64,000 nt of DNA from Flavobacteriales bacterium UBA1494. Its GTDB lineage: Bacteria > Bacteroidota > Bacteroidia > Flavobacteriales_E > Vicingaceae. The notes beneath the pieces are model-generated. The model saw only the letters and a list, made by a program, of their open reading frames with translations. It was not told where the DNA came from and did no database searches. A program made the translations under genes and the position numbers. Below are positions 1 to 64,000 of the stretch, one piece after another (the first letter of the stretch is position 1; each line of letters starts with the position of its first letter). The stretch lies in assembly GCA_905182175.1 (NCBI GenBank), contig CAJJAT010000011.1, positions 62,001 to 126,000 on the forward strand, given 5' to 3'.

Positions 1-121
1 TCTACTGAACACCTGTCAAGATTAAATACACTAACGTTCAATAACGTGGTTTGACTGGTTCAAATTTTTAACATCACAAAGGAGACATTCCACCTTAACT
101 AATTTAGCACAAATGCTATTT

Positions 122-160
122 ACCAAAAAAGCCACCTCGATATCGAAGTGGCTTTTTGGT
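122..160. terminator. Bidirectional intrinsic terminator after gcdH
   Basis: A long inverted repeat pairs ACC-A-run-GCCAC with GTGGC-T-run-GGT around a TCGATATCGA core. T tracts exist on both strands. It lies about 20 nt beyond the minus-strand gcdH stop and would also stop any plus-strand transcript entering from the left edge. Seen directly in the sequence; the function is inferred from shape and place. Confidence 0.8.
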
Positions 161-179
161 ATAAACTATTGTTTTGCTG

Positions 180-1361
180 TTAACCTTTAAAAGCTGAATG
201 ACCTGTAACGTCCATTCCTGTGATTAATAAGTGAATGTCGTGCGTTCCTTCGTAAGTAATTACAGACTCAAGGTTCATCATATGGCGCATAATTGGATAT
301 TCTCCGATAATTCCCATACCTCCATGAATCTGACGAGCTTCTCTCGCAATATTCAATGCCATGTCAACATTGTTTCTTTTTGCCATTGAAATTTGTTGCG
401 TCGTTGCTCTACCTTCATTTTTCAACTGACCCAATCGATACGTCAACAACTGCGCTTTTGTAATCTCCGTAATCATTTCAGCTAACTTCTTCTGTGTTAA
501 TTGAAATGCAGCGATTGGCTTTCCAAACTGAATTCGTTCTTGTGCATATCGCAAAGCACTGTCATAACAGTCCATTGCTGCTCCAATAACACCCCAAGCA
601 ATCCCGTAACGGGCAGAATCTAAACAACCAAGTGGTGCTCCTAATCCTGATTTATTTGGCAATAAATTCTCTTTAGGAACCTTTACGTTATCAAATACTA
701 ACTCTCCAGTTCTTGAAGCCCTTAGCGACCATTTGCCATGCGTTTCCGGTGTCGTAAACCCTTCCATGCCTCTTTCAACAACGAGTCCGTGAATCCTACC
801 TTCTTCGTTCTTCGCCCAAACAACAGCAACATCACAAATTGGTGAATTAGTAATCCACATTTTTGCTCCATTTAACAAATAATGGTCTCCCATATCTTTG
901 TAATTGGTAATCATTCCACTTGGGTTTGACCCGTGATCTGGTTCTGTTAAGCCAAAAGAACCCACCCAATCACCAGAAGCTAATTTTGGAAGGTATTTCA
1001 TTCTCTGAGCTTCGTTTCCGTAGTTGTAAATAGGATACATTACCAATGAACTTTGAACGGAAGCAGCAGACCTTAACCCGGAATCGCCTCTCTCAAACTC
1101 TTGCATGATTAGACCATAAGAAATTTGATCTAAGCCCGCACCACCATATTCTGTAGGAATATATGGTCCAAAACCACCTAAAGCTGCAATTCCTTTGTTC
1201 AAATGAATAGGATATTCACCTTTTTGGGCTGCATCTTCGATAATTGGGGAAACATCCTTTTTAACCCATTCTCTTACTGTGTCACGAATAAGCTTATGCT
1301 CCTCAGTTAATAGATCATCTAGATGATAATAGTCCGGTGCTTGAAATCTATCGCTAGCCAT
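180..1361 (-). CDS. gcdH: Acyl-CoA dehydrogenase, glutaryl-CoA dehydrogenase-like
   Basis: FAD-dependent acyl-CoA dehydrogenase of 393 aa, the normal length. The C-terminal YEGTHDIH motif places the catalytic base at Glu371. The RSAASVQSSLVM segment with Arg97 matches the arginine that binds the distal carboxylate in glutaryl-CoA dehydrogenases, so oxidative decarboxylation of glutaryl-CoA to crotonyl-CoA (lysine/tryptophan breakdown) is the best guess. It also carries the family signatures SFGLTEPDHGSNP and QIHGGMGIIGEYP. It is a single-gene unit divergent from the DUF4271 gene, with a terminator just downstream. Substrate is inferred from the Arg/Glu pair; another acyl-CoA is possible. Confidence 0.88.
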   Translation of the reverse strand: MASDRFQAPDYYHLDDLLTEEHKLIRDTVREWVKKDVSPIIEDAAQKGEYPIHLNKGIAALGGFGPYIPTEYGGAGLDQISYGLIMQEFERGDSGLRSAASVQSSLVMYPIYNYGNEAQRMKYLPKLASGDWVGSFGLTEPDHGSNPSGMITNYKDMGDHYLLNGAKMWITNSPICDVAVVWAKNEEGRIHGLVVERGMEGFTTPETHGKWSLRASRTGELVFDNVKVPKENLLPNKSGLGAPLGCLDSARYGIAWGVIGAAMDCYDSALRYAQERIQFGKPIAAFQLTQKKLAEMITEITKAQLLTYRLGQLKNEGRATTQQISMAKRNNVDMALNIAREARQIHGGMGIIGEYPIMRHMMNLESVITYEGTHDIHLLITGMDVTGHSAFKG

Positions 1362-1384
1362 AAAATGTGTTTTAAAATTTTGTG

Positions 1385-1446
1385 CAAAATTAGTAATAAA
1401 AAGAAGTTCTCATTCCCTTCCAGTATACAGCCAAAGTGTAAATTTG
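1385..1446. promoter_or_regulatory. Divergent -7 boxes for gcdH and the DUF4271 gene
   Basis: Within the 103-nt divergent gap, CAAAATTA at 1385-1392 reads TAATTTTG on the minus strand, 23 nt before the gcdH ATG. TAAATTTG lies at 1439-1446 on the plus strand, 18 nt before the GTG of the next gene. Both match the Bacteroidota -7 consensus TAnnTTTG. I do not see a TTG -33 element at the usual spacing for either, so these are candidates only. Confidence 0.4.
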
Positions 1447-1464
1447 TTTCACGTAAAATAAATT

Positions 1465-2259
1465 GTGAAAGACTCTACCCTAACGCTTTCTATTCCAGAA
1501 TCAGCCCCGTTCTCCTTCCCTGAAAAAGAGACAGATTATAATGCATGGGTTAATGAGGTTGTTTTAAGTAGCAAGGAATTCACTCTTGAAACCACTACTT
1601 TTCAGGGATCTTCCTTACAACTGAACTCCCCAACATGGATCATTTTCATGCTTGTAATAGGTTTCTCTTGCTTGGCCATTTCCCGTTCCGTTTACAAGAA
1701 AAGGTTTAGAATGCTTTATAAAACGCTAGGAAACTGGAAATTATCGAAGCAAATTATTCGCTATGAAAAAGTCTACACCCACCCAGTGAATATTTTAATG
1801 TCATTTAATTTTATTCTTTTATTCCCATTATTTTTCAGCATCCTATATGTGAGACTTTACAATCCTTCAACAAATATAGGGCAGGTTTACTTTTATATCT
1901 TAGCACCTTTGGTTATTTATTTACTCGTAAAATTAATATGTTACCAGTTTAGTGCGTGGCTTTGGAACGAAAAGGGAGTAATTGAAGAATATCTTTTTCA
2001 ATCCAATTTATTCAACAAATATTTGGGTGTTGTCTTTCTAATCTTGACAAGCTTAGTTGTTTATTCGCAAATAGAATTGACTAGTTTAGCATTTATAGCC
2101 CTTGGGGCAGTTGGATTGTCCACTGTATTTCAACTAAGTAGAGGAGTTATGATAGGTCTGGAAAATGGGAAGCATTTGTTTTTCATAATTGCTTATCTTT
2201 GCACTCTCGAAATTCTACCCTGGTTAGTGTTCGGCAAATTGATAACGACTAGTTTATGA
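1465..2259 (+). CDS. DUF4271 family integral membrane protein
   Basis: Predicted inner-membrane protein of 264 aa. It has a soluble N-terminal stretch of about 50 residues, then roughly six to seven hydrophobic segments (first at about 53-70, others near 107-127, 137-157, 189-205, 207-225 and 237-256). The pattern and the place directly upstream of hemD match the DUF4271 family of Bacteroidota, whose function is unknown. The start is GTG; no in-frame ATG gives a better N-terminus. It is separated from hemD by 42 nt and probably co-transcribed with it. No enzymatic motif is visible, and a link with heme synthesis rests only on neighbourhood. Confidence 0.75.
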   Translation: MKDSTLTLSIPESAPFSFPEKETDYNAWVNEVVLSSKEFTLETTTFQGSSLQLNSPTWIIFMLVIGFSCLAISRSVYKKRFRMLYKTLGNWKLSKQIIRYEKVYTHPVNILMSFNFILLFPLFFSILYVRLYNPSTNIGQVYFYILAPLVIYLLVKLICYQFSAWLWNEKGVIEEYLFQSNLFNKYLGVVFLILTSLVVYSQIELTSLAFIALGAVGLSTVFQLSRGVMIGLENGKHLFFIIAYLCTLEILPWLVFGKLITTSL

Positions 2260-2301
2260 TTACGAGTTTTCTTAGTTGCTAATTTATAAAATTTTTTCAT
2301 A

Positions 2302-3048
2302 TTGAAAGTAAAAACAATTTTAGTTTCTCAACCAAAGCCTGAAACAGAGAAGTCCCCCTATTTTGATCTTTCTGATAAGTGTAAAGTAAAGGTCGATTTT
2401 CGATCTTTTATTCACGTAGAAGGTGTCGATTCAAAAGAGTTTAGAAGTCAAAAAATAAATATTCAAGATTTCGGGGCAGTAATTTTTACAAGCAGAAATG
2501 CAGTAGATCACTTTTTTAGAATGGCTGAAGAAATGCGGTACAATGTGCCAGATGACTTGAAGTACTTCTGTATTTCTGAGTCTACTGCCTATTATTTACA
2601 AAAATATGTAGTGTACCGAAAACGTAAAATCTTTCACGGAAGACAAACCATGAGTGATTTAATGCCTTTAATTAAAAAACACAAAGGAGAAAAGTTTTTA
2701 TTGCCCTGCGCAGACATCTTAAAAAGAGACATTCCTGAATTGTTAGTAAAAAACAGCATTGATTTTTCTGAAGCAATGTTGTACAGAACAGTTTGCAGCG
2801 ACCTGTCAGATTTGGCTGATGTGAACTACGATGTATTGGTTTTCTTTAGTCCTGCAGGAATTGCATCACTTTATGAAAATTTTCCAGATTTTAAGCAGAA
2901 CGATACAAGAATTGCTGTTTTTGGATCCACTACCGCAAAAGCTGCAGAAAACGCAGGCTTAGAAATAAATATTGCTGCTCCTAAACCTGAGGCTCCTTCT
3001 ATGTCAATGGCGTTAGAACAGTATATTAAAAAACAAAGCAAGAAGTAA
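2302..3048 (+). CDS. hemD: Uroporphyrinogen-III synthase
   Basis: Cytosolic cyclase that converts hydroxymethylbilane to uroporphyrinogen III in tetrapyrrole synthesis. The 248-aa length and two-lobed alpha/beta pattern fit HemD. FTSRNAVDHFF (62-72) is the conserved 'TS.nav..f' block and FFSPAGIASL (181-190) the matching block of the second lobe. HemD proteins are poorly conserved, so the call rests on these blocks and on the DUF4271 neighbour, a usual arrangement in this phylum. The start codon is TTG. A strong terminator follows the stop. No other heme gene lies nearby. Confidence 0.85.
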   Translation: MKVKTILVSQPKPETEKSPYFDLSDKCKVKVDFRSFIHVEGVDSKEFRSQKINIQDFGAVIFTSRNAVDHFFRMAEEMRYNVPDDLKYFCISESTAYYLQKYVVYRKRKIFHGRQTMSDLMPLIKKHKGEKFLLPCADILKRDIPELLVKNSIDFSEAMLYRTVCSDLSDLADVNYDVLVFFSPAGIASLYENFPDFKQNDTRIAVFGSTTAKAAENAGLEINIAAPKPEAPSMSMALEQYIKKQSKK

Positions 3049-3070
3049 AAAAATAAATTAAGTTTTTAGA

Positions 3071-3103
3071 AGGCATTGCTCCATAGAGTCAATGCCTTTT
3101 TTT
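3071..3103 (+). terminator. Intrinsic terminator between hemD and rnpA
   Basis: AGGCATTG (3071-3078) pairs perfectly with CAATGCCT (3090-3097) across an 11-nt loop and runs straight into a T-rich tract ending near 3108. It stops the DUF4271-hemD transcript. The rnpA ATG follows at 3117, so rnpA needs either its own very compact promoter or read-through. Confidence 0.85.
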
Positions 3104-3116
3104 ATTTTTAAATTTA

Positions 3117-3518
3117 ATGGGCGACGAAGGTTTTACTTTAAAAAAAGATGAAATTCTCTCAAAAAGAGACGACATTAATTTGCTGTTTAGCGAGGGTCAA
3201 AGTTTTATGCAGTATCCCTTTAAAGTACTGCATATAAAATCAGTCAAATTAGAAGGTAGCAACTTGAAATTTGCGGCAACCATTCCCAAACGGCTATTTA
3301 AGAAAGCAGTAAATCGCAATCTATTAAAAAGGAGATCTAAGGAAGCGTATAGAAAAAACAGAACTGAGCTGAAGTTTAAAATTTCAAATTTAGGATTTGA
3401 ATTGCACTTCATGCTCATTTACATTGCAAAAGAGCCCATCGCTTACGCCCAAATCGAGGAGAAAATAATCTTAACTTTACAACGTTTGCAGGCTATATAT
3501 GCGGAAGATTCTGAGTAA
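3117..3518 (+). CDS. rnpA: Ribonuclease P protein component
   Basis: Basic RNA-binding subunit of RNase P, which trims 5' leaders from pre-tRNAs together with the catalytic RNA. The protein is 133 aa. The diagnostic RNR motif is [13 protein letters not shown] (67-79), preceded by the conserved [10 protein letters not shown]. In many bacteria rnpA follows rpmH near the origin; here it follows hemD and overlaps yidD by 20 nt, which fixes the operon order rnpA-yidD-S41 protease. The start codon lies just after the T tract of the hemD terminator. Confidence 0.95.
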
Positions 3519-3726
3519 AATTTTAATTTTTTTAGTAAAACTATATCAAGTTGCTTTATCTCCTTTCTTAGGAGCTAATTGCCGATACATGCCAACTTGT
3601 TCTGCCTATAGTATTGAAGCCATTCAAATTCACGGACCTTTTAAAGGCTTTTGGTTGGCAATAAAACGTATTGGATCTTGCCACCCTTGGGGAGGCAGCG
3701 GCATTGATTCTGTACCAAAAAAATAA
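3499..3726 (+). CDS. yidD: Membrane protein insertion efficiency factor YidD
   Basis: Small (75 aa) amphipathic inner-membrane-associated protein thought to assist YidC-dependent insertion. It shows the family core with Cys28 and Cys34 (CRYMPTC) and the C-terminal signature CHPWGGSG (Cys61 onward). It starts inside the 3' end of rnpA (20-nt overlap), the same coupling as in most bacteria. The S41 protease begins 3 nt after its stop. Confidence 0.95.
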
Positions 3727-3729
3727 CCT

Positions 3730-5394
3730 ATGAAAAAGACAAAAAAACTAATCGTAGCATTAGGTATATCAGCTTCAGCATTTTTATCATTTGGATTTGC
3801 AGATAACTATTTCGAATTATCCAAAAATTTAGATATTTTTAGCACGTTACTAAAAGAACTAAATACCTACTATGTAGATGACACTAAGCCGGGAGAGTTG
3901 ATGAAAACGGGGATTGATGCCATGTTACTTTCACTCGACCCCTATACCAACTATATCCCAGAATCTGCCATAGAAGATTACCGCTTTATGACCACCGGGC
4001 AATACGGTGGAATTGGAGCGTTGATTCACAAAGACAGCAATAATATTGTAATCTCTGAGCCATATGAAGGCTTTCCCGCTTTCAAAGCAGGGTTAAAAGC
4101 AGGAGACGTTTTATTAAAAGTTGATGAAAATATAGTGGAGGGAAAGACCTCCAGCGAGATTTCCGATTTATTAAAAGGCCAAGCTGGAACACCTTTACGT
4201 GTCACGATCATGAGGCCTCAAATTAAGGAGCCACTTGTGAGAGAAATTATAAGGGAGAATATAAAAATTAAAGATGTGCCTTACTACAAAATGCTAGATA
4301 GCACTGTAGGTTATATCAAATTAACCGGCTTCACCCAAACTGCATCAAAGGAATTTATTGCAGCCTTTACCGAATTGAAAGAGGAAGGCATGCAAGAATT
4401 AATTTTTGACCTTAGAGGAAACGGCGGAGGACTGCTGATTGAAGCTGTGGATATAGTAAACGCCTTTATTCCAAAAAACAAGAAGGTTGTAGAAACGAGA
4501 GGTAAATTAAAAAAATGGGATGCCGTTTACACTACTAGAAAAGAACCGGTAGATACTGAAATTCCTATTGCTCTTTTAGTCGATGGAGGTTCTGCTTCTG
4601 CTTCTGAAATTGTATCGGGCACACTGCAAGACTATGACAGAGCCGTAGTTGTTGGGAAACAAACTTTTGGAAAAGGATTGGTGCAACAAACAAGACCCTT
4701 GAGTTATAACGCACAATTAAAAGTAACAGTAGCTAAATATTACATTCCAAGTGGACGATGTATTCAAAGATTAGACTATTCAAACAAAGATGACCGCGGT
4801 AAAGCGCAAGTTGTGCCGGACTCTTTAATTGGCTCTTTTAAAACATTAATAAACAACCGACCAGTACAGGATGGAAAAGGAATAAATCCAGACATTTTTA
4901 CGGAAGATGAAAACATGGGAATGATCACTGTGACGCTCATGAGAAGGCTTCATATTTTCAACTATGCTACAAAGTATTACCTCAGCCACCCCACTATAGC
5001 AACACCGAAAAAGTTTGAATTAAATGATACGGAATACTCTGCATTTATTGATTTTTTAAAAAATAAAGAATATACTTACTCTACTCAAAGTGAAACTATT
5101 TTAAAGGAATTAAAGAAAGTAGCTGAAAATGAAAAGTATTTTACCGATGCCGAAAAAGAGTACGCTGCATTGCTTAAAAAATTAACTCCCGACAACAAGA
5201 GTGATCTTCTAAAATTTAAAACAGAAATTAAATTAATCTTAGAAAACGAGATTATCTCGCGGTACTACTACCAAAACGGTAGAATTGAACAATCACTGAA
5301 CACTGACCCAGATGTGAGACAAGCAATTGAATTATTAAAAAATAAGAAAAAATACAATGAAATCCTGATTGGTACGTTTGTTTCTAACAAATAA
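3730..5394 (+). CDS. S41 family C-terminal processing peptidase (CtpA/Prc-like)
   Basis: Periplasmic or exported serine protease of 554 aa. Residues 1-24 form a signal peptide. A PDZ domain spans about 85-165 (QYGGIGALI, AGLKAGDVLL). The catalytic domain carries GGSASASE with Ser290 and TFGKG with Lys315; the spacing of 25 residues equals that of the Ser/Lys dyad of E. coli Prc. After the protease core comes a helical C-terminal region of about 150 residues typical of Bacteroidota members. Likely substrates are C-termini of envelope proteins. It is the last gene of the rnpA-yidD unit, with a 5-nt gap to the next gene. Confidence 0.93.
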   Translation: MKKTKKLIVALGISASAFLSFGFADNYFELSKNLDIFSTLLKELNTYYVDDTKPGELMKTGIDAMLLSLDPYTNYIPESAIEDYRFMTTGQYGGIGALIHKDSNNIVISEPYEGFPAFKAGLKAGDVLLKVDENIVEGKTSSEISDLLKGQAGTPLRVTIMRPQIKEPLVREIIRENIKIKDVPYYKMLDSTVGYIKLTGFTQTASKEFIAAFTELKEEGMQELIFDLRGNGGGLLIEAVDIVNAFIPKNKKVVETRGKLKKWDAVYTTRKEPVDTEIPIALLVDGGSASASEIVSGTLQDYDRAVVVGKQTFGKGLVQQTRPLSYNAQLKVTVAKYYIPSGRCIQRLDYSNKDDRGKAQVVPDSLIGSFKTLINNRPVQDGKGINPDIFTEDENMGMITVTLMRRLHIFNYATKYYLSHPTIATPKKFELNDTEYSAFIDFLKNKEYTYSTQSETILKELKKVAENEKYFTDAEKEYAALLKKLTPDNKSDLLKFKTEIKLILENEIISRYYYQNGRIEQSLNTDPDVRQAIELLKNKKKYNEILIGTFVSNK

Positions 5395-5399
5395 AAACA

Positions 5400-7004
5400 T
5401 TGGGTTTATTAACTATTTTTTTTAGAGCAGATCATCCAATTCTTATCTGGCTGAATCACCGACACCTTTACCTGCTGGGATTAGCGACCATAGTTTGCGG
5501 CCTTGGTTGGTCTAATGTGTTAATGAGCATTGGCCAACTTATAATTATTGGAAACTGGATCATTGAGTTCGACTTTAAACGAAAGTTTCAAGCACTAAAA
5601 GAAAACAGAGCAATCTGGATTATTCTTTTGCTTTTTATTTTGCACATAATTGGATTAGCATGGACAGAAGATTTTAAATACGCTACTAAGGACATCACTG
5701 TCAAATTGCCTTTACTCGCTTTTCCTATAATTATTGGTACCACCCAAAAACTAAAGTTAAAGGAGTGGAGGTTAATTATCAATGTTTATGTGATTACACT
5801 GCTTGCTCTAAGCATTGCAAGCTTGGGCAAATATTTAGGCTATTGGGGCGGCGAAATTACCGACAAGCGCCAACTTTCAAATTTCATTTCTCATATTCGT
5901 TATGGCCTCAACTTAGCATTTGTAGCTATTTTGCTGTTTTGGTTTAAACCACTCCCAACTAGGGCTGCCAGTTACTTGCTAGGGTTATGGTTCATTTTCT
6001 GCTTACTTCTATTTCAGTTATATACGGGTTTAATTACTTTAGGGGTAACATTACTCGTTATTTCAATAATAAGACGAAGACATCTCTTTAAAACACCTGT
6101 CGTTCGGAGGCTCTTCTACATTGCTACATCCATATTATTAATATATTTAAGCTATCAGACAAATCAAGTTTATGTAGCTTTTAATACAGCAGTTGTTCTC
6201 AGTTATAATCAAGAGGATATGTCTAGTTCACAAACCATAAACGGAGAAAATTTTAGCCACGAGTCAACAGATCAAAGAAAAGAAAATGGAGTGTACACCA
6301 GGAGATACATTGCACGAAACGAAATCGAAAAAGAATGGAATAAAGCTAGCAACCAATCTTTTAAAAATGAACAGAATGTTGACAACCCAATTGCTCAACG
6401 CCTTTACAGGTATATGTCCTCCAAAGGGCTAAAGAAAGATTCTTTGTCCTTTTCCACGCTAAGTAATCAAGAAATTAAAGCGATAGAAAACGGAGTTGCC
6501 AACTATTACTACTTTACCCATACAAAGCTTCAAAGCAGACTGCACAAGACTTTTTACGAACTAAAAGAGTTTCAGCGCACCGGCAACGCAAGCGGCTACT
6601 CCATTGCTATGCGACTTGTTTATTGGGAAACTGCACGGGCAATTATAGAAAAGAATGTATGGTTTGGAGTTGGCACAGGAGACGTTAAAATAGCTTTCGA
6701 AAAAGAGTACACAGCAAGCAATACAACATTGGATACGAAATACAGAAAAAGAACCCACAATCAAATACTTACATTCGGTGTAACGTTCGGCCTTATTGGA
6801 CTTACAATTGCTTTATTTTCGATCTTTATCCCCTTAAATTTTGCAAAAAATAAAAAATTAGCTTGGGTTTTTGTATGCATGATGGCTTTATCCTTTCTAA
6901 CGGAGGACACCTTAGAAACCCAAGCAGGAATTACCCTATATTCTTTTTTTTACTGTTTACTAATTTTAGGAACAGAGAAATTTCAGCTCAACAACTCCGA
7001 GTAA
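5400..7004 (+). CDS. O-antigen ligase/polymerase-like membrane protein (Wzy_C type)
   Basis: Polytopic inner-membrane protein of 534 aa with about 11-12 hydrophobic segments. Ahead of the C-terminal helices lies GVGTGDVK and then THNQILTFGVTFGLIGL (from residue 452), the H-N pattern typical of WaaL/Wzy periplasmic loops. Between about 255 and 410 sits a long charged, Asn/Ser-rich loop, larger than in most relatives. It probably ligates or polymerises undecaprenyl-linked glycan onto lipid A core, in line with the glycosyltransferases that follow. The start is TTG, 5 nt after the S41 stop. Its last 22 nt overlap the 3' end of the convergent GT4 gene. Ligase versus polymerase cannot be decided here. 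Confidence 0.75.
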   Translation: MGLLTIFFRADHPILIWLNHRHLYLLGLATIVCGLGWSNVLMSIGQLIIIGNWIIEFDFKRKFQALKENRAIWIILLLFILHIIGLAWTEDFKYATKDITVKLPLLAFPIIIGTTQKLKLKEWRLIINVYVITLLALSIASLGKYLGYWGGEITDKRQLSNFISHIRYGLNLAFVAILLFWFKPLPTRAASYLLGLWFIFCLLLFQLYTGLITLGVTLLVISIIRRRHLFKTPVVRRLFYIATSILLIYLSYQTNQVYVAFNTAVVLSYNQEDMSSSQTINGENFSHESTDQRKENGVYTRRYIARNEIEKEWNKASNQSFKNEQNVDNPIAQRLYRYMSSKGLKKDSLSFSTLSNQEIKAIENGVANYYYFTHTKLQSRLHKTFYELKEFQRTGNASGYSIAMRLVYWETARAIIEKNVWFGVGTGDVKIAFEKEYTASNTTLDTKYRKRTHNQILTFGVTFGLIGLTIALFSIFIPLNFAKNKKLAWVFVCMMALSFLTEDTLETQAGITLYSFFYCLLILGTEKFQLNNSE

Positions 7005-8071
7005 TACTTGAGGGTATTTTTAGCAGTTTCTTGTTTCGAAAAAACCTGCACCTTCACAAGAGCATTCTTTGCGCAACTTGCTCTCAGCTCTGGATCGACG
7101 ATCATTCTTTCAACTGCTTCAGCAATTTGATTCACATTTTTTACCTCACACAACAAGCCTGTTTTTTCGTTCTCAACCAATTCAGTAATTCCTCCTCCAG
7201 CTGTTCCTACAACAGGCACGTTACAAGCAAAAGCATCTAGAATTGATGTACCTAACCCTTCCGTTTTAGAGGTAATTAAAAATAAATCTAACTCAGCTAA
7301 TATTTCAGGAACATCATTTCGAAACCCTGTAAAGATTAGATTATTCCCCAGTTCTTTCGATTCAGCATATTGATGAATCTCTTTTTTCATGGGACCATCG
7401 CCTATAATTACGAAGTAACAATTTCCATGCTTTGAAATAACCTTTTCAGCCACATCAATAAAGCTGAAATAATCTTTATGGTCTGCTAAAGCTGAAGTGT
7501 TTCCTATTAAAAAGTCGTTTTTGCCCAACCCTAATTCAGCTTTAAACTTGCCTGAATCAGACTTGAATTTTTCCAAATTAATTCCAGAATATACCGTAAC
7601 TAATTTCGATACATCTTTTATTCCCTTTGCAGTGATTCTTCTAATTGTGTCGCTTACGCAAAGAATTTTTTCAATCTGTTTGTGATTGTATTTAACGTGA
7701 GAAAAGAAGTTATTCTTGATGGGAAAATCGACTCTCCTGCTTAACACAATAGGCACTTTATTGCCAAACACACTTGCTGCTAAAATTGAAAAAGTGTGCG
7801 CATGAGCATCATGAACATGAAGGAGGTCAATCTTTTCAGAAACACAAATCCGTTTCAACCTTTTAGCGTAAGAAAAGTCTATACCACCATTTTTTTGCTG
7901 GACAAAATGAGCAATTGTGTTCAGTTGACAATGTGCTTCCATTTTTGAACCTACAGAGCACAATACCAGTTGATCCACTTCCTGCTTTAGTTCTTCAATC
8001 AAGTAGGCTGCTTGTTGCTCCCCTCCTCGCCAAGTTAAGGCTGTAACCACATGTAATACACGTTTTTTCAT
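6983..8071 (-). CDS. Glycosyltransferase family 4 protein
   Basis: Cytosolic GT-B fold glycosyltransferase of 362 aa. The N-terminal half has the glycine-rich TWRGGEQQAAYLIEEL loop. The C-terminal half has the nucleotide-sugar binding region with SKTEGLGTSILDAF. In the family's E-x7-E motif the first acid is Glu271, but the second position is Asp279 rather than Glu. It is predicted to add a sugar to LPS core or O-antigen. It lies 1 nt downstream of the GT2 gene on the same strand, so they form one transcript. Donor and acceptor are unknown. Confidence 0.88.
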   Translation of the reverse strand: MKKRVLHVVTALTWRGGEQQAAYLIEELKQEVDQLVLCSVGSKMEAHCQLNTIAHFVQQKNGGIDFSYAKRLKRICVSEKIDLLHVHDAHAHTFSILAASVFGNKVPIVLSRRVDFPIKNNFFSHVKYNHKQIEKILCVSDTIRRITAKGIKDVSKLVTVYSGINLEKFKSDSGKFKAELGLGKNDFLIGNTSALADHKDYFSFIDVAEKVISKHGNCYFVIIGDGPMKKEIHQYAESKELGNNLIFTGFRNDVPEILAELDLFLITSKTEGLGTSILDAFACNVPVVGTAGGGITELVENEKTGLLCEVKNVNQIAEAVERMIVDPELRASCAKNALVKVQVFSKQETAKNTLKYYSELLS

Positions 8072-8072
8072 A

Positions 8073-8834
8073 TTACTTGCCCCGCTTTTGCAATTGAATT
8101 AGCTTCTTGTATTTTTTATAATTGGCATATGCAGAAAGTGTACTAATGTCCCAACCTGCTTTACCTGAAAGAAACCCAAACTGGACGATGTAGTTTTTAA
8201 AGAACCTTGCAAATGGCTTAACTAAAATCAATATCCAATTGGACTCTTTTCCTTTTTCTAATAGTGCTTGAGCTCCTATGGTAGAAAATCTCTCAATTTG
8301 TTGCAGGTGCTCCCCTCTTGTATAAAAGGAGTAATGTAATATATCTCCTCTTAAATGGACCACATTCACTGCCTTTGGAATCCTATATTCGTCATGCGGG
8401 TTCAGTCCATCCCACTTCCCGACTCTTCTATCAAATAAGCGAATTTTAGTATCAGGATACCACGAAGTATGCCGAACCCATTGGCCACAATAATTCGTCA
8501 TCCGGTTCATTTTATGGGCGCTAGTTGACCAATCTCGTTTAGCTTGCAGTACAGATTTTGTTAGCGTTTCATCCAGTGCTTCATCCGCATCTAACGATAA
8601 TATGTAGTCAAATTGAGCTTGTTGTTTAGCCCAATTCTTTTGTTGTATGTGGCCTTCAAAAGCATGCTCTATAAAACGAACGCCCAACTTCTCGCAAATA
8701 AATTTGGTTTTGTCCGTTGAAAAAGAATCAACAACCAACACTTCGTCTGCTACTTTTTGGGCAGAGAGCACACAGCGTTCAATGTTTTTTTCTTCATTAA
8801 AAGTGATGATGACCGCTGAAAGTTGAACCTGCAT
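8073..8834 (-). CDS. Glycosyltransferase family 2, WaaE/KdtX-like LPS core transferase
   Basis: GT-A glycosyltransferase of 253 aa. TFNEEKNIERC (11-21), VVDSFSTDKT (34-43) and the metal-binding DAD (Asp82, Asp84 in LSLDADEALD) match the WaaE/KdtX group, which adds a glucose-type residue to the inner LPS core. The block around WYPDTKIRLFDRRVGKW supports this. The ATG start lies 54 nt inside a 166-nt segment that is repeated, in decayed form, upstream of rsmI (11120-11283). It is likely the first gene of a two-gene unit with the GT4. Confidence 0.88.
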   Translation of the reverse strand: MQVQLSAVIITFNEEKNIERCVLSAQKVADEVLVVDSFSTDKTKFICEKLGVRFIEHAFEGHIQQKNWAKQQAQFDYILSLDADEALDETLTKSVLQAKRDWSTSAHKMNRMTNYCGQWVRHTSWYPDTKIRLFDRRVGKWDGLNPHDEYRIPKAVNVVHLRGDILHYSFYTRGEHLQQIERFSTIGAQALLEKGKESNWILILVKPFARFFKNYIVQFGFLSGKAGWDISTLSAYANYKKYKKLIQLQKRGK

Positions 8835-8890
8835 GTTGCAAAATAACGGTAATTTATTTCAATCTTTTCACAAAAACATTTTGCGTTTAA
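8725..8890. repeat. Intact copy of a ~165-nt direct repeat (GT2 5' end plus upstream region)
   Basis: This segment holds the first ~110 nt of the GT2 coding sequence and ~56 nt upstream. It recurs in the same orientation at 11120-11283. In the upstream part I count about six mismatches over some 55 nt, sharing ACGGTAATTTATTTCAA and TTTTGCGTTTAA. The coding part is more diverged and carries small indels in the second copy. The match ends abruptly after GCGTTTAA in both copies. Confidence 0.85.
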
Positions 8891-9184
8891 CCCTATTTTC
8901 AATTATTCCCAAAAAGTTCCTATTCTAAGCGGTGACCAAATGGGAATCTGCTGCATTATAGCAACATAATACTACCGAGTTACTTTTTTACGACCGACAC
9001 ACGGGCTCATAAAAATCCTAAACCAATTTACGGTGTTTTATACCAAATACCGAAAGTATACTGTGAATGTGGAAGTAGGTAAAATGCAGGAAGAAACAAT
9101 AAGCCAAAATATCTCCCAAATAATACATTAAGTGCCGAACATGCGCATCAAAACGAGAAATTGCACGTATTGCATGACGAGCTA
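8835..9184. other. 350-nt gap upstream of the GT2 gene, no gene seen
   Basis: The first 56 nt are the GT2 leader shared with 11228-11283. The remaining ~295 nt show only short open frames without a recognisable product, no hairpin with a T tract and no tRNA-like fold. It lies between the 5' end of GT2 and the 3' end of the epimerase gene, both on the minus strand, so the GT2 promoter must be here. The nearest -7-like string is TATTTTG just before the ATG, one base short of the consensus. Confidence 0.6.
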
Positions 9185-10099
9185 TTAAAAGGTAAAATGC
9201 CTTTTAAATTGCTCTAACTCTTCCAACAAAGAACTCTCTTCATTATACAGCTCTTTCAACTCTTCTGAACCGTGCACTTTCAACTCTCTCATTTTCATAT
9301 GCTGATTTACAAATAACATTTCTAGAGTCGGATATACTTCTCTGAGTGTTTTAACCACCTCACCAATAGCCCAATTTTGATCCACTAAATTGTACACCCC
9401 TTTTTCAGTCCCTCCAAAAATTAGTTGAACCAAAGCATTTGTTACTTTACTGATGTGAATAAAAGGCCGACATTGCTCTCCGGTGCCGTTGATAGTTATC
9501 CGGTTGTGGAAGTTCGCTTCAAACATGAATCTATTAATTACAGCATCAAAACGCATACTTTTATTGTATCCGTATACATTTCCACAACGAATAATATAGG
9601 TTTCTACCTTTCTCTCTAGGCTTTTCAAATGCTCCTCTCCTCTCATTTTTGAGATGCCATAAAAGGTACGCGGGTTAAGATTAGATTCGGCGGTCAATGG
9701 CGTTGAAGAGGTACCGTAAACAGAAACACTGCTCAAGTAAACTACTTTTTTAACGGAACTTTCTTCGATCGCATACACCAATTCGGCAGTTCCCCAGTTA
9801 TTAATTTGTTCAAACAAATGTGGGTTTTGATCTGAAAATGGAGTTGTAACATTTGCAGCTAAGTGATACACAACATCTATGTCCTGGAGCGTCTTCTTCA
9901 GTTTTCTAGAGTCTAACAGATCGCCATGGATAAATTCTACTTTATCATGCTGCCCATGCTGCCCTCCTATGAACAAGTTGCGGTTACCCCTTCTTAAGTT
10001 ATCGTAAACGAGTATACTTTCCACGCTTTCATGAAGCACTAAACTTTCCACCAAAGCTGTTCCAATATACCCTGCGCCTCCTGTAATTAATATCCTCAT
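9185..10099 (-). CDS. NAD-dependent nucleotide-sugar epimerase/dehydratase (extended SDR)
   Basis: Rossmann-fold extended SDR of 304 aa. It has the NAD motif TGGAGYIG (6-13), a Ser in LSSVSVYG near 123-124, and the catalytic YxxxK pair Tyr147/Lys151 (YGISK). These fit UDP- or GDP-sugar 4-epimerases and 4,6-dehydratases; the exact sugar cannot be read. The C-terminus is variable and charged. Its ATG begins right after the stop of the APS reductase gene, so the two are translationally adjacent. Together they sit between the two copies of the GT2 5' repeat, which suggests a separately acquired cassette for modifying surface glycan. Confidence 0.85.
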   Translation of the reverse strand: MRILITGGAGYIGTALVESLVLHESVESILVYDNLRRGNRNLFIGGQHGQHDKVEFIHGDLLDSRKLKKTLQDIDVVYHLAANVTTPFSDQNPHLFEQINNWGTAELVYAIEESSVKKVVYLSSVSVYGTSSTPLTAESNLNPRTFYGISKMRGEEHLKSLERKVETYIIRCGNVYGYNKSMRFDAVINRFMFEANFHNRITINGTGEQCRPFIHISKVTNALVQLIFGGTEKGVYNLVDQNWAIGEVVKTLREVYPTLEMLFVNQHMKMRELKVHGSEELKELYNEESSLLEELEQFKRHFTF

Positions 10100-10771
10100 T
10101 TATTTCTTTATTAAATCAGTGTGCAATCCACACTCTACTTTGTTCATTCCAAACCATCTTGCACTTCTTTCATCGTCTCCACTGAGTAATTTACGAGTAC
10201 ACGGCTCACAACCAACGCTTAAATACCCTCTCGCTTCTAAAGGATGCGCAGGAAGATTGTGCTCCGTCCGGTACTCATAGATGTCTTTTGAAGACCAATG
10301 AAGCATCGGATGATATCGGAGCGCTCCTTGCGGGGTCTCTTCTTCTTCCTTCATTTGCGCCCTCGTTGCGCTTTGGTCAGCTCTTATTCCATTAATCCAA
10401 ATGTCCATGGTTTTCAAAACAGGCTCCATGGGCTGAGTTTTATTAAGAAAACAACAGTAATCGGGATCAGAAGTAAAAAACAAATTTCCCTTCTCGTCTC
10501 TCTGCTGTGTTTTTGAAACAATTGAATTAAGCGCTATGAACTGCAACCCCAATTTATCGGCGAGTTCATCTTTAAAGAGTATGGTTTCGGGAAATAAATA
10601 ACCGGTATTTAAGAAGTAAACGGGTATCGAATTGTCAACTTGAGCAATAATGTGCAGCAAAGGGATGCTGTGTGTCTGAAAACTAGAAGTTGCAAACAGT
10701 TTTTTACCTGTCGACGAATATTCCAAAATCTTCTCTTTTATCCGCTCCAAATTTTTCATGCCCACAAACAT
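10100..10771 (-). CDS. cysH: Adenylylsulfate (APS)/PAPS reductase, 4Fe-4S type
   Basis: Reduces activated sulfate to sulfite with thioredoxin. The 223-aa protein has the CysCys pair Cys106/107 and the C-x2-C pair Cys188/Cys191 (GCEPC), the ligand pattern of the [4Fe-4S] APS-reductase branch. The catalytic Cys214 is in the family hallmark ECGLH. The N-terminal PP-loop region near FATSSFQTHS is degenerate compared with SxGxxS forms. No sulfate adenylyltransferase, sulfite reductase or other cys gene is nearby; the only partner is the sugar epimerase. Start: ATG at 10771, with an alternative ATG four codons later. APS versus PAPS preference is inferred from the cysteines. Confidence 0.88.
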   Translation of the reverse strand: MFVGMKNLERIKEKILEYSSTGKKLFATSSFQTHSIPLLHIIAQVDNSIPVYFLNTGYLFPETILFKDELADKLGLQFIALNSIVSKTQQRDEKGNLFFTSDPDYCCFLNKTQPMEPVLKTMDIWINGIRADQSATRAQMKEEEETPQGALRYHPMLHWSSKDIYEYRTEHNLPAHPLEARGYLSVGCEPCTRKLLSGDDERSARWFGMNKVECGLHTDLIKK

Positions 10772-11310
10772 AAGCTGGCAATGCAGTAAAAAGTAGGTAA
10801 TACCTTATAAAGTATCGTTTTCAATTATACTGTGGTCTAATAAAGACAATAGATCGCTTCCTGCCTTCCGCAGGCATTGTGCTGTTGGAATTTAGATGAT
10901 AAACTCGTCTTTAATTCTCCCTCCTCTTTCAATTACTTTTAGCAATCTATCCGCTTGACTTTTCTCAAAATTTTTTAATTGCAAGACCTAAAAATAAATT
11001 TGAACTTATTTTTAAGGCGATCCATGGTGTTATTATCAATGGTCTACTTTAACCAGACAACTAATGTCTCAATTATTTTAAATTGAATGAAAGCTAGAAC
11101 TTATTGCTGCAAACGACAAGAATTAAATAGCAACAGGACCTCAGTCACTTTTTGGACAAAGAGCGCAATGTTCCATGTTTTTCCCTTCATTAAAAGTAGT
11201 GGTGATGCCTAAAAATTGATCCTGCATATTGCGAAATGACGGTAATTTATTTCAAGCTTTCCAGAAAAATATTTTGCGTTTAAAGAATTACTTTTAGCTA
11301 AAATTTTTCT
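10772..11310. other. 539-nt gene-poor region between cysH and rsmI with gene relics
   Basis: Three things are visible. A small GC-rich hairpin TGCCT-TCCGC-AGGCA lies at 10862-10876. A 31-codon open stretch on the minus strand (10892-10986, ending in FII and TAA) has amino-acid composition like a real helical C-terminus, but it is preceded by stops. The decayed copy of the GT2 5' end lies at 11120-11283. The rest is AT-rich without a clear gene. The promoters of cysH (minus) and rsmI (plus) should lie at its two ends. Confidence 0.6.
11120..11227 (-). pseudogene. Relic of the 5' end of a GT2 (WaaE-like) gene
   Basis: Read on the minus strand from the ATG at 11227, the relic gives MQDQFLGITTTFNEGKNMEH and then a few codons to a TGA. 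It aligns with the start of the intact GT2 protein (MQVQLSAVIITFNEEKNIER). A small deletion after the Cys codon shifts the frame. DNA similarity continues to about 11120 and then fades, so at most about 35 codons remain. The upstream leader (11228-11283) is also duplicated. This shows a former second copy of the GT2 gene next to rsmI that has been lost. Confidence 0.85.
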
Positions 11311-11988
11311 ATGTCGAAGCTATACATCGTACCTACTCCTATTGGCAATTTAGCCGACATGACCTTTCGCTCAGTTGACATACTTAAAAGTGTAGAAACT
11401 ATTCTTTGTGAGGACACTAGAACAAGTGGCAAGCTGCTAAAACATTACGAAATTAAGAAGCCACTCTTTTCATATCACCAACACAACGAACACAAAGTGA
11501 TTGATACTTTAATTGAAAGATTAAAGTCTGGCGAAATCATGGCCTGCATTACAGATGCTGGTACACCGTCTATCTCCGATCCTGCATTTTTGTTAGTTCG
11601 TGCTTGCGCTGAAAACGATATAATAGTTGAAACTTTACCCGGAGCAACAGCATTTGTGCCTGCTCTTGTAAATTCTGGTCTGCCTTGCGACAAGTTTATT
11701 TTCGAAGGGTTTTTACCACACAAAAAGGGCAGACAAACTCGATTAAAACTGCTAGCCTCAGAAACAAGAACCATTATTTTTTATGAATCGCCACACCGAT
11801 TGCTAAAAACCCTAAAACAGTTGTTAGAATTTTTTGAAGGAGAAAGAAAAGCATGTGTGAGCAGAGAATTATCAAAAATGCACGAGGAAAATATTCGCGG
11901 TAACTTTTCAGAATTAATTCAATACTACGAAACACATACGCTAAAAGGAGAAATTGTATTGGTTGTAGAAGGTGCATCTACAAAATAA
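11311..11988 (+). CDS. rsmI: 16S rRNA (cytidine(1402)-2'-O)-methyltransferase
   Basis: SAM-dependent tetrapyrrole-methylase-fold enzyme that 2'-O-methylates C1402 of 16S rRNA. Its length is 225 aa. Motifs include TPIGNL (9-14), EDTR (34-37), TDAGTPSISDP (81-91), PGATAFVPAL (110-119) and FYESPHRL. The C-terminal extension of longer RsmI proteins is short here, as is common in this phylum. The membrane transferase gene follows after 4 nt. Its upstream region contains the duplicated GT2 leader. Confidence 0.95.
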   Translation: MSKLYIVPTPIGNLADMTFRSVDILKSVETILCEDTRTSGKLLKHYEIKKPLFSYHQHNEHKVIDTLIERLKSGEIMACITDAGTPSISDPAFLLVRACAENDIIVETLPGATAFVPALVNSGLPCDKFIFEGFLPHKKGRQTRLKLLASETRTIIFYESPHRLLKTLKQLLEFFEGERKACVSRELSKMHEENIRGNFSELIQYYETHTLKGEIVLVVEGASTK

Positions 11989-11992
11989 TAAA

Positions 11993-13435
11993 ATGAAAAA
12001 AACGCTGACAGAACTCTACCAGAACCTTCTCCAATCCAAATGGAAGGTTTTCTGCACGTTATTATTCGCTAGCCTATTATTTAGGTCTTTATCTGTAAAT
12101 TACTCCGTCATCGATCATGACGAATCCACCTACTTACTTATTGCTAGCGAATTAAACAAAGGAGCTTTACTCTATACAGACGTTGTAGATACCAAACCTC
12201 CAGGTATTTTTATGACTTTTTCTATCATAGAAAGGGCATTTGGAAAAAGTGTTTTAGCCATTCGACTGTTCGGCAGCTTAATCATTGGTTTTTCCGCATT
12301 TTTCCTATTTCTTATCTCTCGTCAATTTGGGGTTAATAAATCACTGTCATTCTTATCGGGCTTGTGCTACATTATAGCTTTCTCTTGCTATCGAACGGGA
12401 TTAGCAGTTAATACAGAAATATTCTTTTCCCTTTTTGCCTTAGCCGGACTTTTTGTTTTGTCACAAGCTGAAAATAGAAATGCCCCAATGTTATGGCTTG
12501 TTGCAGGGTTAATCATTGGAATCGGGTTTATTTTTAAATATGTTGTACTTGCTAGTTTTGGAGCATTCTCCTTGTTCTTTCTCTTGGAAAAATCGATTTT
12601 AAAAACCATTCTACGAAAGATTTTAAAATTTACACTTGGCCTACTCGGAGTTCTACTCCCTTTTTTACTAGCACACCTCTACTTTAAAATAAACGGCCGA
12701 TTTGATGACTTTTATGAAATAATCTATAACGTTACTAGCCGTTATTCCTCCGAATTTTCTCTCGCGAATTCAGTAACATTTTTCCTAAACTTTCATCTAT
12801 CGTATCTCCCCTTTACCATTTTGTTCTACTTCGGTTTATTCAGCAAAGGGGTAAATTCAGACCTCAGAAAAATAGCCGCTTTGTGGTTTATACTTGCGTG
12901 GATTGTGGTTATTTTACCCGGCAAGCCATTTAGACACTATTACTTGCAATTATTACCTGCGATCTGCCTTATCGTTCCCTTAGCATTTAATCACCTGCTA
13001 AACATTAGGTCGGTTGCTGTAAGCACAAAAAATAAAGTTGCTTACTTCTCTATCGCTATCGCATTTGTAATTGGCGTAATTAACCAATCATATTTCTTGG
13101 TTAAGCCAGATGTTGTGAAAGAAATTTCTGAAAAATTAGCTCCAGAGATTGAGAATGGCGATTTTATAGTAACTGACAAACAATTACAATTAACAAGTTA
13201 CCTTTTAGGGTTAACTCCTCCCTCTAAGTATGTTCACCCTAGCTTAATATTTAGCCATACTGCTGCATTTGAAATTGACACGGAGGAGGAAATGAATAAA
13301 ATTTTAGATAAAAAACCAAAGTTCATTATTTATCAAAAATCCAAGAATTATTATGAAAATAATGAGCGAATTAAAAATGGTTACCACCTGTTTGATCGGG
13401 TAGAAAAAGTTTCCATTCTTCAAATTAATCCATGA
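11993..13435 (+). CDS. GT39/ArnT-like polyprenol-dependent glycosyltransferase
   Basis: Polytopic inner-membrane transferase of 480 aa with about ten hydrophobic segments and a short periplasmic C-terminal domain. The first periplasmic loop has the acidic DHDE motif (41-44) followed by VVDTKPPG (64-71), typical of PMT/ArnT GT-C enzymes that use polyprenyl-phosphate sugars. It likely decorates lipid A, glycan or protein outside the membrane. I chose the ATG at 11993, 4 nt after rsmI; a GTG seven codons upstream would overlap rsmI and gives a poorer N-terminus. Acceptor and sugar are unknown. Confidence 0.8.
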   Translation: MKKTLTELYQNLLQSKWKVFCTLLFASLLFRSLSVNYSVIDHDESTYLLIASELNKGALLYTDVVDTKPPGIFMTFSIIERAFGKSVLAIRLFGSLIIGFSAFFLFLISRQFGVNKSLSFLSGLCYIIAFSCYRTGLAVNTEIFFSLFALAGLFVLSQAENRNAPMLWLVAGLIIGIGFIFKYVVLASFGAFSLFFLLEKSILKTILRKILKFTLGLLGVLLPFLLAHLYFKINGRFDDFYEIIYNVTSRYSSEFSLANSVTFFLNFHLSYLPFTILFYFGLFSKGVNSDLRKIAALWFILAWIVVILPGKPFRHYYLQLLPAICLIVPLAFNHLLNIRSVAVSTKNKVAYFSIAIAFVIGVINQSYFLVKPDVVKEISEKLAPEIENGDFIVTDKQLQLTSYLLGLTPPSKYVHPSLIFSHTAAFEIDTEEEMNKILDKKPKFIIYQKSKNYYENNERIKNGYHLFDRVEKVSILQINP

Positions 13436-13442
13436 GACTCTA

Positions 13443-13474
13443 TTGCGATTAGCCTACTATAATTTCTACCTTTG
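13443..13474 (+). promoter_or_regulatory. Candidate recJ promoter, TTG-N21-TACCTTTG
   Basis: TTG at 13443-13445 and TACCTTTG at 13467-13474 are spaced by 21 nt, within the range known for Bacteroidota housekeeping promoters. The -7 box ends only 4 nt before the recJ ATG, so transcription would begin at or next to the start codon and give a leaderless mRNA. Confidence 0.5.
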
Positions 13475-13478
13475 AGCC

Positions 13479-15200
13479 ATGGAAAAACGTTGGACACTAT
13501 TGCCACAGGCTGATAAAGAAACAATTCAAAAGCTTTCTTCTTCGCTGAACAACCTCAACGAAACACTCTGCAACATTCTAATCAACAGAGGCATTGATGA
13601 CTTTGATAAAGCAAAAGTGTTTTTTCGCCCACATACTGATCAATTGCACTCTCCCTTTTTAATGAAAGACATGGACAAGGCCGTTGCAAGACTTCAACGA
13701 GCAATTGAAAATGAAGAAAATATTTTAGTGTACGGAGATTATGATGTCGATGGAACAACCTCTGTTACCTTAGTTTACTCTTACCTGTCTAATTTCTACG
13801 GCAACATTAGCTACTACATTCCAAACCGCTACACCGAAGGTTACGGAGTATCTTACCAAGGAATTGACTTTGCCGAAGAAAACGACATTAGCTTAATTAT
13901 TGCACTAGATTGTGGCATTAAAGCAGTCGAAAAAATTGACTATGCCAATAAAAAGGGCGTAGATTTTATTATTTGTGATCACCACTTGCCGGGAGATACA
14001 GTTCCCAATGCGGTTGCCGTTTTAGATCCAAAGCAAAGTGATTGCGACTATCCATATAAAGAGCTTTCTGGCTGTGGTGTTGGCTTTAAATTTATGCAAG
14101 CTTGGGCTGAAAAAGAAAAGCATGAGGTTGATCCTTTATTCGCATTGGTCGATATTTTAGCAGTTAGTATTTGTGCAGATATTGTGGCCATGACTGGAGA
14201 GAACCGGGTGCTTTGCCACTTTGGAATTCAAAAACTGAATAAGAATCCACAACCCGGATTTAAGGCCATGTTGGCCATTGCAAACAACAAAAAGAAAGAA
14301 TTAACGGTAACCGATATTGTATTTTCATTAGCTCCACGAATTAATGCAGCTGGTAGAATAGAGAGTGGAAACAAAGCGGTAGAAGTTATGCTTTCGCAGA
14401 ATCCACAATTAGCCGATGAAGGCGGCAACTATATTGACCTACAGAATACAGACCGAAAAGAATTAGACAAAACCATTACCAAAGAAGCCTTGGCAATGAT
14501 AGAGGCGGATGAAACACTAATCGCTCAAAAAACCACGGTTTTGTTTAAACAGGATTGGCACAAAGGCGTAATTGGCATCGTGGCCTCTCGCTGCATCGAA
14601 AATTATTACCGACCTACCATTATCTTAACGGAGAGTAAAGGAGTGGCAGCAGGTTCTGCTCGCTCCGTGAAGGGGTTTAGTGTTTACAATGCCATTGAAG
14701 AATGCGCTGACTTGTTAGAGCAATTTGGCGGTCACAAATATGCTGCAGGAATGACAATGCCTCTTAAAAACGTAACTGCGTTCCAAAAAAAGTTTGAGGA
14801 AGTCGTCGCCAGCTCAATTGACCCAGACTTACTCATTCCCGAAATTGAAATTGATGCAGAGTTAGATTTGGCAGACATTGAGTCTAAATTTTATCGCGTG
14901 TTAAAGCAGTTCGCTCCATTTGGCCCGCTCAACATGAAACCTACGTTTGTGAGCAAAGGTGTTTACGAAAAGGGGCAAGCTCGAATTGTGGGAGACAATC
15001 ACTTAAAATTAGAGGTTGTTGCAAATAAAAATGATACAAGAGGCATTGCAGGCATCGCTTTTAACTTGGGTACAAAAATGAATCTTCTAAAAAGCGGAGA
15101 ACCTTTTGATGTCGTGTATCACATTGAAGAAAACGAGTGGCAAGGCAGAACTAGCTTACAGTTAATGGTGCAGGATATTAAGAAGAGTAAGGAGAGTTAA
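13479..15200 (+). CDS. recJ: Single-stranded-DNA-specific exonuclease RecJ
   Basis: 5'-3' ssDNA exonuclease of the DHH superfamily, acting in recombination and mismatch repair. It is 573 aa, full length. Metal-binding motifs are DYDVDGTTS (87-95), LDCG (143-146) and ICDHH (165-169), followed by DHHA1 (GGHKYAAGM) and the OB-like C-terminal domain. It is preceded by a good -7 box almost touching the ATG. Its stop codon abuts the stop of the convergent trpS gene with no base between and no terminator hairpin. Confidence 0.97.
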   Translation: MEKRWTLLPQADKETIQKLSSSLNNLNETLCNILINRGIDDFDKAKVFFRPHTDQLHSPFLMKDMDKAVARLQRAIENEENILVYGDYDVDGTTSVTLVYSYLSNFYGNISYYIPNRYTEGYGVSYQGIDFAEENDISLIIALDCGIKAVEKIDYANKKGVDFIICDHHLPGDTVPNAVAVLDPKQSDCDYPYKELSGCGVGFKFMQAWAEKEKHEVDPLFALVDILAVSICADIVAMTGENRVLCHFGIQKLNKNPQPGFKAMLAIANNKKKELTVTDIVFSLAPRINAAGRIESGNKAVEVMLSQNPQLADEGGNYIDLQNTDRKELDKTITKEALAMIEADETLIAQKTTVLFKQDWHKGVIGIVASRCIENYYRPTIILTESKGVAAGSARSVKGFSVYNAIEECADLLEQFGGHKYAAGMTMPLKNVTAFQKKFEEVVASSIDPDLLIPEIEIDAELDLADIESKFYRVLKQFAPFGPLNMKPTFVSKGVYEKGQARIVGDNHLKLEVVANKNDTRGIAGIAFNLGTKMNLLKSGEPFDVVYHIEENEWQGRTSLQLMVQDIKKSKES

Positions 15201-16184
15201 CTACACTCCAAACCCCAGCTTCGCCCTTACCTTGTTCAATACTGGCCTAGCAACCTTTCGCGCCTTTTCTGCACCTTCTTTCAATAATTGGTCGATGGCC
15301 GACTTGTCTTCCATTAATTCGAAATAAAGCTGACGTTGAACTGAATATTGCGCTATAATTAATTCATATAAGGCTTGTTTTGCATGACCGTAGCCATAAT
15401 TTCCGCCTTTATAGTTGGCTGTCATTTCAGCAACCTGAGCATCGTTGGCCAAGAGAGAATACAATGCAAAAACATTGCAAGTCAACGGGTCTTTTGGCTC
15501 TTCCAAACCTTTACTGTCCGTTTCTACTTTCATTACTACTTTTCGCAACTGCTTGTCCGGCAAGAAAATATTGATGTAATTGTTATAACTCTTGCTCATT
15601 TTACGACCGTCAGTTCCGGGCACCACCATGACTCTTTCATCAATAAGCGCTTCAGGAACAACAAAGGTTTCACCAAACTTGTGGTTAAATGAGCTTGCCA
15701 TGTCACGCGTCATTTCCAAATGTTGCTTTTGATCTTTTCCAACCGGCACAAATTCTGCGTCGTACAACAAGATGTCACAAGCCATCAATACAGGATAATC
15801 AAACAAACCGGCGTTCACGTCAGATAAGTTTTCGGCTTTATCTTTAAAAGAATGCGCATTTGCTAGCATTGGAAATGGAGTAAAGCAGTTTAAATACCAC
15901 GTCAATTCACACACTTCTGGTACATCTGACTGACGGTAAAAAACATTCTTATCCGTGTCAAAGCCAAACGCCAACCAAGCTGCTGCAACTGCATATACAT
16001 TTGCTTTTCGAACCTCAGCATCTTTAACTGTAGTTAGTGAATGTAAATCTGCAATAAAGAAGAAAGCCTCATTGTCAGCCTTTTTAGAAAGTTCAATTCC
16101 CGGTTGAATTGCACCTAAAATATTACCTAAATGAACCTCGCCACTTTGCCCTGAACTTTGTATTCCCGTTAGTATTCTCGCCAT
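15201..16184 (-). CDS. trpS: Tryptophanyl-tRNA synthetase
   Basis: Class I aminoacyl-tRNA synthetase charging tRNA-Trp. It is 327 aa, a normal bacterial length. The HIGH-type signature is HLGN (18-21) and the KMSKS loop is at 195-199 (GRKMSKSYNN). MACDILLYDAEFVPVGKDQKQH is the usual middle block, here quoted only as a family mark. It is convergent with recJ and transcribed from the 216-nt gap before plsC. A -7 box lies 4 nt before its ATG. Confidence 0.97.
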   Translation of the reverse strand: MARILTGIQSSGQSGEVHLGNILGAIQPGIELSKKADNEAFFFIADLHSLTTVKDAEVRKANVYAVAAAWLAFGFDTDKNVFYRQSDVPEVCELTWYLNCFTPFPMLANAHSFKDKAENLSDVNAGLFDYPVLMACDILLYDAEFVPVGKDQKQHLEMTRDMASSFNHKFGETFVVPEALIDERVMVVPGTDGRKMSKSYNNYINIFLPDKQLRKVVMKVETDSKGLEEPKDPLTCNVFALYSLLANDAQVAEMTANYKGGNYGYGHAKQALYELIIAQYSVQRQLYFELMEDKSAIDQLLKEGAEKARKVARPVLNKVRAKLGFGV

Positions 16185-16188
16185 GTGT

Positions 16189-16221
16189 CAAAAATAAGAA
16201 TTATAGCAGCTATGCTTTCAA
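16189..16221 (-). promoter_or_regulatory. Candidate trpS promoter, TTG-N22-TATTTTTG
   Basis: On the minus strand TTG (16219-16221) is followed after 22 nt by TATTTTTG (16189-16196). The box ends 4 nt before the trpS ATG, which again predicts a leaderless transcript. I see no T-box or Trp-leader structure in this gap. Confidence 0.45.
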
Positions 16222-16387
16222 ATGACTTCCTAATCAGTCAATATATTTTCTATTTAAAGTATTTTTATTTCAGCACAGGAACCTACTCCACGTCGAATAA
16301 TTTATACCACAGTAAATGAAGCAAGTTTACACTGAACTGTGTCGTTGTGAAGCATAGTAGGCATACTAGTTTTATCGGTATTTAACC

Positions 16388-16395
16388 TATTTTTG
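16388..16395 (+). promoter_or_regulatory. Candidate -7 box of plsC, TATTTTTG
   Basis: TATTTTTG lies 5 nt before the plsC ATG, the mirror image of the arrangement at trpS on the other side of the same gap. No TTG element is found at 17-23 nt upstream. An alternative weaker pair, TTG at 16345 with TAGTTTTA at 16367, would give a normal leader. Confidence 0.35.
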
Positions 16396-16400
16396 ACCCT

Positions 16401-17132
16401 ATGAAAATAATCGTCGCCATATTTGCATACGCCTGGAAAATTTATTTCCTAATCGTAGTTATGTTGGTGATTTTAATTTTATACCCCATTCAGGTAATCT
16501 TACTGAACAATGAGAAATACTTCCAAAAAGGATTTAAGCTCATTAAGTTTCAAGCCAATACCATTTTGTTTTTGATTGGAGTTAGAAAAGAGGTGCACGG
16601 CACTATTCCAAACGACAGCAAAACATCGTATATAATTTGCCCCAACCACAGCTCCTATCTAGACATCCTTTTACTTTACTCCGCCTTTCCAACCTACTTC
16701 GTATTCTTAGGCAAAAAAGAGTTAGGTCAAGTGCCAGTTTTCAATGTGTATTTCAAAAAAATGAATTTATTGGTGGACCGCTCAAACCCAAAAGCTGCTC
16801 ACCAAGCAATTACCAAAGCCTGCGAAAAATTAAAAGGAGGTACTAACTTGGTGATCTTTCCTGAAGGAACAATCCCTCAAACGACACCAGAAATGAAAGC
16901 CTTCAAAAATGGAGCGTTTAAGGCATCTAAGGAATCGAACACCCCTATTATTCCCATTACGTTTAAGGACAACTATCGCCTATTAGAGGACAATTGGGGA
17001 TTCTTTTCTAGAACAAGACCCGGAAAAAGCAGAGTATACATTCATGCGCCAGTTAACCCAAAAAACGGAGCAGTAGATTTATTAACTTTGCGAGAAGAAA
17101 CTAGGAAAGCGATAGAATCTGAATTAGATTAA
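16401..17132 (+). CDS. plsC: 1-acyl-sn-glycerol-3-phosphate acyltransferase (PlsC-like)
   Basis: Inner-membrane acyltransferase making phosphatidic acid from lysophosphatidic acid in phospholipid synthesis. It is 243 aa. A hydrophobic segment at about 12-34 anchors it. NHSSYLD (82-88) is the HX4D catalytic motif; FPEGT (153-157) binds the phosphate, and KNGAFKAS and PIIPITF follow as usual. gatC starts 22 nt downstream on the same strand. Other lysophospholipid acyltransferases share these motifs, so the acceptor is inferred. Confidence 0.88.
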   Translation: MKIIVAIFAYAWKIYFLIVVMLVILILYPIQVILLNNEKYFQKGFKLIKFQANTILFLIGVRKEVHGTIPNDSKTSYIICPNHSSYLDILLLYSAFPTYFVFLGKKELGQVPVFNVYFKKMNLLVDRSNPKAAHQAITKACEKLKGGTNLVIFPEGTIPQTTPEMKAFKNGAFKASKESNTPIIPITFKDNYRLLEDNWGFFSRTRPGKSRVYIHAPVNPKNGAVDLLTLREETRKAIESELD

Positions 17133-17154
17133 ATCAACTTTAAACGAAGACACC

Positions 17155-17448
17155 ATGGCTGTAGATATAAAAACCGTAGAACGAATTGCAACCTTATCTA
17201 AATTGGAGTTCAGCGAGACTGAAAAACAAGAGATAACAGTTGACATGAATAGAATGCTAGACTTTGTAGCGCAATTGTCTACAGCGGACACTGAAGGCGT
17301 GAAACCACTTATTTACATGCTTGAAGAAGAAGCCGAATTAAGAAAGGACGAAGTAATTGGAAGTATTACGCAACAAGATGCGTTAAAGAATGCTCCTGAA
17401 AAAGATTCTGACTTTATTAAAGTACCTAAGGTGATTAATAAAGACTAA
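17155..17448 (+). CDS. gatC: Asp-tRNA(Asn)/Glu-tRNA(Gln) amidotransferase subunit C
   Basis: Small subunit (97 aa) that holds GatA and GatB together in the transamidation complex forming Asn-tRNA or Gln-tRNA. VERIATLSKLEFSE near the N-terminus, the LDFVAQLSTADTEGV segment and the acidic LRKDEV block are typical. gatA and gatB are not in the window. It is followed within 20 nt by a strong terminator and is probably co-transcribed with plsC. Confidence 0.93.
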   Translation: MAVDIKTVERIATLSKLEFSETEKQEITVDMNRMLDFVAQLSTADTEGVKPLIYMLEEEAELRKDEVIGSITQQDALKNAPEKDSDFIKVPKVINKD

Positions 17449-17461
17449 ACAGGTTAAAATT

Positions 17462-17498
17462 AAAAGGCTCCATTTGAAAGTTTCAAATGGAGCCTTTT
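17462..17498. terminator. Bidirectional terminator between gatC and the SGNH lipoprotein gene
   Basis: An almost perfect palindrome: AAAAGGCTCCATTTGAAA pairs with its exact complement across one central base, with A and T tracts at both ends. It lies 14 nt after gatC and 20 nt after the stop of the convergent lipoprotein gene. Confidence 0.9.
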
Positions 17499-17517
17499 GT
17501 TTGTTGTAATTTTATCT

Positions 17518-18930
17518 CTAAGGTGTTACTTCAACAGAAGGATAATTAGAAACTGAAACAGACTGAATATTTGACCCATATTTAGCGTTGATAGCGTCAA
17601 TGAAACCATTAGCCGCGACAGCATGACCTCTTGTACTAGGATGAACTCCATCTAAGGAGAACATACCTCCGGAAATGTAATCTCCATTCAGAGATATCCC
17701 ATCTTCAATAATTCCTGTGCTAGAAATGACATTAAATGCTGCATATGCATCATAATGAGCAAGTCCTCTTACATCAGCTTCCCTCTTGATAATTCTATTA
17801 TATTCCGCAGTGGCATCATTTATCTTCTTCAACTCGTCAGTATTTATGTGGTAATTTCCTGGAATTGGTTTTGCCGTGCCCCAGCCTGAAAGTAATGAAT
17901 CTTGAGGCGTCTGAAGTATTAAATGCTCATTTGAAGTTATTTGTCTGATACTCGGCACACCTGCTAACCTGCGATCTGATTGTAAAGTGGTATCTGTAAC
18001 TATGAAAAAATTGAACTGCCCAGCAGTGAAAGTAATTTTTCTCTTAGCGGCCTCCGCAGCAGGAATACCGAGCAATGGGTTTTCCAATGCGTCATTATAA
18101 TCAGCGTAACCCTGAGTTAGAGCATTAGCTGATGCAGCATCAAGGATAGTTCCCAATGGAACAGTGTTAAAATATGCAATACCCGTTACACTTGGTATGT
18201 TTGCAATAACACCTTTAGCTCCAGTTCTTGTCAATGTGTCTAATGCTTCACTAATATCTGCTTCAAACTCAGATATACTTGTAATTAACCTTCCACTTTC
18301 GTCGCCTCCAGAAGTTGAATAACCCAATACATCATTGGCTCCTATCCACAGGCTAAAAAATGTTGGGTTGTTCTTCATCGCTGCCTCTAAAACAGTCTCG
18401 CCTGGGCTTGAAAACCTTTTGAACCAATTGTTAGAACTACTAAAAGCTGGATCATTCAGAGATCCAACTCTTGCACCAGAAGCGCCCACATTATTGTATG
18501 GCCCTTCTGCACTAATATTCTCAAAAAAGGCTGGAGCAGAGTACCAGTCCATAAGTGGGTCCGGAAATACTGGCGCAAGTCCAGTCGGTGTAGCTTTTAA
18601 TACTATAGAAGGTAGAACCAAATTACTTCTTGGATCAGGATAAAATGTGGTAAAAACTCCTTCTGTAGCGGGTTCCCCTGTTAAAAGGGGCTGTTTAAAC
18701 TCTCCCCCACCAAGTGGTTCTAATTGGGTGGCAATAATATTTGGGTAACAGTATTCTTGACCTTCAAGTGTTAATGATTCCCCTTGAATTCCTGAGGTTA
18801 ACGAATTACCGACGGCAACGTAAACAGAAAAATCTGCACTCCCTCCATTAGTCGATACATCTTCTATATCCGGCTCGCATCCAAATAAAAGAGCGGCAGG
18901 TAGAAGGTATAATAATTTATATTTTTTCAT
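17518..18930 (-). CDS. SGNH/GDSL-family lipoprotein hydrolase
   Basis: Predicted outer-envelope lipoprotein of 470 aa: signal peptide ending in LLFGC with the lipidated Cys18. The hydrolase blocks are GNSLTSG with the candidate nucleophile Ser43 (an Asn replaces the usual Asp of GDSL), a Gly near NVGASGARVG, GAND with Asn199 (197-200), and DGVH with Asp427/His430. So the catalytic triad is complete. It likely hydrolyses lipid or sugar esters at the cell surface or in the periplasm. It lies 10 nt downstream of the FadL-type porin gene, so both form one unit, probably for lipid uptake and processing. Confidence 0.85.
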   Translation of the reverse strand: MKKYKLLYLLPAALLFGCEPDIEDVSTNGGSADFSVYVAVGNSLTSGIQGESLTLEGQEYCYPNIIATQLEPLGGGEFKQPLLTGEPATEGVFTTFYPDPRSNLVLPSIVLKATPTGLAPVFPDPLMDWYSAPAFFENISAEGPYNNVGASGARVGSLNDPAFSSSNNWFKRFSSPGETVLEAAMKNNPTFFSLWIGANDVLGYSTSGGDESGRLITSISEFEADISEALDTLTRTGAKGVIANIPSVTGIAYFNTVPLGTILDAASANALTQGYADYNDALENPLLGIPAAEAAKRKITFTAGQFNFFIVTDTTLQSDRRLAGVPSIRQITSNEHLILQTPQDSLLSGWGTAKPIPGNYHINTDELKKINDATAEYNRIIKREADVRGLAHYDAYAAFNVISSTGIIEDGISLNGDYISGGMFSLDGVHPSTRGHAVAANGFIDAINAKYGSNIQSVSVSNYPSVEVTP

Positions 18931-18940
18931 TTTTTTATTT

Positions 18941-20158
18941 TTAAAAATTGTAATTAAGCCCTAATCCGGTGATTAATGACCTTGAAGCATACTTTCCACC
19001 AAAATTTGCTGGCTGGTATTCTGAGTCTCTTTCTGTTCCTATAACGTATAAAAAAGAAGCGTCAAATCCAAATCGCTCACCAATATGACCACTTAAACCT
19101 AGCGTCAATCCAATGTTATCAGAATTTGGAGTCTCAGGATTAAAATACTCGTCTTGAATTGGAGATTGATCGTAATAGAATCCAGCTCTGAAATCAAACA
19201 TGTCATTGTAAGAATATTGAGCTCCAACTCTAAAAATCATTGCATCTTCATATTTTCTAGCATTCTCTGAATCCTTTAGACTAGAGGTATTCGGTTCAAA
19301 GTCAAAATCCAAAGATTGATAATCACTCCATTGAACAAAACTTCCTTCTACAGACACTAATAACTTTTCAGAAACGTTGTACGCAATACCCAATGTAGTT
19401 GTTCCAGGTAAAGGCAAGGTTGCTGAAAATTTCCCATCAGGAAAACTTGATGCCAAAGCAGGCTCTACATCAGAATAAACTGCATCACCTTCTTCTAATT
19501 CAACATCCACTTTAGAACGATGCGTCAAACCAATACTAATCTTTTCATTCACATCGTAATGTATTCCTGCATTAAAACCAAATGCAGTCGCACTGCCTTT
19601 TAGGCTGGCAGCTGCATCATTTCCTACCGGTAAAGGGAGAGCTTTGTTAATTTCAACTTGACCCTGAACAATTGCAAAACCAGCTCCAACTCTCAATTTA
19701 TCGCTAATGTTGTATGACAAAGTAGGCTGAATAAATACAGCACTTAACGCAATATCTTGAATCAAATACTTACCTGACCAATCATCTCCCCAAACTACCG
19801 TACTTCCAAATGGCGTATATACGGCTAAACCTGCAGACAATTTGTCATTAATTTTATACGTACCAAAGAGATAAAATGGAGTACCTATCGGGTTGTCAGT
19901 AGATTCAGAAACTCCTGTATTCCCATTTTGAAATTGAATACTGGAAGCAATCAAGCTTCCACCTGCCTCAAAGGAAAATTTATTTTCATCTAAACCCATC
20001 ATCGCAGGATTAAAATAAGCGCTTGAAGCACCTAGATGGAAACTAGTCCCTAGGTGTCCCATTCCAGTTTGTTTTGTTCCCTGGAGGTTTACTTGAAAAC
20101 CTCCTGCAAAAGATAGCAAAGGAATGATGCCCAATAAAGGCAATAATAGTTTTTTCAT
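18941..20158 (-). CDS. OmpP1/FadL/TodX family outer-membrane transporter
   Basis: Outer-membrane beta-barrel of 405 aa for hydrophobic substrates. A signal peptide covers about residues 1-18. The mature N-terminus (GFQVNLQGTKQTGMGHLGTS) forms the plug-like hatch, and SSAYFNPAMM is the characteristic FadL signature. Strands alternate to a C-terminal Phe (LNYNF). It is the first gene before the SGNH lipoprotein. Its leader carries two perfect tandem 11-nt repeats. Long-chain fatty acids or other oils are the probable substrate; the exact one is unknown. Confidence 0.9.
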   Translation of the reverse strand: MKKLLLPLLGIIPLLSFAGGFQVNLQGTKQTGMGHLGTSFHLGASSAYFNPAMMGLDENKFSFEAGGSLIASSIQFQNGNTGVSESTDNPIGTPFYLFGTYKINDKLSAGLAVYTPFGSTVVWGDDWSGKYLIQDIALSAVFIQPTLSYNISDKLRVGAGFAIVQGQVEINKALPLPVGNDAAASLKGSATAFGFNAGIHYDVNEKISIGLTHRSKVDVELEEGDAVYSDVEPALASSFPDGKFSATLPLPGTTTLGIAYNVSEKLLVSVEGSFVQWSDYQSLDFDFEPNTSSLKDSENARKYEDAMIFRVGAQYSYNDMFDFRAGFYYDQSPIQDEYFNPETPNSDNIGLTLGLSGHIGERFGFDASFLYVIGTERDSEYQPANFGGKYASRSLITGLGLNYNF

Positions 20159-20159
20159 G

Positions 20160-20181
20160 TTTGTTAAAGTTTTGTTAAAGT
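20160..20181 (-). repeat. Tandem 11-nt repeat in the fadL-type leader
   Basis: TTTGTTAAAGT occurs twice in direct tandem, starting one base upstream of the ATG of the FadL-type gene. On the transcribed strand it reads ACTTTAACAAA twice. It could be a regulator-binding site or a ribosome-access element; which is unknown. Confidence 0.6.
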
Positions 20182-20285
20182 TGATTTAAAATTATAGAAA
20201 AAAATCCATTTAAACACATCCGTTTATTTACTGTTATTTGGACATATTCTAGTTAATTTTACTAGTCGAAAAAAACTGACTTTTA

Positions 20286-22130
20286 ATGATAAAAGAAGTA
20301 GAAGAAAAACAAGAGGTAACAATCGTATTTGCAGGAGATTCTGGAGATGGAATTCAATTAACAGGAACGCAGTTTACCAACACTAACGCCCTTTACGGCA
20401 ACGACATAAGCACCTTCCCAAATTATCCGGCGGAAATTAGAGCTCCGCAAGGTACACTAGCTGGAGTTTCAGGTTTCCAATTAAAATTCGGAAGTATTGA
20501 AGTTGCAACCCCAGGAGATGATTGCGATGTCTTGGTAGCAATGAACGCCGCAGCCTTTAAAGTTAATATTGCCCGACTAAAGAAACATGGCACCATTATC
20601 ATCAACTCTGATGGTTTTAATGCTCGAGATCTGAAACTAGCTGGTTATCAACATAGCCCTTTGGAAGATAAGTCGTTGAATGATTTTCGAACCATTCAAA
20701 TTGATGTCACCAAAATGACTCGCACCGCCTTAGTGGATAGCGGCTTAGGTAAAAAAGAGATGGATCGGTCTAGAAATATGTTTGTCCTTGGTTTTTTGTA
20801 TTACATGTACAACAGAAAACTAGAAGGAACAATTGAATTCCTAAAACAAAAGTTTGCTAAAAAACCGGCTTTAATTGAAGCCAACGTAGGGGTTTTAAAA
20901 GCGGGATACCATTTTGGAGATACAAGTGAAGTTTTCACTTCACGTTATAATGTAAAGGCTGCTAGCTTGCCAGCAGGTTCTTACCGAAACATAATGGGAA
21001 ATCAGGCGACTGCTTTGGGCTTAATTGCTGCATCACAAAAATCTGGCTTAGATTTATTTTACGGTTCTTATCCAATTACACCAGCATCAGACATTTTACA
21101 TGAATTGGCCAAACACAAAAATTTTGGTGTTCGCTCTTTCCAAGCAGAAGATGAAATTGCTGCCATGTGTTCAGTTATTGGCGCGTCCTTTGGAGGAAAA
21201 CTGGGTATAACAGCATCTTCTGGACCTGGAATTGCGTTAAAGGCTGAGGCCATAGGCCTTGGAATTATGTTGGAATTACCTATGGTAATCGTTAATGTTC
21301 AACGTGGGGGTCCTTCCACAGGTTTGCCAACAAAAACTGAACAAGCTGATTTGTTACAAGCGTATTACGGTAGAAACGGAGAGGCTCCGATGCCAATAGT
21401 TTCAGCTTCAACTCCATCAGATTGCTTTAATGCAGCCTTCGAGGCGTGCAGAATTGCGTTAGAGCACATGACCCCTGTATTTTTACTCTCTGACGGTTAC
21501 ATCGCAAATGGTTCAGAGCCATGGAAATTCCCAACCTCAGCTGATTTGCCGAACATTACACCAAAGTTTGTTCCTGAGAAAAAAGACGACGAAACATATC
21601 TTCCATATAAAAGAGACAAAAATTTAGTTCGGGACTGGGCGTTACCGGGAATGAAAGGATACGAGCATAGAGTTGGTGGATTAGAGAAAGAGGTCGACAC
21701 AGGAAACGTTTCTTACGATCCGGATAACCATGAACAAATGGTTAAAATTAGAGCGGAGAAAATTGCAAAGATAGCGGATAGTATTCCGCTTCAAATCGTG
21801 AATAACGGTGCAGAAAAAGGAGACGTGTTATTGCTTTCTTGGGGATCAACCTACGGTGTTGTGAAAACAGCAGTAAAGGAGTGTAATTTAAGAGGAATGA
21901 CTGTTGGCCACATTCACTTAACTTACATCAGCCCTTTTCCTAAAAACTTAGGCGATCTTCTTAAAAATTATACTCATATAATTGTTCCAGAAATAAATAA
22001 TGGTCAGTTAATCAAGATAATTCGAGATCAATTTTTAGTCGATGCTAAAGGATTAAATAAAATAAAAGGAATTCCATTTTCTACGAAAGAGATTATAGAA
22101 GTCATTGAACAAAAATTTGAAGTAGCATGA
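20286..22130 (+). CDS. korA: 2-oxoacid:ferredoxin oxidoreductase, fused gamma-alpha subunit (KorA-like)
   Basis: Subunit of a thiamine-diphosphate oxidoreductase that converts a 2-oxoacid, probably 2-oxoglutarate, to its acyl-CoA while reducing ferredoxin. The 614-aa chain has the gamma domain first (about 1-190: [17 protein letters not shown]), then the alpha pyrimidine-binding domain ([36 protein letters not shown]) and the transketolase C-terminal domain. It overlaps korB by 4 nt (ATGA). 2-Oxoglutarate is inferred from the fused architecture common in this phylum; pyruvate or branched acids cannot be excluded. Confidence 0.9.
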
Positions 22131-23152
22131 GTGAAACACTAACAAAGCCGCTAACCGCAAAAGATTTTACAACAGATCAAGATATAAGATGGTGCCCGGG
22201 TTGTGGTGACTATTCTGTTTTAAAGCAAGTCCAATCTATTATGCCTGAATTGGGCAGAGAAAAAGAAGACATTGTTTTCATTTCAGGAATTGGTTGCTCT
22301 TCTCGTTTCCCGTATTACATGAATACTTATGGAATGCACAGTATTCACGGCCGTGCAACAGCGGTTGCAAGTGGGCTAAAAATTAGCAGACCAGAATTGA
22401 GTGTATGGATTATTACTGGAGACGGAGATGCTCTCTCAATTGGGGGAAATCACCTAATTCATATGATTCGAAGAAATTTTGATGTAAATGTCTTATTATT
22501 CAACAACGAAATTTACGGTTTAACAAAAGGTCAATATTCACCGACTTCCCCTGAAGGAAAAGTGACAAAATCTACTCCAATTGGGAGTTTAGATCACCCT
22601 TTTAATCCTCTAAAACTATGCTTGGGAGCAGATTCAACTTTCATTGCTCGAACAATGGACAGAGATCCAAAACACCAGAGAGAAGTTCTATTAAAAGGAA
22701 GTCAACATGTTGGGACTTCTATGATTGAAATTTACCAAAACTGCAACGTTTTTAATGATGGAGCGTTTGAGGTATACACCGACAAAGGATCGAAACTACA
22801 AGAAACGTTATTTTTGGAAAGTGGAAAACCTTTAATTTTTGGAGCAGATAGAGAAAAAGCGATAGCACTAGACGGCACAATTCCTAGAGTGGTGAATTTA
22901 GCAGAAGCAAACGAAGCTGACCTCATGATTCATGATGAACGCAATCGCTTTCAAGCCCAATTATTGGTAAGCTTTTTTGATGATCCAAAAACAGAAGGAC
23001 ACTTACCTCGCCCGTTTGGAGTGTTCTACGCAGAAGATAGATACCGCTACGAGGAAGCTATGGAGGAACAAATTGCAGGCGCTACTGAGCGAATGGGAAA
23101 GGGAAACCTAGACTTGTTATTAAGTGGAAGTAACGTTTGGACCGCAGAATAA
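22127..23152 (+). CDS. korB: 2-oxoacid:ferredoxin oxidoreductase beta subunit (KorB-like)
   Basis: TPP-binding partner of the preceding subunit, 341 aa. It has the [12 protein letters not shown] segment with Cys23/Cys26, [21 protein letters not shown], and the TPP/Mg motif [12 protein letters not shown] (98-109) closed by [12 protein letters not shown]. Coupled to korA by a 4-nt overlap. There is no separate ferredoxin-like delta subunit next to the pair. Two terminators follow. Confidence 0.92.
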
Positions 23153-23209
23153 ACTTATAACAGATGAAGCAAGAATTTTTTAAAAAATAATTCGCATTCT
23201 GATTAGAGT

Positions 23210-23243
23210 AAAAGTAGCCTTCGGTTTTTACACGCTACTTTTT
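23210..23243 (+). terminator. Intrinsic terminator of korAB
   Basis: AAAAGTAGC (23210-23218) pairs with GCTACTTTT (23234-23242) over a 15-nt loop, followed by T. It lies 58 nt after korB. Confidence 0.65.
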
Positions 23244-23267
23244 ACCGCAAAAAGATTAAACTAACAA

Positions 23268-23303
23268 AAAGCCCCAAGTGCATCTCGATGTACTTGGGGC
23301 TTT
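23268..23303. terminator. Bidirectional terminator between korB and accC
   Basis: AAAGCCCCAAGTGCATC pairs with GATGTACTTGGGGCTTT through 17 positions with one G-T wobble and a 2-nt centre. It lies 25 nt beyond the accC stop on the minus strand and also backs up the korAB terminator. Confidence 0.9.
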
Positions 23304-23327
23304 CTTTAGATTCAAATTTATTTACTA

Positions 23328-24677
23328 TTAATCCTTTGGAGCTTTATATTCAAAAGTATCCATGAATTTAGTCGTGCATTCCCCATTGCGAAACAAAGGA
23401 TCTTCCATCAATTGCCTGTGAAAGGGTATCGTTGTATTCACTCCTTCTATTATGTATTCGCTCAATGCTCTTTCCATTTTTAAAATAGCTTCCTCTCTTG
23501 TTTGGGCTACAGTAATCAATTTTGAAATCATTGAGTCGTAATACGGAGGAATAGTATATCCTGCATAAACATGCGTATCGATTCTAATTCCGTGACCTCC
23601 AGGAGCATGGTAAGTAGAAATTTTACCTGGACTTGGTCTAAAATCATTTTGAGGGTCTTCTGCATTTATCCTACACTGAATAGCATGCATTTTAGGCTCA
23701 TAATTTTTACCCGACACTTTCTCTCCTGCGGCAATTTTAATTTGCTCTTTAATTAAGTCAAAACCAATCACTTCTTCTGTAATGGTATGCTCTACTTGAA
23801 TGCGAGTATTCATCTCCATAAAGTAGAAGTTTCGGTCTTTGTCTACCAAATACTCCACAGTACCAACACCTTCATATTTCACTGCAGCTGCAGCTTTCAA
23901 AGAAGCTTCACCCATTGCCTTTCTCAACTTCGCAGTCATGAACGGAGATGGTGTCTCTTCCACTAATTTTTGATGTCTTCTTTGGATCGAACAATCTCTT
24001 TCAGACATATGACAATAATGACCAAACTGATCTCCTGCAACTTGAATTTCAATGTGGCGAGGCTCTTCAATGAACTTCTCCATGTACATTCCATTGTTAC
24101 CAAATGCGGCCAATGATTCTTGACGTGCACTTTCCCAAGCAGTTTCCATTCCTTCTTCAGCACGAATAATTCTCATTCCTTTGCCACCACCACCAGCGGT
24201 AGCCTTCATCATTACAGGATATCCAATTTCATTAGCAGAGTCTTTTGCATGTTGTAAATCTCTCATTAACCCTGCGACACCAGGAACAGTTGGTACACCA
24301 GCTTTAATCATTGTAGCTTTGGCAGATGCTTTATCTCCCATTCCATCAATCATTTCCGGAGAAGCGCCAATAAATTTGATGTCATGCTCTGCACAAATCT
24401 TAGAAAATTTTGCATTTTCTGACAAAAATCCATATCCAGGATGAATTGCATCTGCATTTGTAATCTCTGCTGCAGCAATAATATTTGTTATTTTCAAATA
24501 CGAATCTGTACTTGAAGGAGGCCCTATACAGACTGCTTCGTCTGCAAATCGCACATGTAAACTATCTGCATCGGCAGTAGAGTAAACCGCTACTGTCTTA
24601 ATGCCCATTTCTTTACAAGTACGAATTACCCTTAGAGCAATTTCTCCTCTGTTGGCAATTAATATTTTCTTGAACAT
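23328..24677 (-). CDS. accC: Acetyl-CoA carboxylase biotin carboxylase subunit
   Basis: ATP-grasp enzyme that carboxylates biotin on AccB, the first step to malonyl-CoA. It is 449 aa, normal length. [19 protein letters not shown] opens the pre-ATP-grasp domain; the glycine loop is GGGGKG (162-167); the catalytic block [10 protein letters not shown] includes residues 290-297. It is the last gene of a minus-strand run fabH-accB-accC with 32- and 59-nt gaps. The carboxyltransferase subunits are elsewhere. Confidence 0.96.
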
Positions 24678-24709
24678 ATTTCTACGTATTAAATGAAGAG
24701 AAACAGGAT

Positions 24710-25225
24710 TTAACCTGCAGGGTCAACTAAGAATAAAACTTGATCGTATTCAACTGGAGTAATATCGTCAACCAATACCTTCACAATTTTTCCGCTTATT
24801 TCACTTTCTATTTCATTGAATAATTTCATTGCTTCAATTACACAAACAGTATCCCCTTCACCAATTACATCACCTACTTTCGCAAACTCGTCTTTATCAG
24901 GAGATGGTTTTCTGTAAAACGTTCCAATCATTGGTGATTTAATCTCAATGTAATTCGCATTTTCATCTTCTTGAGGAGCAGCAGCTACAGGAGCAGCTGA
25001 CACCGGCGCTGCCATCGGCATTTGAGCCGGCATAGCTTGCTGCATTTGAGCTGGCATCATTTGATGCGTTACTACTTGCTGAGGAGCAACTGGTTCGGCT
25101 CCTCTGCCTTTTCTGTAAGGCGGAGTTTTAATATTGATTTTAAAATCTTTGTGTTCTATTTCAACTTCACTTACACCTGACTTTGAAATAAACTTTATCA
25201 GTTCTTGAATTTCACTCACTTTCAT
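24710..25225 (-). CDS. accB: Acetyl-CoA carboxylase biotin carboxyl carrier protein
   Basis: Carrier of 171 aa. The C-terminal biotinyl domain (about 92-168) carries EAMKLFNE with Lys134 as the biotinylated residue and the 'thumb' region near SPDKDEF. The N-terminal helix region (1-35) is typical. In between lies a flexible linker of about 45 residues rich in Met, Gln, Ala and Pro, with PAQM units repeated. It works with AccC encoded directly downstream. Confidence 0.96.
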
Positions 25226-25284
25226 AGGTCGTAATTCTTAATTTATGTCGTTAAATTTATTAAATATCCTAGTTAGTACAATTA

Positions 25285-26283
25285 TTACTTGCTATCGTAT
25301 GCCCACTTTAAATAAATGGCTCCCCAAGTAAATCCCCCGCCAAAAGCAGATAGAATTAAATTGTCCCCTTTTTTTAATTGTTTTTCCCACTCCCATAAAC
25401 ATAAGGGAATAGTTCCACTTGTCGTGTTGCCATATTTCTCGATATTCAGCATCACTTTCTCTGAACCTACTCCCATTCTGCGGGCAGTTGCATCAATTAT
25501 TCTTTTATTTGCTTGGTGTGGAACTAAGAAACGAATGTCGTCACTACCCAAGTTATTTTTCTCCATTATTTCAGCTGAAACATCTGCCATATTGGTGACA
25601 GCAAATTTGAATACAGCTTTACCTTCTTGGTATACAAAGTGTTCTTTGGCATCAACTGTTGCGTGGCTCGAAGGTTTTACTGAGCCTCCAGCCTTTTGAT
25701 GTAAATGAACTCTTCCAGAACCATCACTTTTCATAATGGTATCTATAATTCCAAAGTCATCTTCGGTTGGCTCTAACAATACAGCTCCACAACCATCCCC
25801 AAAAATGATACACGTCTCCCGGTCTTCGTAGTCCACAATTGATGACATTTTGTCGGCACCTACAACAACTACTTTTTTATATCCCCCTGCTTCAATATAT
25901 TTTGATGCTGTTGTAACGCCGTATAAAAATCCTGAACAGGCCGCCATTAAATCAAAACCAAAAGCATTTTTTGCCCCAATTTTATCGGTAATAATATTAG
26001 CTGTAGCAGGAAAAACAAGATCAGGCGTTACGGTACAACAAATCAACAAATCTATTTCGTCTGCAGAGATCCCTCTTTTCTTTAGTAATTCGTTCACAGC
26101 CTCGACAGCCATGTCAGAAGTACCAAGTCCTTCCCCTTTTAAAATTCTTCTTTCTTTAATTCCCGTCCTTGAAGTGATCCATTCATCGTTGGTATCTACC
26201 ATTGTTTCCAACACTTTGTTGGTCAATCTATATTCAGGAACGTAACCACCTACACTAGTAATTGCTGCACGAATTTTACTCAT
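25285..26283 (-). CDS. fabH: 3-oxoacyl-ACP synthase III
   Basis: Initiates fatty-acid chains by condensing acetyl- or branched acyl-CoA with malonyl-ACP. It is 332 aa. The catalytic triad is visible as Cys116 (AACSGFLYG), His256 (PHQANKRI) and Asn286 (NTTSGT). In this phylum FabH often prefers branched primers, but that cannot be read from sequence. A terminator-like hairpin separates it from rpmF, so fabH-accBC may have its own promoter within 26284-26380 as well as read-through from rpmF. Confidence 0.96.
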
Positions 26284-26345
26284 TCTGTGTTTATAAATGC
26301 TTTTAAAAGGCTAATATACTGCATTTCCGTGAAGTAATAAAAGCC

Positions 26346-26413
26346 AAAAGCGGTAAGCTTTTCAATAAGAACTGTTAAAAACAAAAGGTGAACTACTTGC
26401 GTAATTCACCTTT
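26346..26413 (-). terminator. Hairpins between rpmF and fabH
   Basis: AAAGGTGAA (26384-26392) pairs with TTCACCTTT (26405-26413), and on the minus strand the stem is followed by a T-rich TTTTGTTTTT tract: an intrinsic terminator 23 nt after rpmF. A second short hairpin, AAAAGC-GGTAA-GCTTTT (26346-26362), follows. It may be a full stop or an attenuator that lets ribosomal-protein transcripts exceed those for fatty-acid synthesis. Confidence 0.7.
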
Positions 26414-26435
26414 AAATAATTTATAAGTAATACAG

Positions 26436-26624
26436 TTAAGCTTCCGCTTTTTCCATTACCACTTTTCCCTTGTAATAGAGTTTACCTTCATACCAATGTG
26501 CTCTATGATACAAGTGAGGCATACCAGTTGTTGGACATGTTGCAATAGTAGGAACCACAGCTTTGTAGTGAGTTCTTCTCTTGTCTCTTCTCGTTTTGGA
26601 AATCTTTCGTTTAGGATGCGCCAT
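26436..26624 (-). CDS. rpmF: Ribosomal protein bL32
   Basis: Large-subunit ribosomal protein of 62 aa. The N-terminus [19 protein letters not shown] is the hallmark. It keeps only one cysteine (Cys30) of the usual four-Cys zinc ribbon, and [15 protein letters not shown] fills the knuckle region, so it is the zinc-free form usual in Bacteroidota. It lies 12 nt after the DUF177 gene, the classic yceD-rpmF pair, upstream of fatty-acid genes as in many bacteria. Confidence 0.95.
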
Positions 26625-26636
26625 AATCTTATATTT

Positions 26637-27161
26637 TTATTCGCTTTTATCTTTAAATTGTGATAAGCCTTCCCAACGTGGGTCAACTTCTGTACTTGCT
26701 TTTTTTGTTGTTAGCTTTTCTAGTTGCTCAATAATTTTTGGATCGCAATCTTTTTTCTTTTCATGCTTCACCTTATTCGGCATTAGTGTGTGAACAAATT
26801 GATACACATCCTCTGCTAAATCTAACTCATATTCTGCGGGCGAAATTACCTTAATTTCATCTGTCTCATTGTACGTAGTTTCTCCAAACTTCACAATTAA
26901 ACTTTCTTCTCCTTTAACCTTCATTGTCAGCGGCGCTAAACACCGATCACAATTTGCTGTAATTTTTCCTTTCAATTTAAAATAAAGGTTGAAAAGATTT
27001 TTTTTCTTCTCAAATTCAACTTTTATTTTAAATTCACCCTTTTCGATTATTGAGTAATCAAATTGCCCAAAAAACGACGAATCTATTTTAAATTCAAACC
27101 GATGAATCCCTTCGTTTAAACCTATAAAAGGTATTATTAATCGTTGTTTCTCTTGCTCCAT
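26637..27161 (-). CDS. DUF177 (YceD-like) protein linked to 23S rRNA/ribosome biogenesis
   Basis: A protein of 174 aa with the family Cys pair Cys71/Cys74 (ANCDRCLAPL) followed by the acidic-hydrophobic core. YceD homologues are tied to 23S rRNA accumulation, and the gene nearly always precedes rpmF, as here. A candidate -7 box TAAATTTG (minus strand, 27188-27195) lies 26 nt before its ATG, which suggests this is the first gene of DUF177-rpmF-(fabH-accB-accC). Confidence 0.88.
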   Translation of the reverse strand: MEQEKQRLIIPFIGLNEGIHRFEFKIDSSFFGQFDYSIIEKGEFKIKVEFEKKKNLFNLYFKLKGKITANCDRCLAPLTMKVKGEESLIVKFGETTYNETDEIKVISPAEYELDLAEDVYQFVHTLMPNKVKHEKKKDCDPKIIEQLEKLTTKKASTEVDPRWEGLSQFKDKSE

Positions 27162-27187
27162 TTTTATCCACCCAAAAAAGAAGTCGG

Positions 27188-27195
27188 CAAATTTA
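27188..27195 (-). promoter_or_regulatory. Candidate -7 box of the DUF177-rpmF-fabH operon
   Basis: TAAATTTG on the minus strand within the 56-nt gap to pdxA matches TAnnTTTG and gives a leader of about 20 nt. No TTG is found at 17-23 nt upstream. Confidence 0.4.
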
Positions 27196-27217
27196 ATAAA
27201 ATTATAACTCTTAAGAC

Positions 27218-28276
27218 TTAATTTCTACTTTTATTTACAACCATAGCCCCTGCTGCTAACTCCAAGTTAAGTTCTCTGTTCTTAGTTAACTCAATAGCCT
27301 TGTAAATTGCGGTTCTAAAAGAACCTTCATTCGCCTCCCCTTTTCCTGCAATTTCAAATGCAGTTCCATGATCGGGAGAGGTTCTAACAAATGACAATCC
27401 CGCAGTGAAGTTAACTCCAGACCCAAATGAAAATGTTTTTGCAGGTATTAAGCCTTGATCATGATACATTGCTAAAATACCATCAAATTGAGTGTAGGTA
27501 GATGATCCAAAAAACCCGTCTGCCGCATATGGTCCAAATACTAGCGTTCCTATACTTTTTGCTTGATTTATTGCAGGAATAATGACATCTTGCTCTTCTT
27601 TTCCCAGTAAGCCATTATCCCCAGCATGCGGATTCAACCCCATAACTGCAATTCGAGGCTTACGAATATTAAAATCTTCCTTTAAACTTTTATTTAGAAT
27701 TGAGATTTTTGCTAAAATCAACTCAGAGGTTAACTTACTACCGACTTCATTTAACGGCATATGACCGGTTACCACACCAATTCGTGCACTATCGCTCAAC
27801 ATTAACATTAAAGAGTCTGTCGCTCCGTCGGCATCTTGCAAATATTCCGTGTGTCCCGGAAACTCAAAAGCATCTGATTGGATTGCTTTTTTGTGAATTG
27901 GCGCCGTAACCAAAGCATCAATTTCTTTCAACTTTAAACTTGCGGTAGCCGCTTGCAGAGATTCAAATGCGATCCTTCCGGCAGCTGAAGCTTCCTTGCC
28001 AAAGCTTGAGGTAAACGCTTCGTCACAAACAGATATTACGTTAATTTGTGCTGACTTTACATCCGCTACCGACTGTATAAAGTTGAATCTCAAATCTTGA
28101 AGGTGTAACTCTTTTGTTTGGCCTAAAATTAACTTCTTAGAGCCAAACAAAACAGGTGTAAACAACTCTAAAATTCTATTGTCCACCAAAGTTTTCAATA
28201 CCACCTCTAGGCCAATGCCATTGGGGTCACCAATTGAAATTCCAATCGTAATTTTTGCAGATTTAATCTTTGTCAT
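27218..28276 (-). CDS. pdxA: 4-hydroxythreonine-4-phosphate dehydrogenase
   Basis: NAD-dependent oxidation/decarboxylation step of the DXP-dependent pyridoxal phosphate pathway. It is 352 aa. GDPNGIG (16-22) is the signature. The three metal-binding histidines are His172 (GHMPL), His217 (NPHAG) and His272 (YHDQG), with the same spacing (45 and 55) as in E. coli PdxA. pdxJ, which acts right after it, lies 14 kb away at 42326, so both halves of ring closure are in this window. Confidence 0.95.
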   Translation of the reverse strand: MTKIKSAKITIGISIGDPNGIGLEVVLKTLVDNRILELFTPVLFGSKKLILGQTKELHLQDLRFNFIQSVADVKSAQINVISVCDEAFTSSFGKEASAAGRIAFESLQAATASLKLKEIDALVTAPIHKKAIQSDAFEFPGHTEYLQDADGATDSLMLMLSDSARIGVVTGHMPLNEVGSKLTSELILAKISILNKSLKEDFNIRKPRIAVMGLNPHAGDNGLLGKEEQDVIIPAINQAKSIGTLVFGPYAADGFFGSSTYTQFDGILAMYHDQGLIPAKTFSFGSGVNFTAGLSFVRTSPDHGTAFEIAGKGEANEGSFRTAIYKAIELTKNRELNLELAAGAMVVNKSRN

Positions 28277-28354
28277 TTTCCCTATCTATTGAACAAGCCA
28301 TTAGCACTGCTGTTAACTACATATAAGCAGCTTTAATGCGTAATTTTATTGCTA

Positions 28355-28407
28355 CAAAACTAACACTATTCAAACTGTTAACTCAGTTAAACATTCAAAT
28401 ACATTTG
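28355..28407. promoter_or_regulatory. Divergent -7-like boxes between pdxA and mqnC
   Basis: CAAAACTA at 28355-28362 reads TAGTTTTG on the minus strand and would give pdxA a ~75-nt leader. TACATTTG at 28400-28407 on the plus strand ends 2 nt before the TTG start of mqnC. Neither has a clear -33 TTG, so both are weak candidates. Confidence 0.3.
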
Positions 28408-28409
28408 CA

Positions 28410-29534
28410 TTGAATACAGAAAATTTATTAGGACGGGCGCAGAACAAAGAGTTCCTTAGCGCAGAAGAAGGTCAATTTTTATTTAAAAATGCTGCTACAG
28501 CAGATTTAGCTTTTGTGGCAAATCAACTAAAAATTGAAAAAAAGGGAAACGAAGATGTTACTTGGATTATTGACAGAAATGCCAATACCACCAATGTTTG
28601 CTTAGCGAATTGCAAGTTTTGTAACTTTTTTAGAATACCCGGTCACAAAGAAGCTTACATCACGACAATTGAGCAGTATAAAACAAAAATTGATGAGCTT
28701 ATAAAATATGGTGGAGAACAACTTTTATTACAAGGAGGTCACCACCCGGATTTAGGCCTTGATTATTACTGTGGTTTATTCAAGGAGTTAAAAAGCCTTT
28801 ACCCAAACTTAAAGCTGCATGCTTTAGGGCCACCTGAAATTGCGCACATTTGCAAGCTAGAAGGCCTAAGCCACAGCATAGTGCTTGCTAGATTGAAGGA
28901 GGCTGGATTGGATTCATTACCGGGAGCTGGTGCTGAAATATTAAACGACAGAGTTAGACGTTTAATTTCCAAAGGGAAATGTACAGGAAAGGAATGGCTT
29001 GATGTAATGAGAGCAGCGCATAAATTAGACATAACCACCTCAGCTACAATGATGTTTGGACATATTGAAACATTGGAAGAAAGATTTGAACACTTAGTTT
29101 GGTTGCGTGACGTACAAAACGAGAAACCAAGCCATGCAAAAGGATTTTTAGCTTTTATTCCTTGGCCGTTCCAAGATGATGGTACCTTATTAAAAAGACT
29201 GAAAGGCATCACCAACAATGTTTCAGCAGATGAATACATTCGAATGATAGCTATTTCTAGAATAATGTTGCCGAATGTTGAGAACATTCAAGCAAGCTGG
29301 TTAACAATTGGCAAGGAAGTTGCACAAATTTGTTTGCATTCAGGTGCGAATGATATGGGTTCCATAATGATTGAAGAAAATGTAGTTTCTGTTGCCGGAG
29401 CCCCTCACCGGTTTACCGCGGATGGGATTCAAGAAGCAATTGAAGAAGCAGGTTTCAGACCTCAGTTGAGAACCCAACAATATGAATACCGCGAATTACC
29501 TAAAGACATCGAACAGCAAGTGATCACCTATTAA
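28410..29534 (+). CDS. mqnC: Cyclic dehypoxanthinylfutalosine synthase (radical SAM)
   Basis: Radical SAM enzyme of the futalosine route to menaquinone, closing the ring of dehypoxanthinylfutalosine. It is 374 aa. The [4Fe-4S] motif is Cys64-x3-Cys68-x2-Cys71 in NVCLANCKFCNFF. The segments LLQGGHHPDLGLDYY, LHALGPPEI, DSLPGAGAEIL and ATMMFGHIET fit MqnC better than its relative MqnE. The start is TTG with no other usable start nearby. No other mqn gene lies in the window. The T9SS cargo-like gene follows 15 nt later. Confidence 0.88.
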   Translation: MNTENLLGRAQNKEFLSAEEGQFLFKNAATADLAFVANQLKIEKKGNEDVTWIIDRNANTTNVCLANCKFCNFFRIPGHKEAYITTIEQYKTKIDELIKYGGEQLLLQGGHHPDLGLDYYCGLFKELKSLYPNLKLHALGPPEIAHICKLEGLSHSIVLARLKEAGLDSLPGAGAEILNDRVRRLISKGKCTGKEWLDVMRAAHKLDITTSATMMFGHIETLEERFEHLVWLRDVQNEKPSHAKGFLAFIPWPFQDDGTLLKRLKGITNNVSADEYIRMIAISRIMLPNVENIQASWLTIGKEVAQICLHSGANDMGSIMIEENVVSVAGAPHRFTADGIQEAIEEAGFRPQLRTQQYEYRELPKDIEQQVITY

Positions 29535-29549
29535 CATTTTTAATACTCT

Positions 29550-32228
29550 ATGATTCGTAAAATACTCAGCCTCTCTTACCTATGTGCCATAACTTTATTA
29601 AGTTATGGCACACATAACCTAGCTGGAGAAATTACTTATCGACACATTAGCGGCCTAACGTACGAATTTACTTTTAATATTTACGCGGATGGGACTAGTC
29701 AGGCTATAGATAGGAAAGAAATAACGGTAGATTGGGGACCTCATACTAAATTAGATACCATCACTCTAAATAGTGAGACCCAAGTTACTACTACTCCTTT
29801 TCCAATATTGAAGAGAGTTTGGAAAGCAAGACACACCTTCCCCGCTCCGTCCGAAACGTATACGATTTCTGTTGAAGACCCGAACCGGAATGCGAATATT
29901 ATAAACATGAGTAACTCGATAAATATCCCTTTTACCATACTAACAGAATTAACAATTCCTGCTTTTGCAGGGAATGAAAACAACTCAGTTCAATTGCGTA
30001 ACGACCCTATTGATAGAGCTTGTGCAGGTATTCCTTTTATTTATAATCCAGGAGCTTTTGACCCTGACGGCTTAGATTCAATTTCTTACAAACTTGCTGC
30101 AAGTAAAGCAGGTAGGAACACAGATGCCACTAATTTTTCTTTTCCGCTAGCATCTAATAGCTTTTCTATTAATTCTACAACGGGTGACTTAAGGTGGGAT
30201 GTTCCGTTACAATCGGGCCTCTATAATGTAGCAATTGTTATCACTGAATTCAGAAGACTATCACCAAATGGTGTCCCAATAAAAATTGGGAGTGTTTTAA
30301 GAGACATTCAAATTGCAGTTGAAGGCAACTGTAATAATACTGCACCATCAATATTTGCAGACTCTCTTATTTGCATAAAAGCAGGAGAGCGCTTGTTAAC
30401 ACAGTTATCGAGTAGCGACTCAGAAATTCCGGACAAAGTAACATTCACAGCTTCCGGCGAATTGTTAGAAAGTCCCTTAAACCTGCGAACGAATTTTGTT
30501 ATCCAAAGCGAGGCAAACGTAATTAACACAAGTTTCGAGTGGAATACAACATGCGAGGATGTAAGAAAAAAGACATACGCTCTTAATTTAAGAGCAGAGG
30601 ACAATGCATCGGCAAGAGGAGCCGTAAATTTGGTAAATTTCAAGACCTTGAATATTCGAGTAATCTCTCCGGGACCAGTCAATTCAATAGCCCAACCAAG
30701 TGGGAAAAACATTAATTTAAGTTGGAACAACATAGACTGTCCTAATGCAGATGGCTATTTTATATACAGAAGATTGGACTCGTCAGGGTTTGTGTCTTCG
30801 AACTGTATACCTGGCGTTCCAAATGGAATTGGATACACCAAGATTCAAGAAATAAATGATGTATCTATAACAACTTTTTCAGATAATGACGAGGGAAGGG
30901 GACTTGTTCCGGGTCAAACGTACTGTTACTTAATTACTAAATCTTATGCCGATGGAGATGAAAGTTATGCCTCGGACGAAGTATGTGCGAAAATCGACAA
31001 AATTGTTCCGGTTATAACTAACGTATCTATTGAGACCACTTCAGAAAATGAAGGAACAGTCTCCTTAGCATGGTCTCCACCAGACCTATTTGACACAACG
31101 GGTTTTCCGCAACCTTACCGTTATTTAATTTTTGACAAAACAAATCCATCCTTACCTATAGATTCTACAGAAGGCATTAACGATACTACTTTTCGCGTGT
31201 TAAACGAGAATACAGAAGATTTTGAACGGCGGTATCAAATCACACTCTTAAGTTTAGGAAATGAAAGACAATCAATAGGCAATTCCGTAGCTGCATCTTC
31301 TCTTTTTTTAAGTACCACAGAAAGTGATGAATCTGTGTCGTTAAGTTGGTTAGACAATACCCCCTGGAAAAATTCAAGTTATAGAATTTTTAGACAAGAG
31401 CTAGGAGCCACATCATTTGATTCAATAGGCATTTCCGCAACAACCAACTACATTGATAACAATCTAATAAATGGCATCACGTATTGTTATTACATTAAGT
31501 CCTTAGGGGATTACAATCTAAACAGTGTCGTTTCTCCAATTGTTAATTTATCTCAACAAAATTGCGCCACTCCTGTCGACAACATTTCTCCTTGTAGCCC
31601 TGAATTTATACTTAACAGCGATTGTGATAGAGGATTTATGCAGCTAACATGGAATAATATTAAAAACACCTGTGCACCTGATATAGCGTCTTATCGAATT
31701 TACTTTACTAAAAATAGATCGTCAACAAGGCGATTGCTCATTGCCATTGCAAACCCTGAAGACACCAGCTACTTAGCTCCTTCTGATAGTGTTGGAGGAT
31801 GTTTTACTGTAGTCGGTGTTGATTCGGCTGGCAACGAAAGCAACTTGTCTGCATTTAAATGCGCTGAATATTGCCCTATTTATGAATTACCCAATGTTTT
31901 TACTCCAAACGGTGATGGTAAAAACGACTTATTTGTTCCTATTACACCATTTAAATATGTGGACTCTATTCAACTCCACATTTACAATAGATGGGGTGAA
32001 AAAGTGTTTGGTACCAATAACCCAAGTATTAATTGGAACGGCCAACATCAAAACATTAGAGCGTCAAAACTTAGAAACAATTTAAATTTAACTCAAACAA
32101 CTGTCAATTCAAGTGTATATTTTTATGTTTGCGAGGTTTACGAATTGAGTTTAGAGCCACAAAAACCAAGAATATTAAAAGGAACAGTTACTGTTCTAGA
32201 TTCTCAACAGATACAACAAAAGCAATAA
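29550..32228 (+). CDS. Large secreted protein with type B T9SS/gliding C-terminal domain
   Basis: Exported cell-surface or extracellular protein of 892 aa. A signal peptide covers about 1-20. The N-terminal ~260 residues (GEITYRHISGLTYEF onward) match a module often seen at the start of Bacteroidota gliding-associated proteins. The middle (~385-770) contains several fibronectin-III-like repeats with the rhythm 'LSW...Y.IYR...'. The C-terminal domain from residue 781 begins PNVFTPNGDGKNDLF and has IYNRWGEKVF: the CHU_C/gliding-motility type B sorting domain recognised by the T9SS. It may be an adhesin; no catalytic motif is seen. ribE begins directly after its stop. Confidence 0.88.
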   Translation: MIRKILSLSYLCAITLLSYGTHNLAGEITYRHISGLTYEFTFNIYADGTSQAIDRKEITVDWGPHTKLDTITLNSETQVTTTPFPILKRVWKARHTFPAPSETYTISVEDPNRNANIINMSNSINIPFTILTELTIPAFAGNENNSVQLRNDPIDRACAGIPFIYNPGAFDPDGLDSISYKLAASKAGRNTDATNFSFPLASNSFSINSTTGDLRWDVPLQSGLYNVAIVITEFRRLSPNGVPIKIGSVLRDIQIAVEGNCNNTAPSIFADSLICIKAGERLLTQLSSSDSEIPDKVTFTASGELLESPLNLRTNFVIQSEANVINTSFEWNTTCEDVRKKTYALNLRAEDNASARGAVNLVNFKTLNIRVISPGPVNSIAQPSGKNINLSWNNIDCPNADGYFIYRRLDSSGFVSSNCIPGVPNGIGYTKIQEINDVSITTFSDNDEGRGLVPGQTYCYLITKSYADGDESYASDEVCAKIDKIVPVITNVSIETTSENEGTVSLAWSPPDLFDTTGFPQPYRYLIFDKTNPSLPIDSTEGINDTTFRVLNENTEDFERRYQITLLSLGNERQSIGNSVAASSLFLSTTESDESVSLSWLDNTPWKNSSYRIFRQELGATSFDSIGISATTNYIDNNLINGITYCYYIKSLGDYNLNSVVSPIVNLSQQNCATPVDNISPCSPEFILNSDCDRGFMQLTWNNIKNTCAPDIASYRIYFTKNRSSTRRLLIAIANPEDTSYLAPSDSVGGCFTVVGVDSAGNESNLSAFKCAEYCPIYELPNVFTPNGDGKNDLFVPITPFKYVDSIQLHIYNRWGEKVFGTNNPSINWNGQHQNIRASKLRNNLNLTQTTVNSSVYFYVCEVYELSLEPQKPRILKGTVTVLDSQQIQQKQ

Positions 32229-32813
32229 ATGTTTACAGGAATTATTGAAAGTTTAGGTGAAATAACTTCTCTAAAAAAAGAAGGTTCAAACTTAAGAGTA
32301 GAAATTAAAGCTTCTTTAAAAGACCAATTAAAGGTAGACCAGAGCGTTGCACACAATGGTGTTTGCTTAACCGTAGAACAAATAACCCCTAACTCATATG
32401 AAGTGGTGGCTGTAAAAGAAACCATTGATAAATCGAACTTAGGAACTTGGAACGTTGGACAAAAGGTAAACCTAGAACGCTGCATGCAAATGAACGGCCG
32501 CTTAGACGGTCACATCGTTCAAGGCCACGTTGACGAGACTGCGAAAGTTAGCTGCATAGTTGAGGAAGACGGCAGTTGGGTGTATGAATTCAAATTAAAT
32601 AAGCCAACAACACTCATCGTTGAAAAAGGGTCCATTTGCATCAACGGAACTAGTTTAACTGCCTTTAATGTCACCGACAACTCATTTGCAGTAACAATAA
32701 TACCTTACACCTACAAGCATACTATTTTCCATCAGCTTATTGAAGGAAGCGAGGTAAACATTGAATTTGATATCGTTGGAAAATACATTCAACGAATGGT
32801 AACAAAGAACTAA
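32229..32813 (+). CDS. ribE: Riboflavin synthase alpha subunit
   Basis: Dismutates two 6,7-dimethyl-8-ribityllumazines to riboflavin. It is 194 aa with two lumazine-binding repeats: residues 1-~95 starting MFTGIIESLGEI, with the HNGVCLTV segment, and ~96-190 with GHIVQGHVDETAKV, INGTSLTAF and the expected C-terminal helix. The ATG follows the preceding stop with no gap, so it appears coupled to the T9SS cargo-like gene. Its last 4 nt overlap the end of the convergent metF. I see no FMN riboswitch. Confidence 0.95.
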   Translation: MFTGIIESLGEITSLKKEGSNLRVEIKASLKDQLKVDQSVAHNGVCLTVEQITPNSYEVVAVKETIDKSNLGTWNVGQKVNLERCMQMNGRLDGHIVQGHVDETAKVSCIVEEDGSWVYEFKLNKPTTLIVEKGSICINGTSLTAFNVTDNSFAVTIIPYTYKHTIFHQLIEGSEVNIEFDIVGKYIQRMVTKN

Positions 32814-33757
32814 AATACAGCTTGAGCAATTTCTTTTACCGTGGTCGACTTACCCATAGTGTAATAGTGCAAACATGGGGATCCGTAAGCAATCAGTTCT
32901 TTTGATTGCTGAATAGCCCATTCGGTTCCAACAACTCTAACTTGGTCATTTGTTGTGCATTTCTCTAGTTCGTCTGTTAAATCGCAAGGTAAATCGATAT
33001 TAAAAAACTTAGGTAAAAAAGTAATGTGCCTCATTGATTCAATTGGCTTAATGCCGGGCACAATTGGCACTTCAATTCCTGCAGCTCGGCATGCGTCGAC
33101 AAAATCGAAGAACTTTTGATTATCGTAAAACAGCTGAGTTACTACATAGTCAGCACCAGCATCAATCTTTTCTTTTAAATGTCTTATGTCTGCCTTCAAA
33201 TTTGGCGCTTCAAAATGCTTTTCGGGATACCCTGAAACCCCTATAGAAAAGTTTGTTGGATTAGCATTTACCAAGTTTTCATCCATATACTTACCGTGAT
33301 TAAGCTCTACAATTTGTTTCACAAGATCAACCGCATATTCATTTCCACCTTTTTCAGCGGCAAAGTGAGACTCTGTTTTTATTGGATCTCCTCGAAGCGC
33401 AAGAACATTATCGATCCCTAAAAAGTTAAGATCTATTAATGCATTTTCTGTTTCTTCCTTTGTAAACCCTCCGCATATTAAATGAGGGATTGCTTCAATC
33501 TTATACTTGTTCATAATCGCGGCACAAATACCGACAGTTCCTGGCCTTTTCTTTATCGATATCTTTTCTAAAAAACCCTTCTCACGCTTTTTATAAACAA
33601 ACTCCTCTCTATGGTAGGTAACATTTACAAACGCCGGTTTACATTCCATTAAGGGATCTATACCGTCATAAACTGACTGTATGCTCTTCCCTTTTAAAGG
33701 AGGTAAGAGCTCAAATGAGAAAAGTGGATTTTTGGTTGTTTTTAGTTGTTCTATCAC
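32810..33757 (-). CDS. metF: 5,10-methylenetetrahydrofolate reductase
   Basis: FAD enzyme making 5-methyl-THF for methionine synthesis; 315 aa. FSFELLPPL near the N-terminus, NVTYHREE, ALRGDP, and GADYVVTQLFYDN with PGIKPI match MetF. The start is GTG. It is a single gene: a 4-nt 3' overlap with ribE on one side and a terminator of the upstream large gene on the other. No metH/metE gene is near. Confidence 0.94.
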   Translation of the reverse strand: MIEQLKTTKNPLFSFELLPPLKGKSIQSVYDGIDPLMECKPAFVNVTYHREEFVYKKREKGFLEKISIKKRPGTVGICAAIMNKYKIEAIPHLICGGFTKEETENALIDLNFLGIDNVLALRGDPIKTESHFAAEKGGNEYAVDLVKQIVELNHGKYMDENLVNANPTNFSIGVSGYPEKHFEAPNLKADIRHLKEKIDAGADYVVTQLFYDNQKFFDFVDACRAAGIEVPIVPGIKPIESMRHITFLPKFFNIDLPCDLTDELEKCTTNDQVRVVGTEWAIQQSKELIAYGSPCLHYYTMGKSTTVKEIAQAVF

Positions 33758-33794
33758 CGGGAAGTTTATTTTTATTACCTAAACACAAATATAA

Positions 33795-33818
33795 AACCCC
33801 TTTGTGGGCAAAGAGGTT
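33795..33818 (-). terminator. Terminator of the 1063-aa T9SS cargo-like gene
   Basis: On the minus strand AACCTCTTTG-CCCA-CAAAGGGGTT forms a 10-bp stem (one mismatch) with a 4-nt loop, followed by TTATATTTG. It lies 27 nt beyond the stop at 33845 and upstream of metF. Confidence 0.7.
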
Positions 33819-33844
33819 CTATAAATAACAAATTAATTGGTAAT

Positions 33845-36800
33845 TTATCTCACAATTGTAATTGTTCCTTTAAAAATGTCTTGAATGCCACTTGGATCAT
33901 CGATGTCTAAAACATAAAAATACGTCCCATCTTTCAAGTCTCCGCCGTCCCAATCATTTTGATAGTTTGCACTTTCAAATACCAATTTACCCCATCGATT
34001 GAAAATTTGTAACTTGTTACCTTCGAATAGTTCTAGTAGATCAAATCGCAACAAATCATTAATACCATCTCCATTTGGCGTAAATATGTTAGTCGGTTTC
34101 ACAACTACTTCACATGCTTCTGCTAAAGCCGGCTCACCATATTTACATGGCGCACCTTCAGGAACTTCCAAATTAACGGCCCTAACATACAACCTTACTT
34201 CCTGACCAGAAATCCAATGGTGTATTCCATATGTATCATTTGCTTTATACCATTCAGGAGCTGCTAATTCTGTTGTTCCAACACTATCGAGCGGCACCCC
34301 ATTTTGATTCACACCTCTTACCTCGTATTTCTCAGCACCATCAACAGTTGGCCAATAAAAACGCTGTCTTACCTTCCCATCGTCAAAGGTTACTATGGAG
34401 CACTCTGGCTTTGTTTCAGTTAATGAATCCGCTATGTTAACAAAAATGGAATCTGCCCCGTCACAAGTACTGCTCTCAGTTACTTTTGTAACTATCAACT
34501 TGTACCATCCTCTTCCATTACGTTTCATGGTAGCTGCAGACAAAGTGTCTGTAGTGTCACCTTGAAGAACAGTAGTTGGAGCGTCTAATCCAAAATACCA
34601 TTGTCTGCTCATAAATTCCGGTCTTAAATATTCTTCTGCAATTGAATTGGCAATGGCAAATGACTCGTCTCTACAAATTATGGTGTCTTTAGATTTAACT
34701 CCTGTATCGAAAGCAACATTTACATCTTGCTTCACAATTTTTACAATATTGGAATCTATGCACCCATTCAAAAATGACACAATCACCTTTATCCTTTGAA
34801 CGGACTTAAAACCGACACCCGTTCCAACTCCTAACTCTAAATCTAAGGTATCGTTTACATTTCCTGATGCTTGAGAATTTCCATTTGACGTACCGCCCAC
34901 TGCAATACTATATTTTACAGTGTCACCGGGATAACTCCATGTCCCTGTCAAGTTATCGTAAAAAACCACTGTTCTGACACTGTCTGCAAGTTTAGCCCAT
35001 TGATAACTAATTGGATTACCGATGCCTCCCGGCACTTTATACTTTGGATCTATTAAATCTCTAATGACCGGCCAACGGTCTTGTCTGCATAAATCAATAT
35101 CTACTGTACTTACCCTAGGGTGAGTACGAAATGAAACTAACGTAACATCATCGTCATAACACCTTTCATCTTGCTCCTTGCCATCAAAATCATACCATGG
35201 ATAATTTAAACCAACACCAACTCTCCAAAACCCTTGGGTTTCATTACCAAGTGGAGTATTTGGAAAATCATAAGGCTCTGGTATTGTAATTGTATTGTAC
35301 ACATTAAACGTGCTGTTATTTAACTGAGTAACATCCACTAATGAAGCAGGGGCGTTAGGCGAGGTGCCTCTGAAGCTAAATGTATATAAATCAGCATATT
35401 TTACAATGTTTATTCCCTGATCTTTTAATGCATCCAAATTAAACGTTGGTTCATCTCCAGGGTAGCAATAAACCTTTTGACTTCCAACTACTTGACTTTT
35501 ATCATCATCTTTAAATATGTACTCATATTCTCTATTTATGATGAAAGGAGTAAGCTGAAATTCCGGCATAAAAAATCCACATCTATTTTCGACGGTGTTC
35601 GCATCATTCCCAGTCTTCGTAAACAATGTATACCTTCCTGGCCCTAATCCACCACTAAATATGAGCTTAAAAGAATAAAATTCTCCAATGCCATTTATAT
35701 CGCCCGGGTTGACGATAATGGAATCAGGCTCATACGCACTTTGATCAATTGGAGCCATTGGATCTGTTCCTCTAAAAATTCTAAAATCAAAAGGCGCAAC
35801 TAAACTTAAGCTTTTATAAAGCATCGGCTTATCGAAGCTAAAATCTAAAACTTTAGAAGCGCAATCGAATTCCCAAGCCTGCTCCACCTGATTAAATTTA
35901 TCGGAAACTACAGTTGGAAGATTGTCATTGCATAATTTTGACTCTGCTATTAAAAACCTAAACTGCCTCTGTGTAACAGTTGCAGTATCCCATCTTTCCC
36001 TTCTGATGAAATTACCCGTTCCGTCGTTTTCTAACTCATACGTCTTTTTCCATTCTGTTACTTCAAAAGTTAAAGGCGCTGTATAAACTTTTTCCCCAGA
36101 TAATTGAGGAGTAAAAGTCATGACACCGGTGTTTTTGTTAAACATAAAAGGATCTGAGGGGGCAGTCGGAAATGGACTTCCTCCAAAAACATTAGAGGGG
36201 TCGGAATAAACAGCACCCTGATCTTCCGCAACTCGAACAGATATCAAATCATATGTAAATGAGTCCCTCACTTCAAAAGGGCCTTGTAATACATTACCAC
36301 TCAGGTCTAGTATGTTATAGCTACCTTTGTCTTCGTCATAAACGTATTCATTAAGGTCAAATCTATAGCTATTCCCTTCACAAAGCGTTTCAAGAATTTC
36401 AGTTTTCGCCTTCCATAAAGGAGCTTGGTTTTGACCGCTATGATACGACACCTGCTCATTAGGAGGAATATCATCCGGCCCAGTTATTACTGTGTTACAG
36501 AATGTATGTACTTCGGTTTTTAAGAAAAATTGTTGCCCAGCGTTAATGCTTGCATTTGCAGGCGAATGATAATCAATTCCCAAGAAACTAATTCCACCAC
36601 CAACAGGAGTTCCGTAGACAATTTTGTAGCGTTTATCTGCATCTAGCATAACAGGTGCCGTATTCGAATAATATCCTCCATCAGTTATTACATCATTGGA
36701 GTTAATACAAATGTTATCCAACTGGGGTATAGCTACGAAATTATCTAACACTACCGTAACTATTGGCACCCAAGTCAGCGGATCTTTCGACGTTATATCT

Positions 36801-37036
36801 ACAAGATAAACATCTTTCGTTCCGGGCAATGCCGAGGTGACAGGATATGGATTATCTCTAAAAAAACGTAATGTAATCTCGTAAGGTATTGGCTGCGAAC
36901 ATGTCTCGCTAAAGTCTCCAATGTACTTTGCATAAATCTCACCCCCTGCAAACACTTCAGAAGTTTGAGCATTTATACAATTGATGCCAAAAAAAGTTAA
37001 TCCAAAAACAAAAAGTCCAACAATGTACTTTCTCAT
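33845..37036 (-). CDS. Very large secreted protein with type B T9SS/gliding C-terminal domain
   Basis: Exported protein of 1063 aa. The signal peptide covers about 1-23 (ending INAQ). The N-terminal region begins VFAGGEIYAKYIGDFSETCSQPIPYEITLRFF in family style and is related in pattern to the N-terminal module of the 892-aa protein. The middle shows beta-rich, Ig/FN3-like segments with scattered Cys, no clear tandem repeat and no enzyme motif. The C-terminal domain from 981 (PTNIFTPNGDGINDLLRF, then IFNRWGKLVF and DGTYFYVLD) is the type B sorting domain. Probably a surface adhesin or gliding-related cargo; role unproven. Monocistronic, divergent from lepA. Confidence 0.88.
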   Translation of the reverse strand: MRKYIVGLFVFGLTFFGINCINAQTSEVFAGGEIYAKYIGDFSETCSQPIPYEITLRFFRDNPYPVTSALPGTKDVYLVDITSKDPLTWVPIVTVVLDNFVAIPQLDNICINSNDVITDGGYYSNTAPVMLDADKRYKIVYGTPVGGGISFLGIDYHSPANASINAGQQFFLKTEVHTFCNTVITGPDDIPPNEQVSYHSGQNQAPLWKAKTEILETLCEGNSYRFDLNEYVYDEDKGSYNILDLSGNVLQGPFEVRDSFTYDLISVRVAEDQGAVYSDPSNVFGGSPFPTAPSDPFMFNKNTGVMTFTPQLSGEKVYTAPLTFEVTEWKKTYELENDGTGNFIRRERWDTATVTQRQFRFLIAESKLCNDNLPTVVSDKFNQVEQAWEFDCASKVLDFSFDKPMLYKSLSLVAPFDFRIFRGTDPMAPIDQSAYEPDSIIVNPGDINGIGEFYSFKLIFSGGLGPGRYTLFTKTGNDANTVENRCGFFMPEFQLTPFIINREYEYIFKDDDKSQVVGSQKVYCYPGDEPTFNLDALKDQGINIVKYADLYTFSFRGTSPNAPASLVDVTQLNNSTFNVYNTITIPEPYDFPNTPLGNETQGFWRVGVGLNYPWYDFDGKEQDERCYDDDVTLVSFRTHPRVSTVDIDLCRQDRWPVIRDLIDPKYKVPGGIGNPISYQWAKLADSVRTVVFYDNLTGTWSYPGDTVKYSIAVGGTSNGNSQASGNVNDTLDLELGVGTGVGFKSVQRIKVIVSFLNGCIDSNIVKIVKQDVNVAFDTGVKSKDTIICRDESFAIANSIAEEYLRPEFMSRQWYFGLDAPTTVLQGDTTDTLSAATMKRNGRGWYKLIVTKVTESSTCDGADSIFVNIADSLTETKPECSIVTFDDGKVRQRFYWPTVDGAEKYEVRGVNQNGVPLDSVGTTELAAPEWYKANDTYGIHHWISGQEVRLYVRAVNLEVPEGAPCKYGEPALAEACEVVVKPTNIFTPNGDGINDLLRFDLLELFEGNKLQIFNRWGKLVFESANYQNDWDGGDLKDGTYFYVLDIDDPSGIQDIFKGTITIVR

Positions 37037-37159
37037 GTGTAATGTATTTTAATTCTAAAAAGTCGGTAAAAAAACACGAAACGTAAAGTAACAGAAAATT
37101 AAACTTCCAAACAATAAGCTTACGCTAAGAATAGGGAGACGAAAATAAAAAGAATAGAG

Positions 37160-37205
37160 TTGCATGAAAATGCAATGTTTCCGACAAGATATTACAGTAA
37201 ATTTG
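37160..37205 (+). promoter_or_regulatory. lepA upstream region: palindrome plus -7 box
   Basis: TTGCAT-GAAA-ATGCAA (37160-37175) is a perfect 6-bp inverted repeat with a GAAA loop. TAAATTTG (37198-37205) is a good -7 box 18 nt before the lepA ATG. No proper -33 TTG lies 17-23 nt upstream of the box; the palindrome sits just above that position and may be an operator. Confidence 0.4.
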
Positions 37206-37223
37206 CCACACATAATTTGATAC

Positions 37224-39020
37224 ATGGAGTTGATTAGAAATTTTTGCATTATAGCACACATTGATCACGGGAAGAGCACCCTGGCAGATAGACTTTTAGA
37301 AGCCACTAACACAATTACATCAAGGGAGTTGCAAAATCAAACCTTGGATGATATGGACTTAGAAAGAGAGCGTGGAATTACAATAAAAAGCCATGCAATT
37401 CAGATGAACTATGTTCACGAAGGAACGACATACATTTTAAATTTAATTGATACTCCGGGACACGTTGATTTCTCTTATGAGGTTTCTCGATCCATAGCGG
37501 CTTGCGAAGGAGCGTTGCTCATCGTAGACGCAGCCCAAGGTATCCAAGCACAAACGATATCTAATTTATACCTTGCTTTAGAGCATGATTTAGAGATCAT
37601 ACCGATCTTAAATAAAATTGATCTACCTTCTGCTATGCCAGACGAAGTAAAAGATCAGATCGTGGATTTAATAGGTTGTGACAGGGATGATATTCTTAGT
37701 GCAAGTGGGAAAACAGGTCAGGGAATAGATGAAATGCTTAAAGCAATTATAGAGAGAGTCCCTGCTCCGGTTGGAGATCCAGAGGCCCCATTGCAAGCCT
37801 TAATTTTCGACTCCGTATACGACTCTTATAGAGGAATTTTAGCCTATTTTAAAGTTATCAATGGAGAACTTAAAAAAGGCTCTAAAGTTAAATTTGTGAA
37901 CACCGGTAGCGAATATGGCGCAGATGAAATTGGAGTACTAAAATTAAAAAAAGAACCCCGAAAAATTGTGAGAACTGGAGATGTAGGCTATATCGTATCA
38001 GGAATTAAAACCGCTAGTGAAGTAAAGGTTGGCGATACCATTACTACAGTTGATAGACCATGTGATGGGGCAGTTAAAGGATTTGAAGATGTAAAACCAA
38101 TGGTTTTTGCAGGAATTTATCCGGTTGATACAGATGAATATGAAGAATTGAGGGACGCCATGGAGAAGCTTCAGTTAAACGACGCCTCTCTTACTTTCGA
38201 ACCAGAATCTTCTGCTGCATTAGGCTTTGGCTTCCGTTGCGGATTCTTGGGAATGCTTCACATGGAAATTATTCAAGAAAGATTAGAGCGAGAGTTTGAC
38301 ATGTCCGTAATTACGACGGTACCCAACGTATCCTACCATGCGTTTCTAAACAAACAACCAGACAAACTGGTGCTAATTAACAACCCTTCAGATTTACCTG
38401 AAATTACCTTGTTAAACAGAGTTGAAGAGCCGTATATAAAAGCTCAAATTATTACAAAATCCGAATTTGTTGGTGCTATAATGACACTTTGCATTAATAA
38501 ACGAGGAGACTTACAAAACCAAGTTTACCTAACGACAGATAGAGTTGAATTAACTTTTCACATTCCTTTAGCCGAAATTGTATTTGATTTTTATGATCGC
38601 CTAAAGACGATTTCAAGAGGTTACGCTTCATTTGACTACTTTCCAATAGGATACCAAGAATCTAAATTGGTAAAAATGGATTTGCTATTAAATGGGGATC
38701 AAGTTGATGCTTTATCAGCGCTAATTCACAAAGACAAAGCTTACGATTTGGGTAAACGAATTTGCCTAAAACTAAGAGAATTGCTGCCAAGACAACAATT
38801 TGATATTGCCATTCAAGCTGCTATTGGAGCAAAAATTATTTCAAGAGAAACTGTAAAAGCGCTGAGAAAGGATGTTACTGCTAAATGTTATGGTGGTGAT
38901 ATTTCTAGAAAACGAAAATTACTAGAAAAGCAGAAAAAAGGAAAGAAAAAGATGCGTCAGATTGGAAATGTTGAAGTTCCACAAAATGCCTTTTTAGCTG
39001 TTTTGAAGTTGGATGACTAA
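37224..39020 (+). CDS. lepA: Elongation factor 4 (LepA)
   Basis: Ribosome-associated translational GTPase, 598 aa. The P-loop AHIDHGKST (11-19), switch [10 protein letters not shown] and NKIDLP G4 motif are present, followed by domains II-III, V and the LepA-specific C-terminal domain ([22 protein letters not shown]). It works on stalled or back-translocating ribosomes and in 30S assembly. It stands alone between a divergent cargo-like gene and a convergent DUF4296 gene. Confidence 0.97.
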
Positions 39021-39048
39021 TGGTAAAAACTAAGATGTAACATGCTAC

Positions 39049-39396
39049 CTACTTTTTAGCTTCTAGTAATTTCGCTGACTTAGAACTTAGCGTATCAATT
39101 ACGTTTTCAAATATTCTTTCTAATTCCTTAGGGTGATCCGTTAAATAGGTGAAGTTACTATCGAATATTGCCTCAGATATGTTGTGCTTCCGAAATACGG
39201 CGTTGTAAAGAGAATCATTGTAGAACATGCTATCTTTTGTTCTATGGTATCCTAGACGAACGATAGCTTCTGCGATTTGAAAGTCGGTAAAAACATCCAC
39301 TAACTTATCTTCAGCTAGCAAATAGTCAGGCTTTTGCTCTTCAGCAGCACAAGAAAATAAAGTTACAATAAAAGCTCCTATTACAAAGTATTTCAT
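39049..39396 (-). CDS. DUF4296 lipoprotein
   Basis: Small (115 aa) predicted lipoprotein with the lipobox LFSC, Cys16. The mature part (about 100 residues) is helical and contains FTDFQIAEAIV and the tyrosine/aspartate-rich YHRTKDSMFYNDSLYNAVF, the pattern of DUF4296, a family of unknown function in Bacteroidota. It overlaps the end of pyrC by 4 nt, so the two genes are co-transcribed. A role in the envelope is likely; nothing more can be said. Confidence 0.8.
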   Translation of the reverse strand: MKYFVIGAFIVTLFSCAAEEQKPDYLLAEDKLVDVFTDFQIAEAIVRLGYHRTKDSMFYNDSLYNAVFRKHNISEAIFDSNFTYLTDHPKELERIFENVIDTLSSKSAKLLEAKK

Positions 39397-40736
39397 ACTA
39401 CAAACGTTAACCTTTCTCCTTTTTTGGATTCATCAAAAGTACCATTACTATACGCCAAATGTCCACTTACAAATGTTTTCTCAACCTGAGATTTAAATTG
39501 CTGTCCTTCAAATGGTGACCATCCGCATTTATAGTGTAAGCTTTCAGTAGTAACTGTGTTTGGCTTGTTCAAATTAACCAAAACAAGGTCTGCGAAGTAC
39601 CCCTCTCTAATGAATCCTCTTTCCTCTACCCTAAACAACTTGGCGACAGAGTGACTTGTTTTGTCTACTATCTTCTCTAAACTAAAAACTCCTTGATGGT
39701 ACATTTCAAATAAAGCGGAAAATGCGTGCTGTACTAAAGGGCCGCCACTTGGAGCTTTCAGATACTTGTTAGCCTTTTCATCTTTGGTATGTGGTGCATG
39801 ATCTGTTGCAATTACATCGATGACGTTATCGTTTACAGCTTGTCGTATTGCTGCTCTATCCGCCTTGGATTTTACAGCAGGATTCCATTTGATGTGAGTC
39901 CCCTTCTTTTCATAATCTGCATCCGTAAACCATAAATGGTGTATACATGCTTCTGCAGTTATTCTCTTTTCAGTTAACTCTGCAGCATTTGAAAAAAGCG
40001 CTAATTCTTTGGCCGATGATATATGCAGTATGTGTAACCGTGTATTGTGTTTTTTCGCCAGCTCAACCGCTTTAAAAGATGAACGATAACACGCCAACTC
40101 ATCTCTAATTATTGGATGTTGAGCTATTGGAATATCCTCTCCAAACTCCTCGACAGCAATCGCTGTATTTGCTCTAACTGTTGCTTCATCTTCGCAATGT
40201 GTTGCAATTAACATCTTGCAATTTTTGAATAAATTATCAAGCACCTCCTCTGCATCAACCAGCATATTACCAGTAGATGAACCCATGAACACTTTTACTC
40301 CACACACATTTTGGGGGTTTGTCTTCAACACTTCTTCCAAATTGTCATTTGAAGCCCCCATAAAAAAGGAGTAATTTGCCAATGATTTCTCTGAAGCAAT
40401 TTGGTATTTATTTTCTAATAATTCTTGAGTTAATGTGTTAGGAACCGTATTTGGCATTTCCATAAAACTGGTAATTCCTCCTACCACAGCGGCCTTAGAT
40501 TCTGTATAAATCTCCGCCTTATCCGTTAAGCCCGGCTCTCTAAAATGAACTTGATCATCTATCATTCCGGGTATTAAATGCAGGCCCTTTGCATCAATCA
40601 CCTTCTCATTTGTTTCCGGTGTTAGCCCTGTTTTGCTAACCTCAAAAATTCTTTCACCAACTATGCGAACATCAGCTTCGTAAATTTGGTTTTCATTTAC
40701 CAAGGTTGCACCCTGTATTAAGGTTGATGTGCTCAT
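39393..40736 (-). CDS. pyrC: Dihydroorotase (type I, PyrC/allantoinase-like)
   Basis: Zinc amidohydrolase of pyrimidine synthesis forming dihydroorotate; 447 aa. Retained ligands are the carbamylated Lys148 (GVKVF), His180 (ATHCED), His238 (LHILHIS) and Asp312 (TDHAPH). The first metal motif reads DDQVHFREPG: Gln62 takes the place of the first His of HxH, with His64 retained. I believe the DQVHFREPG form also occurs in other Bacteroidota dihydroorotases, so the enzyme is probably active. Downstream it overlaps the DUF4296 gene; upstream it follows the sugar transferase gene by 11 nt. Confidence 0.9.
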   Translation of the reverse strand: MSTSTLIQGATLVNENQIYEADVRIVGERIFEVSKTGLTPETNEKVIDAKGLHLIPGMIDDQVHFREPGLTDKAEIYTESKAAVVGGITSFMEMPNTVPNTLTQELLENKYQIASEKSLANYSFFMGASNDNLEEVLKTNPQNVCGVKVFMGSSTGNMLVDAEEVLDNLFKNCKMLIATHCEDEATVRANTAIAVEEFGEDIPIAQHPIIRDELACYRSSFKAVELAKKHNTRLHILHISSAKELALFSNAAELTEKRITAEACIHHLWFTDADYEKKGTHIKWNPAVKSKADRAAIRQAVNDNVIDVIATDHAPHTKDEKANKYLKAPSGGPLVQHAFSALFEMYHQGVFSLEKIVDKTSHSVAKLFRVEERGFIREGYFADLVLVNLNKPNTVTTESLHYKCGWSPFEGQQFKSQVEKTFVSGHLAYSNGTFDESKKGERLTFVV

Positions 40737-40747
40737 AAAGTCGATTT

Positions 40748-41470
40748 TTATTTTTTAAAAAAGCTGGCTAACCTTAAATAGATTACCCCAAAGAAGGCTT
40801 CCTTAAAAATTCCGCCACTCATTTTACTCGTTCCTTCAAGTCGGTCCGTGAAAATTATAGGCACCTCCACCACATCGAAGCCAAGTTTCCATGCTCTAAA
40901 TTTCATTTCAATTTGAAAGGCGTAACCTTTAAACCGAATTTTATTTAAATCTATTTTATTTAGAACTTTTGCTTTATAGCATTTAAAACCCGCAGTAGAA
41001 TCTCTGAAAGGCATTCCGGTAATAAAACGAACGTATACAGATGCATAATAAGACATAAGCACACGACCCATAGGCCAATTTACAACGTTTACTCCAGTTT
41101 TATACCGAGAACCAATAGCTACATCCCCTCCATCTATCTCGCAGGCATTGTAGAGTTTAATTAGGTCATCTGGATTATGACTAAAGTCTGCATCCATCTC
41201 AAACAAATAATTATAGTTGCGCGCCAAACCCCACTTAAAACCATGAATATACGCAGTTCCTAAACCTAACTTTCCTTTACGCTCCTCAATGTAAAGTATG
41301 CCATCATACTTTGCTTGAAGGCTTTTAACAATATCTGCTGTACCGTCAGGAGAACCATCGTCTACTACCAAAATATGAAAATCCCCTATTAAGCTAAAAA
41401 CCTTAGCAATAATTTTTTGGATATTCTCCAGTTCATTGTAAGTAGGAATAATAACTAATTTAGTAGGCAT
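40748..41470 (-). CDS. Polyprenol-phosphate sugar transferase (DPM1-like GT2)
   Basis: GT-A family 2 enzyme of 240 aa that moves mannose or glucose from a nucleotide sugar to a polyprenyl phosphate. IIPTYNELENIQ, DDGSPDGT (37-44) and MDADFSHNPDDL are the classic DPM1-like motifs; no C-terminal membrane domain follows. I chose the ATG at 41470; an upstream ATG at 41518 would add 16 residues of poor fit. The product could feed the GT39-like transferase at 11993. It heads the run to pyrC and the DUF4296 gene. Confidence 0.9.
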   Translation of the reverse strand: MPTKLVIIPTYNELENIQKIIAKVFSLIGDFHILVVDDGSPDGTADIVKSLQAKYDGILYIEERKGKLGLGTAYIHGFKWGLARNYNYLFEMDADFSHNPDDLIKLYNACEIDGGDVAIGSRYKTGVNVVNWPMGRVLMSYYASVYVRFITGMPFRDSTAGFKCYKAKVLNKIDLNKIRFKGYAFQIEMKFRAWKLGFDVVEVPIIFTDRLEGTSKMSGGIFKEAFFGVIYLRLASFFKK

Positions 41471-41559
41471 AGAGCTATAAAAAAGTAAAAATAGGGAAAG
41501 GCAAGCTGATTTCCACAAATGTATGTATCAAGAATACATAAAAGTTATTAAATAGACAG

Positions 41560-42324
41560 TTACTTCATTAAAAATTGCCAAATCACTTTTGAAAATTCAA
41601 CCATTTTTTCAGCGTGCACCCAGTGCCCTGCTCCATCTATACTTTCCAACTTATAATTCGGAAATTTATCTTTCATTTTTGTTTCATATTCTGGCATTAT
41701 GTAATTTGATTTCTCACCTGCCACAAACAATGTGCTTTTTTCAAAAACACCTTCGACAATTTCATATTCGCTAATTGGCAATATTTCCTTAGCCAACACC
41801 TTCAGGTTAAATCGCCAAGCCAAACGTTCCTTTGTTTCCCAATAAAGGTTTTTTAATAAAAACTGCCTTGTACCAGGCTCTCTAATGTATTTCGACAAAT
41901 AGGTTTCTGCTTCCTTGCGGTTTGAAATATCTGCAAGTGGGACACTTTCTAAAGCATCTATAATGCTATAATGATGAACTTCATATTTTACAGGCGCGAT
42001 ATCAACAACAATTAACTTATCAATCATTTCTGGAAATAGCATGGAAAATTCCATTGCTGTTTTACCTCCCATAGAGTGCCCTAATAAAGTAGCATTCGTT
42101 AGGCTAAGGTCGTCCATTAATTCTTTCAAATCAGCAGCCATTATTGGATATGAAAACGCATCAGATTGTGGTGATTGACCATGATTTCGCTGATCCACTA
42201 AAATAACTTTGAAATGACTTGACCATTGCTTCGCTAATGTCATCCAATTATCTAACGACCCAAACAGTCCGTGCAAAACAATTAATGGGTGCCCTTCTCC
42301 TAAAGTTCTGTAATTCAATTTCAT
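41560..42324 (-). CDS. Alpha/beta hydrolase (YbfF-like esterase)
   Basis: Cytosolic alpha/beta hydrolase of 254 aa. The oxyanion segment is LHGLFGSLDNW (18-28), DQRNHG (44-49) follows, and the nucleophile is Ser84 in GHSMGG. The catalytic His is in GAGHWVHAEK near the C-terminus. The pattern fits YbfF-type esterases active on acyl-CoA or short esters. It begins 1 nt after the pdxJ stop, so it is co-transcribed with pdxJ. The true substrate is unknown. Confidence 0.85.
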   Translation of the reverse strand: MKLNYRTLGEGHPLIVLHGLFGSLDNWMTLAKQWSSHFKVILVDQRNHGQSPQSDAFSYPIMAADLKELMDDLSLTNATLLGHSMGGKTAMEFSMLFPEMIDKLIVVDIAPVKYEVHHYSIIDALESVPLADISNRKEAETYLSKYIREPGTRQFLLKNLYWETKERLAWRFNLKVLAKEILPISEYEIVEGVFEKSTLFVAGEKSNYIMPEYETKMKDKFPNYKLESIDGAGHWVHAEKMVEFSKVIWQFLMK

Positions 42325-42325
42325 A

Positions 42326-43039
42326 TTAACTCATCGCTTTTAAATAGGTTTGGATTGTTTTCTCTAGACCCCAATTTAACGCATCACATATTAAAGCATG
42401 TCCAATTGAAACTTCCTCCAGATTGGTTATGTGCTGTTTAAAGTAGGCTAAGTTTTCTGAGTCCAAATCATGTCCTGCATTTATCCCAATTGCAAATTTT
42501 GCAACTTGTTTTGAAGCCGTCACATACTCCTTAATTGCTTCTGCCGGGTTTGCTTTATAATTTGCAGCATACGGACCCGTATAGAACTCAATACGATCGG
42601 TATTTATGTTGGGTAAGAAGTTAATTTGCTCCATGTCTGTCTCCATGAAAATCGACGTTCTGATTCCCGCACTTTTAAATTCTTGCAGTACATTGTTCAA
42701 GAAATCTTTCTTCTCAGTTACTTTCCATCCTGCATTAGAAGTTAAAACTTCTGGCGGATCTGGCACCAAGGTCACCTGTTCGGGCTTAACCTCTAACACA
42801 AGATCAATAAACTTTCGATTGGGATACCCCTCGATGTTAAATTCAGTAGTAATAACTTTTTTTAAGTCATAAACATCTTTGTAACGAATATGCCGCTCAT
42901 CAGGTCTAGGATGAATTGTGATGCCTTGAGCACCAAATTTTTCGCAATCCAAGGCAACTTTTATCAAGTTAGGAACATCTTCTCCTCTAGCATTCCTCAA
43001 GGTTGCTATTTTATTAATGTTTACGCTTAATCTACTCAT
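42326..43039 (-). CDS. pdxJ: Pyridoxine 5'-phosphate synthase
   Basis: TIM-barrel enzyme that condenses the PdxA product with deoxyxylulose phosphate to pyridoxine 5'-phosphate; 237 aa. Signature segments are [33 protein letters not shown] and VTLVPD, with ETD and GINAGHDL in the second half. It is the first gene of a pdxJ-hydrolase unit, with a textbook promoter upstream. It pairs functionally with pdxA at 27218. Confidence 0.96.
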
Positions 43040-43055
43040 GATTATTTCAGTAATA

Positions 43056-43084
43056 TTGTGTAATGACGCTCAAAATTAGCTTTA
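43056..43084 (+). promoter_or_regulatory. Candidate promoter of the CBS/envelope gene run
   Basis: TTG (43056-43058), an 18-nt spacer and TAGCTTTA (43077-43084), one base off TAnnTTTG. It gives a leader of about 25 nt. It overlaps the divergent pdxJ promoter by sharing the TA of both -7 boxes. Confidence 0.45.
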
Positions 43085-43099
43085 TTACATAACATACAA
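43071..43099 (-). promoter_or_regulatory. pdxJ promoter, TTG-N18-TAATTTTG
   Basis: On the minus strand TTG (43097-43099) and TAATTTTG (43071-43078) are spaced by 18 nt, a full match to the Bacteroidota sigma-A-type consensus. The pdxJ ATG lies 31 nt past the box. Confidence 0.65.
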
Positions 43100-43112
43100 A
43101 GTAAGAATTAAA

Positions 43113-43775
43113 ATGTTGGCAAGAGAATTAATTAATGATAAAATACCATCCTTAAAACCCTCTGATACAGGACAAAAATCTCTTGATTTAATGAGTGATT
43201 ATAAGTTAGCAGAGCTACCACTCGTAGAGGACACGGAATTTTTAGGCTTAATTACAGAAAACGACATCTTAGATGTCGACAATCTTGAAGCTCAAATAAG
43301 CTCTTATAACTTTAAGTTAGAAAAACCAGCGGTTAATGCTTCCGAGCACATTTACGAGGTTCTGTCAAAAATATCGCACCTAAAGTTGAGCCTTGTGCCA
43401 ATTTTAGATGATGACAAATCATTCTTAGGAGTAATTTCTCTTTCTAATTTAGTAGAAAGTATCTGCAATTTAGCAGCAATTAAAGATAGGGGAGGAATAC
43501 TACAATTGGAGTTAAACATCGCTGACTATTCTCTTTCTGAGATTGCTTCAATAGTAGAAAGCAATGGAGCCAAAATATTAAGCTCTTACATTCACACCCA
43601 CACTGACTCCACAAAAATGGATGTCACAATCAAAATTAACCAAACCGACTTATCTCCTATAATTCAGACATTCGAACGGTACAACTATACCATCGCTGCA
43701 TCTTTTCACAAGAGTGAAATGCAAGACGAGTTAAAAAAGAGATACAATGAGTTTATCAACTATTTGAATATCTAA
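43113..43775 (+). CDS. CBS-domain protein
   Basis: Predicted cytosolic protein of 220 aa with two CBS motifs (about 5-60 and 72-130), which usually bind adenosyl nucleotides, and a C-terminal ACT-like segment (about 138-205: LQLELNIADYSLSEIASIVE). No fused catalytic domain. It is a constant neighbour of nadK in this phylum, which hints at sensing of NAD(P), ATP or AMP, but this is inference. The next gene begins 8 nt later. Confidence 0.85.
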   Translation: MLARELINDKIPSLKPSDTGQKSLDLMSDYKLAELPLVEDTEFLGLITENDILDVDNLEAQISSYNFKLEKPAVNASEHIYEVLSKISHLKLSLVPILDDDKSFLGVISLSNLVESICNLAAIKDRGGILQLELNIADYSLSEIASIVESNGAKILSSYIHTHTDSTKMDVTIKINQTDLSPIIQTFERYNYTIAASFHKSEMQDELKKRYNEFINYLNI

Positions 43776-43783
43776 CCAAGCAG

Positions 43784-45208
43784 ATGCTTCGAACCGGACT
43801 GCTCTTATTTTTCGTTATTTGCGGCAAACTGCTATTTTGCCAAGCTTTTCAAATAGATACTTTTAAACAATCCGTCGATTTTAAAAAATCAGCAATAAAA
43901 ATTATTAGTCAAATCCATATTGTTGGAAATAAGACGACCAAAGGAAAAATAATACTGCGCGAACTTACATTTAAAGCTGGTGATAGCCTCTTAAACAATA
44001 CATTAGCAGCAGCTTTAACCCAATCAAAGAAAAACATCCTCAATACTTCACTTTTCAATTTTGCCAAGTTAGATGTGGCCTTAATAGATAGCGTTCACGC
44101 CAACATTATTATTCAACTTACAGAACGTTGGTACATTTTTCCACTTCCTATTTTTGAATTAGACGACAACAACCTTAATACTTGGCTAGAAACAACAGAC
44201 CTATCTAGAATAAATTACGGTATGCACCTCACTCATTACAATTTTCGAGGAAGAAAAGAGAAATTAATTCTTACTGCCAAATATGGATTCACAGAACGCT
44301 ATCGACTTCGATACGAAGTCCCTTATTTAACGAAGTCACAAAAACTAGGTATGCGCCTAAATATATCTTACAATAGAAGAGATGAGATTGCATACAACTC
44401 GCTAAATAACGAGCGACTCCAATTTAAAGATGAAAAACAAGATGCATATAGAAATCTATCTAGCTCATTGACTTTTACGTATCGGAATAAAATTTTCAAT
44501 ACCCATTCTGTTTCATTTAACTATAGCAATCATAGAGTTACCGACTCAATTCTTATTTTAAACAATAACTACTTAACCAAAAACGACAAACAATTAGAAT
44601 ACATTCAATTCAGTTATGAGTTTAAAAGCGACAAAAGAGATTCAAGAAATTACCCTCTAGAAGGAAGCTTTTGGAAAGCTAGACTGACACAATACGGTCT
44701 AGGCATTTTATCAAACTTAAGCTTATTTAACTTAGACCTTGAAGCAAAAAAGTACATAGAGTTAAGACCTCGACTGTATTTAGCAGGCGGTATTAGAGCA
44801 ATCTTAACCCCCAATAGCAACCAGCCATACCTTCTTCGGAATGGCTTAGGATATAGCTCTTTCGGTATCAGATCATATGAATACTACGTAATAGACGGAC
44901 AGAGCATGGGGCTAAGCAGGGCACAAGTACGGTTTCAACTAATACAGCCAAAGTCAATAGACTTGCAAGGTATTTCTCAACGTTTTGGCAAATTTCACTA
45001 TGCCTTCTACTTGGGTCTTTTCAGTGACTTTGCCTATGTCGACGATCGAATTGGATATAATCAAAATCGATTAGCTAATGAAATTCAATTCGGCCATGGT
45101 ATTGGATTAGATTTTGTAAGTTACTACGACATTGTGATGAGGGCAGAGTATTCATTCAATAAATTTGGAGAAAGCGGATTATTTCTGCATTTTGTAGCAC
45201 CAATATAA
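43784..45208 (+). CDS. Short Omp85-family protein, one POTRA plus beta-barrel
   Basis: Predicted outer-membrane protein of 474 aa. A signal peptide covers about 1-21. A single POTRA-like domain spans about 40-113 (ISQIHIVGNKTTKGKIILREL). The rest is a 16-strand-type barrel with the Omp85 DxRxxPxxG-like segment (283-294: DKRDSRNYPLEG), and GIRSYE (361-366) in the place of the conserved VRGF/Y motif. It lies between the CBS gene and nadK in a tightly packed envelope cluster that also holds full-length bamA. It may be an accessory assembly factor; the function is unknown. Confidence 0.8.
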   Translation: MLRTGLLLFFVICGKLLFCQAFQIDTFKQSVDFKKSAIKIISQIHIVGNKTTKGKIILRELTFKAGDSLLNNTLAAALTQSKKNILNTSLFNFAKLDVALIDSVHANIIIQLTERWYIFPLPIFELDDNNLNTWLETTDLSRINYGMHLTHYNFRGRKEKLILTAKYGFTERYRLRYEVPYLTKSQKLGMRLNISYNRRDEIAYNSLNNERLQFKDEKQDAYRNLSSSLTFTYRNKIFNTHSVSFNYSNHRVTDSILILNNNYLTKNDKQLEYIQFSYEFKSDKRDSRNYPLEGSFWKARLTQYGLGILSNLSLFNLDLEAKKYIELRPRLYLAGGIRAILTPNSNQPYLLRNGLGYSSFGIRSYEYYVIDGQSMGLSRAQVRFQLIQPKSIDLQGISQRFGKFHYAFYLGLFSDFAYVDDRIGYNQNRLANEIQFGHGIGLDFVSYYDIVMRAEYSFNKFGESGLFLHFVAPI

Positions 45209-45216
45209 CTAAAGTT

Positions 45217-46101
45217 ATGAAAATAGCGATTTACGGTAAAAAAATAGAGATGAGTAATTCTCAACAAATACAAAGCTTATTTGACTTTCTACTCGACAAT
45301 AACATACCATTTATTGTACATAAACACTTAAAGAATAGCCTAGAACAGCATTCCTTTTTACTATTAAACTCCATAGAGTTCTTCTCAACTCACAAAGAAC
45401 TTTCCAACGAAATCTCTTTTTTATTGAGTATTGGGGGGGATGGAACTTTTTTGGATACAGCACTATTAGTAAAAGATTTAAATATCCCCATCTTAGGAAT
45501 AAACACAGGAAGATTAGGATTTTTATCCAACACTCCGACTTCTGAAATTACCTCTGCATTAAATGATTTATTGAATGGAAATTATTCAACAGAGGAGCGT
45601 TCTATGCTTTGTTTAGAAAGTGATAAAAACCATTTTGGCGAAGACAACTTTGCGTTGAATGAAATAAGCATTCTAAAAAGTGACAGTTCTTCCATGATAA
45701 CAATTCATACCGAACTTAATGGAACTCATTTAAACTCTTACTGGACTGATGGACTAATTATATCGACCGCTACAGGTTCTACTGCATATTCGCTGAGTTG
45801 TGGAGGCCCTATTATGATGCCGGGATCAGGAAACTTTGTAATTACCCCAATTGCACCGCACAATTTAAATGTTAGACCAATTGTAATAGATGACGGTGCT
45901 ATTTTAAAGGTTAGAGTTGAAAGCAGATCTGGAAAAAACTTGGTTGCGATGGACTCAAGATCAGAAGATTTGCTAAACGGAGAAGTTTTGACAATTCAAA
46001 AAGCTGAATTTAAAATAGCTATCGTGCAACTAAAAAACCAAAGTTTCGTAAACAGCTTACGAAACAAATTAAACTGGGGTCTGGATCAAAGAAACGGTTA
46101 G
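45217..46101 (+). CDS. nadK: NAD kinase
   Basis: Phosphorylates NAD to NADP; 294 aa. The active-site GGDGTFLD starts at residue 73, followed by GINTGRLGFL, the NE motif in FALNEISI, DGLIISTATGSTAYSLSCGGPIM, and the late LVAMDSR segment. Gap of 8 nt from the Omp85 gene. It is the anchor gene of the nadK-porG-uppS-bamA neighbourhood conserved in Bacteroidota. Confidence 0.96.
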   Translation: MKIAIYGKKIEMSNSQQIQSLFDFLLDNNIPFIVHKHLKNSLEQHSFLLLNSIEFFSTHKELSNEISFLLSIGGDGTFLDTALLVKDLNIPILGINTGRLGFLSNTPTSEITSALNDLLNGNYSTEERSMLCLESDKNHFGEDNFALNEISILKSDSSSMITIHTELNGTHLNSYWTDGLIISTATGSTAYSLSCGGPIMMPGSGNFVITPIAPHNLNVRPIVIDDGAILKVRVESRSGKNLVAMDSRSEDLLNGEVLTIQKAEFKIAIVQLKNQSFVNSLRNKLNWGLDQRNG

Positions 46102-46167
46102 AGAGTAATGAAGATTTCCCCTAGTCTTAAAAAACTAATTATATTTGTGCGTTGTATATTGTTAGAC

Positions 46168-47127
46168 ATGAAAAAACATTTATTAATTACCTTAATAGCA
46201 GTTATCTTACTTCCCCACTTAGCTGATGCTCAAAGTTGGAAGAGATTTCGTAGCCAAGTAATTGGAGGTGTTGGTGTAACCAACTTTTTAGGAGACTTAG
46301 GCGGAGGACCAGGTATTGGTCGAGGTTTTATTTGGGATTTAGATTTACCTGCTACTCGCCCATCCCTAATGATAGGGTACAGATATCAATTCAACAGTTA
46401 CTTATTTGGACGGGCAAACCTGCAATGGGGTATACTTGGAGCTGACGATGATTTTACAACCGAAAACTTTAGAAATAATAGATCGTTAAAATTTCGAACA
46501 GGATACATTGAGCTAGATTTAATGACAGAATTTTATTTTATACAGAATTCTAGAGGAAATCTATACAAATTGCGCGGAATTAGGGGCAGAAATGGATTAA
46601 AAATAGATGTTTATGCTTTTGGAGGAATTGGCTTTATGTACTTCAATCCAAAGGGAGAGTACCAAGGCTCTTGGCATAAACTTCAACCATTGGGCACAGA
46701 AGGACAAGGATTGCCCGGAGAACCGGATAAATACAGCAGAACTACATTTACCATACCATATGGAATGGGAATAGGAAAGTCTATTGATAGGTATTGGGGT
46801 ATTAATGCAGAATTAACTTTTAAACATACATTTTCAGACTACATTGATGACGTAAGTACTGAATATTATGGTAGAAGGCGTCTCGCAACAGCCTACGAGA
46901 GTCAACTTTCTGCAGATGACATTAATAGACTTGCTTTTTTATCTGACCCGAGCTCAGGTTTGGGAGCAAATGAAGGAAAAACCTTCCTCGACGTTTTAGA
47001 TCCTAACAGAAGCGACTTAATTGGACAACAAAGAGGTAACCCAGAAAATAATGATTCATATATGACGTTAATGTTCACGGTTTCCAGAAAAATTGTTAAA
47101 CGAAGAAAAAGTCGTCCGAAATTCTAA
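46168..47127 (+). CDS. Outer-membrane beta-barrel protein, first of two PorG/DUF6089-like genes
   Basis: Predicted outer-membrane barrel of 319 aa when started at the ATG at 46168, which gives a clean signal peptide (MKKHLLITLI...LADAQ). An upstream in-frame ATG at 46108 adds 20 residues in front of it and is less likely; a TATATTTG -7-like box at 46140-46147 lies between the two. The mature start VIGGVGVTNFLGDLGGG and the strand pattern resemble DUF6089 proteins. The family includes PorG, part of the T9SS periplasmic ring complex. Function inferred. Confidence 0.75.
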   Translation: MKKHLLITLIAVILLPHLADAQSWKRFRSQVIGGVGVTNFLGDLGGGPGIGRGFIWDLDLPATRPSLMIGYRYQFNSYLFGRANLQWGILGADDDFTTENFRNNRSLKFRTGYIELDLMTEFYFIQNSRGNLYKLRGIRGRNGLKIDVYAFGGIGFMYFNPKGEYQGSWHKLQPLGTEGQGLPGEPDKYSRTTFTIPYGMGIGKSIDRYWGINAELTFKHTFSDYIDDVSTEYYGRRRLATAYESQLSADDINRLAFLSDPSSGLGANEGKTFLDVLDPNRSDLIGQQRGNPENNDSYMTLMFTVSRKIVKRRKSRPKF

Positions 47128-47159
47128 TACTAACCTTACCTATTTCTCGTTTATCGTAA

Positions 47160-47867
47160 ATGATTAGAAAATTAAGCATTTCCTTGTTTTTTTTAATGAC
47201 AACCTATTTTCAGGTCGTATCTCAAAAAACTGCCGATATTGGTGTTTTCCTTGGTAGATCTTATTACCTAGGAGAACTAAACCCTACAACACACTGGGGA
47301 GATGGAGTTGGAAGCTTTACAATTGGAGGGATCTTTAGATATAATCTGAACGACAGGTATTCTTTAAAAGGCTCTATCGTTAGAACCACACTAAGTGCTA
47401 ACGATAAATTCGAGACATTTAAATTTAACAGACAACGTTCAGCTTCATTCGAAAACACCCTTACAGAGTTTTCAGGAGTACTCGAATTCAATTTTTTACC
47501 CTATAAAAAAGGTGACAAACAGAAATTTTTCACTCCTTATTTATTTGTTGGATTAAGCTACTATCTTAATGATGTTACTGCAACAGTAGACGGTTTCAAT
47601 CCCTCTCCTGTTAACCAAGAAGGGGGAGGCAGGCTCGCTATGCCTTTTGGCCCGGGTGTAAAGCTTAGTTTAGGCAAAAAATGGGATTTCTCTCTGGAAT
47701 GGGGGTTTCGTAAAACAGGTTATGATTTAATTGACGGGTTAGAAAATAGAATTGAAGACAGTTTTGAAACTGGCAAAGACTATGATAATGACTGGTTTGC
47801 GGTATCAGGATTTATGCTAAGCTACAAATTGACAAATGAAGGTCCTTGTTCTGTTTACAATTTTTAA
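47160..47867 (+). CDS. PorG-like DUF6089 outer-membrane protein
   Basis: Predicted outer-membrane barrel of 235 aa with a signal peptide of about 21 residues. GVFLGRSYYLGELNP, FRYNLNDRYSLKGS, EFSGVLEFNFLPY and FTPYLFVGLSYY are the family landmarks, and the place directly before uppS-bamA-ompH-ompH is that of porG (PG0189) in Porphyromonas gingivalis. PorG joins the PorK/N ring to the outer membrane in type IX secretion and gliding. This suits the two T9SS cargo-like genes in the window. Assigned by motif pattern and position. Confidence 0.82.
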   Translation: MIRKLSISLFFLMTTYFQVVSQKTADIGVFLGRSYYLGELNPTTHWGDGVGSFTIGGIFRYNLNDRYSLKGSIVRTTLSANDKFETFKFNRQRSASFENTLTEFSGVLEFNFLPYKKGDKQKFFTPYLFVGLSYYLNDVTATVDGFNPSPVNQEGGGRLAMPFGPGVKLSLGKKWDFSLEWGFRKTGYDLIDGLENRIEDSFETGKDYDNDWFAVSGFMLSYKLTNEGPCSVYNF

Positions 47868-47914
47868 ACTCCCTTTAAATTTCGCATATTTGCGCCCCTG
47901 AAAACCTATAGTAA

Positions 47915-48652
47915 ATGGCTATTCCAACTCATTTTAATTCAGAAAACATTCCACGTCATATTGCTATAATTATGGATGGCAATGGTCGGTGGGCAAAGCT
48001 TAATGGCAAAGCTCGGATCTTTGGCCATAGAAGCGGCGTAAAATCTGTTCGTAGCGTAACGGAAGGCGCTGCGGAAGCAGGTGTTGAATTCCTGACGTTG
48101 TATGCTTTCTCCACGGAAAATTGGAATAGACCAAAAGCGGAAGTAATGGCACTCATGCAATTGCTAGTAACTACAATCGCAGGTGAAACAAAAACATTGA
48201 ATAAAAATAATATACAATTAAACGCTATTGGGAATCTAGCTAGCTTGCCGAAAAATTGCCAAGCAGAGTTGAAGAAAGCGGTTGAAAAGACATCTAAAAA
48301 CACAGGCATGACTCTTGTTTTAGCCCTTAGCTATAGCTCTCGATGGGAAATATTAAATGCTGTCAAATCGCTGTTAATTGATGTTAAATCAGGAAAATTG
48401 GACGAAACAGCTGTAAATGAACCACTTTTCAATAGCTATCTTTGTACCTCTTCAATTCCAGATCCAGAATTAATAATTAGAACTAGTGGAGAACACAGAA
48501 TAAGCAATTTTTTATTATGGCAAGCCGCATACTCTGAATTTTACTTTACAGACATGCTGTGGCCTGACTTTAGAAAAGAACACCTTTGGGACGCCATTTG
48601 TGATTTTCAAAATAGAGAACGACGATTCGGCAAAACCAGTGAACAACTATAA
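47915..48652 (+). CDS. uppS: Isoprenyl (undecaprenyl) diphosphate synthase
   Basis: Cis-prenyltransferase making the C55 lipid carrier for peptidoglycan and O-antigen; 245 aa. It has MDGNGRWAK (from residue 20) with the catalytic Asp21, HRSGVKSVRSV, YAFSTENW, and the C-terminal LIIRTSGEHRISNFLLWQAAYSEF. Its stop overlaps the bamA ATG by one base (TAATG), so translation is coupled. Confidence 0.96.
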   Translation: MAIPTHFNSENIPRHIAIIMDGNGRWAKLNGKARIFGHRSGVKSVRSVTEGAAEAGVEFLTLYAFSTENWNRPKAEVMALMQLLVTTIAGETKTLNKNNIQLNAIGNLASLPKNCQAELKKAVEKTSKNTGMTLVLALSYSSRWEILNAVKSLLIDVKSGKLDETAVNEPLFNSYLCTSSIPDPELIIRTSGEHRISNFLLWQAAYSEFYFTDMLWPDFRKEHLWDAICDFQNRERRFGKTSEQL

Positions 48653-51180
48653 TGAGGTATTTGAAATTTATTCTTCCACTTGTTGGTTTCTTGTTTCTGA
48701 ACAATGTTTCCTCACAAGTGACATCCGGACAATCATTAGAGACATTAGATTATAACTCTCCAAGAACTTACAAGATTGCTGAAATTACTGTCACCGGAAC
48801 ACAGAATCTAGATCATAGCGCGCTTATTGCCATCGCAGGTTTGGAAATTGGTCAGGAAATTGAGGTCCCAGGTGAAATTATATCATCCACTATTACTAAC
48901 CTTTGGAAACAACAGCTTTTTACAGACGTTAAAATTTCTGCCACCAAGGTTCAAGGAGAATTAATCTTCTTAGCCCTGCATGTTGAAGAACGTCCTCGCT
49001 TATCAAAATATAAGTTCAAAGGTGTTAAAAAAGGAAAACAAGAAAGTCTTCGAGACGAAATTAATTTGACTAGGGGGAAAGTTATAACCGCTAACCTTAT
49101 TAATACAACGAAACAAAAAATAAAGGAATATTACGTTGATAAAGGTTATTTCAACGCAGAAATAGAAATTGACGAAGAAACCGATACAACTCTTCGTAAC
49201 ACTAAAATTTTGACAATTAAGATTAACCCAAAACAGAGGGTGAAAATTGAAGATATTTTAATTGAAGGAAACGAAATTTTTACAGACAAAAAGATCCAAC
49301 GATTTCTAAAAAATACTAAAAAAGCTAGAATTACCGGGCTCTTTAAGCCTTCAAAGTACATTAAAAGTAATTTTGAAAAAGATAAAAAAGGCATTATTGC
49401 TAAATATAACGCCCTCGGTTATCGAGATGCGACCGTTTCGTTTGATACACTCTATAAAATCTCGGAAAAGAGAATAATGATGGAGATGAGATTCTCTGAA
49501 GGAAAGCAATATTATTTTGGTGATTTGAAATGGATTGGAAATACAAAATATTCAAACTCTGACCTAGACCGGATTTTAGGAATCAAACGGGGAGATTTAT
49601 TTAATCAAGAATTATTTGACCAGCGCATTTATCAAGATCAAAATGGACGAGACATTAGTTCTTTATATCTTGACGACGGATATTTGTTTTTTCAACCAAA
49701 CGTAGTTGAAACACAGGTTAGAGGAGATACTATAGATTTTGAAATTCGTTTAAGAGAAGGCCAACAAGCGCGAATTAACGAAGTACGGATTATTGGCAAC
49801 ACTAAAACAAACGATCATGTGATTCGGAGAGAGTTAAGAACTAATCCGGGTGATTTATTTAGTCGAGCAGACATCATTCGATCACAAAGAGAGCTCATGC
49901 AATTGGGTTATTTTAACCAAGAAAAAATGGGGATTAATCCAATTCCTGATCAAGAAAGTGGAACAGTAGACATCGAATATACTGTAGAAGAACAGCCTTC
50001 TGACCAAATTGAGCTATCTGGTGGCTGGGGTGGCGGTAGAATTGTTGGTAGCTTAGGCGTTACGTTCAATAACTTTAGCGCTAAAAACATGTTTAAAAAA
50101 GACTCGTGGAAACCTTTACCTGCAGGAGATGGACAACGTTTAAGTGTTCGTGCACAAACTAATGGTGAGTTTTTTCAATCTTACAATATATCTTTTACAG
50201 AACCGTGGTTAGGAGGCAAGAAGCCAAATAGTTTGAATGTAACAGGTTATTATTCTAGACAAACGAATGGAGCACCTCAAACAATAAGCTCTAATGGCCA
50301 AGACATTACAAACCCAAATAGACAAGCACTTGGTATTTGGGGAGCATCTATTGGATTAGGTCAAAGGCTACAATGGCCTGATGATTTCTTTACACTTTAT
50401 AATGAAATTAGCTACCAGTATTACGATTTAGAGAATTGGGGAAACTTTATTTTTAGAACGGGGTTTGCTCATAATTTAAGTTTCAAAACTAATTTATCAA
50501 GAAATTCTATTGATGCACCAATTTATACCACAAGAGGGTCTCAAACAACCCTATCCATTCAGGTAACACCGCCTTATTCCTTATTTGATGGCAAAAGTGA
50601 CTACGACGAATTGGACAATCAAAACAGATATAAATTCATTGAGTTTCACAAATGGAAGTTTAACTCGTCTTGGTTTACTCCATTGGCAGGTAATGAGAGG
50701 AAACTGGTTTTAAACACCAAGGTTGGTTTTGGCTACTTAGGAGAATATAATGACAGATTAGGCCAGTCCCCTTTTGAGCGTTTCTATTTAGGCGGAGACG
50801 GACTAAGTGGTTTTAATCTTGATGGGAGTGAAATTATAGCACAACGAGGTTATGATGACCGAACATTATCTCCTGAAATAGGAGCAACGGTGGTTTCTAA
50901 ATATACCATGGAAGTTAGATACCCATTTACGTTGAATCCAAGCGCAACAATTTTTGGTTTAGTGTTTGCCGAAGCCGGTAACTCTTGGCTAATGTTAGAA
51001 GAGTTTAATCCATTTGAAGTAAGAAGAGCAGCAGGTGTTGGCGTTCGTATATTTATGCCTTTCTTTGGTTTACTTGGGCTAGATTGGGCCTACCGTTTCG
51101 ACGATGTTCCGGGTAGAGTTGATCCAAGCAGTAAAACAGAGTTTCACTTTTCTATTGGCGGAAATATTGGCGGATGGTAA
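48652..51180 (+). CDS. bamA: Outer-membrane protein assembly factor BamA
   Basis: Central Omp85 insertase of 842 aa. A signal peptide covers about 1-21; five POTRA domains span about 40-450 (for instance ITVTGTQNLDHSALIAIAG, IEDILIEGNEIFTDKKIQRFL, INEVRIIGNTKTNDHVIRREL, each a known POTRA pattern). The 16-strand barrel follows, with the loop-6 motif QRGYDDRTLSP and a C-terminal strand ending GGNIGGW. It is translated in coupling with uppS and followed by two Skp chaperones. Confidence 0.95.
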   Translation: MRYLKFILPLVGFLFLNNVSSQVTSGQSLETLDYNSPRTYKIAEITVTGTQNLDHSALIAIAGLEIGQEIEVPGEIISSTITNLWKQQLFTDVKISATKVQGELIFLALHVEERPRLSKYKFKGVKKGKQESLRDEINLTRGKVITANLINTTKQKIKEYYVDKGYFNAEIEIDEETDTTLRNTKILTIKINPKQRVKIEDILIEGNEIFTDKKIQRFLKNTKKARITGLFKPSKYIKSNFEKDKKGIIAKYNALGYRDATVSFDTLYKISEKRIMMEMRFSEGKQYYFGDLKWIGNTKYSNSDLDRILGIKRGDLFNQELFDQRIYQDQNGRDISSLYLDDGYLFFQPNVVETQVRGDTIDFEIRLREGQQARINEVRIIGNTKTNDHVIRRELRTNPGDLFSRADIIRSQRELMQLGYFNQEKMGINPIPDQESGTVDIEYTVEEQPSDQIELSGGWGGGRIVGSLGVTFNNFSAKNMFKKDSWKPLPAGDGQRLSVRAQTNGEFFQSYNISFTEPWLGGKKPNSLNVTGYYSRQTNGAPQTISSNGQDITNPNRQALGIWGASIGLGQRLQWPDDFFTLYNEISYQYYDLENWGNFIFRTGFAHNLSFKTNLSRNSIDAPIYTTRGSQTTLSIQVTPPYSLFDGKSDYDELDNQNRYKFIEFHKWKFNSSWFTPLAGNERKLVLNTKVGFGYLGEYNDRLGQSPFERFYLGGDGLSGFNLDGSEIIAQRGYDDRTLSPEIGATVVSKYTMEVRYPFTLNPSATIFGLVFAEAGNSWLMLEEFNPFEVRRAAGVGVRIFMPFFGLLGLDWAYRFDDVPGRVDPSSKTEFHFSIGGNIGGW

Positions 51181-51200
51181 CTTTAAAATACTGAATTACA

Positions 51201-51728
51201 ATGAAAAAAATATTTTTTTTAAGTTTGGTACTCTTTTTGTCTATTGTTGGTCAAGCGCAAAAGTTTGCCTACATAGATACTGAGTATATTTTGGAAAAGA
51301 TTCCTGAATATACAGAAGCTCAGAAACAGCTTGATGCCCTTTCTGATCAATGGCAAAAACAAGCAGAAAAAAGATATCAGGCAATTGAAAAAATGTACAC
51401 AGATTTGCAATCGGAAGAAATATTATTGACCGAAAGCATGAAAAATAAAAGGCAAGAGGAGATTATTATAAAAGAACAAGAGGCGAGAGAATTTCAAAAA
51501 AAGAAATTTGGAGTTGACGGCGAGTTATTTAAAAAACGAAAAGAATTAATAAAACCAATACAAGAAAAAATTTACAAAGCAGTTCAAGAAACAGCCAATG
51601 TTGGAAAGTACTCTGTTATATTTGACAAAGCAAGTGCAGCAACTATGGTTTACTCTAACCCTAAATATGACAAGAGTGATGATGTGCTTCGCAGAATGGG
51701 AATTAAGCCAAGTGGAGATTCAAGATAA
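51201..51728 (+). CDS. OmpH/Skp-family periplasmic chaperone (first copy)
   Basis: Periplasmic chaperone of 175 aa for unfolded outer-membrane proteins. A signal peptide covers 1-19 (ending GQAQ). KFAYIDTEYILEKIPEY opens the beta core, and a long charged coiled coil (about 40-125) forms the tentacle. The C-terminus closes the barrel (YSVIFDKASAATMVYS). It lies between bamA and a second copy, the usual arrangement in Bacteroidota. Confidence 0.92.
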   Translation: MKKIFFLSLVLFLSIVGQAQKFAYIDTEYILEKIPEYTEAQKQLDALSDQWQKQAEKRYQAIEKMYTDLQSEEILLTESMKNKRQEEIIIKEQEAREFQKKKFGVDGELFKKRKELIKPIQEKIYKAVQETANVGKYSVIFDKASAATMVYSNPKYDKSDDVLRRMGIKPSGDSR

Positions 51729-51764
51729 ACTAAAAATTAAAACAACAAACAAAAACGAACAACT

Positions 51765-52271
51765 ATGAAAAAGATCAAGAACATAATTTTGGTAGCGGCG
51801 ACTATTCTGAGTACTGCTGCTTTCGGTCAAAAACTTGGCCACATTAACTCTAACGAACTTTTATTGGCTATGCCAGAAAGAGCTGCAGTTGAGGAAAATA
51901 TTAAGAGAACTGCACAAGACTTAGAAACTAAATTAGCCGCTTTAACTAAGGAGTACCAATCACAAGTACAAACTTATCAAGCTCAAGAGACTACGATGAC
52001 CGATGCTATTAAGCAGGATAAAATAAAAGAAATTACAAATCTTGAAGAAAGAATTAGTGAATTTCAGCAGTCTGCTCAAAAAGATCTACAGTCTCAAGAA
52101 GAAAAATTACTAAGACCAATTATCGATAAAGCTAAAAAAGCTATTGAAGATGTTGCGAAAGAAAACAATTTCACTTACATCTTTGATTCAGGAGTTGGAG
52201 TGCTATTGTACCAAAATGATTCTGACGATATTATGCCAATGGTAAAAAAGAAATTAGGATTACTTAATTAA
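51765..52271 (+). CDS. OmpH/Skp-family periplasmic chaperone (second copy)
   Basis: Second Skp-like chaperone, 168 aa, with signal peptide 1-21 (ending AFGQ), KLGHINSNELLLAMPE, a Gln-rich coiled coil (about 40-125) and the closing FTYIFDSGVGVLLY. It is clearly paralogous to the previous gene but diverged in the coil. A strong hairpin follows 24 nt after the stop. Confidence 0.93.
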   Translation: MKKIKNIILVAATILSTAAFGQKLGHINSNELLLAMPERAAVEENIKRTAQDLETKLAALTKEYQSQVQTYQAQETTMTDAIKQDKIKEITNLEERISEFQQSAQKDLQSQEEKLLRPIIDKAKKAIEDVAKENNFTYIFDSGVGVLLYQNDSDDIMPMVKKKLGLLN

Positions 52272-52295
52272 TTAGCAGTAAAATCTATATTTTAG

Positions 52296-52321
52296 AAGCC
52301 ACGCAAATGCGTGGCTTTTTT
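52296..52321 (+). terminator. Intrinsic terminator of the bamA-ompH run, touching the murI start
   Basis: AAGCCACGCA (52296-52305) pairs with TGCGTGGCTT (52308-52317), followed by a T tract that runs straight into the murI ATG at 52322. Stem and tract are of terminator quality; alternatively the hairpin controls access to the murI start. Confidence 0.8.
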
Positions 52322-53125
52322 ATGCAAAAATCTAATCAAAATATCAATTCTTGTTCCCCTATCGGAGTTTTTGACTCAGGTGTGGGAGGAACTTCCATTT
52401 GGAAAGAAATCGTTGCCCTATTGCCTAACGAGTCCACTATTTACCTAGCAGACAGCAAGAATGCGCCATATGGCATTCGATCTAAACAAGAAATAATTAA
52501 TCTTTGCGAAAAAAATACTGAATTACTCTTAAAAAAAGGCTGTAAGTTGGTTGTCGTCGCCTGTAATACTGCCACTACTAACGCAATTGATCACCTTAGG
52601 AATAAATATTCAGTACCCTTCATCGGAATTGAACCAGCAATAAAACCAGCATCTATAAGAAGTACTAGCAAAGTTGTTGGAATTTTAGCAACAAAAGGAA
52701 CTTTAGGCAGTGCTCTCTTCCAAGAAACAGCAAGTCTGTACAAAGACGGAGTTCAACTTCTAGAGCAAGACGGAACTGGCATTGTAGAACTAATTGAAAA
52801 TGGGAAGTTAGACTCTTCAGAAATGATGAACCTACTGAAAGGCTACGTCTCTCCAATGATAGAAAAAGGAATAGATTACTTAGTGTTAGGTTGCTCTCAC
52901 TATCCCTATTTAATTCCAAACCTCAAGAAGTTTGTTCCTGAAAGGGTAACGATTATTGACTCAGGTTTTTCGGTTGCCAAACAAACAAGACTAATTTTGG
53001 AACAAAATAGGTTACTAAATACTGATAAAGTACCTCGCAGATACATTTTTTACACCAATCAATCCGCTACCGTTTTAAATATTTTAATCGAAAATAAGTA
53101 TAAAATTGAAGAAGTAGACTTCTAA
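52322..53125 (+). CDS. murI: Glutamate racemase
   Basis: Supplies D-glutamate for peptidoglycan; 267 aa. FDSGVGGTSIWKEI, the first catalytic Cys in VVACNTATT and the second in VLGCSHYPYL are all present. A longer frame would begin at 52307, but that ATG lies in the terminator stem, so I place the start at the ATG at 52322 right after the T tract. The gene converges with prfB, 9 nt apart. Confidence 0.93.
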   Translation: MQKSNQNINSCSPIGVFDSGVGGTSIWKEIVALLPNESTIYLADSKNAPYGIRSKQEIINLCEKNTELLLKKGCKLVVVACNTATTNAIDHLRNKYSVPFIGIEPAIKPASIRSTSKVVGILATKGTLGSALFQETASLYKDGVQLLEQDGTGIVELIENGKLDSSEMMNLLKGYVSPMIEKGIDYLVLGCSHYPYLIPNLKKFVPERVTIIDSGFSVAKQTRLILEQNRLLNTDKVPRRYIFYTNQSATVLNILIENKYKIEEVDF

Positions 53126-53134
53126 TAATTTACT

Positions 53135-54226
53135 TTAATAGCTCGTACCAAATTCCATTAAGTAGGTTTTGATAAATTCATCCAACCCCCCATTCATTAC
53201 GCCGTCAACATTCGACGTTTCGTGTCCAGTTCGCACATCCTTCACCATTTTATAAGGGTGCATCACATAATTCCTAATTTGTGACCCCCATTCTATTTTC
53301 TTCTTGTCGGCTTCTATTTCAGCACGCTTTTCTAGTTTTTTCCGCATCTCTAATTCAAAGAGCTGTGATTTAAGCAATTGCATTGCTTTCTCCTTATTCC
53401 CCAATTGCGATCGAGTTTCAGTGTTATCAATGATAATACCAGTTGGCTTATGCGTTAGCCTAACACCAGTTTCAACCTTATTTACATTTTGCCCTCCTGC
53501 TCCGCCGGAACGAAAAGTATCCCAAGTAATCTCCGACGGGTGTATTTCAATTTCAATACTGTCGTCTACTAGTGGATATACGTATACTGAAGCAAACGAA
53601 GTGTGGCGTTTTGCATTAGAATCGAACGGGGATATGCGAACCAATCTATGCACTCCATTTTCTCCTTTTAAGTACCCGAAAGCAAACTCTCCTTCAATCT
53701 CAATCGTTACTGTTTTTATTCCGGCAACGTCACCATTTTGTAAGTCCAATTCTTTAACCTTCATGTTGTTCTTCTCAGCCCACATGAGGTACATCCTCAT
53801 CAACATGGCAGCCCAATCGCAACTTTCTGTCCCCCCTGCGCCGGATGTAATCTGCAGAACTGCGCTCAAAGAGTCTTCTTCGGCACTCAACATATTTTTG
53901 AATTCCAAATCATCTATCGCTACTAAAGCTTTACCAAAAGCAGCTTCAACCTCCTCGGCAGTGGCTGCCTCCTCTTTGTAAAACTCATAGAGTACTTCTG
54001 TGTCGTCAACTGCTGTTTGAACTGCTTTGTACCCCCCAGTCCACACTTTTTTGTTTCTAATTTGTTTCAGCAACTTCTCAGCAGCCTTAGAGTCATTCCA
54101 AAAATCGGGTAATTGAGTTCTTTGTTCTTCTTCATCAACCTCAATTTGTAAATCTTCAATATTCAAGTACCCCTTTAAGGCCTCAGTTCTTTTTTGAATG
54201 GATTTTAATTGATCTTGTGTTATCAT
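53135..54226 (-). CDS. prfB: Peptide chain release factor 2
   Basis: Recognises UGA and UAA stop codons; 363 aa in a single frame. [13 protein letters not shown] carries the SPF tripeptide anticodon of RF2, and [11 protein letters not shown] carries the catalytic GGQ. The N-terminal KGYL (18-21) is the point where many bacteria use a programmed +1 frameshift; here the frame runs on without a UGA. A -7 box TAACTTTG (minus strand, 54247-54254) lies 20 nt before the ATG. Confidence 0.96.
54162..54175 (-). other. Former prfB programmed-frameshift site
   Basis: The minus strand reads AAG GGG TAC TTG AA here. The Shine-Dalgarno-like AGGGG and the Gly-Tyr-Leu codons of the classical site (AGG GGG TAT CTT TGA C) remain, but the in-frame UGA is gone and the reading frame is continuous. 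So autoregulation by frameshifting appears lost in this lineage. Confidence 0.7.
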
Positions 54227-54246
54227 AACTTTTTAGGAAAGAAATT

Positions 54247-54254
54247 CAAAGTTA
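54247..54254 (-). promoter_or_regulatory. Candidate -7 box of prfB
   Basis: TAACTTTG on the minus strand, full match to TAnnTTTG, 20 nt from the ATG. The -33 TTG is not evident at 17-23 nt. Confidence 0.4.
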
Positions 54255-54313
54255 ATCTTTCAGCCTCAGTTTTAAAAAAATAATTAACAATTAACCAGTA
54301 ATTTTATGCATCA

Positions 54314-56209
54314 ATGATAGATGACTCTTCCATCCTTACAATTCTAAAAAAATATTGGGGCTTTTCGAGCTTTCGCCCCCAACAAGAAGAGATTATTCAG
54401 TCAGTTTTAGATGGTAAAGACACTTTAGCTTTGCTTCCAACAGGCGGTGGAAAATCGATTTGCTTTCAAATTCCATCTTTAGCAAAGGACGGAATTTGCT
54501 TAGTTGTATCTCCTTTAATTGCCCTGATGCAAGATCAAGTGCAAAATCTAAAATCCAAAGGAATAAAGGCGTTAATGATTCACTCCGCCATGAGCAAGCG
54601 CGAAATTGATATTACATTGGACAATGCAGCCTATGGAAATTATAAGTTCTTATACCTTTCCCCTGAACGTTTAGAGACGGAGTTATTCCAAGCACGACTT
54701 AAAAAAATGACAGTAAATTCTGTCGCTATTGATGAGGCGCATTGCATTTCTCAATGGGGGTATGATTTTAGGCCAGCCTACCTTAATGTTGCTAAACTAA
54801 AAGAAGAATTACCTGACGTACCGTTTATCGCCTTAACAGCCACAGCCACTCCAAAGGTGGTAGAAGATATTCAGGAAAGGTTAACTTTTAAAAAGCAAAA
54901 TGTTTTACAAGAGAGTTTTCTTCGAAGTAACCTCTCCTATGTTGTGATCAAGACAGAAAACACTATGGCCAAGATGCTGCATGTTATTGATAAGACAGGA
55001 GGTCCAGGCATAGTGTATGCAACCACCAGAAGAAGAACTAAGGAAGTAGCTAACATTTTAATTGAGCATGGTTTAAGCGCCGACTTCTATCATGCCGGAC
55101 TAACTGCTGAAGAACGACAACGCAAACAAAACGATTGGATTACAAATCAAACACAAATCATAGTTTCTACAAATGCGTTTGGAATGGGAATTGACAAACC
55201 CGATGTTCGATTCGTAATCCATGTAGATTTACCCAGCTCTTTAGAGGCATACTTTCAAGAAGCAGGAAGAGCAGGAAGAGATGAAAAAAAGGCATATTCA
55301 GTTTTGCTCGTTAGTCCTTCTATGACGGGAGATTTGAAACAAAGAACTGAAGCTGAATTTCCTGAAATAGACTTCATTAAAAAATGCTATTTGAGCTTGT
55401 CTAACTATTTTCAAATACCAATACACGGAGGCTTAGACCAAAGTTATACTTTCGACATTAAAGATTACAGCAAACGATACAAATTAAACATAGCGAGTGC
55501 TTATCGAGCACTTCATTTTTTAGAAAAAGAAGGACTCCTCAGCTTATCAGAAAACTTCGCAACCAAATCCAAAATATACATTCTACTCACAAAACAAGAT
55601 TTTTACAAGTTTCAAGTAGCCAATAAAAAGTACGATTACTTCTTAAAAACATTGTTACGGACGTATGGAGGACTAATGGAAAACTATATTGCAATTAATG
55701 AAACTGAATTAGCTAAAAATTTAGACAGTAACCGCACTAAAGTGATCGATACACTTGTCAGACTAAAAAAGTTAGAGGTTATGGATTATGAACCAAAAGG
55801 TAACCTGCCGAAAATCACATATACCAGGCAAAGAGTCGACAAGATTCATATCAGTAAGCACCATTACCAAGAAAGAAAAACAATAGCTTTCGACCAACTG
55901 AACGCAGTTGTTCACTATGCAGAAAATGAAAATGAATGCAGAAGCAGTACTCTTCTAAATTACTTTGGAGAGGAACTTACAAAAACCTGTGGAGTTTGCG
56001 ATGTATGCTTAGCAAAAAAGCGAGCAAATACAGCTGTTAATGTTGATACGTTAGAATTAAAGCTTCTGGAAAGAATAACAAAAGGACCTCAAAAAGTAGA
56101 CAAACTATTACAGGGTATTAAATATCAAAAAGAAGCAATTCAGATTCTTAGTTTTTTAACCGAGAAAGGGAAAATTACATTTGATGGGCTATCTTATTCA
56201 CTGAATTAG
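54314..56209 (+). CDS. recQ: ATP-dependent DNA helicase RecQ
   Basis: 3'-5' DNA helicase of recombination and repair; 631 aa. Walker A is PTGGGKS (42-48), DEAH starts at residue 140, the aromatic-rich loop is HCISQWGYDFRP, and motif VI is QEAGRAGRD. The zinc domain (CRSSTLLNYFGE...CGVCDVC) and winged helix follow. No HRDC domain is seen: the C-terminal ~50 residues form only a short winged-helix-like tail. This is the shorter RecQ type, of which Bacteroidota often carry more than one. Confidence 0.93.
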   Translation: MIDDSSILTILKKYWGFSSFRPQQEEIIQSVLDGKDTLALLPTGGGKSICFQIPSLAKDGICLVVSPLIALMQDQVQNLKSKGIKALMIHSAMSKREIDITLDNAAYGNYKFLYLSPERLETELFQARLKKMTVNSVAIDEAHCISQWGYDFRPAYLNVAKLKEELPDVPFIALTATATPKVVEDIQERLTFKKQNVLQESFLRSNLSYVVIKTENTMAKMLHVIDKTGGPGIVYATTRRRTKEVANILIEHGLSADFYHAGLTAEERQRKQNDWITNQTQIIVSTNAFGMGIDKPDVRFVIHVDLPSSLEAYFQEAGRAGRDEKKAYSVLLVSPSMTGDLKQRTEAEFPEIDFIKKCYLSLSNYFQIPIHGGLDQSYTFDIKDYSKRYKLNIASAYRALHFLEKEGLLSLSENFATKSKIYILLTKQDFYKFQVANKKYDYFLKTLLRTYGGLMENYIAINETELAKNLDSNRTKVIDTLVRLKKLEVMDYEPKGNLPKITYTRQRVDKIHISKHHYQERKTIAFDQLNAVVHYAENENECRSSTLLNYFGEELTKTCGVCDVCLAKKRANTAVNVDTLELKLLERITKGPQKVDKLLQGIKYQKEAIQILSFLTEKGKITFDGLSYSLN

Positions 56210-56276
56210 CTTTGCGGTGTCAATTCAATCCCATATTCCCTTAACAAATGATTTCATAAAATGAATCAAACAAAAA

Positions 56277-56303
56277 AAGCGCAAACCCTCCAGGTTTGCG
56301 CTT
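56277..56303. terminator. Terminator between recQ and the PEBP gene
   Basis: AAGCGCAAACC (56277-56287) pairs perfectly with GGTTTGCGCTT (56293-56303) over CTCCA. On the minus strand it is followed by seven T, so it mainly ends the PEBP transcript 35 nt after its stop. It could also slow plus-strand transcription from recQ. Confidence 0.85.
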
Positions 56304-56337
56304 GATAAATTTCATCCTTATTTATAAGCAGTTTTTA

Positions 56338-56895
56338 TTACTTCTTGTCTTTTTTATAATACGTAACTATACTAGCCTTCGCTATAATGTTGTTCCAAAG
56401 ATAGTACCCAACTACAGCTGGGTTCGTGCTTTCATTAAGTCCGAGTTTATCTGTTTTTAAAGCATAAACTGTAATTACATATTGATGTAAACCGTGCCCC
56501 TCAGGAGGACAAGGCCCACCATAACTCTTTGCTCCATAATCAGTCATGCTTTGTATTGCACCTTCGGGAATAGAACTTGACCCTTCACTACCTGCGCCTG
56601 ATTTCAATTCACTTGTGTTAGCAGGAATGTCAAACACTACCCAATGCCACCAGCCGCTTCCTGTTGGAGCATCTGGATCGTACATTGTGATGGCAAAACT
56701 CTTAGTTCCTTCAGGTGCATTTTTCCAGGAAAGTTGAGGAGATTGATTTTCTCCTTCGCAACCAAAGCCGTTGAACTCTTCGTTAATTGTTGCCTCACCA
56801 CCAAGAGTATTGCTAGATAATGTAAAAGTACCTTGAGCAAACATGGTACTTGACGCAGCCAATAATAGAACTAAAATAAAATTTATTTTTTTCAC
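56338..56895 (-). CDS. YbhB/YbcL-type PEBP-family protein, exported
   Basis: Phosphatidylethanolamine-binding-protein fold, 185 aa, with a signal peptide of about 20 residues (ending MFAQ), so periplasmic. The ligand-site motifs are YDPDAPTGSGWWHWVVFDIP and GAKSYGGPCPPEGHGLHQY. The biochemical role of bacterial members is unknown. Start codon GTG. It lies downstream of, and on the same strand as, a broken AraC regulator that may once have controlled it. Confidence 0.9.
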   Translation of the reverse strand: MKKINFILVLLLAASSTMFAQGTFTLSSNTLGGEATINEEFNGFGCEGENQSPQLSWKNAPEGTKSFAITMYDPDAPTGSGWWHWVVFDIPANTSELKSGAGSEGSSSIPEGAIQSMTDYGAKSYGGPCPPEGHGLHQYVITVYALKTDKLGLNESTNPAVVGYYLWNNIIAKASIVTYYKKDKK

Positions 56896-56983
56896 CTTTT
56901 TTGTATTAGTTTACAGTGGCGAAGCTATGAATAGATTGAAGTTTCTAGGTATTTACGTTAGTCCAAAAAGTGTTGCTAATGGT

Positions 56984-57822
56984 TCAAGTTAATTGGTACT
57001 GTTTTGGAGTGTATCCAACTTTCGCTTTAAAGGCTTGTATAAAATTAGAAAGAGTTTCGTAGCCAATTTCTTCAAATATATCAGAAGGTCGGATTGACTT
57101 ATTATTTAATAGATAAGCGGAATGGTCCAGTCGTTTTTCCTGAAACCATCTACTTGGGGAACTATGAAAGTTTTTTTCGAATTCTCGTTTAAAAGTTGAA
57201 ACACATATATTGGAGAGAAAAGAAAGTTCTTTTACTGAAAGCTTGTTCAATTTATTCGTCTCTACGATTTCCATGAAATGTTGAAATTGACTGTCCTGTT
57301 TAGCAATTAAGGAAAAAATAAAATCGACTCCTCTTGTCGCCTTGAGGTATATCAATAACTTTTCAAACTTCACTTCCAAAAGCTTTACTTGAGTGCCAGC
57401 ATCAAGATGATTGATTTCTATTAACCCATTTACAAATGTTCTTAAGAAATCGTCATATTCAAAAGAGTAAATGGACTCGTAACCCTCGCCTTGAACAGAA
57501 TTAATCTGATGTTTCTGTATTAAGTTAATCAATGTCTGATTTGAAAAGAAGAACAAAATACTTCTTTAGTTATCCAAAGAATTAGGAAGCCTTTCTGTCA
57601 TCAAGCAATTCCCCCTTTTCATTGACAAGAAACTTGACTCGTCTATCGAAACTGTGGTCTTATTAGAAAAGACCTCTTTTCTACCTCCCAATAAAAACTG
57701 AACGTATTTTGTTGCAAACATAGCATCTGTCTAAAGTTCTCTTTAGAGGTTTGATAATCGAAAACCTTAACTGAAAAAGAATCTTTTACAGTTGAGTTAT
57801 CAGGCAGGTTTATGATGTCCAC
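56984..57822 (-). pseudogene. AraC-family regulator broken by a frameshift and a stop
   Basis: Three open pieces on one strand form one AraC protein of about 280 aa. From GTG at 57822 (2 nt after the ligA stop) the frame gives VDIINLPDNSTVKD... up to NTFSF. One base is missing in a T run (57693-57697); the next frame continues LLGGRKEVFSNKTTVSIDES and GNCLMTERL. Then TAA (57566-57568) stands in the frame, after which RSILFFFSNQT runs to the HTH domain (ELSFLSNICVSTFKREFEKN, SDIFEEIGYETLSNFIQAF). A 190-aa C-terminal piece starting at a TTG at 57556 could still be translated, with both helix-turn-helix motifs but no complete sensor domain. Confidence 0.85.
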
Positions 57823-57824
57823 TT

Positions 57825-59864
<2,040 letters not shown>

Positions 59865-59919
59865 CTAAAATTATAAATTCAAATGCTTTTGTGTTATTTT
59901 TAACCGATAATATACCAAC

Positions 59920-61314
59920 ATGAAATTTACTGAAAAATACAGCAGACTTTTTCAATTGTTACTCCCTTCACCATTAAGTATTGCGCTATTATTGAGCTTA
60001 GTAACCATATCAGCCGCGTATGTTTTTACTAATTCCTCAAACTCTGTAGACCAGAACTATTTAATAACTCTTTTAGAATTTTGGGAAAGAGGATTGTGGA
60101 ACAACAGCTTAATGGTTTTCGCCCTGCAAATGATGTTAATGCTGGTATTGGGTCACATATTAGCAATGTCTCCTTTAGTCAGTAAATTCATTGATAAAAT
60201 AAGCGTTTTTGCTTCTAACAACGCAAGGGCGGCTTTGTTGGTTTGCTTTTCGACTATAGCAGTTGCTCTTTTCAATTGGGGTTTAGGTTTAATCTTTGGT
60301 GCCATCATCGCCCGTAAGATTGGCGAAAAAGCTCAGAGGGAAGGCTTTGTACTCAATTACCCTTTAATTGGAGCAGCCGGTTATTCTTGCTTAATGGTTT
60401 GGCATGGAGGAATTTCAGGTTCCTCCACTACAAAAGTTGCTGAAAAAGGTCATTTAGCGTCATTAATGGAAGGAATTTTACCCCCTGATAAATTAACGGA
60501 ATTGCCCTCCGCTATTCCCTTTTCAGAAACGGTGTTTTCATCGATGAATGTTTTTGCAAGTGTAGCCGTATTAATTTTGATTCCCCTATTAATGTATTTA
60601 ATCGGGAAAAATAGCTCAGGAACAGATCTTAACAGACTAAAAACTAAAGAAAATAGATTAGAGCAAAGGACTGATCCAATTGGAGCTGAAAAAATTGATT
60701 ACTCAAATTTGACTACAAAAATAGTAGGATCGATCATCTTGTTTTACCTCGGACACAAAGTGCTACATACAACTGATGTCTTTAAATTTTCCTTCGTTAC
60801 ACCCAACTTTATTAATTTGAGTTTACTTGGGCTTGGATTTTTCTTTCATAAAAACATAATTGGATTTTTAAGAGCAGCGGAACAAGCCATTGGCGGAGCA
60901 TCAGGAATACTCATTCAGTTTCCTTTGTACTTTGGGATCATGGGAATTATGAAAGAATCCGGATTGGTAAACATGCTTTCTAACTTTTTTGTAACTCATG
61001 CTACTACAGAGAGCTTTCCAATATATACGCTGTTTAGTGCGGGAATTGTAAACGTATTTGTACCGAGTGGTGGAGGCCAATGGGCCATTCAAGGACCAAT
61101 TATAATTCAAGCAGCTGACAGCCTCCAAACTTCACTACCAAAAAGCATTATGGCGTTGGCTTACGGAGACCAGCTAACGAACATGTTACAACCCTTTTGG
61201 GCCCTTCCCTTATTGGGGATTACCAAGTTAAAAGCCAAGGAAATTCTACCCTATACATTAGTTATGATGCTAGCTGGAGCTACTATTTACATCAGTGCTT
61301 TACTGCTTTTTTAA
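59920..61314 (+). CDS. AtoE-type short-chain fatty acid transporter
   Basis: Inner-membrane protein of 464 aa with about 11-12 hydrophobic segments. The signatures NWGLGLIFGAIIARKIG, MVWHGGISGS and FVPSGGGQWAIQGPI are those of the AtoE/SCFA transporter family, which moves acetoacetate, butyrate and similar short acids. Monocistronic and divergent from ligA. It may feed acyl-CoA breakdown together with gcdH at the other end of the window, but that is only thematic. Substrate inferred. Confidence 0.88.
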   Translation: MKFTEKYSRLFQLLLPSPLSIALLLSLVTISAAYVFTNSSNSVDQNYLITLLEFWERGLWNNSLMVFALQMMLMLVLGHILAMSPLVSKFIDKISVFASNNARAALLVCFSTIAVALFNWGLGLIFGAIIARKIGEKAQREGFVLNYPLIGAAGYSCLMVWHGGISGSSTTKVAEKGHLASLMEGILPPDKLTELPSAIPFSETVFSSMNVFASVAVLILIPLLMYLIGKNSSGTDLNRLKTKENRLEQRTDPIGAEKIDYSNLTTKIVGSIILFYLGHKVLHTTDVFKFSFVTPNFINLSLLGLGFFFHKNIIGFLRAAEQAIGGASGILIQFPLYFGIMGIMKESGLVNMLSNFFVTHATTESFPIYTLFSAGIVNVFVPSGGGQWAIQGPIIIQAADSLQTSLPKSIMALAYGDQLTNMLQPFWALPLLGITKLKAKEILPYTLVMMLAGATIYISALLLF

Positions 61315-61322
61315 ACTCCATC

Positions 61323-62426
61323 TTATTTCACGTTTTTAGTGTCGAATGCATCTCTCAAACCATTACCCAACAGCACAAAAGAGAGAACTAATAAACAGAT
61401 AGCTACTCCCGGAAATATGGCTAGATATGCATCTCCAGTAATGATGTAACCCTTGTGTTCAGCAATCATTTTACCCCAAGTTGCTTGTGGTGGTTGAGCC
61501 CCCAAACCTAAAAAACTTAAGCCGGCCTCAATTAAAATAGCCGCCGCAAAATTAGAAGCCGAAATAACAATTATAGGGCCTGTTACATTGGGCAAAATAT
61601 GCCTCAAAATAATTCTAGCGTCTGTAAAACCGAATGATTTACCCGCTTCTATAAACTCCATTTGCTTCGTGCTTAAAACCTGACCTCGAACAACCCTTGC
61701 AACTTCCACCCACATGGTAAGCCCAACAGCTACAAAAACCTGCCAAAAACCTTTACCTAAAGCTAAGGTCATAGCAATAACTAACAACAAGGTTGGAATG
61801 GACCAAATAACATTGATAAACCACATGATTAAATCATCTGTCTTGCCTCCAAAATATGCTGCTGCTGAACCCAAACTAATTCCAATAACCAAAGAGAATA
61901 CAATTGAAATAAACCCAACGGCAAAAGAAATCCAAGTACCTCCCATAAGTCTACTCAGCATATCTCTACCATAACGGTCTGTACCTAACCAATACTGTTT
62001 CCTTTGAATGCTGTTCTCATCTAAAAATTGATCAAAATCTACAGAATAAAAACTCTCGATTTTTCCATTATTAGGTTCATTTCCAGTATATTTCTCAACC
62101 TCAATACCGTTCTCTGAAATAGAATAATTGACTATTGGAATTTCAGTAAATTCAGGCTGAAACCCGTAAATAAATTCTTGTAAAAACGATTGAGAAGTGC
62201 TTTGAAGATTAGGAAGCAAAAGAACATCAACGAAAAATCCTGGGGGTTTTCGCGCTAATTCCAAGTGCTGAACATTAGCTTTAGGGGAGGAATCAGGCCG
62301 TAAGATTGGACCTGCAACTGCAATCAACAAAAAAGCAGAAATAACCAAAAGGCCAAGTATAGCAATTTTATTTTGTACTAATTTCTTCCAAACTAATTGA
62401 AGTGGAGATAGGTTTTGTTTACTCAA
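61323..62426 (-). CDS. ABC transporter permease, OppC/DppC type
   Basis: Inner-membrane permease subunit of a peptide/nickel-type ABC importer; 367 aa. The first transmembrane helix is at about 20-42, followed by a long periplasmic loop (~43-150) with LGTDRYGRDMLSRL before the core domain. EAGKSFGFTDARIILRHILPN is the ATPase-contact EAA loop. No binding protein, partner permease or ATPase lies next to it, as is usual for dispersed opp genes in this phylum. Start TTG. The GT2 gene upstream ends 5 nt before, so the two share a transcript. Confidence 0.9.
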   Translation of the reverse strand: MSKQNLSPLQLVWKKLVQNKIAILGLLVISAFLLIAVAGPILRPDSSPKANVQHLELARKPPGFFVDVLLLPNLQSTSQSFLQEFIYGFQPEFTEIPIVNYSISENGIEVEKYTGNEPNNGKIESFYSVDFDQFLDENSIQRKQYWLGTDRYGRDMLSRLMGGTWISFAVGFISIVFSLVIGISLGSAAAYFGGKTDDLIMWFINVIWSIPTLLLVIAMTLALGKGFWQVFVAVGLTMWVEVARVVRGQVLSTKQMEFIEAGKSFGFTDARIILRHILPNVTGPIIVISASNFAAAILIEAGLSFLGLGAQPPQATWGKMIAEHKGYIITGDAYLAIFPGVAICLLVLSFVLLGNGLRDAFDTKNVK

Positions 62427-62431
62427 ACTAG

Positions 62432-63532
62432 TTAGATTTTACGCCCTTTCCATTGCGGTTTATAAAACAAAGATAATAAAGCAATTCCCACAGAATAAAA
62501 AGGATAAAAAATTGACAATAAAAAAGTCCATTTTACAATTGACTTAGGTCGAAGGTGTGGGGTAAGCCGTTGTAAAAAAAGTAAATCTAACACCCACTTA
62601 AACAAAAAACATCCAATAAAAAATTGGATTGAATACAATTGAATTGCTGCACCAATTCCAACAACCAGGATAGCGAGGTTCGCTGAAAAAATTACCGCTC
62701 CAATCTTTAACGTATCATAATCCCTATAATTTTTTGACTTTGAAGCCCACCTTACTCGTTGGTCGAAAAAAGACGAACAGTTCTCTTTTGTTTTAGTGGT
62801 AATGACAGATTCCTTACTCTCTGAGAAAGCGATAGAACTATTGCCAAACTTTCTTTTAAAACTATGCAAGAGAAAAACGTCGTCCCCGGTGTTAACAGAC
62901 CAATTCCCTGCATACGCGTCACTTTCTTCAAAAGCTGACTTTCTGAAAGCGTAATTTGCTCCATTGGACATAATCGCTCGTTTTCTTCGGCACATGAGCA
63001 GAGTCATGGCCATTAACGTTGAAAACTCAACCTGCTGTAATTCATGGAACCACCCTTTTGGACCGTTCAACTTTACTGCGCCTAAAACCATTTTTATTTC
63101 TTTATTTTCAAAAGGCAAAACCATTGTTTTTATCCACTTTAAGTTTGGCTCACAATCTGCATCAGTACAAACCATTATATCATAAATGGCATTGGATACA
63201 CCAAGAGAAATAGCAGCTTTTTTACCCTGATTACTCTCTAAGTTGAAAAGCTTGATTGTTAATTTAGACCTCCGAATTAGCTGTTGAATCAATTGCAAGC
63301 TTCCATCTGTTGAATGATCATTTACAAGAATTAACTCTAGGTTCGATTTATCGATTAACTGATCTTCAATAGAATTAATCAGACGCGTTAAATTGTCTCG
63401 TTCATTACGGTATGCAATAACTAAGGAAATTGGCTCTTTGCAATTGCTTGGCTTATTTCCATTATTTCCCCTCCTACCTAAAATAAGCCATCCCAATACA
63501 ACCGAATACACTAAAAAAATAAATCCAATCAT
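62432..63532 (-). CDS. Membrane-associated glycosyltransferase family 2
   Basis: GT-A transferase of 366 aa with an N-terminal membrane helix (1-20) and two to three C-terminal helices (about 275-350). NDHSTDGS (71-78), the metal site DAD (Asp124/Asp126 in CTDADCEPN), TGDDVFLLHSF and the QRVRW motif resemble processive or lipid-linked glycosyltransferases. It overlaps the upstream flippase-like gene by 4 nt, so they probably act together on a glycolipid. Product unknown. Confidence 0.87.
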   Translation of the reverse strand: MIGFIFLVYSVVLGWLILGRRGNNGNKPSNCKEPISLVIAYRNERDNLTRLINSIEDQLIDKSNLELILVNDHSTDGSLQLIQQLIRRSKLTIKLFNLESNQGKKAAISLGVSNAIYDIMVCTDADCEPNLKWIKTMVLPFENKEIKMVLGAVKLNGPKGWFHELQQVEFSTLMAMTLLMCRRKRAIMSNGANYAFRKSAFEESDAYAGNWSVNTGDDVFLLHSFKRKFGNSSIAFSESKESVITTKTKENCSSFFDQRVRWASKSKNYRDYDTLKIGAVIFSANLAILVVGIGAAIQLYSIQFFIGCFLFKWVLDLLFLQRLTPHLRPKSIVKWTFLLSIFYPFYSVGIALLSLFYKPQWKGRKI

Positions 63533-64000
63533 ATTTTCTGTTGATTTATGGTAGGAAATAACATTGGTGTCTTTGCAAGATAGAACCCAATCAATGCAGG
63601 CACAAGCAAGTTAATAAGCCATAACAGCGAAGATACAACAACTCCAATTTCTCCTGCACCTAGAACACTCTGAAATACAAAAAAGCTAACACCCCCTCTT
63701 ACTACAACGCTAGAAAACCATCCAGTAGGTATAATAGCAGAACAAAGGAACACAAAAGCGATACTGCTGAACGTTTCATATACACCTAAGTCTGATTTAA
63801 AACAAAGTAATAACAGGTAAAATTGAGAACAAAAAACTATATACCTAATGAGACTCAAAAGTAAAATTTTGAGTCGATCCAGAAGAGACAGCTCAAAAGA
63901 GACGTGTTGGTTAAACTTCAGAAGAAAGCTCTTTACAAACTTGAAACGAAATTTAGATTGAAAATAAACCCAAAATCCAGCTCCTATCAAAAGCCAAGAG
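63529..64000 (-). CDS. Flippase-like (LPG-synthase TM region) membrane protein, 5' part missing
   Basis: C-terminal part of a polytopic membrane protein. The frame stays open to the window edge, so the start lies outside; a TTG at 63990 is probably internal. The visible ~156 residues hold about four hydrophobic helices with the pattern AIIPTGWFSSVVVRGGVSFFVF near the middle, which suggests the UPF0104/lysylphosphatidylglycerol-synthase TM family often paired with GT2 enzymes. It overlaps the GT2 gene by 4 nt. The assignment rests on pattern and context. Confidence 0.6.
   Translation of the reverse strand, partial: SWLLIGAGFWVYFQSKFRFKFVKSFLLKFNQHVSFELSLLDRLKILLLSLIRYIVFCSQFYLLLLCFKSDLGVYETFSSIAFVFLCSAIIPTGWFSSVVVRGGVSFFVFQSVLGAGEIGVVVSSLLWLINLLVPALIGFYLAKTPMLFPTINQQKI

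Follow-up and report, generated by a model that had tools for sequence, protein, structure and literature searches.

When a regulator gene survives in the sequence as only part of its frame, the remainder can pass for a complete short protein. The interval between recQ and ligA in this genome poses that question, since automatic annotation would call a 190-aa remnant there a regulator. We analysed the window, meaning the whole stretch of 64,000 nucleotides, by examining this interval together with homologous loci, and conclude with a probability of roughly 90% that positions 56984-57822 are a recently inactivated AraC-type regulator gene, part of a probably inserted and partly decayed module that also contains a PEBP gene (Table 1).

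Table 1 Features of the recQ-ligA interval (positions in the window)
Feature	Position	Strand	Remarks
recQ-ligA interval	56210..57824		1615 bases between stop codons; holds the araC-PEBP pair
Terminator-like hairpin with T tail	56277..56303	-	3' of the PEBP gene
PEBP (YbhB/YbcL-type) gene, open	56338..56895	-	GTG start; signal-peptide-like N terminus (by eye)
-7 box position	56920..56927	-	Reads TAGCTTCG, off consensus, at the usual distance of 36
Operator-like site	56960..56987	-	Half-sites TTGAACC and TTGGACT, 21 bp apart; the first covers the regulator TGA stop
C-terminal piece, AraC-type regulator	56984..57565	-	193 codons, then TGA; carries the DNA-binding HTH_18 domain after the end of the ExsA_N-like one
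In-frame TAA	57566..57568	-	Tyr in 8/8 aligned homologues at this column
Middle piece	57569..57697	-	In frame with the C-terminal piece; homology starts at FLLGG, 57697
T5 run	57693..57697	-	Homology switches reading frame, one-base offset
N-terminal piece	57698..57822	-	GTG 57820-57822 at the start column of homologues, 2 nt past the ligA stop

Two lesions in one regulator gene

The preliminary description had read this region as the rest of one regulator divided between two frames, and alignment to a full homologue bears this out. All three pieces match, in order, a 279-aa protein encoded in a genome of the same genus (L002:1243-2082), with identities of 38% for the N-terminal, 56% for the middle and 55% for the C-terminal piece; this ordered homology excludes chance. 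From stop to stop on the minus strand, the N-terminal frame spans 57643-57858, the middle one 57566-57730 and the C-terminal one the positions given in Table 1. The first two overlap in different frames, and homology crosses over between them at the T5 run, where the offset agrees with the single missing base that had been suspected. The middle and C-terminal pieces form a single frame split by the TAA, and the Tyr that had been expected close to this stop is the residue that the aligned homologues carry there. Both lesions had been placed correctly; on the plus strand they read A5 and TTA. The start column holds GTG in the window and ATG in 84/87 homologues, with GTG, TTG and ATA in one each.

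Domain content identifies the family. The C-terminal piece contains the double helix-turn-helix that ends AraC-type proteins (HTH_18, E 3.3e-14, 53.4 bits against a cut-off of 33.6) and a match to ExsA_N (E 1.1e-8, 36 bits, cut-off 27). ExsA_N recurs in the middle piece (E 2.2e-4, 22.1 bits, under the cut-off of 27), and the separate N-terminal regulatory domain of the AraC family is thereby found across these two pieces; the N-terminal piece has no Pfam match. Neither the window piece nor the intact L075 protein scored above the cut-off of any NCBIfam regulator model. The domain order is shared with AraC/XylS-type regulators that have an ExsA_N-like N-terminal domain (PF22200 and PF12833).

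Intact homologues and their PEBP partner

Matches were found in 26 of the 60 relatives searched and, at 1e-20, in 41 of 395 genomes of the class, and 327 stretches of a genome contig collection encode a relative, the best 80 of which were kept. We examined 89 loci (L002, L044-L049, L051, L052 and L074-L153), with the weaker or more distant L003-L030 and L053-L073 outside the count. Duplicates among the 89 bring the number of distinct genomes slightly below that figure: L125 is the L002 contig, on which G005 carries the pair, and the C-terminal pieces are identical in L104 and L044 and in L092 and L048.

At 88/89 loci the regulator is one open frame spanning both domains from end to end, and none of these 88 shares either of the window's lesions. 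This supports the earlier proposal that two lesions mean real decay, and it makes the 190-aa frame of the window a remnant: the gene has been inactivated by two lesions and its homologues are intact. A short form of the family that begins at the helix-turn-helix is ruled out by the same count. The one exception, L045 (G076, reverse strand), has a single in-frame TAG at the codon before VVFDNSS, a site other than those of the window's lesions, and its PEBP gene is open.

Where it is intact, the regulator is the first gene of a two-gene module whose second gene is PEBP. At 84/89 loci a YbhB/YbcL-type PEBP gene comes next in the same orientation, usually about 90 nt past the regulator as against some 380-400 nt in L131 and L134; none was found at L129, L130 and L132, where 219-822 bases are left on the locus, or at L121 and L126, with 3 kb. 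The window's PEBP carries the PEBP domain (PF01161) and scores as a member of the YbhB/YbcL Raf kinase inhibitor-like family (TIGR00481, 150.4 bits against a cut-off of 57.75), from which it differs by its signal-peptide-like N terminus and its position under an AraC-type gene. It is the sole PF01161 match in its genome, and PEBP occurs in two of the six genomes of the genus, the other being G005. Its GTG start lies at a column where 80/82 homologues have ATG; the two exceptions are L138, where ATG is the next codon, and L146, whose frame was misassigned in the analysis. The L146 row is for that reason spurious in the PEBP trees and in the PEBP conservation counts, its PEBP frame being in fact open. 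Start codons are treated in PMC6847099, and the portion of that paper considered here makes no mention of GTG. An AraC-PEBP pair was the subject of none of the publications among the matches listed.

An operator-like site and a -7 box

Between the two genes, the homologues share a box with the consensus, preceding codons included, TTGAaCTTTTA.CAatACTTTTTGAaCt, which holds two TTGAnCT half-sites. Equality of bases within the box (77 rows) is highest at lag 21, at 0.498, followed by 0.438 at lag 12 and at most 0.406 at the remaining lags from 8 to 31 (lowest 0.187), values to which T-richness contributes part of the background and which come from a stretch picked after the box was seen. Both half-sites are present in 66 of the 71 loci of standard spacing, and the regulator stop within the first half-site is TGA in 78/88 loci, including all 71 of standard spacing. 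The 12-base core of the pattern occurs 91 times in 88 loci, 65 times directly after the regulator; of the other 26 occurrences, 21 are in opposite orientation within the region of PEBP, about 270-281 nt further along, and so look like coding sequence. When up to two mismatches are allowed, the genome contains no other copy of the window's site; two places match it with three. In L134, the box pattern is repeated 224 nt past the regulator.

Tandem direct half-sites 21 bp apart are known from araI1-I2 and are typical of AraC itself. The putative half-sites here resemble them in arrangement and spacing; compared with AraC/XylS-type regulators that have PF22200 and PF12833, the window copy differs in being broken.

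Downstream of the box, TAnnTTTG occurs in 74/81 homologous gaps, against 4.3 expected after base shuffling, and in 75/80 when the 140 nt past the stop are used instead; among the seven gaps without it, those of L146 and L051 were shortened by the chosen PEBP start. Its distance past the box is 36 nt in 50 loci and 35 nt in 12, and it stands 30-40 nt from the PEBP start in all but one placing. A single mismatch to this motif, as in the window, is also present in five intact loci (L049, L122, L138, L145 and L150, by eye). TAnnTTTG is the -7 box of the Bacteroidota sigma-A promoter in the part of PMC9723704 drawn on here; the homologues resemble that promoter in having the box ahead of PEBP and differ in that no -33 element is clearly conserved in the stretch that separates it from the operator. 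Judged from sequence, then, the site would be an operator: an intact regulator would bind the two TTGAnCT half-sites, 21 bp apart and beginning at its own stop codon, and, once bound, would activate a PEBP promoter some 35 nt downstream.

Probable insertion between recQ and ligA

In all five of the other genomes of the genus (G001-G005), recQ and ligA meet tail to tail: the stops overlap by 4, 4 and 20 nt in L038, L039 and L042, and are 5 and 1 nt apart in L040 and L041. Since this junction is empty in five relatives, the pair was most likely inserted in the window between convergent recQ and ligA. A search of 56150-57900 for traces of a mobile element gave no direct repeat of at least 12. At its upstream end the pair begins with the regulator start codon, and ligA occupies the place expected for the regulator's promoter; the gene would therefore have had no promoter to itself and would have relied on transcription reading through from ligA. 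A TTAGAGA stretch stands shortly 5' of the regulator start in L074, L075 and L086 (by eye) and is absent from the window.

In the tree of C-terminal pieces, the window falls within a clade of 17 rows that comprises Flavobacteriaceae and two further rows (support 99/89, bootstrap not settled), with G005 outside. Holding window and G005 together gave p-AU of 0.093 for the regulator and 0.442 for PEBP in quick trees that omitted four long rows, and an acquisition separate from that of G005 is unproven. The pair of L138 (Calditrichia MAG) comes from a record labelled Calditrichota and falls among Bacteroidota in the tree, through either transfer or a misbinned contig.

Age and strength of the decay

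Compared with L074, the C-terminal piece has 45, 19 and 103 differences at codon positions 1, 2 and 3, and PEBP, whose frame is open and conserved, has 23, 16 and 78. With differences mainly at the third position, the decay looks recent. NG86 dN from the window to its six nearest relatives is 0.188-0.221 for the regulator, against 0.097-0.179 among those six, and 0.115-0.162 for PEBP, against 0.058-0.130 (dS was undefined for many pairs through saturation). As dN is raised alike in both genes, most of the branch was probably spent under selection, with the lesions arising late. We thus infer a recent inactivation.

Signs of relaxed selection on the regulator are weak. Among columns of the C-terminal piece conserved at 97%, 3/37 are changed, as many as in 1/87 intact homologues; at 90% the change is 6/64 (as many in 8/87), and at 80% it is 9/88 (as many in 28/87), which makes the window ordinary at looser thresholds. 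The middle piece shows four deviations at the 90% threshold that belong to its out-of-frame 5' part and were not counted. For the araC/PEBP end-branch ratio the window's value is 2.75, which is reached or exceeded by 5/22 other rows, namely L082, L124 and L150 and the near-zero branches of L084 and L085. Strong relaxed selection was considered and rejected: conserved columns, paired end branches and codon positions gave weak signs only.

Beyond the lesions, the window has kept the operator and has changes in the -7 box and in both start codons. After insertion the regulator gene would have decayed, leaving a PEBP gene that, given the kept operator, off-consensus -7 box and GTG start, probably is not induced or is expressed weakly.

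Alternative explanations

That the frame change falls in a homopolymer and that the remaining sequence looks constrained would both fit a gene that is intact and an assembly or sequencing error at one or both sites. An error at the homopolymer lesion alone is possible; the TAA lies outside any homopolymer, and two unlike lesions within one gene, together with a GTG start, -7 change and absent upstream region that agree with decay, make this explanation unlikely. As a rough check of assembly quality, we compared ten frames of the window (four neighbouring same-strand pairs and two single) with Pfam; nine match a family and no pair has a family in common, so that no further split gene came to light among them.

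The 190-aa or a shorter frame might instead be translated as a working DNA-binding domain, given an HTH_18 score above the cut-off, a TTG start 9 nt past the TAA and an operator-like site whose half-sites keep their spacing of 21 bp. We hold such a truncated regulator to be quite improbable: 88/89 loci have long homologues and the last has a long one that is broken, the frame has no evident promoter of its own, and two strongly conserved residues of the first helix-turn-helix region and a conserved Glu are changed. The frame from the GTG ends 86 nt before the TTG, which makes coupled re-initiation unlikely. Programmed recoding, by frameshift and stop read-through to a full-length protein, would suit a frame otherwise so well kept and is rejected as highly implausible, as neither site is conserved, 88/89 loci are open without it and the run is by eye not a canonical slippery heptamer.

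The regulator-PEBP module

A decayed regulator gene thus remains the preferred reading, and as a pseudogene it is ordinary: it resembles other single-gene bacterial pseudogenes in its frameshift, its nonsense codon and its lack of a promoter region, and differs from them in nothing essential. Of more use is the conserved, little-noticed module with its putative operator. We lean, with somewhat better than even confidence, towards seeing the intact form as a two-gene module of Bacteroidota that moves horizontally and is undescribed, in which an AraC-type activator has a single target, a secreted PEBP, through an operator of tandem TTGAnCT half-sites, spaced 21 bp, that starts at the stop codon of the activator itself; the window would then show such a module that landed promoterless and whose loss is under way, beginning with the regulator. 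For a group of Bacteroidota AraC-type regulators, the conserved pair provides a likely single target and an operator that is concrete and can be tested, and it gives a handle on the signals to which bacterial secreted PEBP proteins respond.

Two further frames of the same genome resemble AraC-type regulators. One (L156, G000:C26:47248-47478) is an open frame of 188 aa that contains HTH_18 and seems to encode a short AraC-like protein; the other (L159, G000:C34:4243-4434) has a weak HTH_18 match below the cut-off and an internal TGA, and is possibly another regulator remnant.
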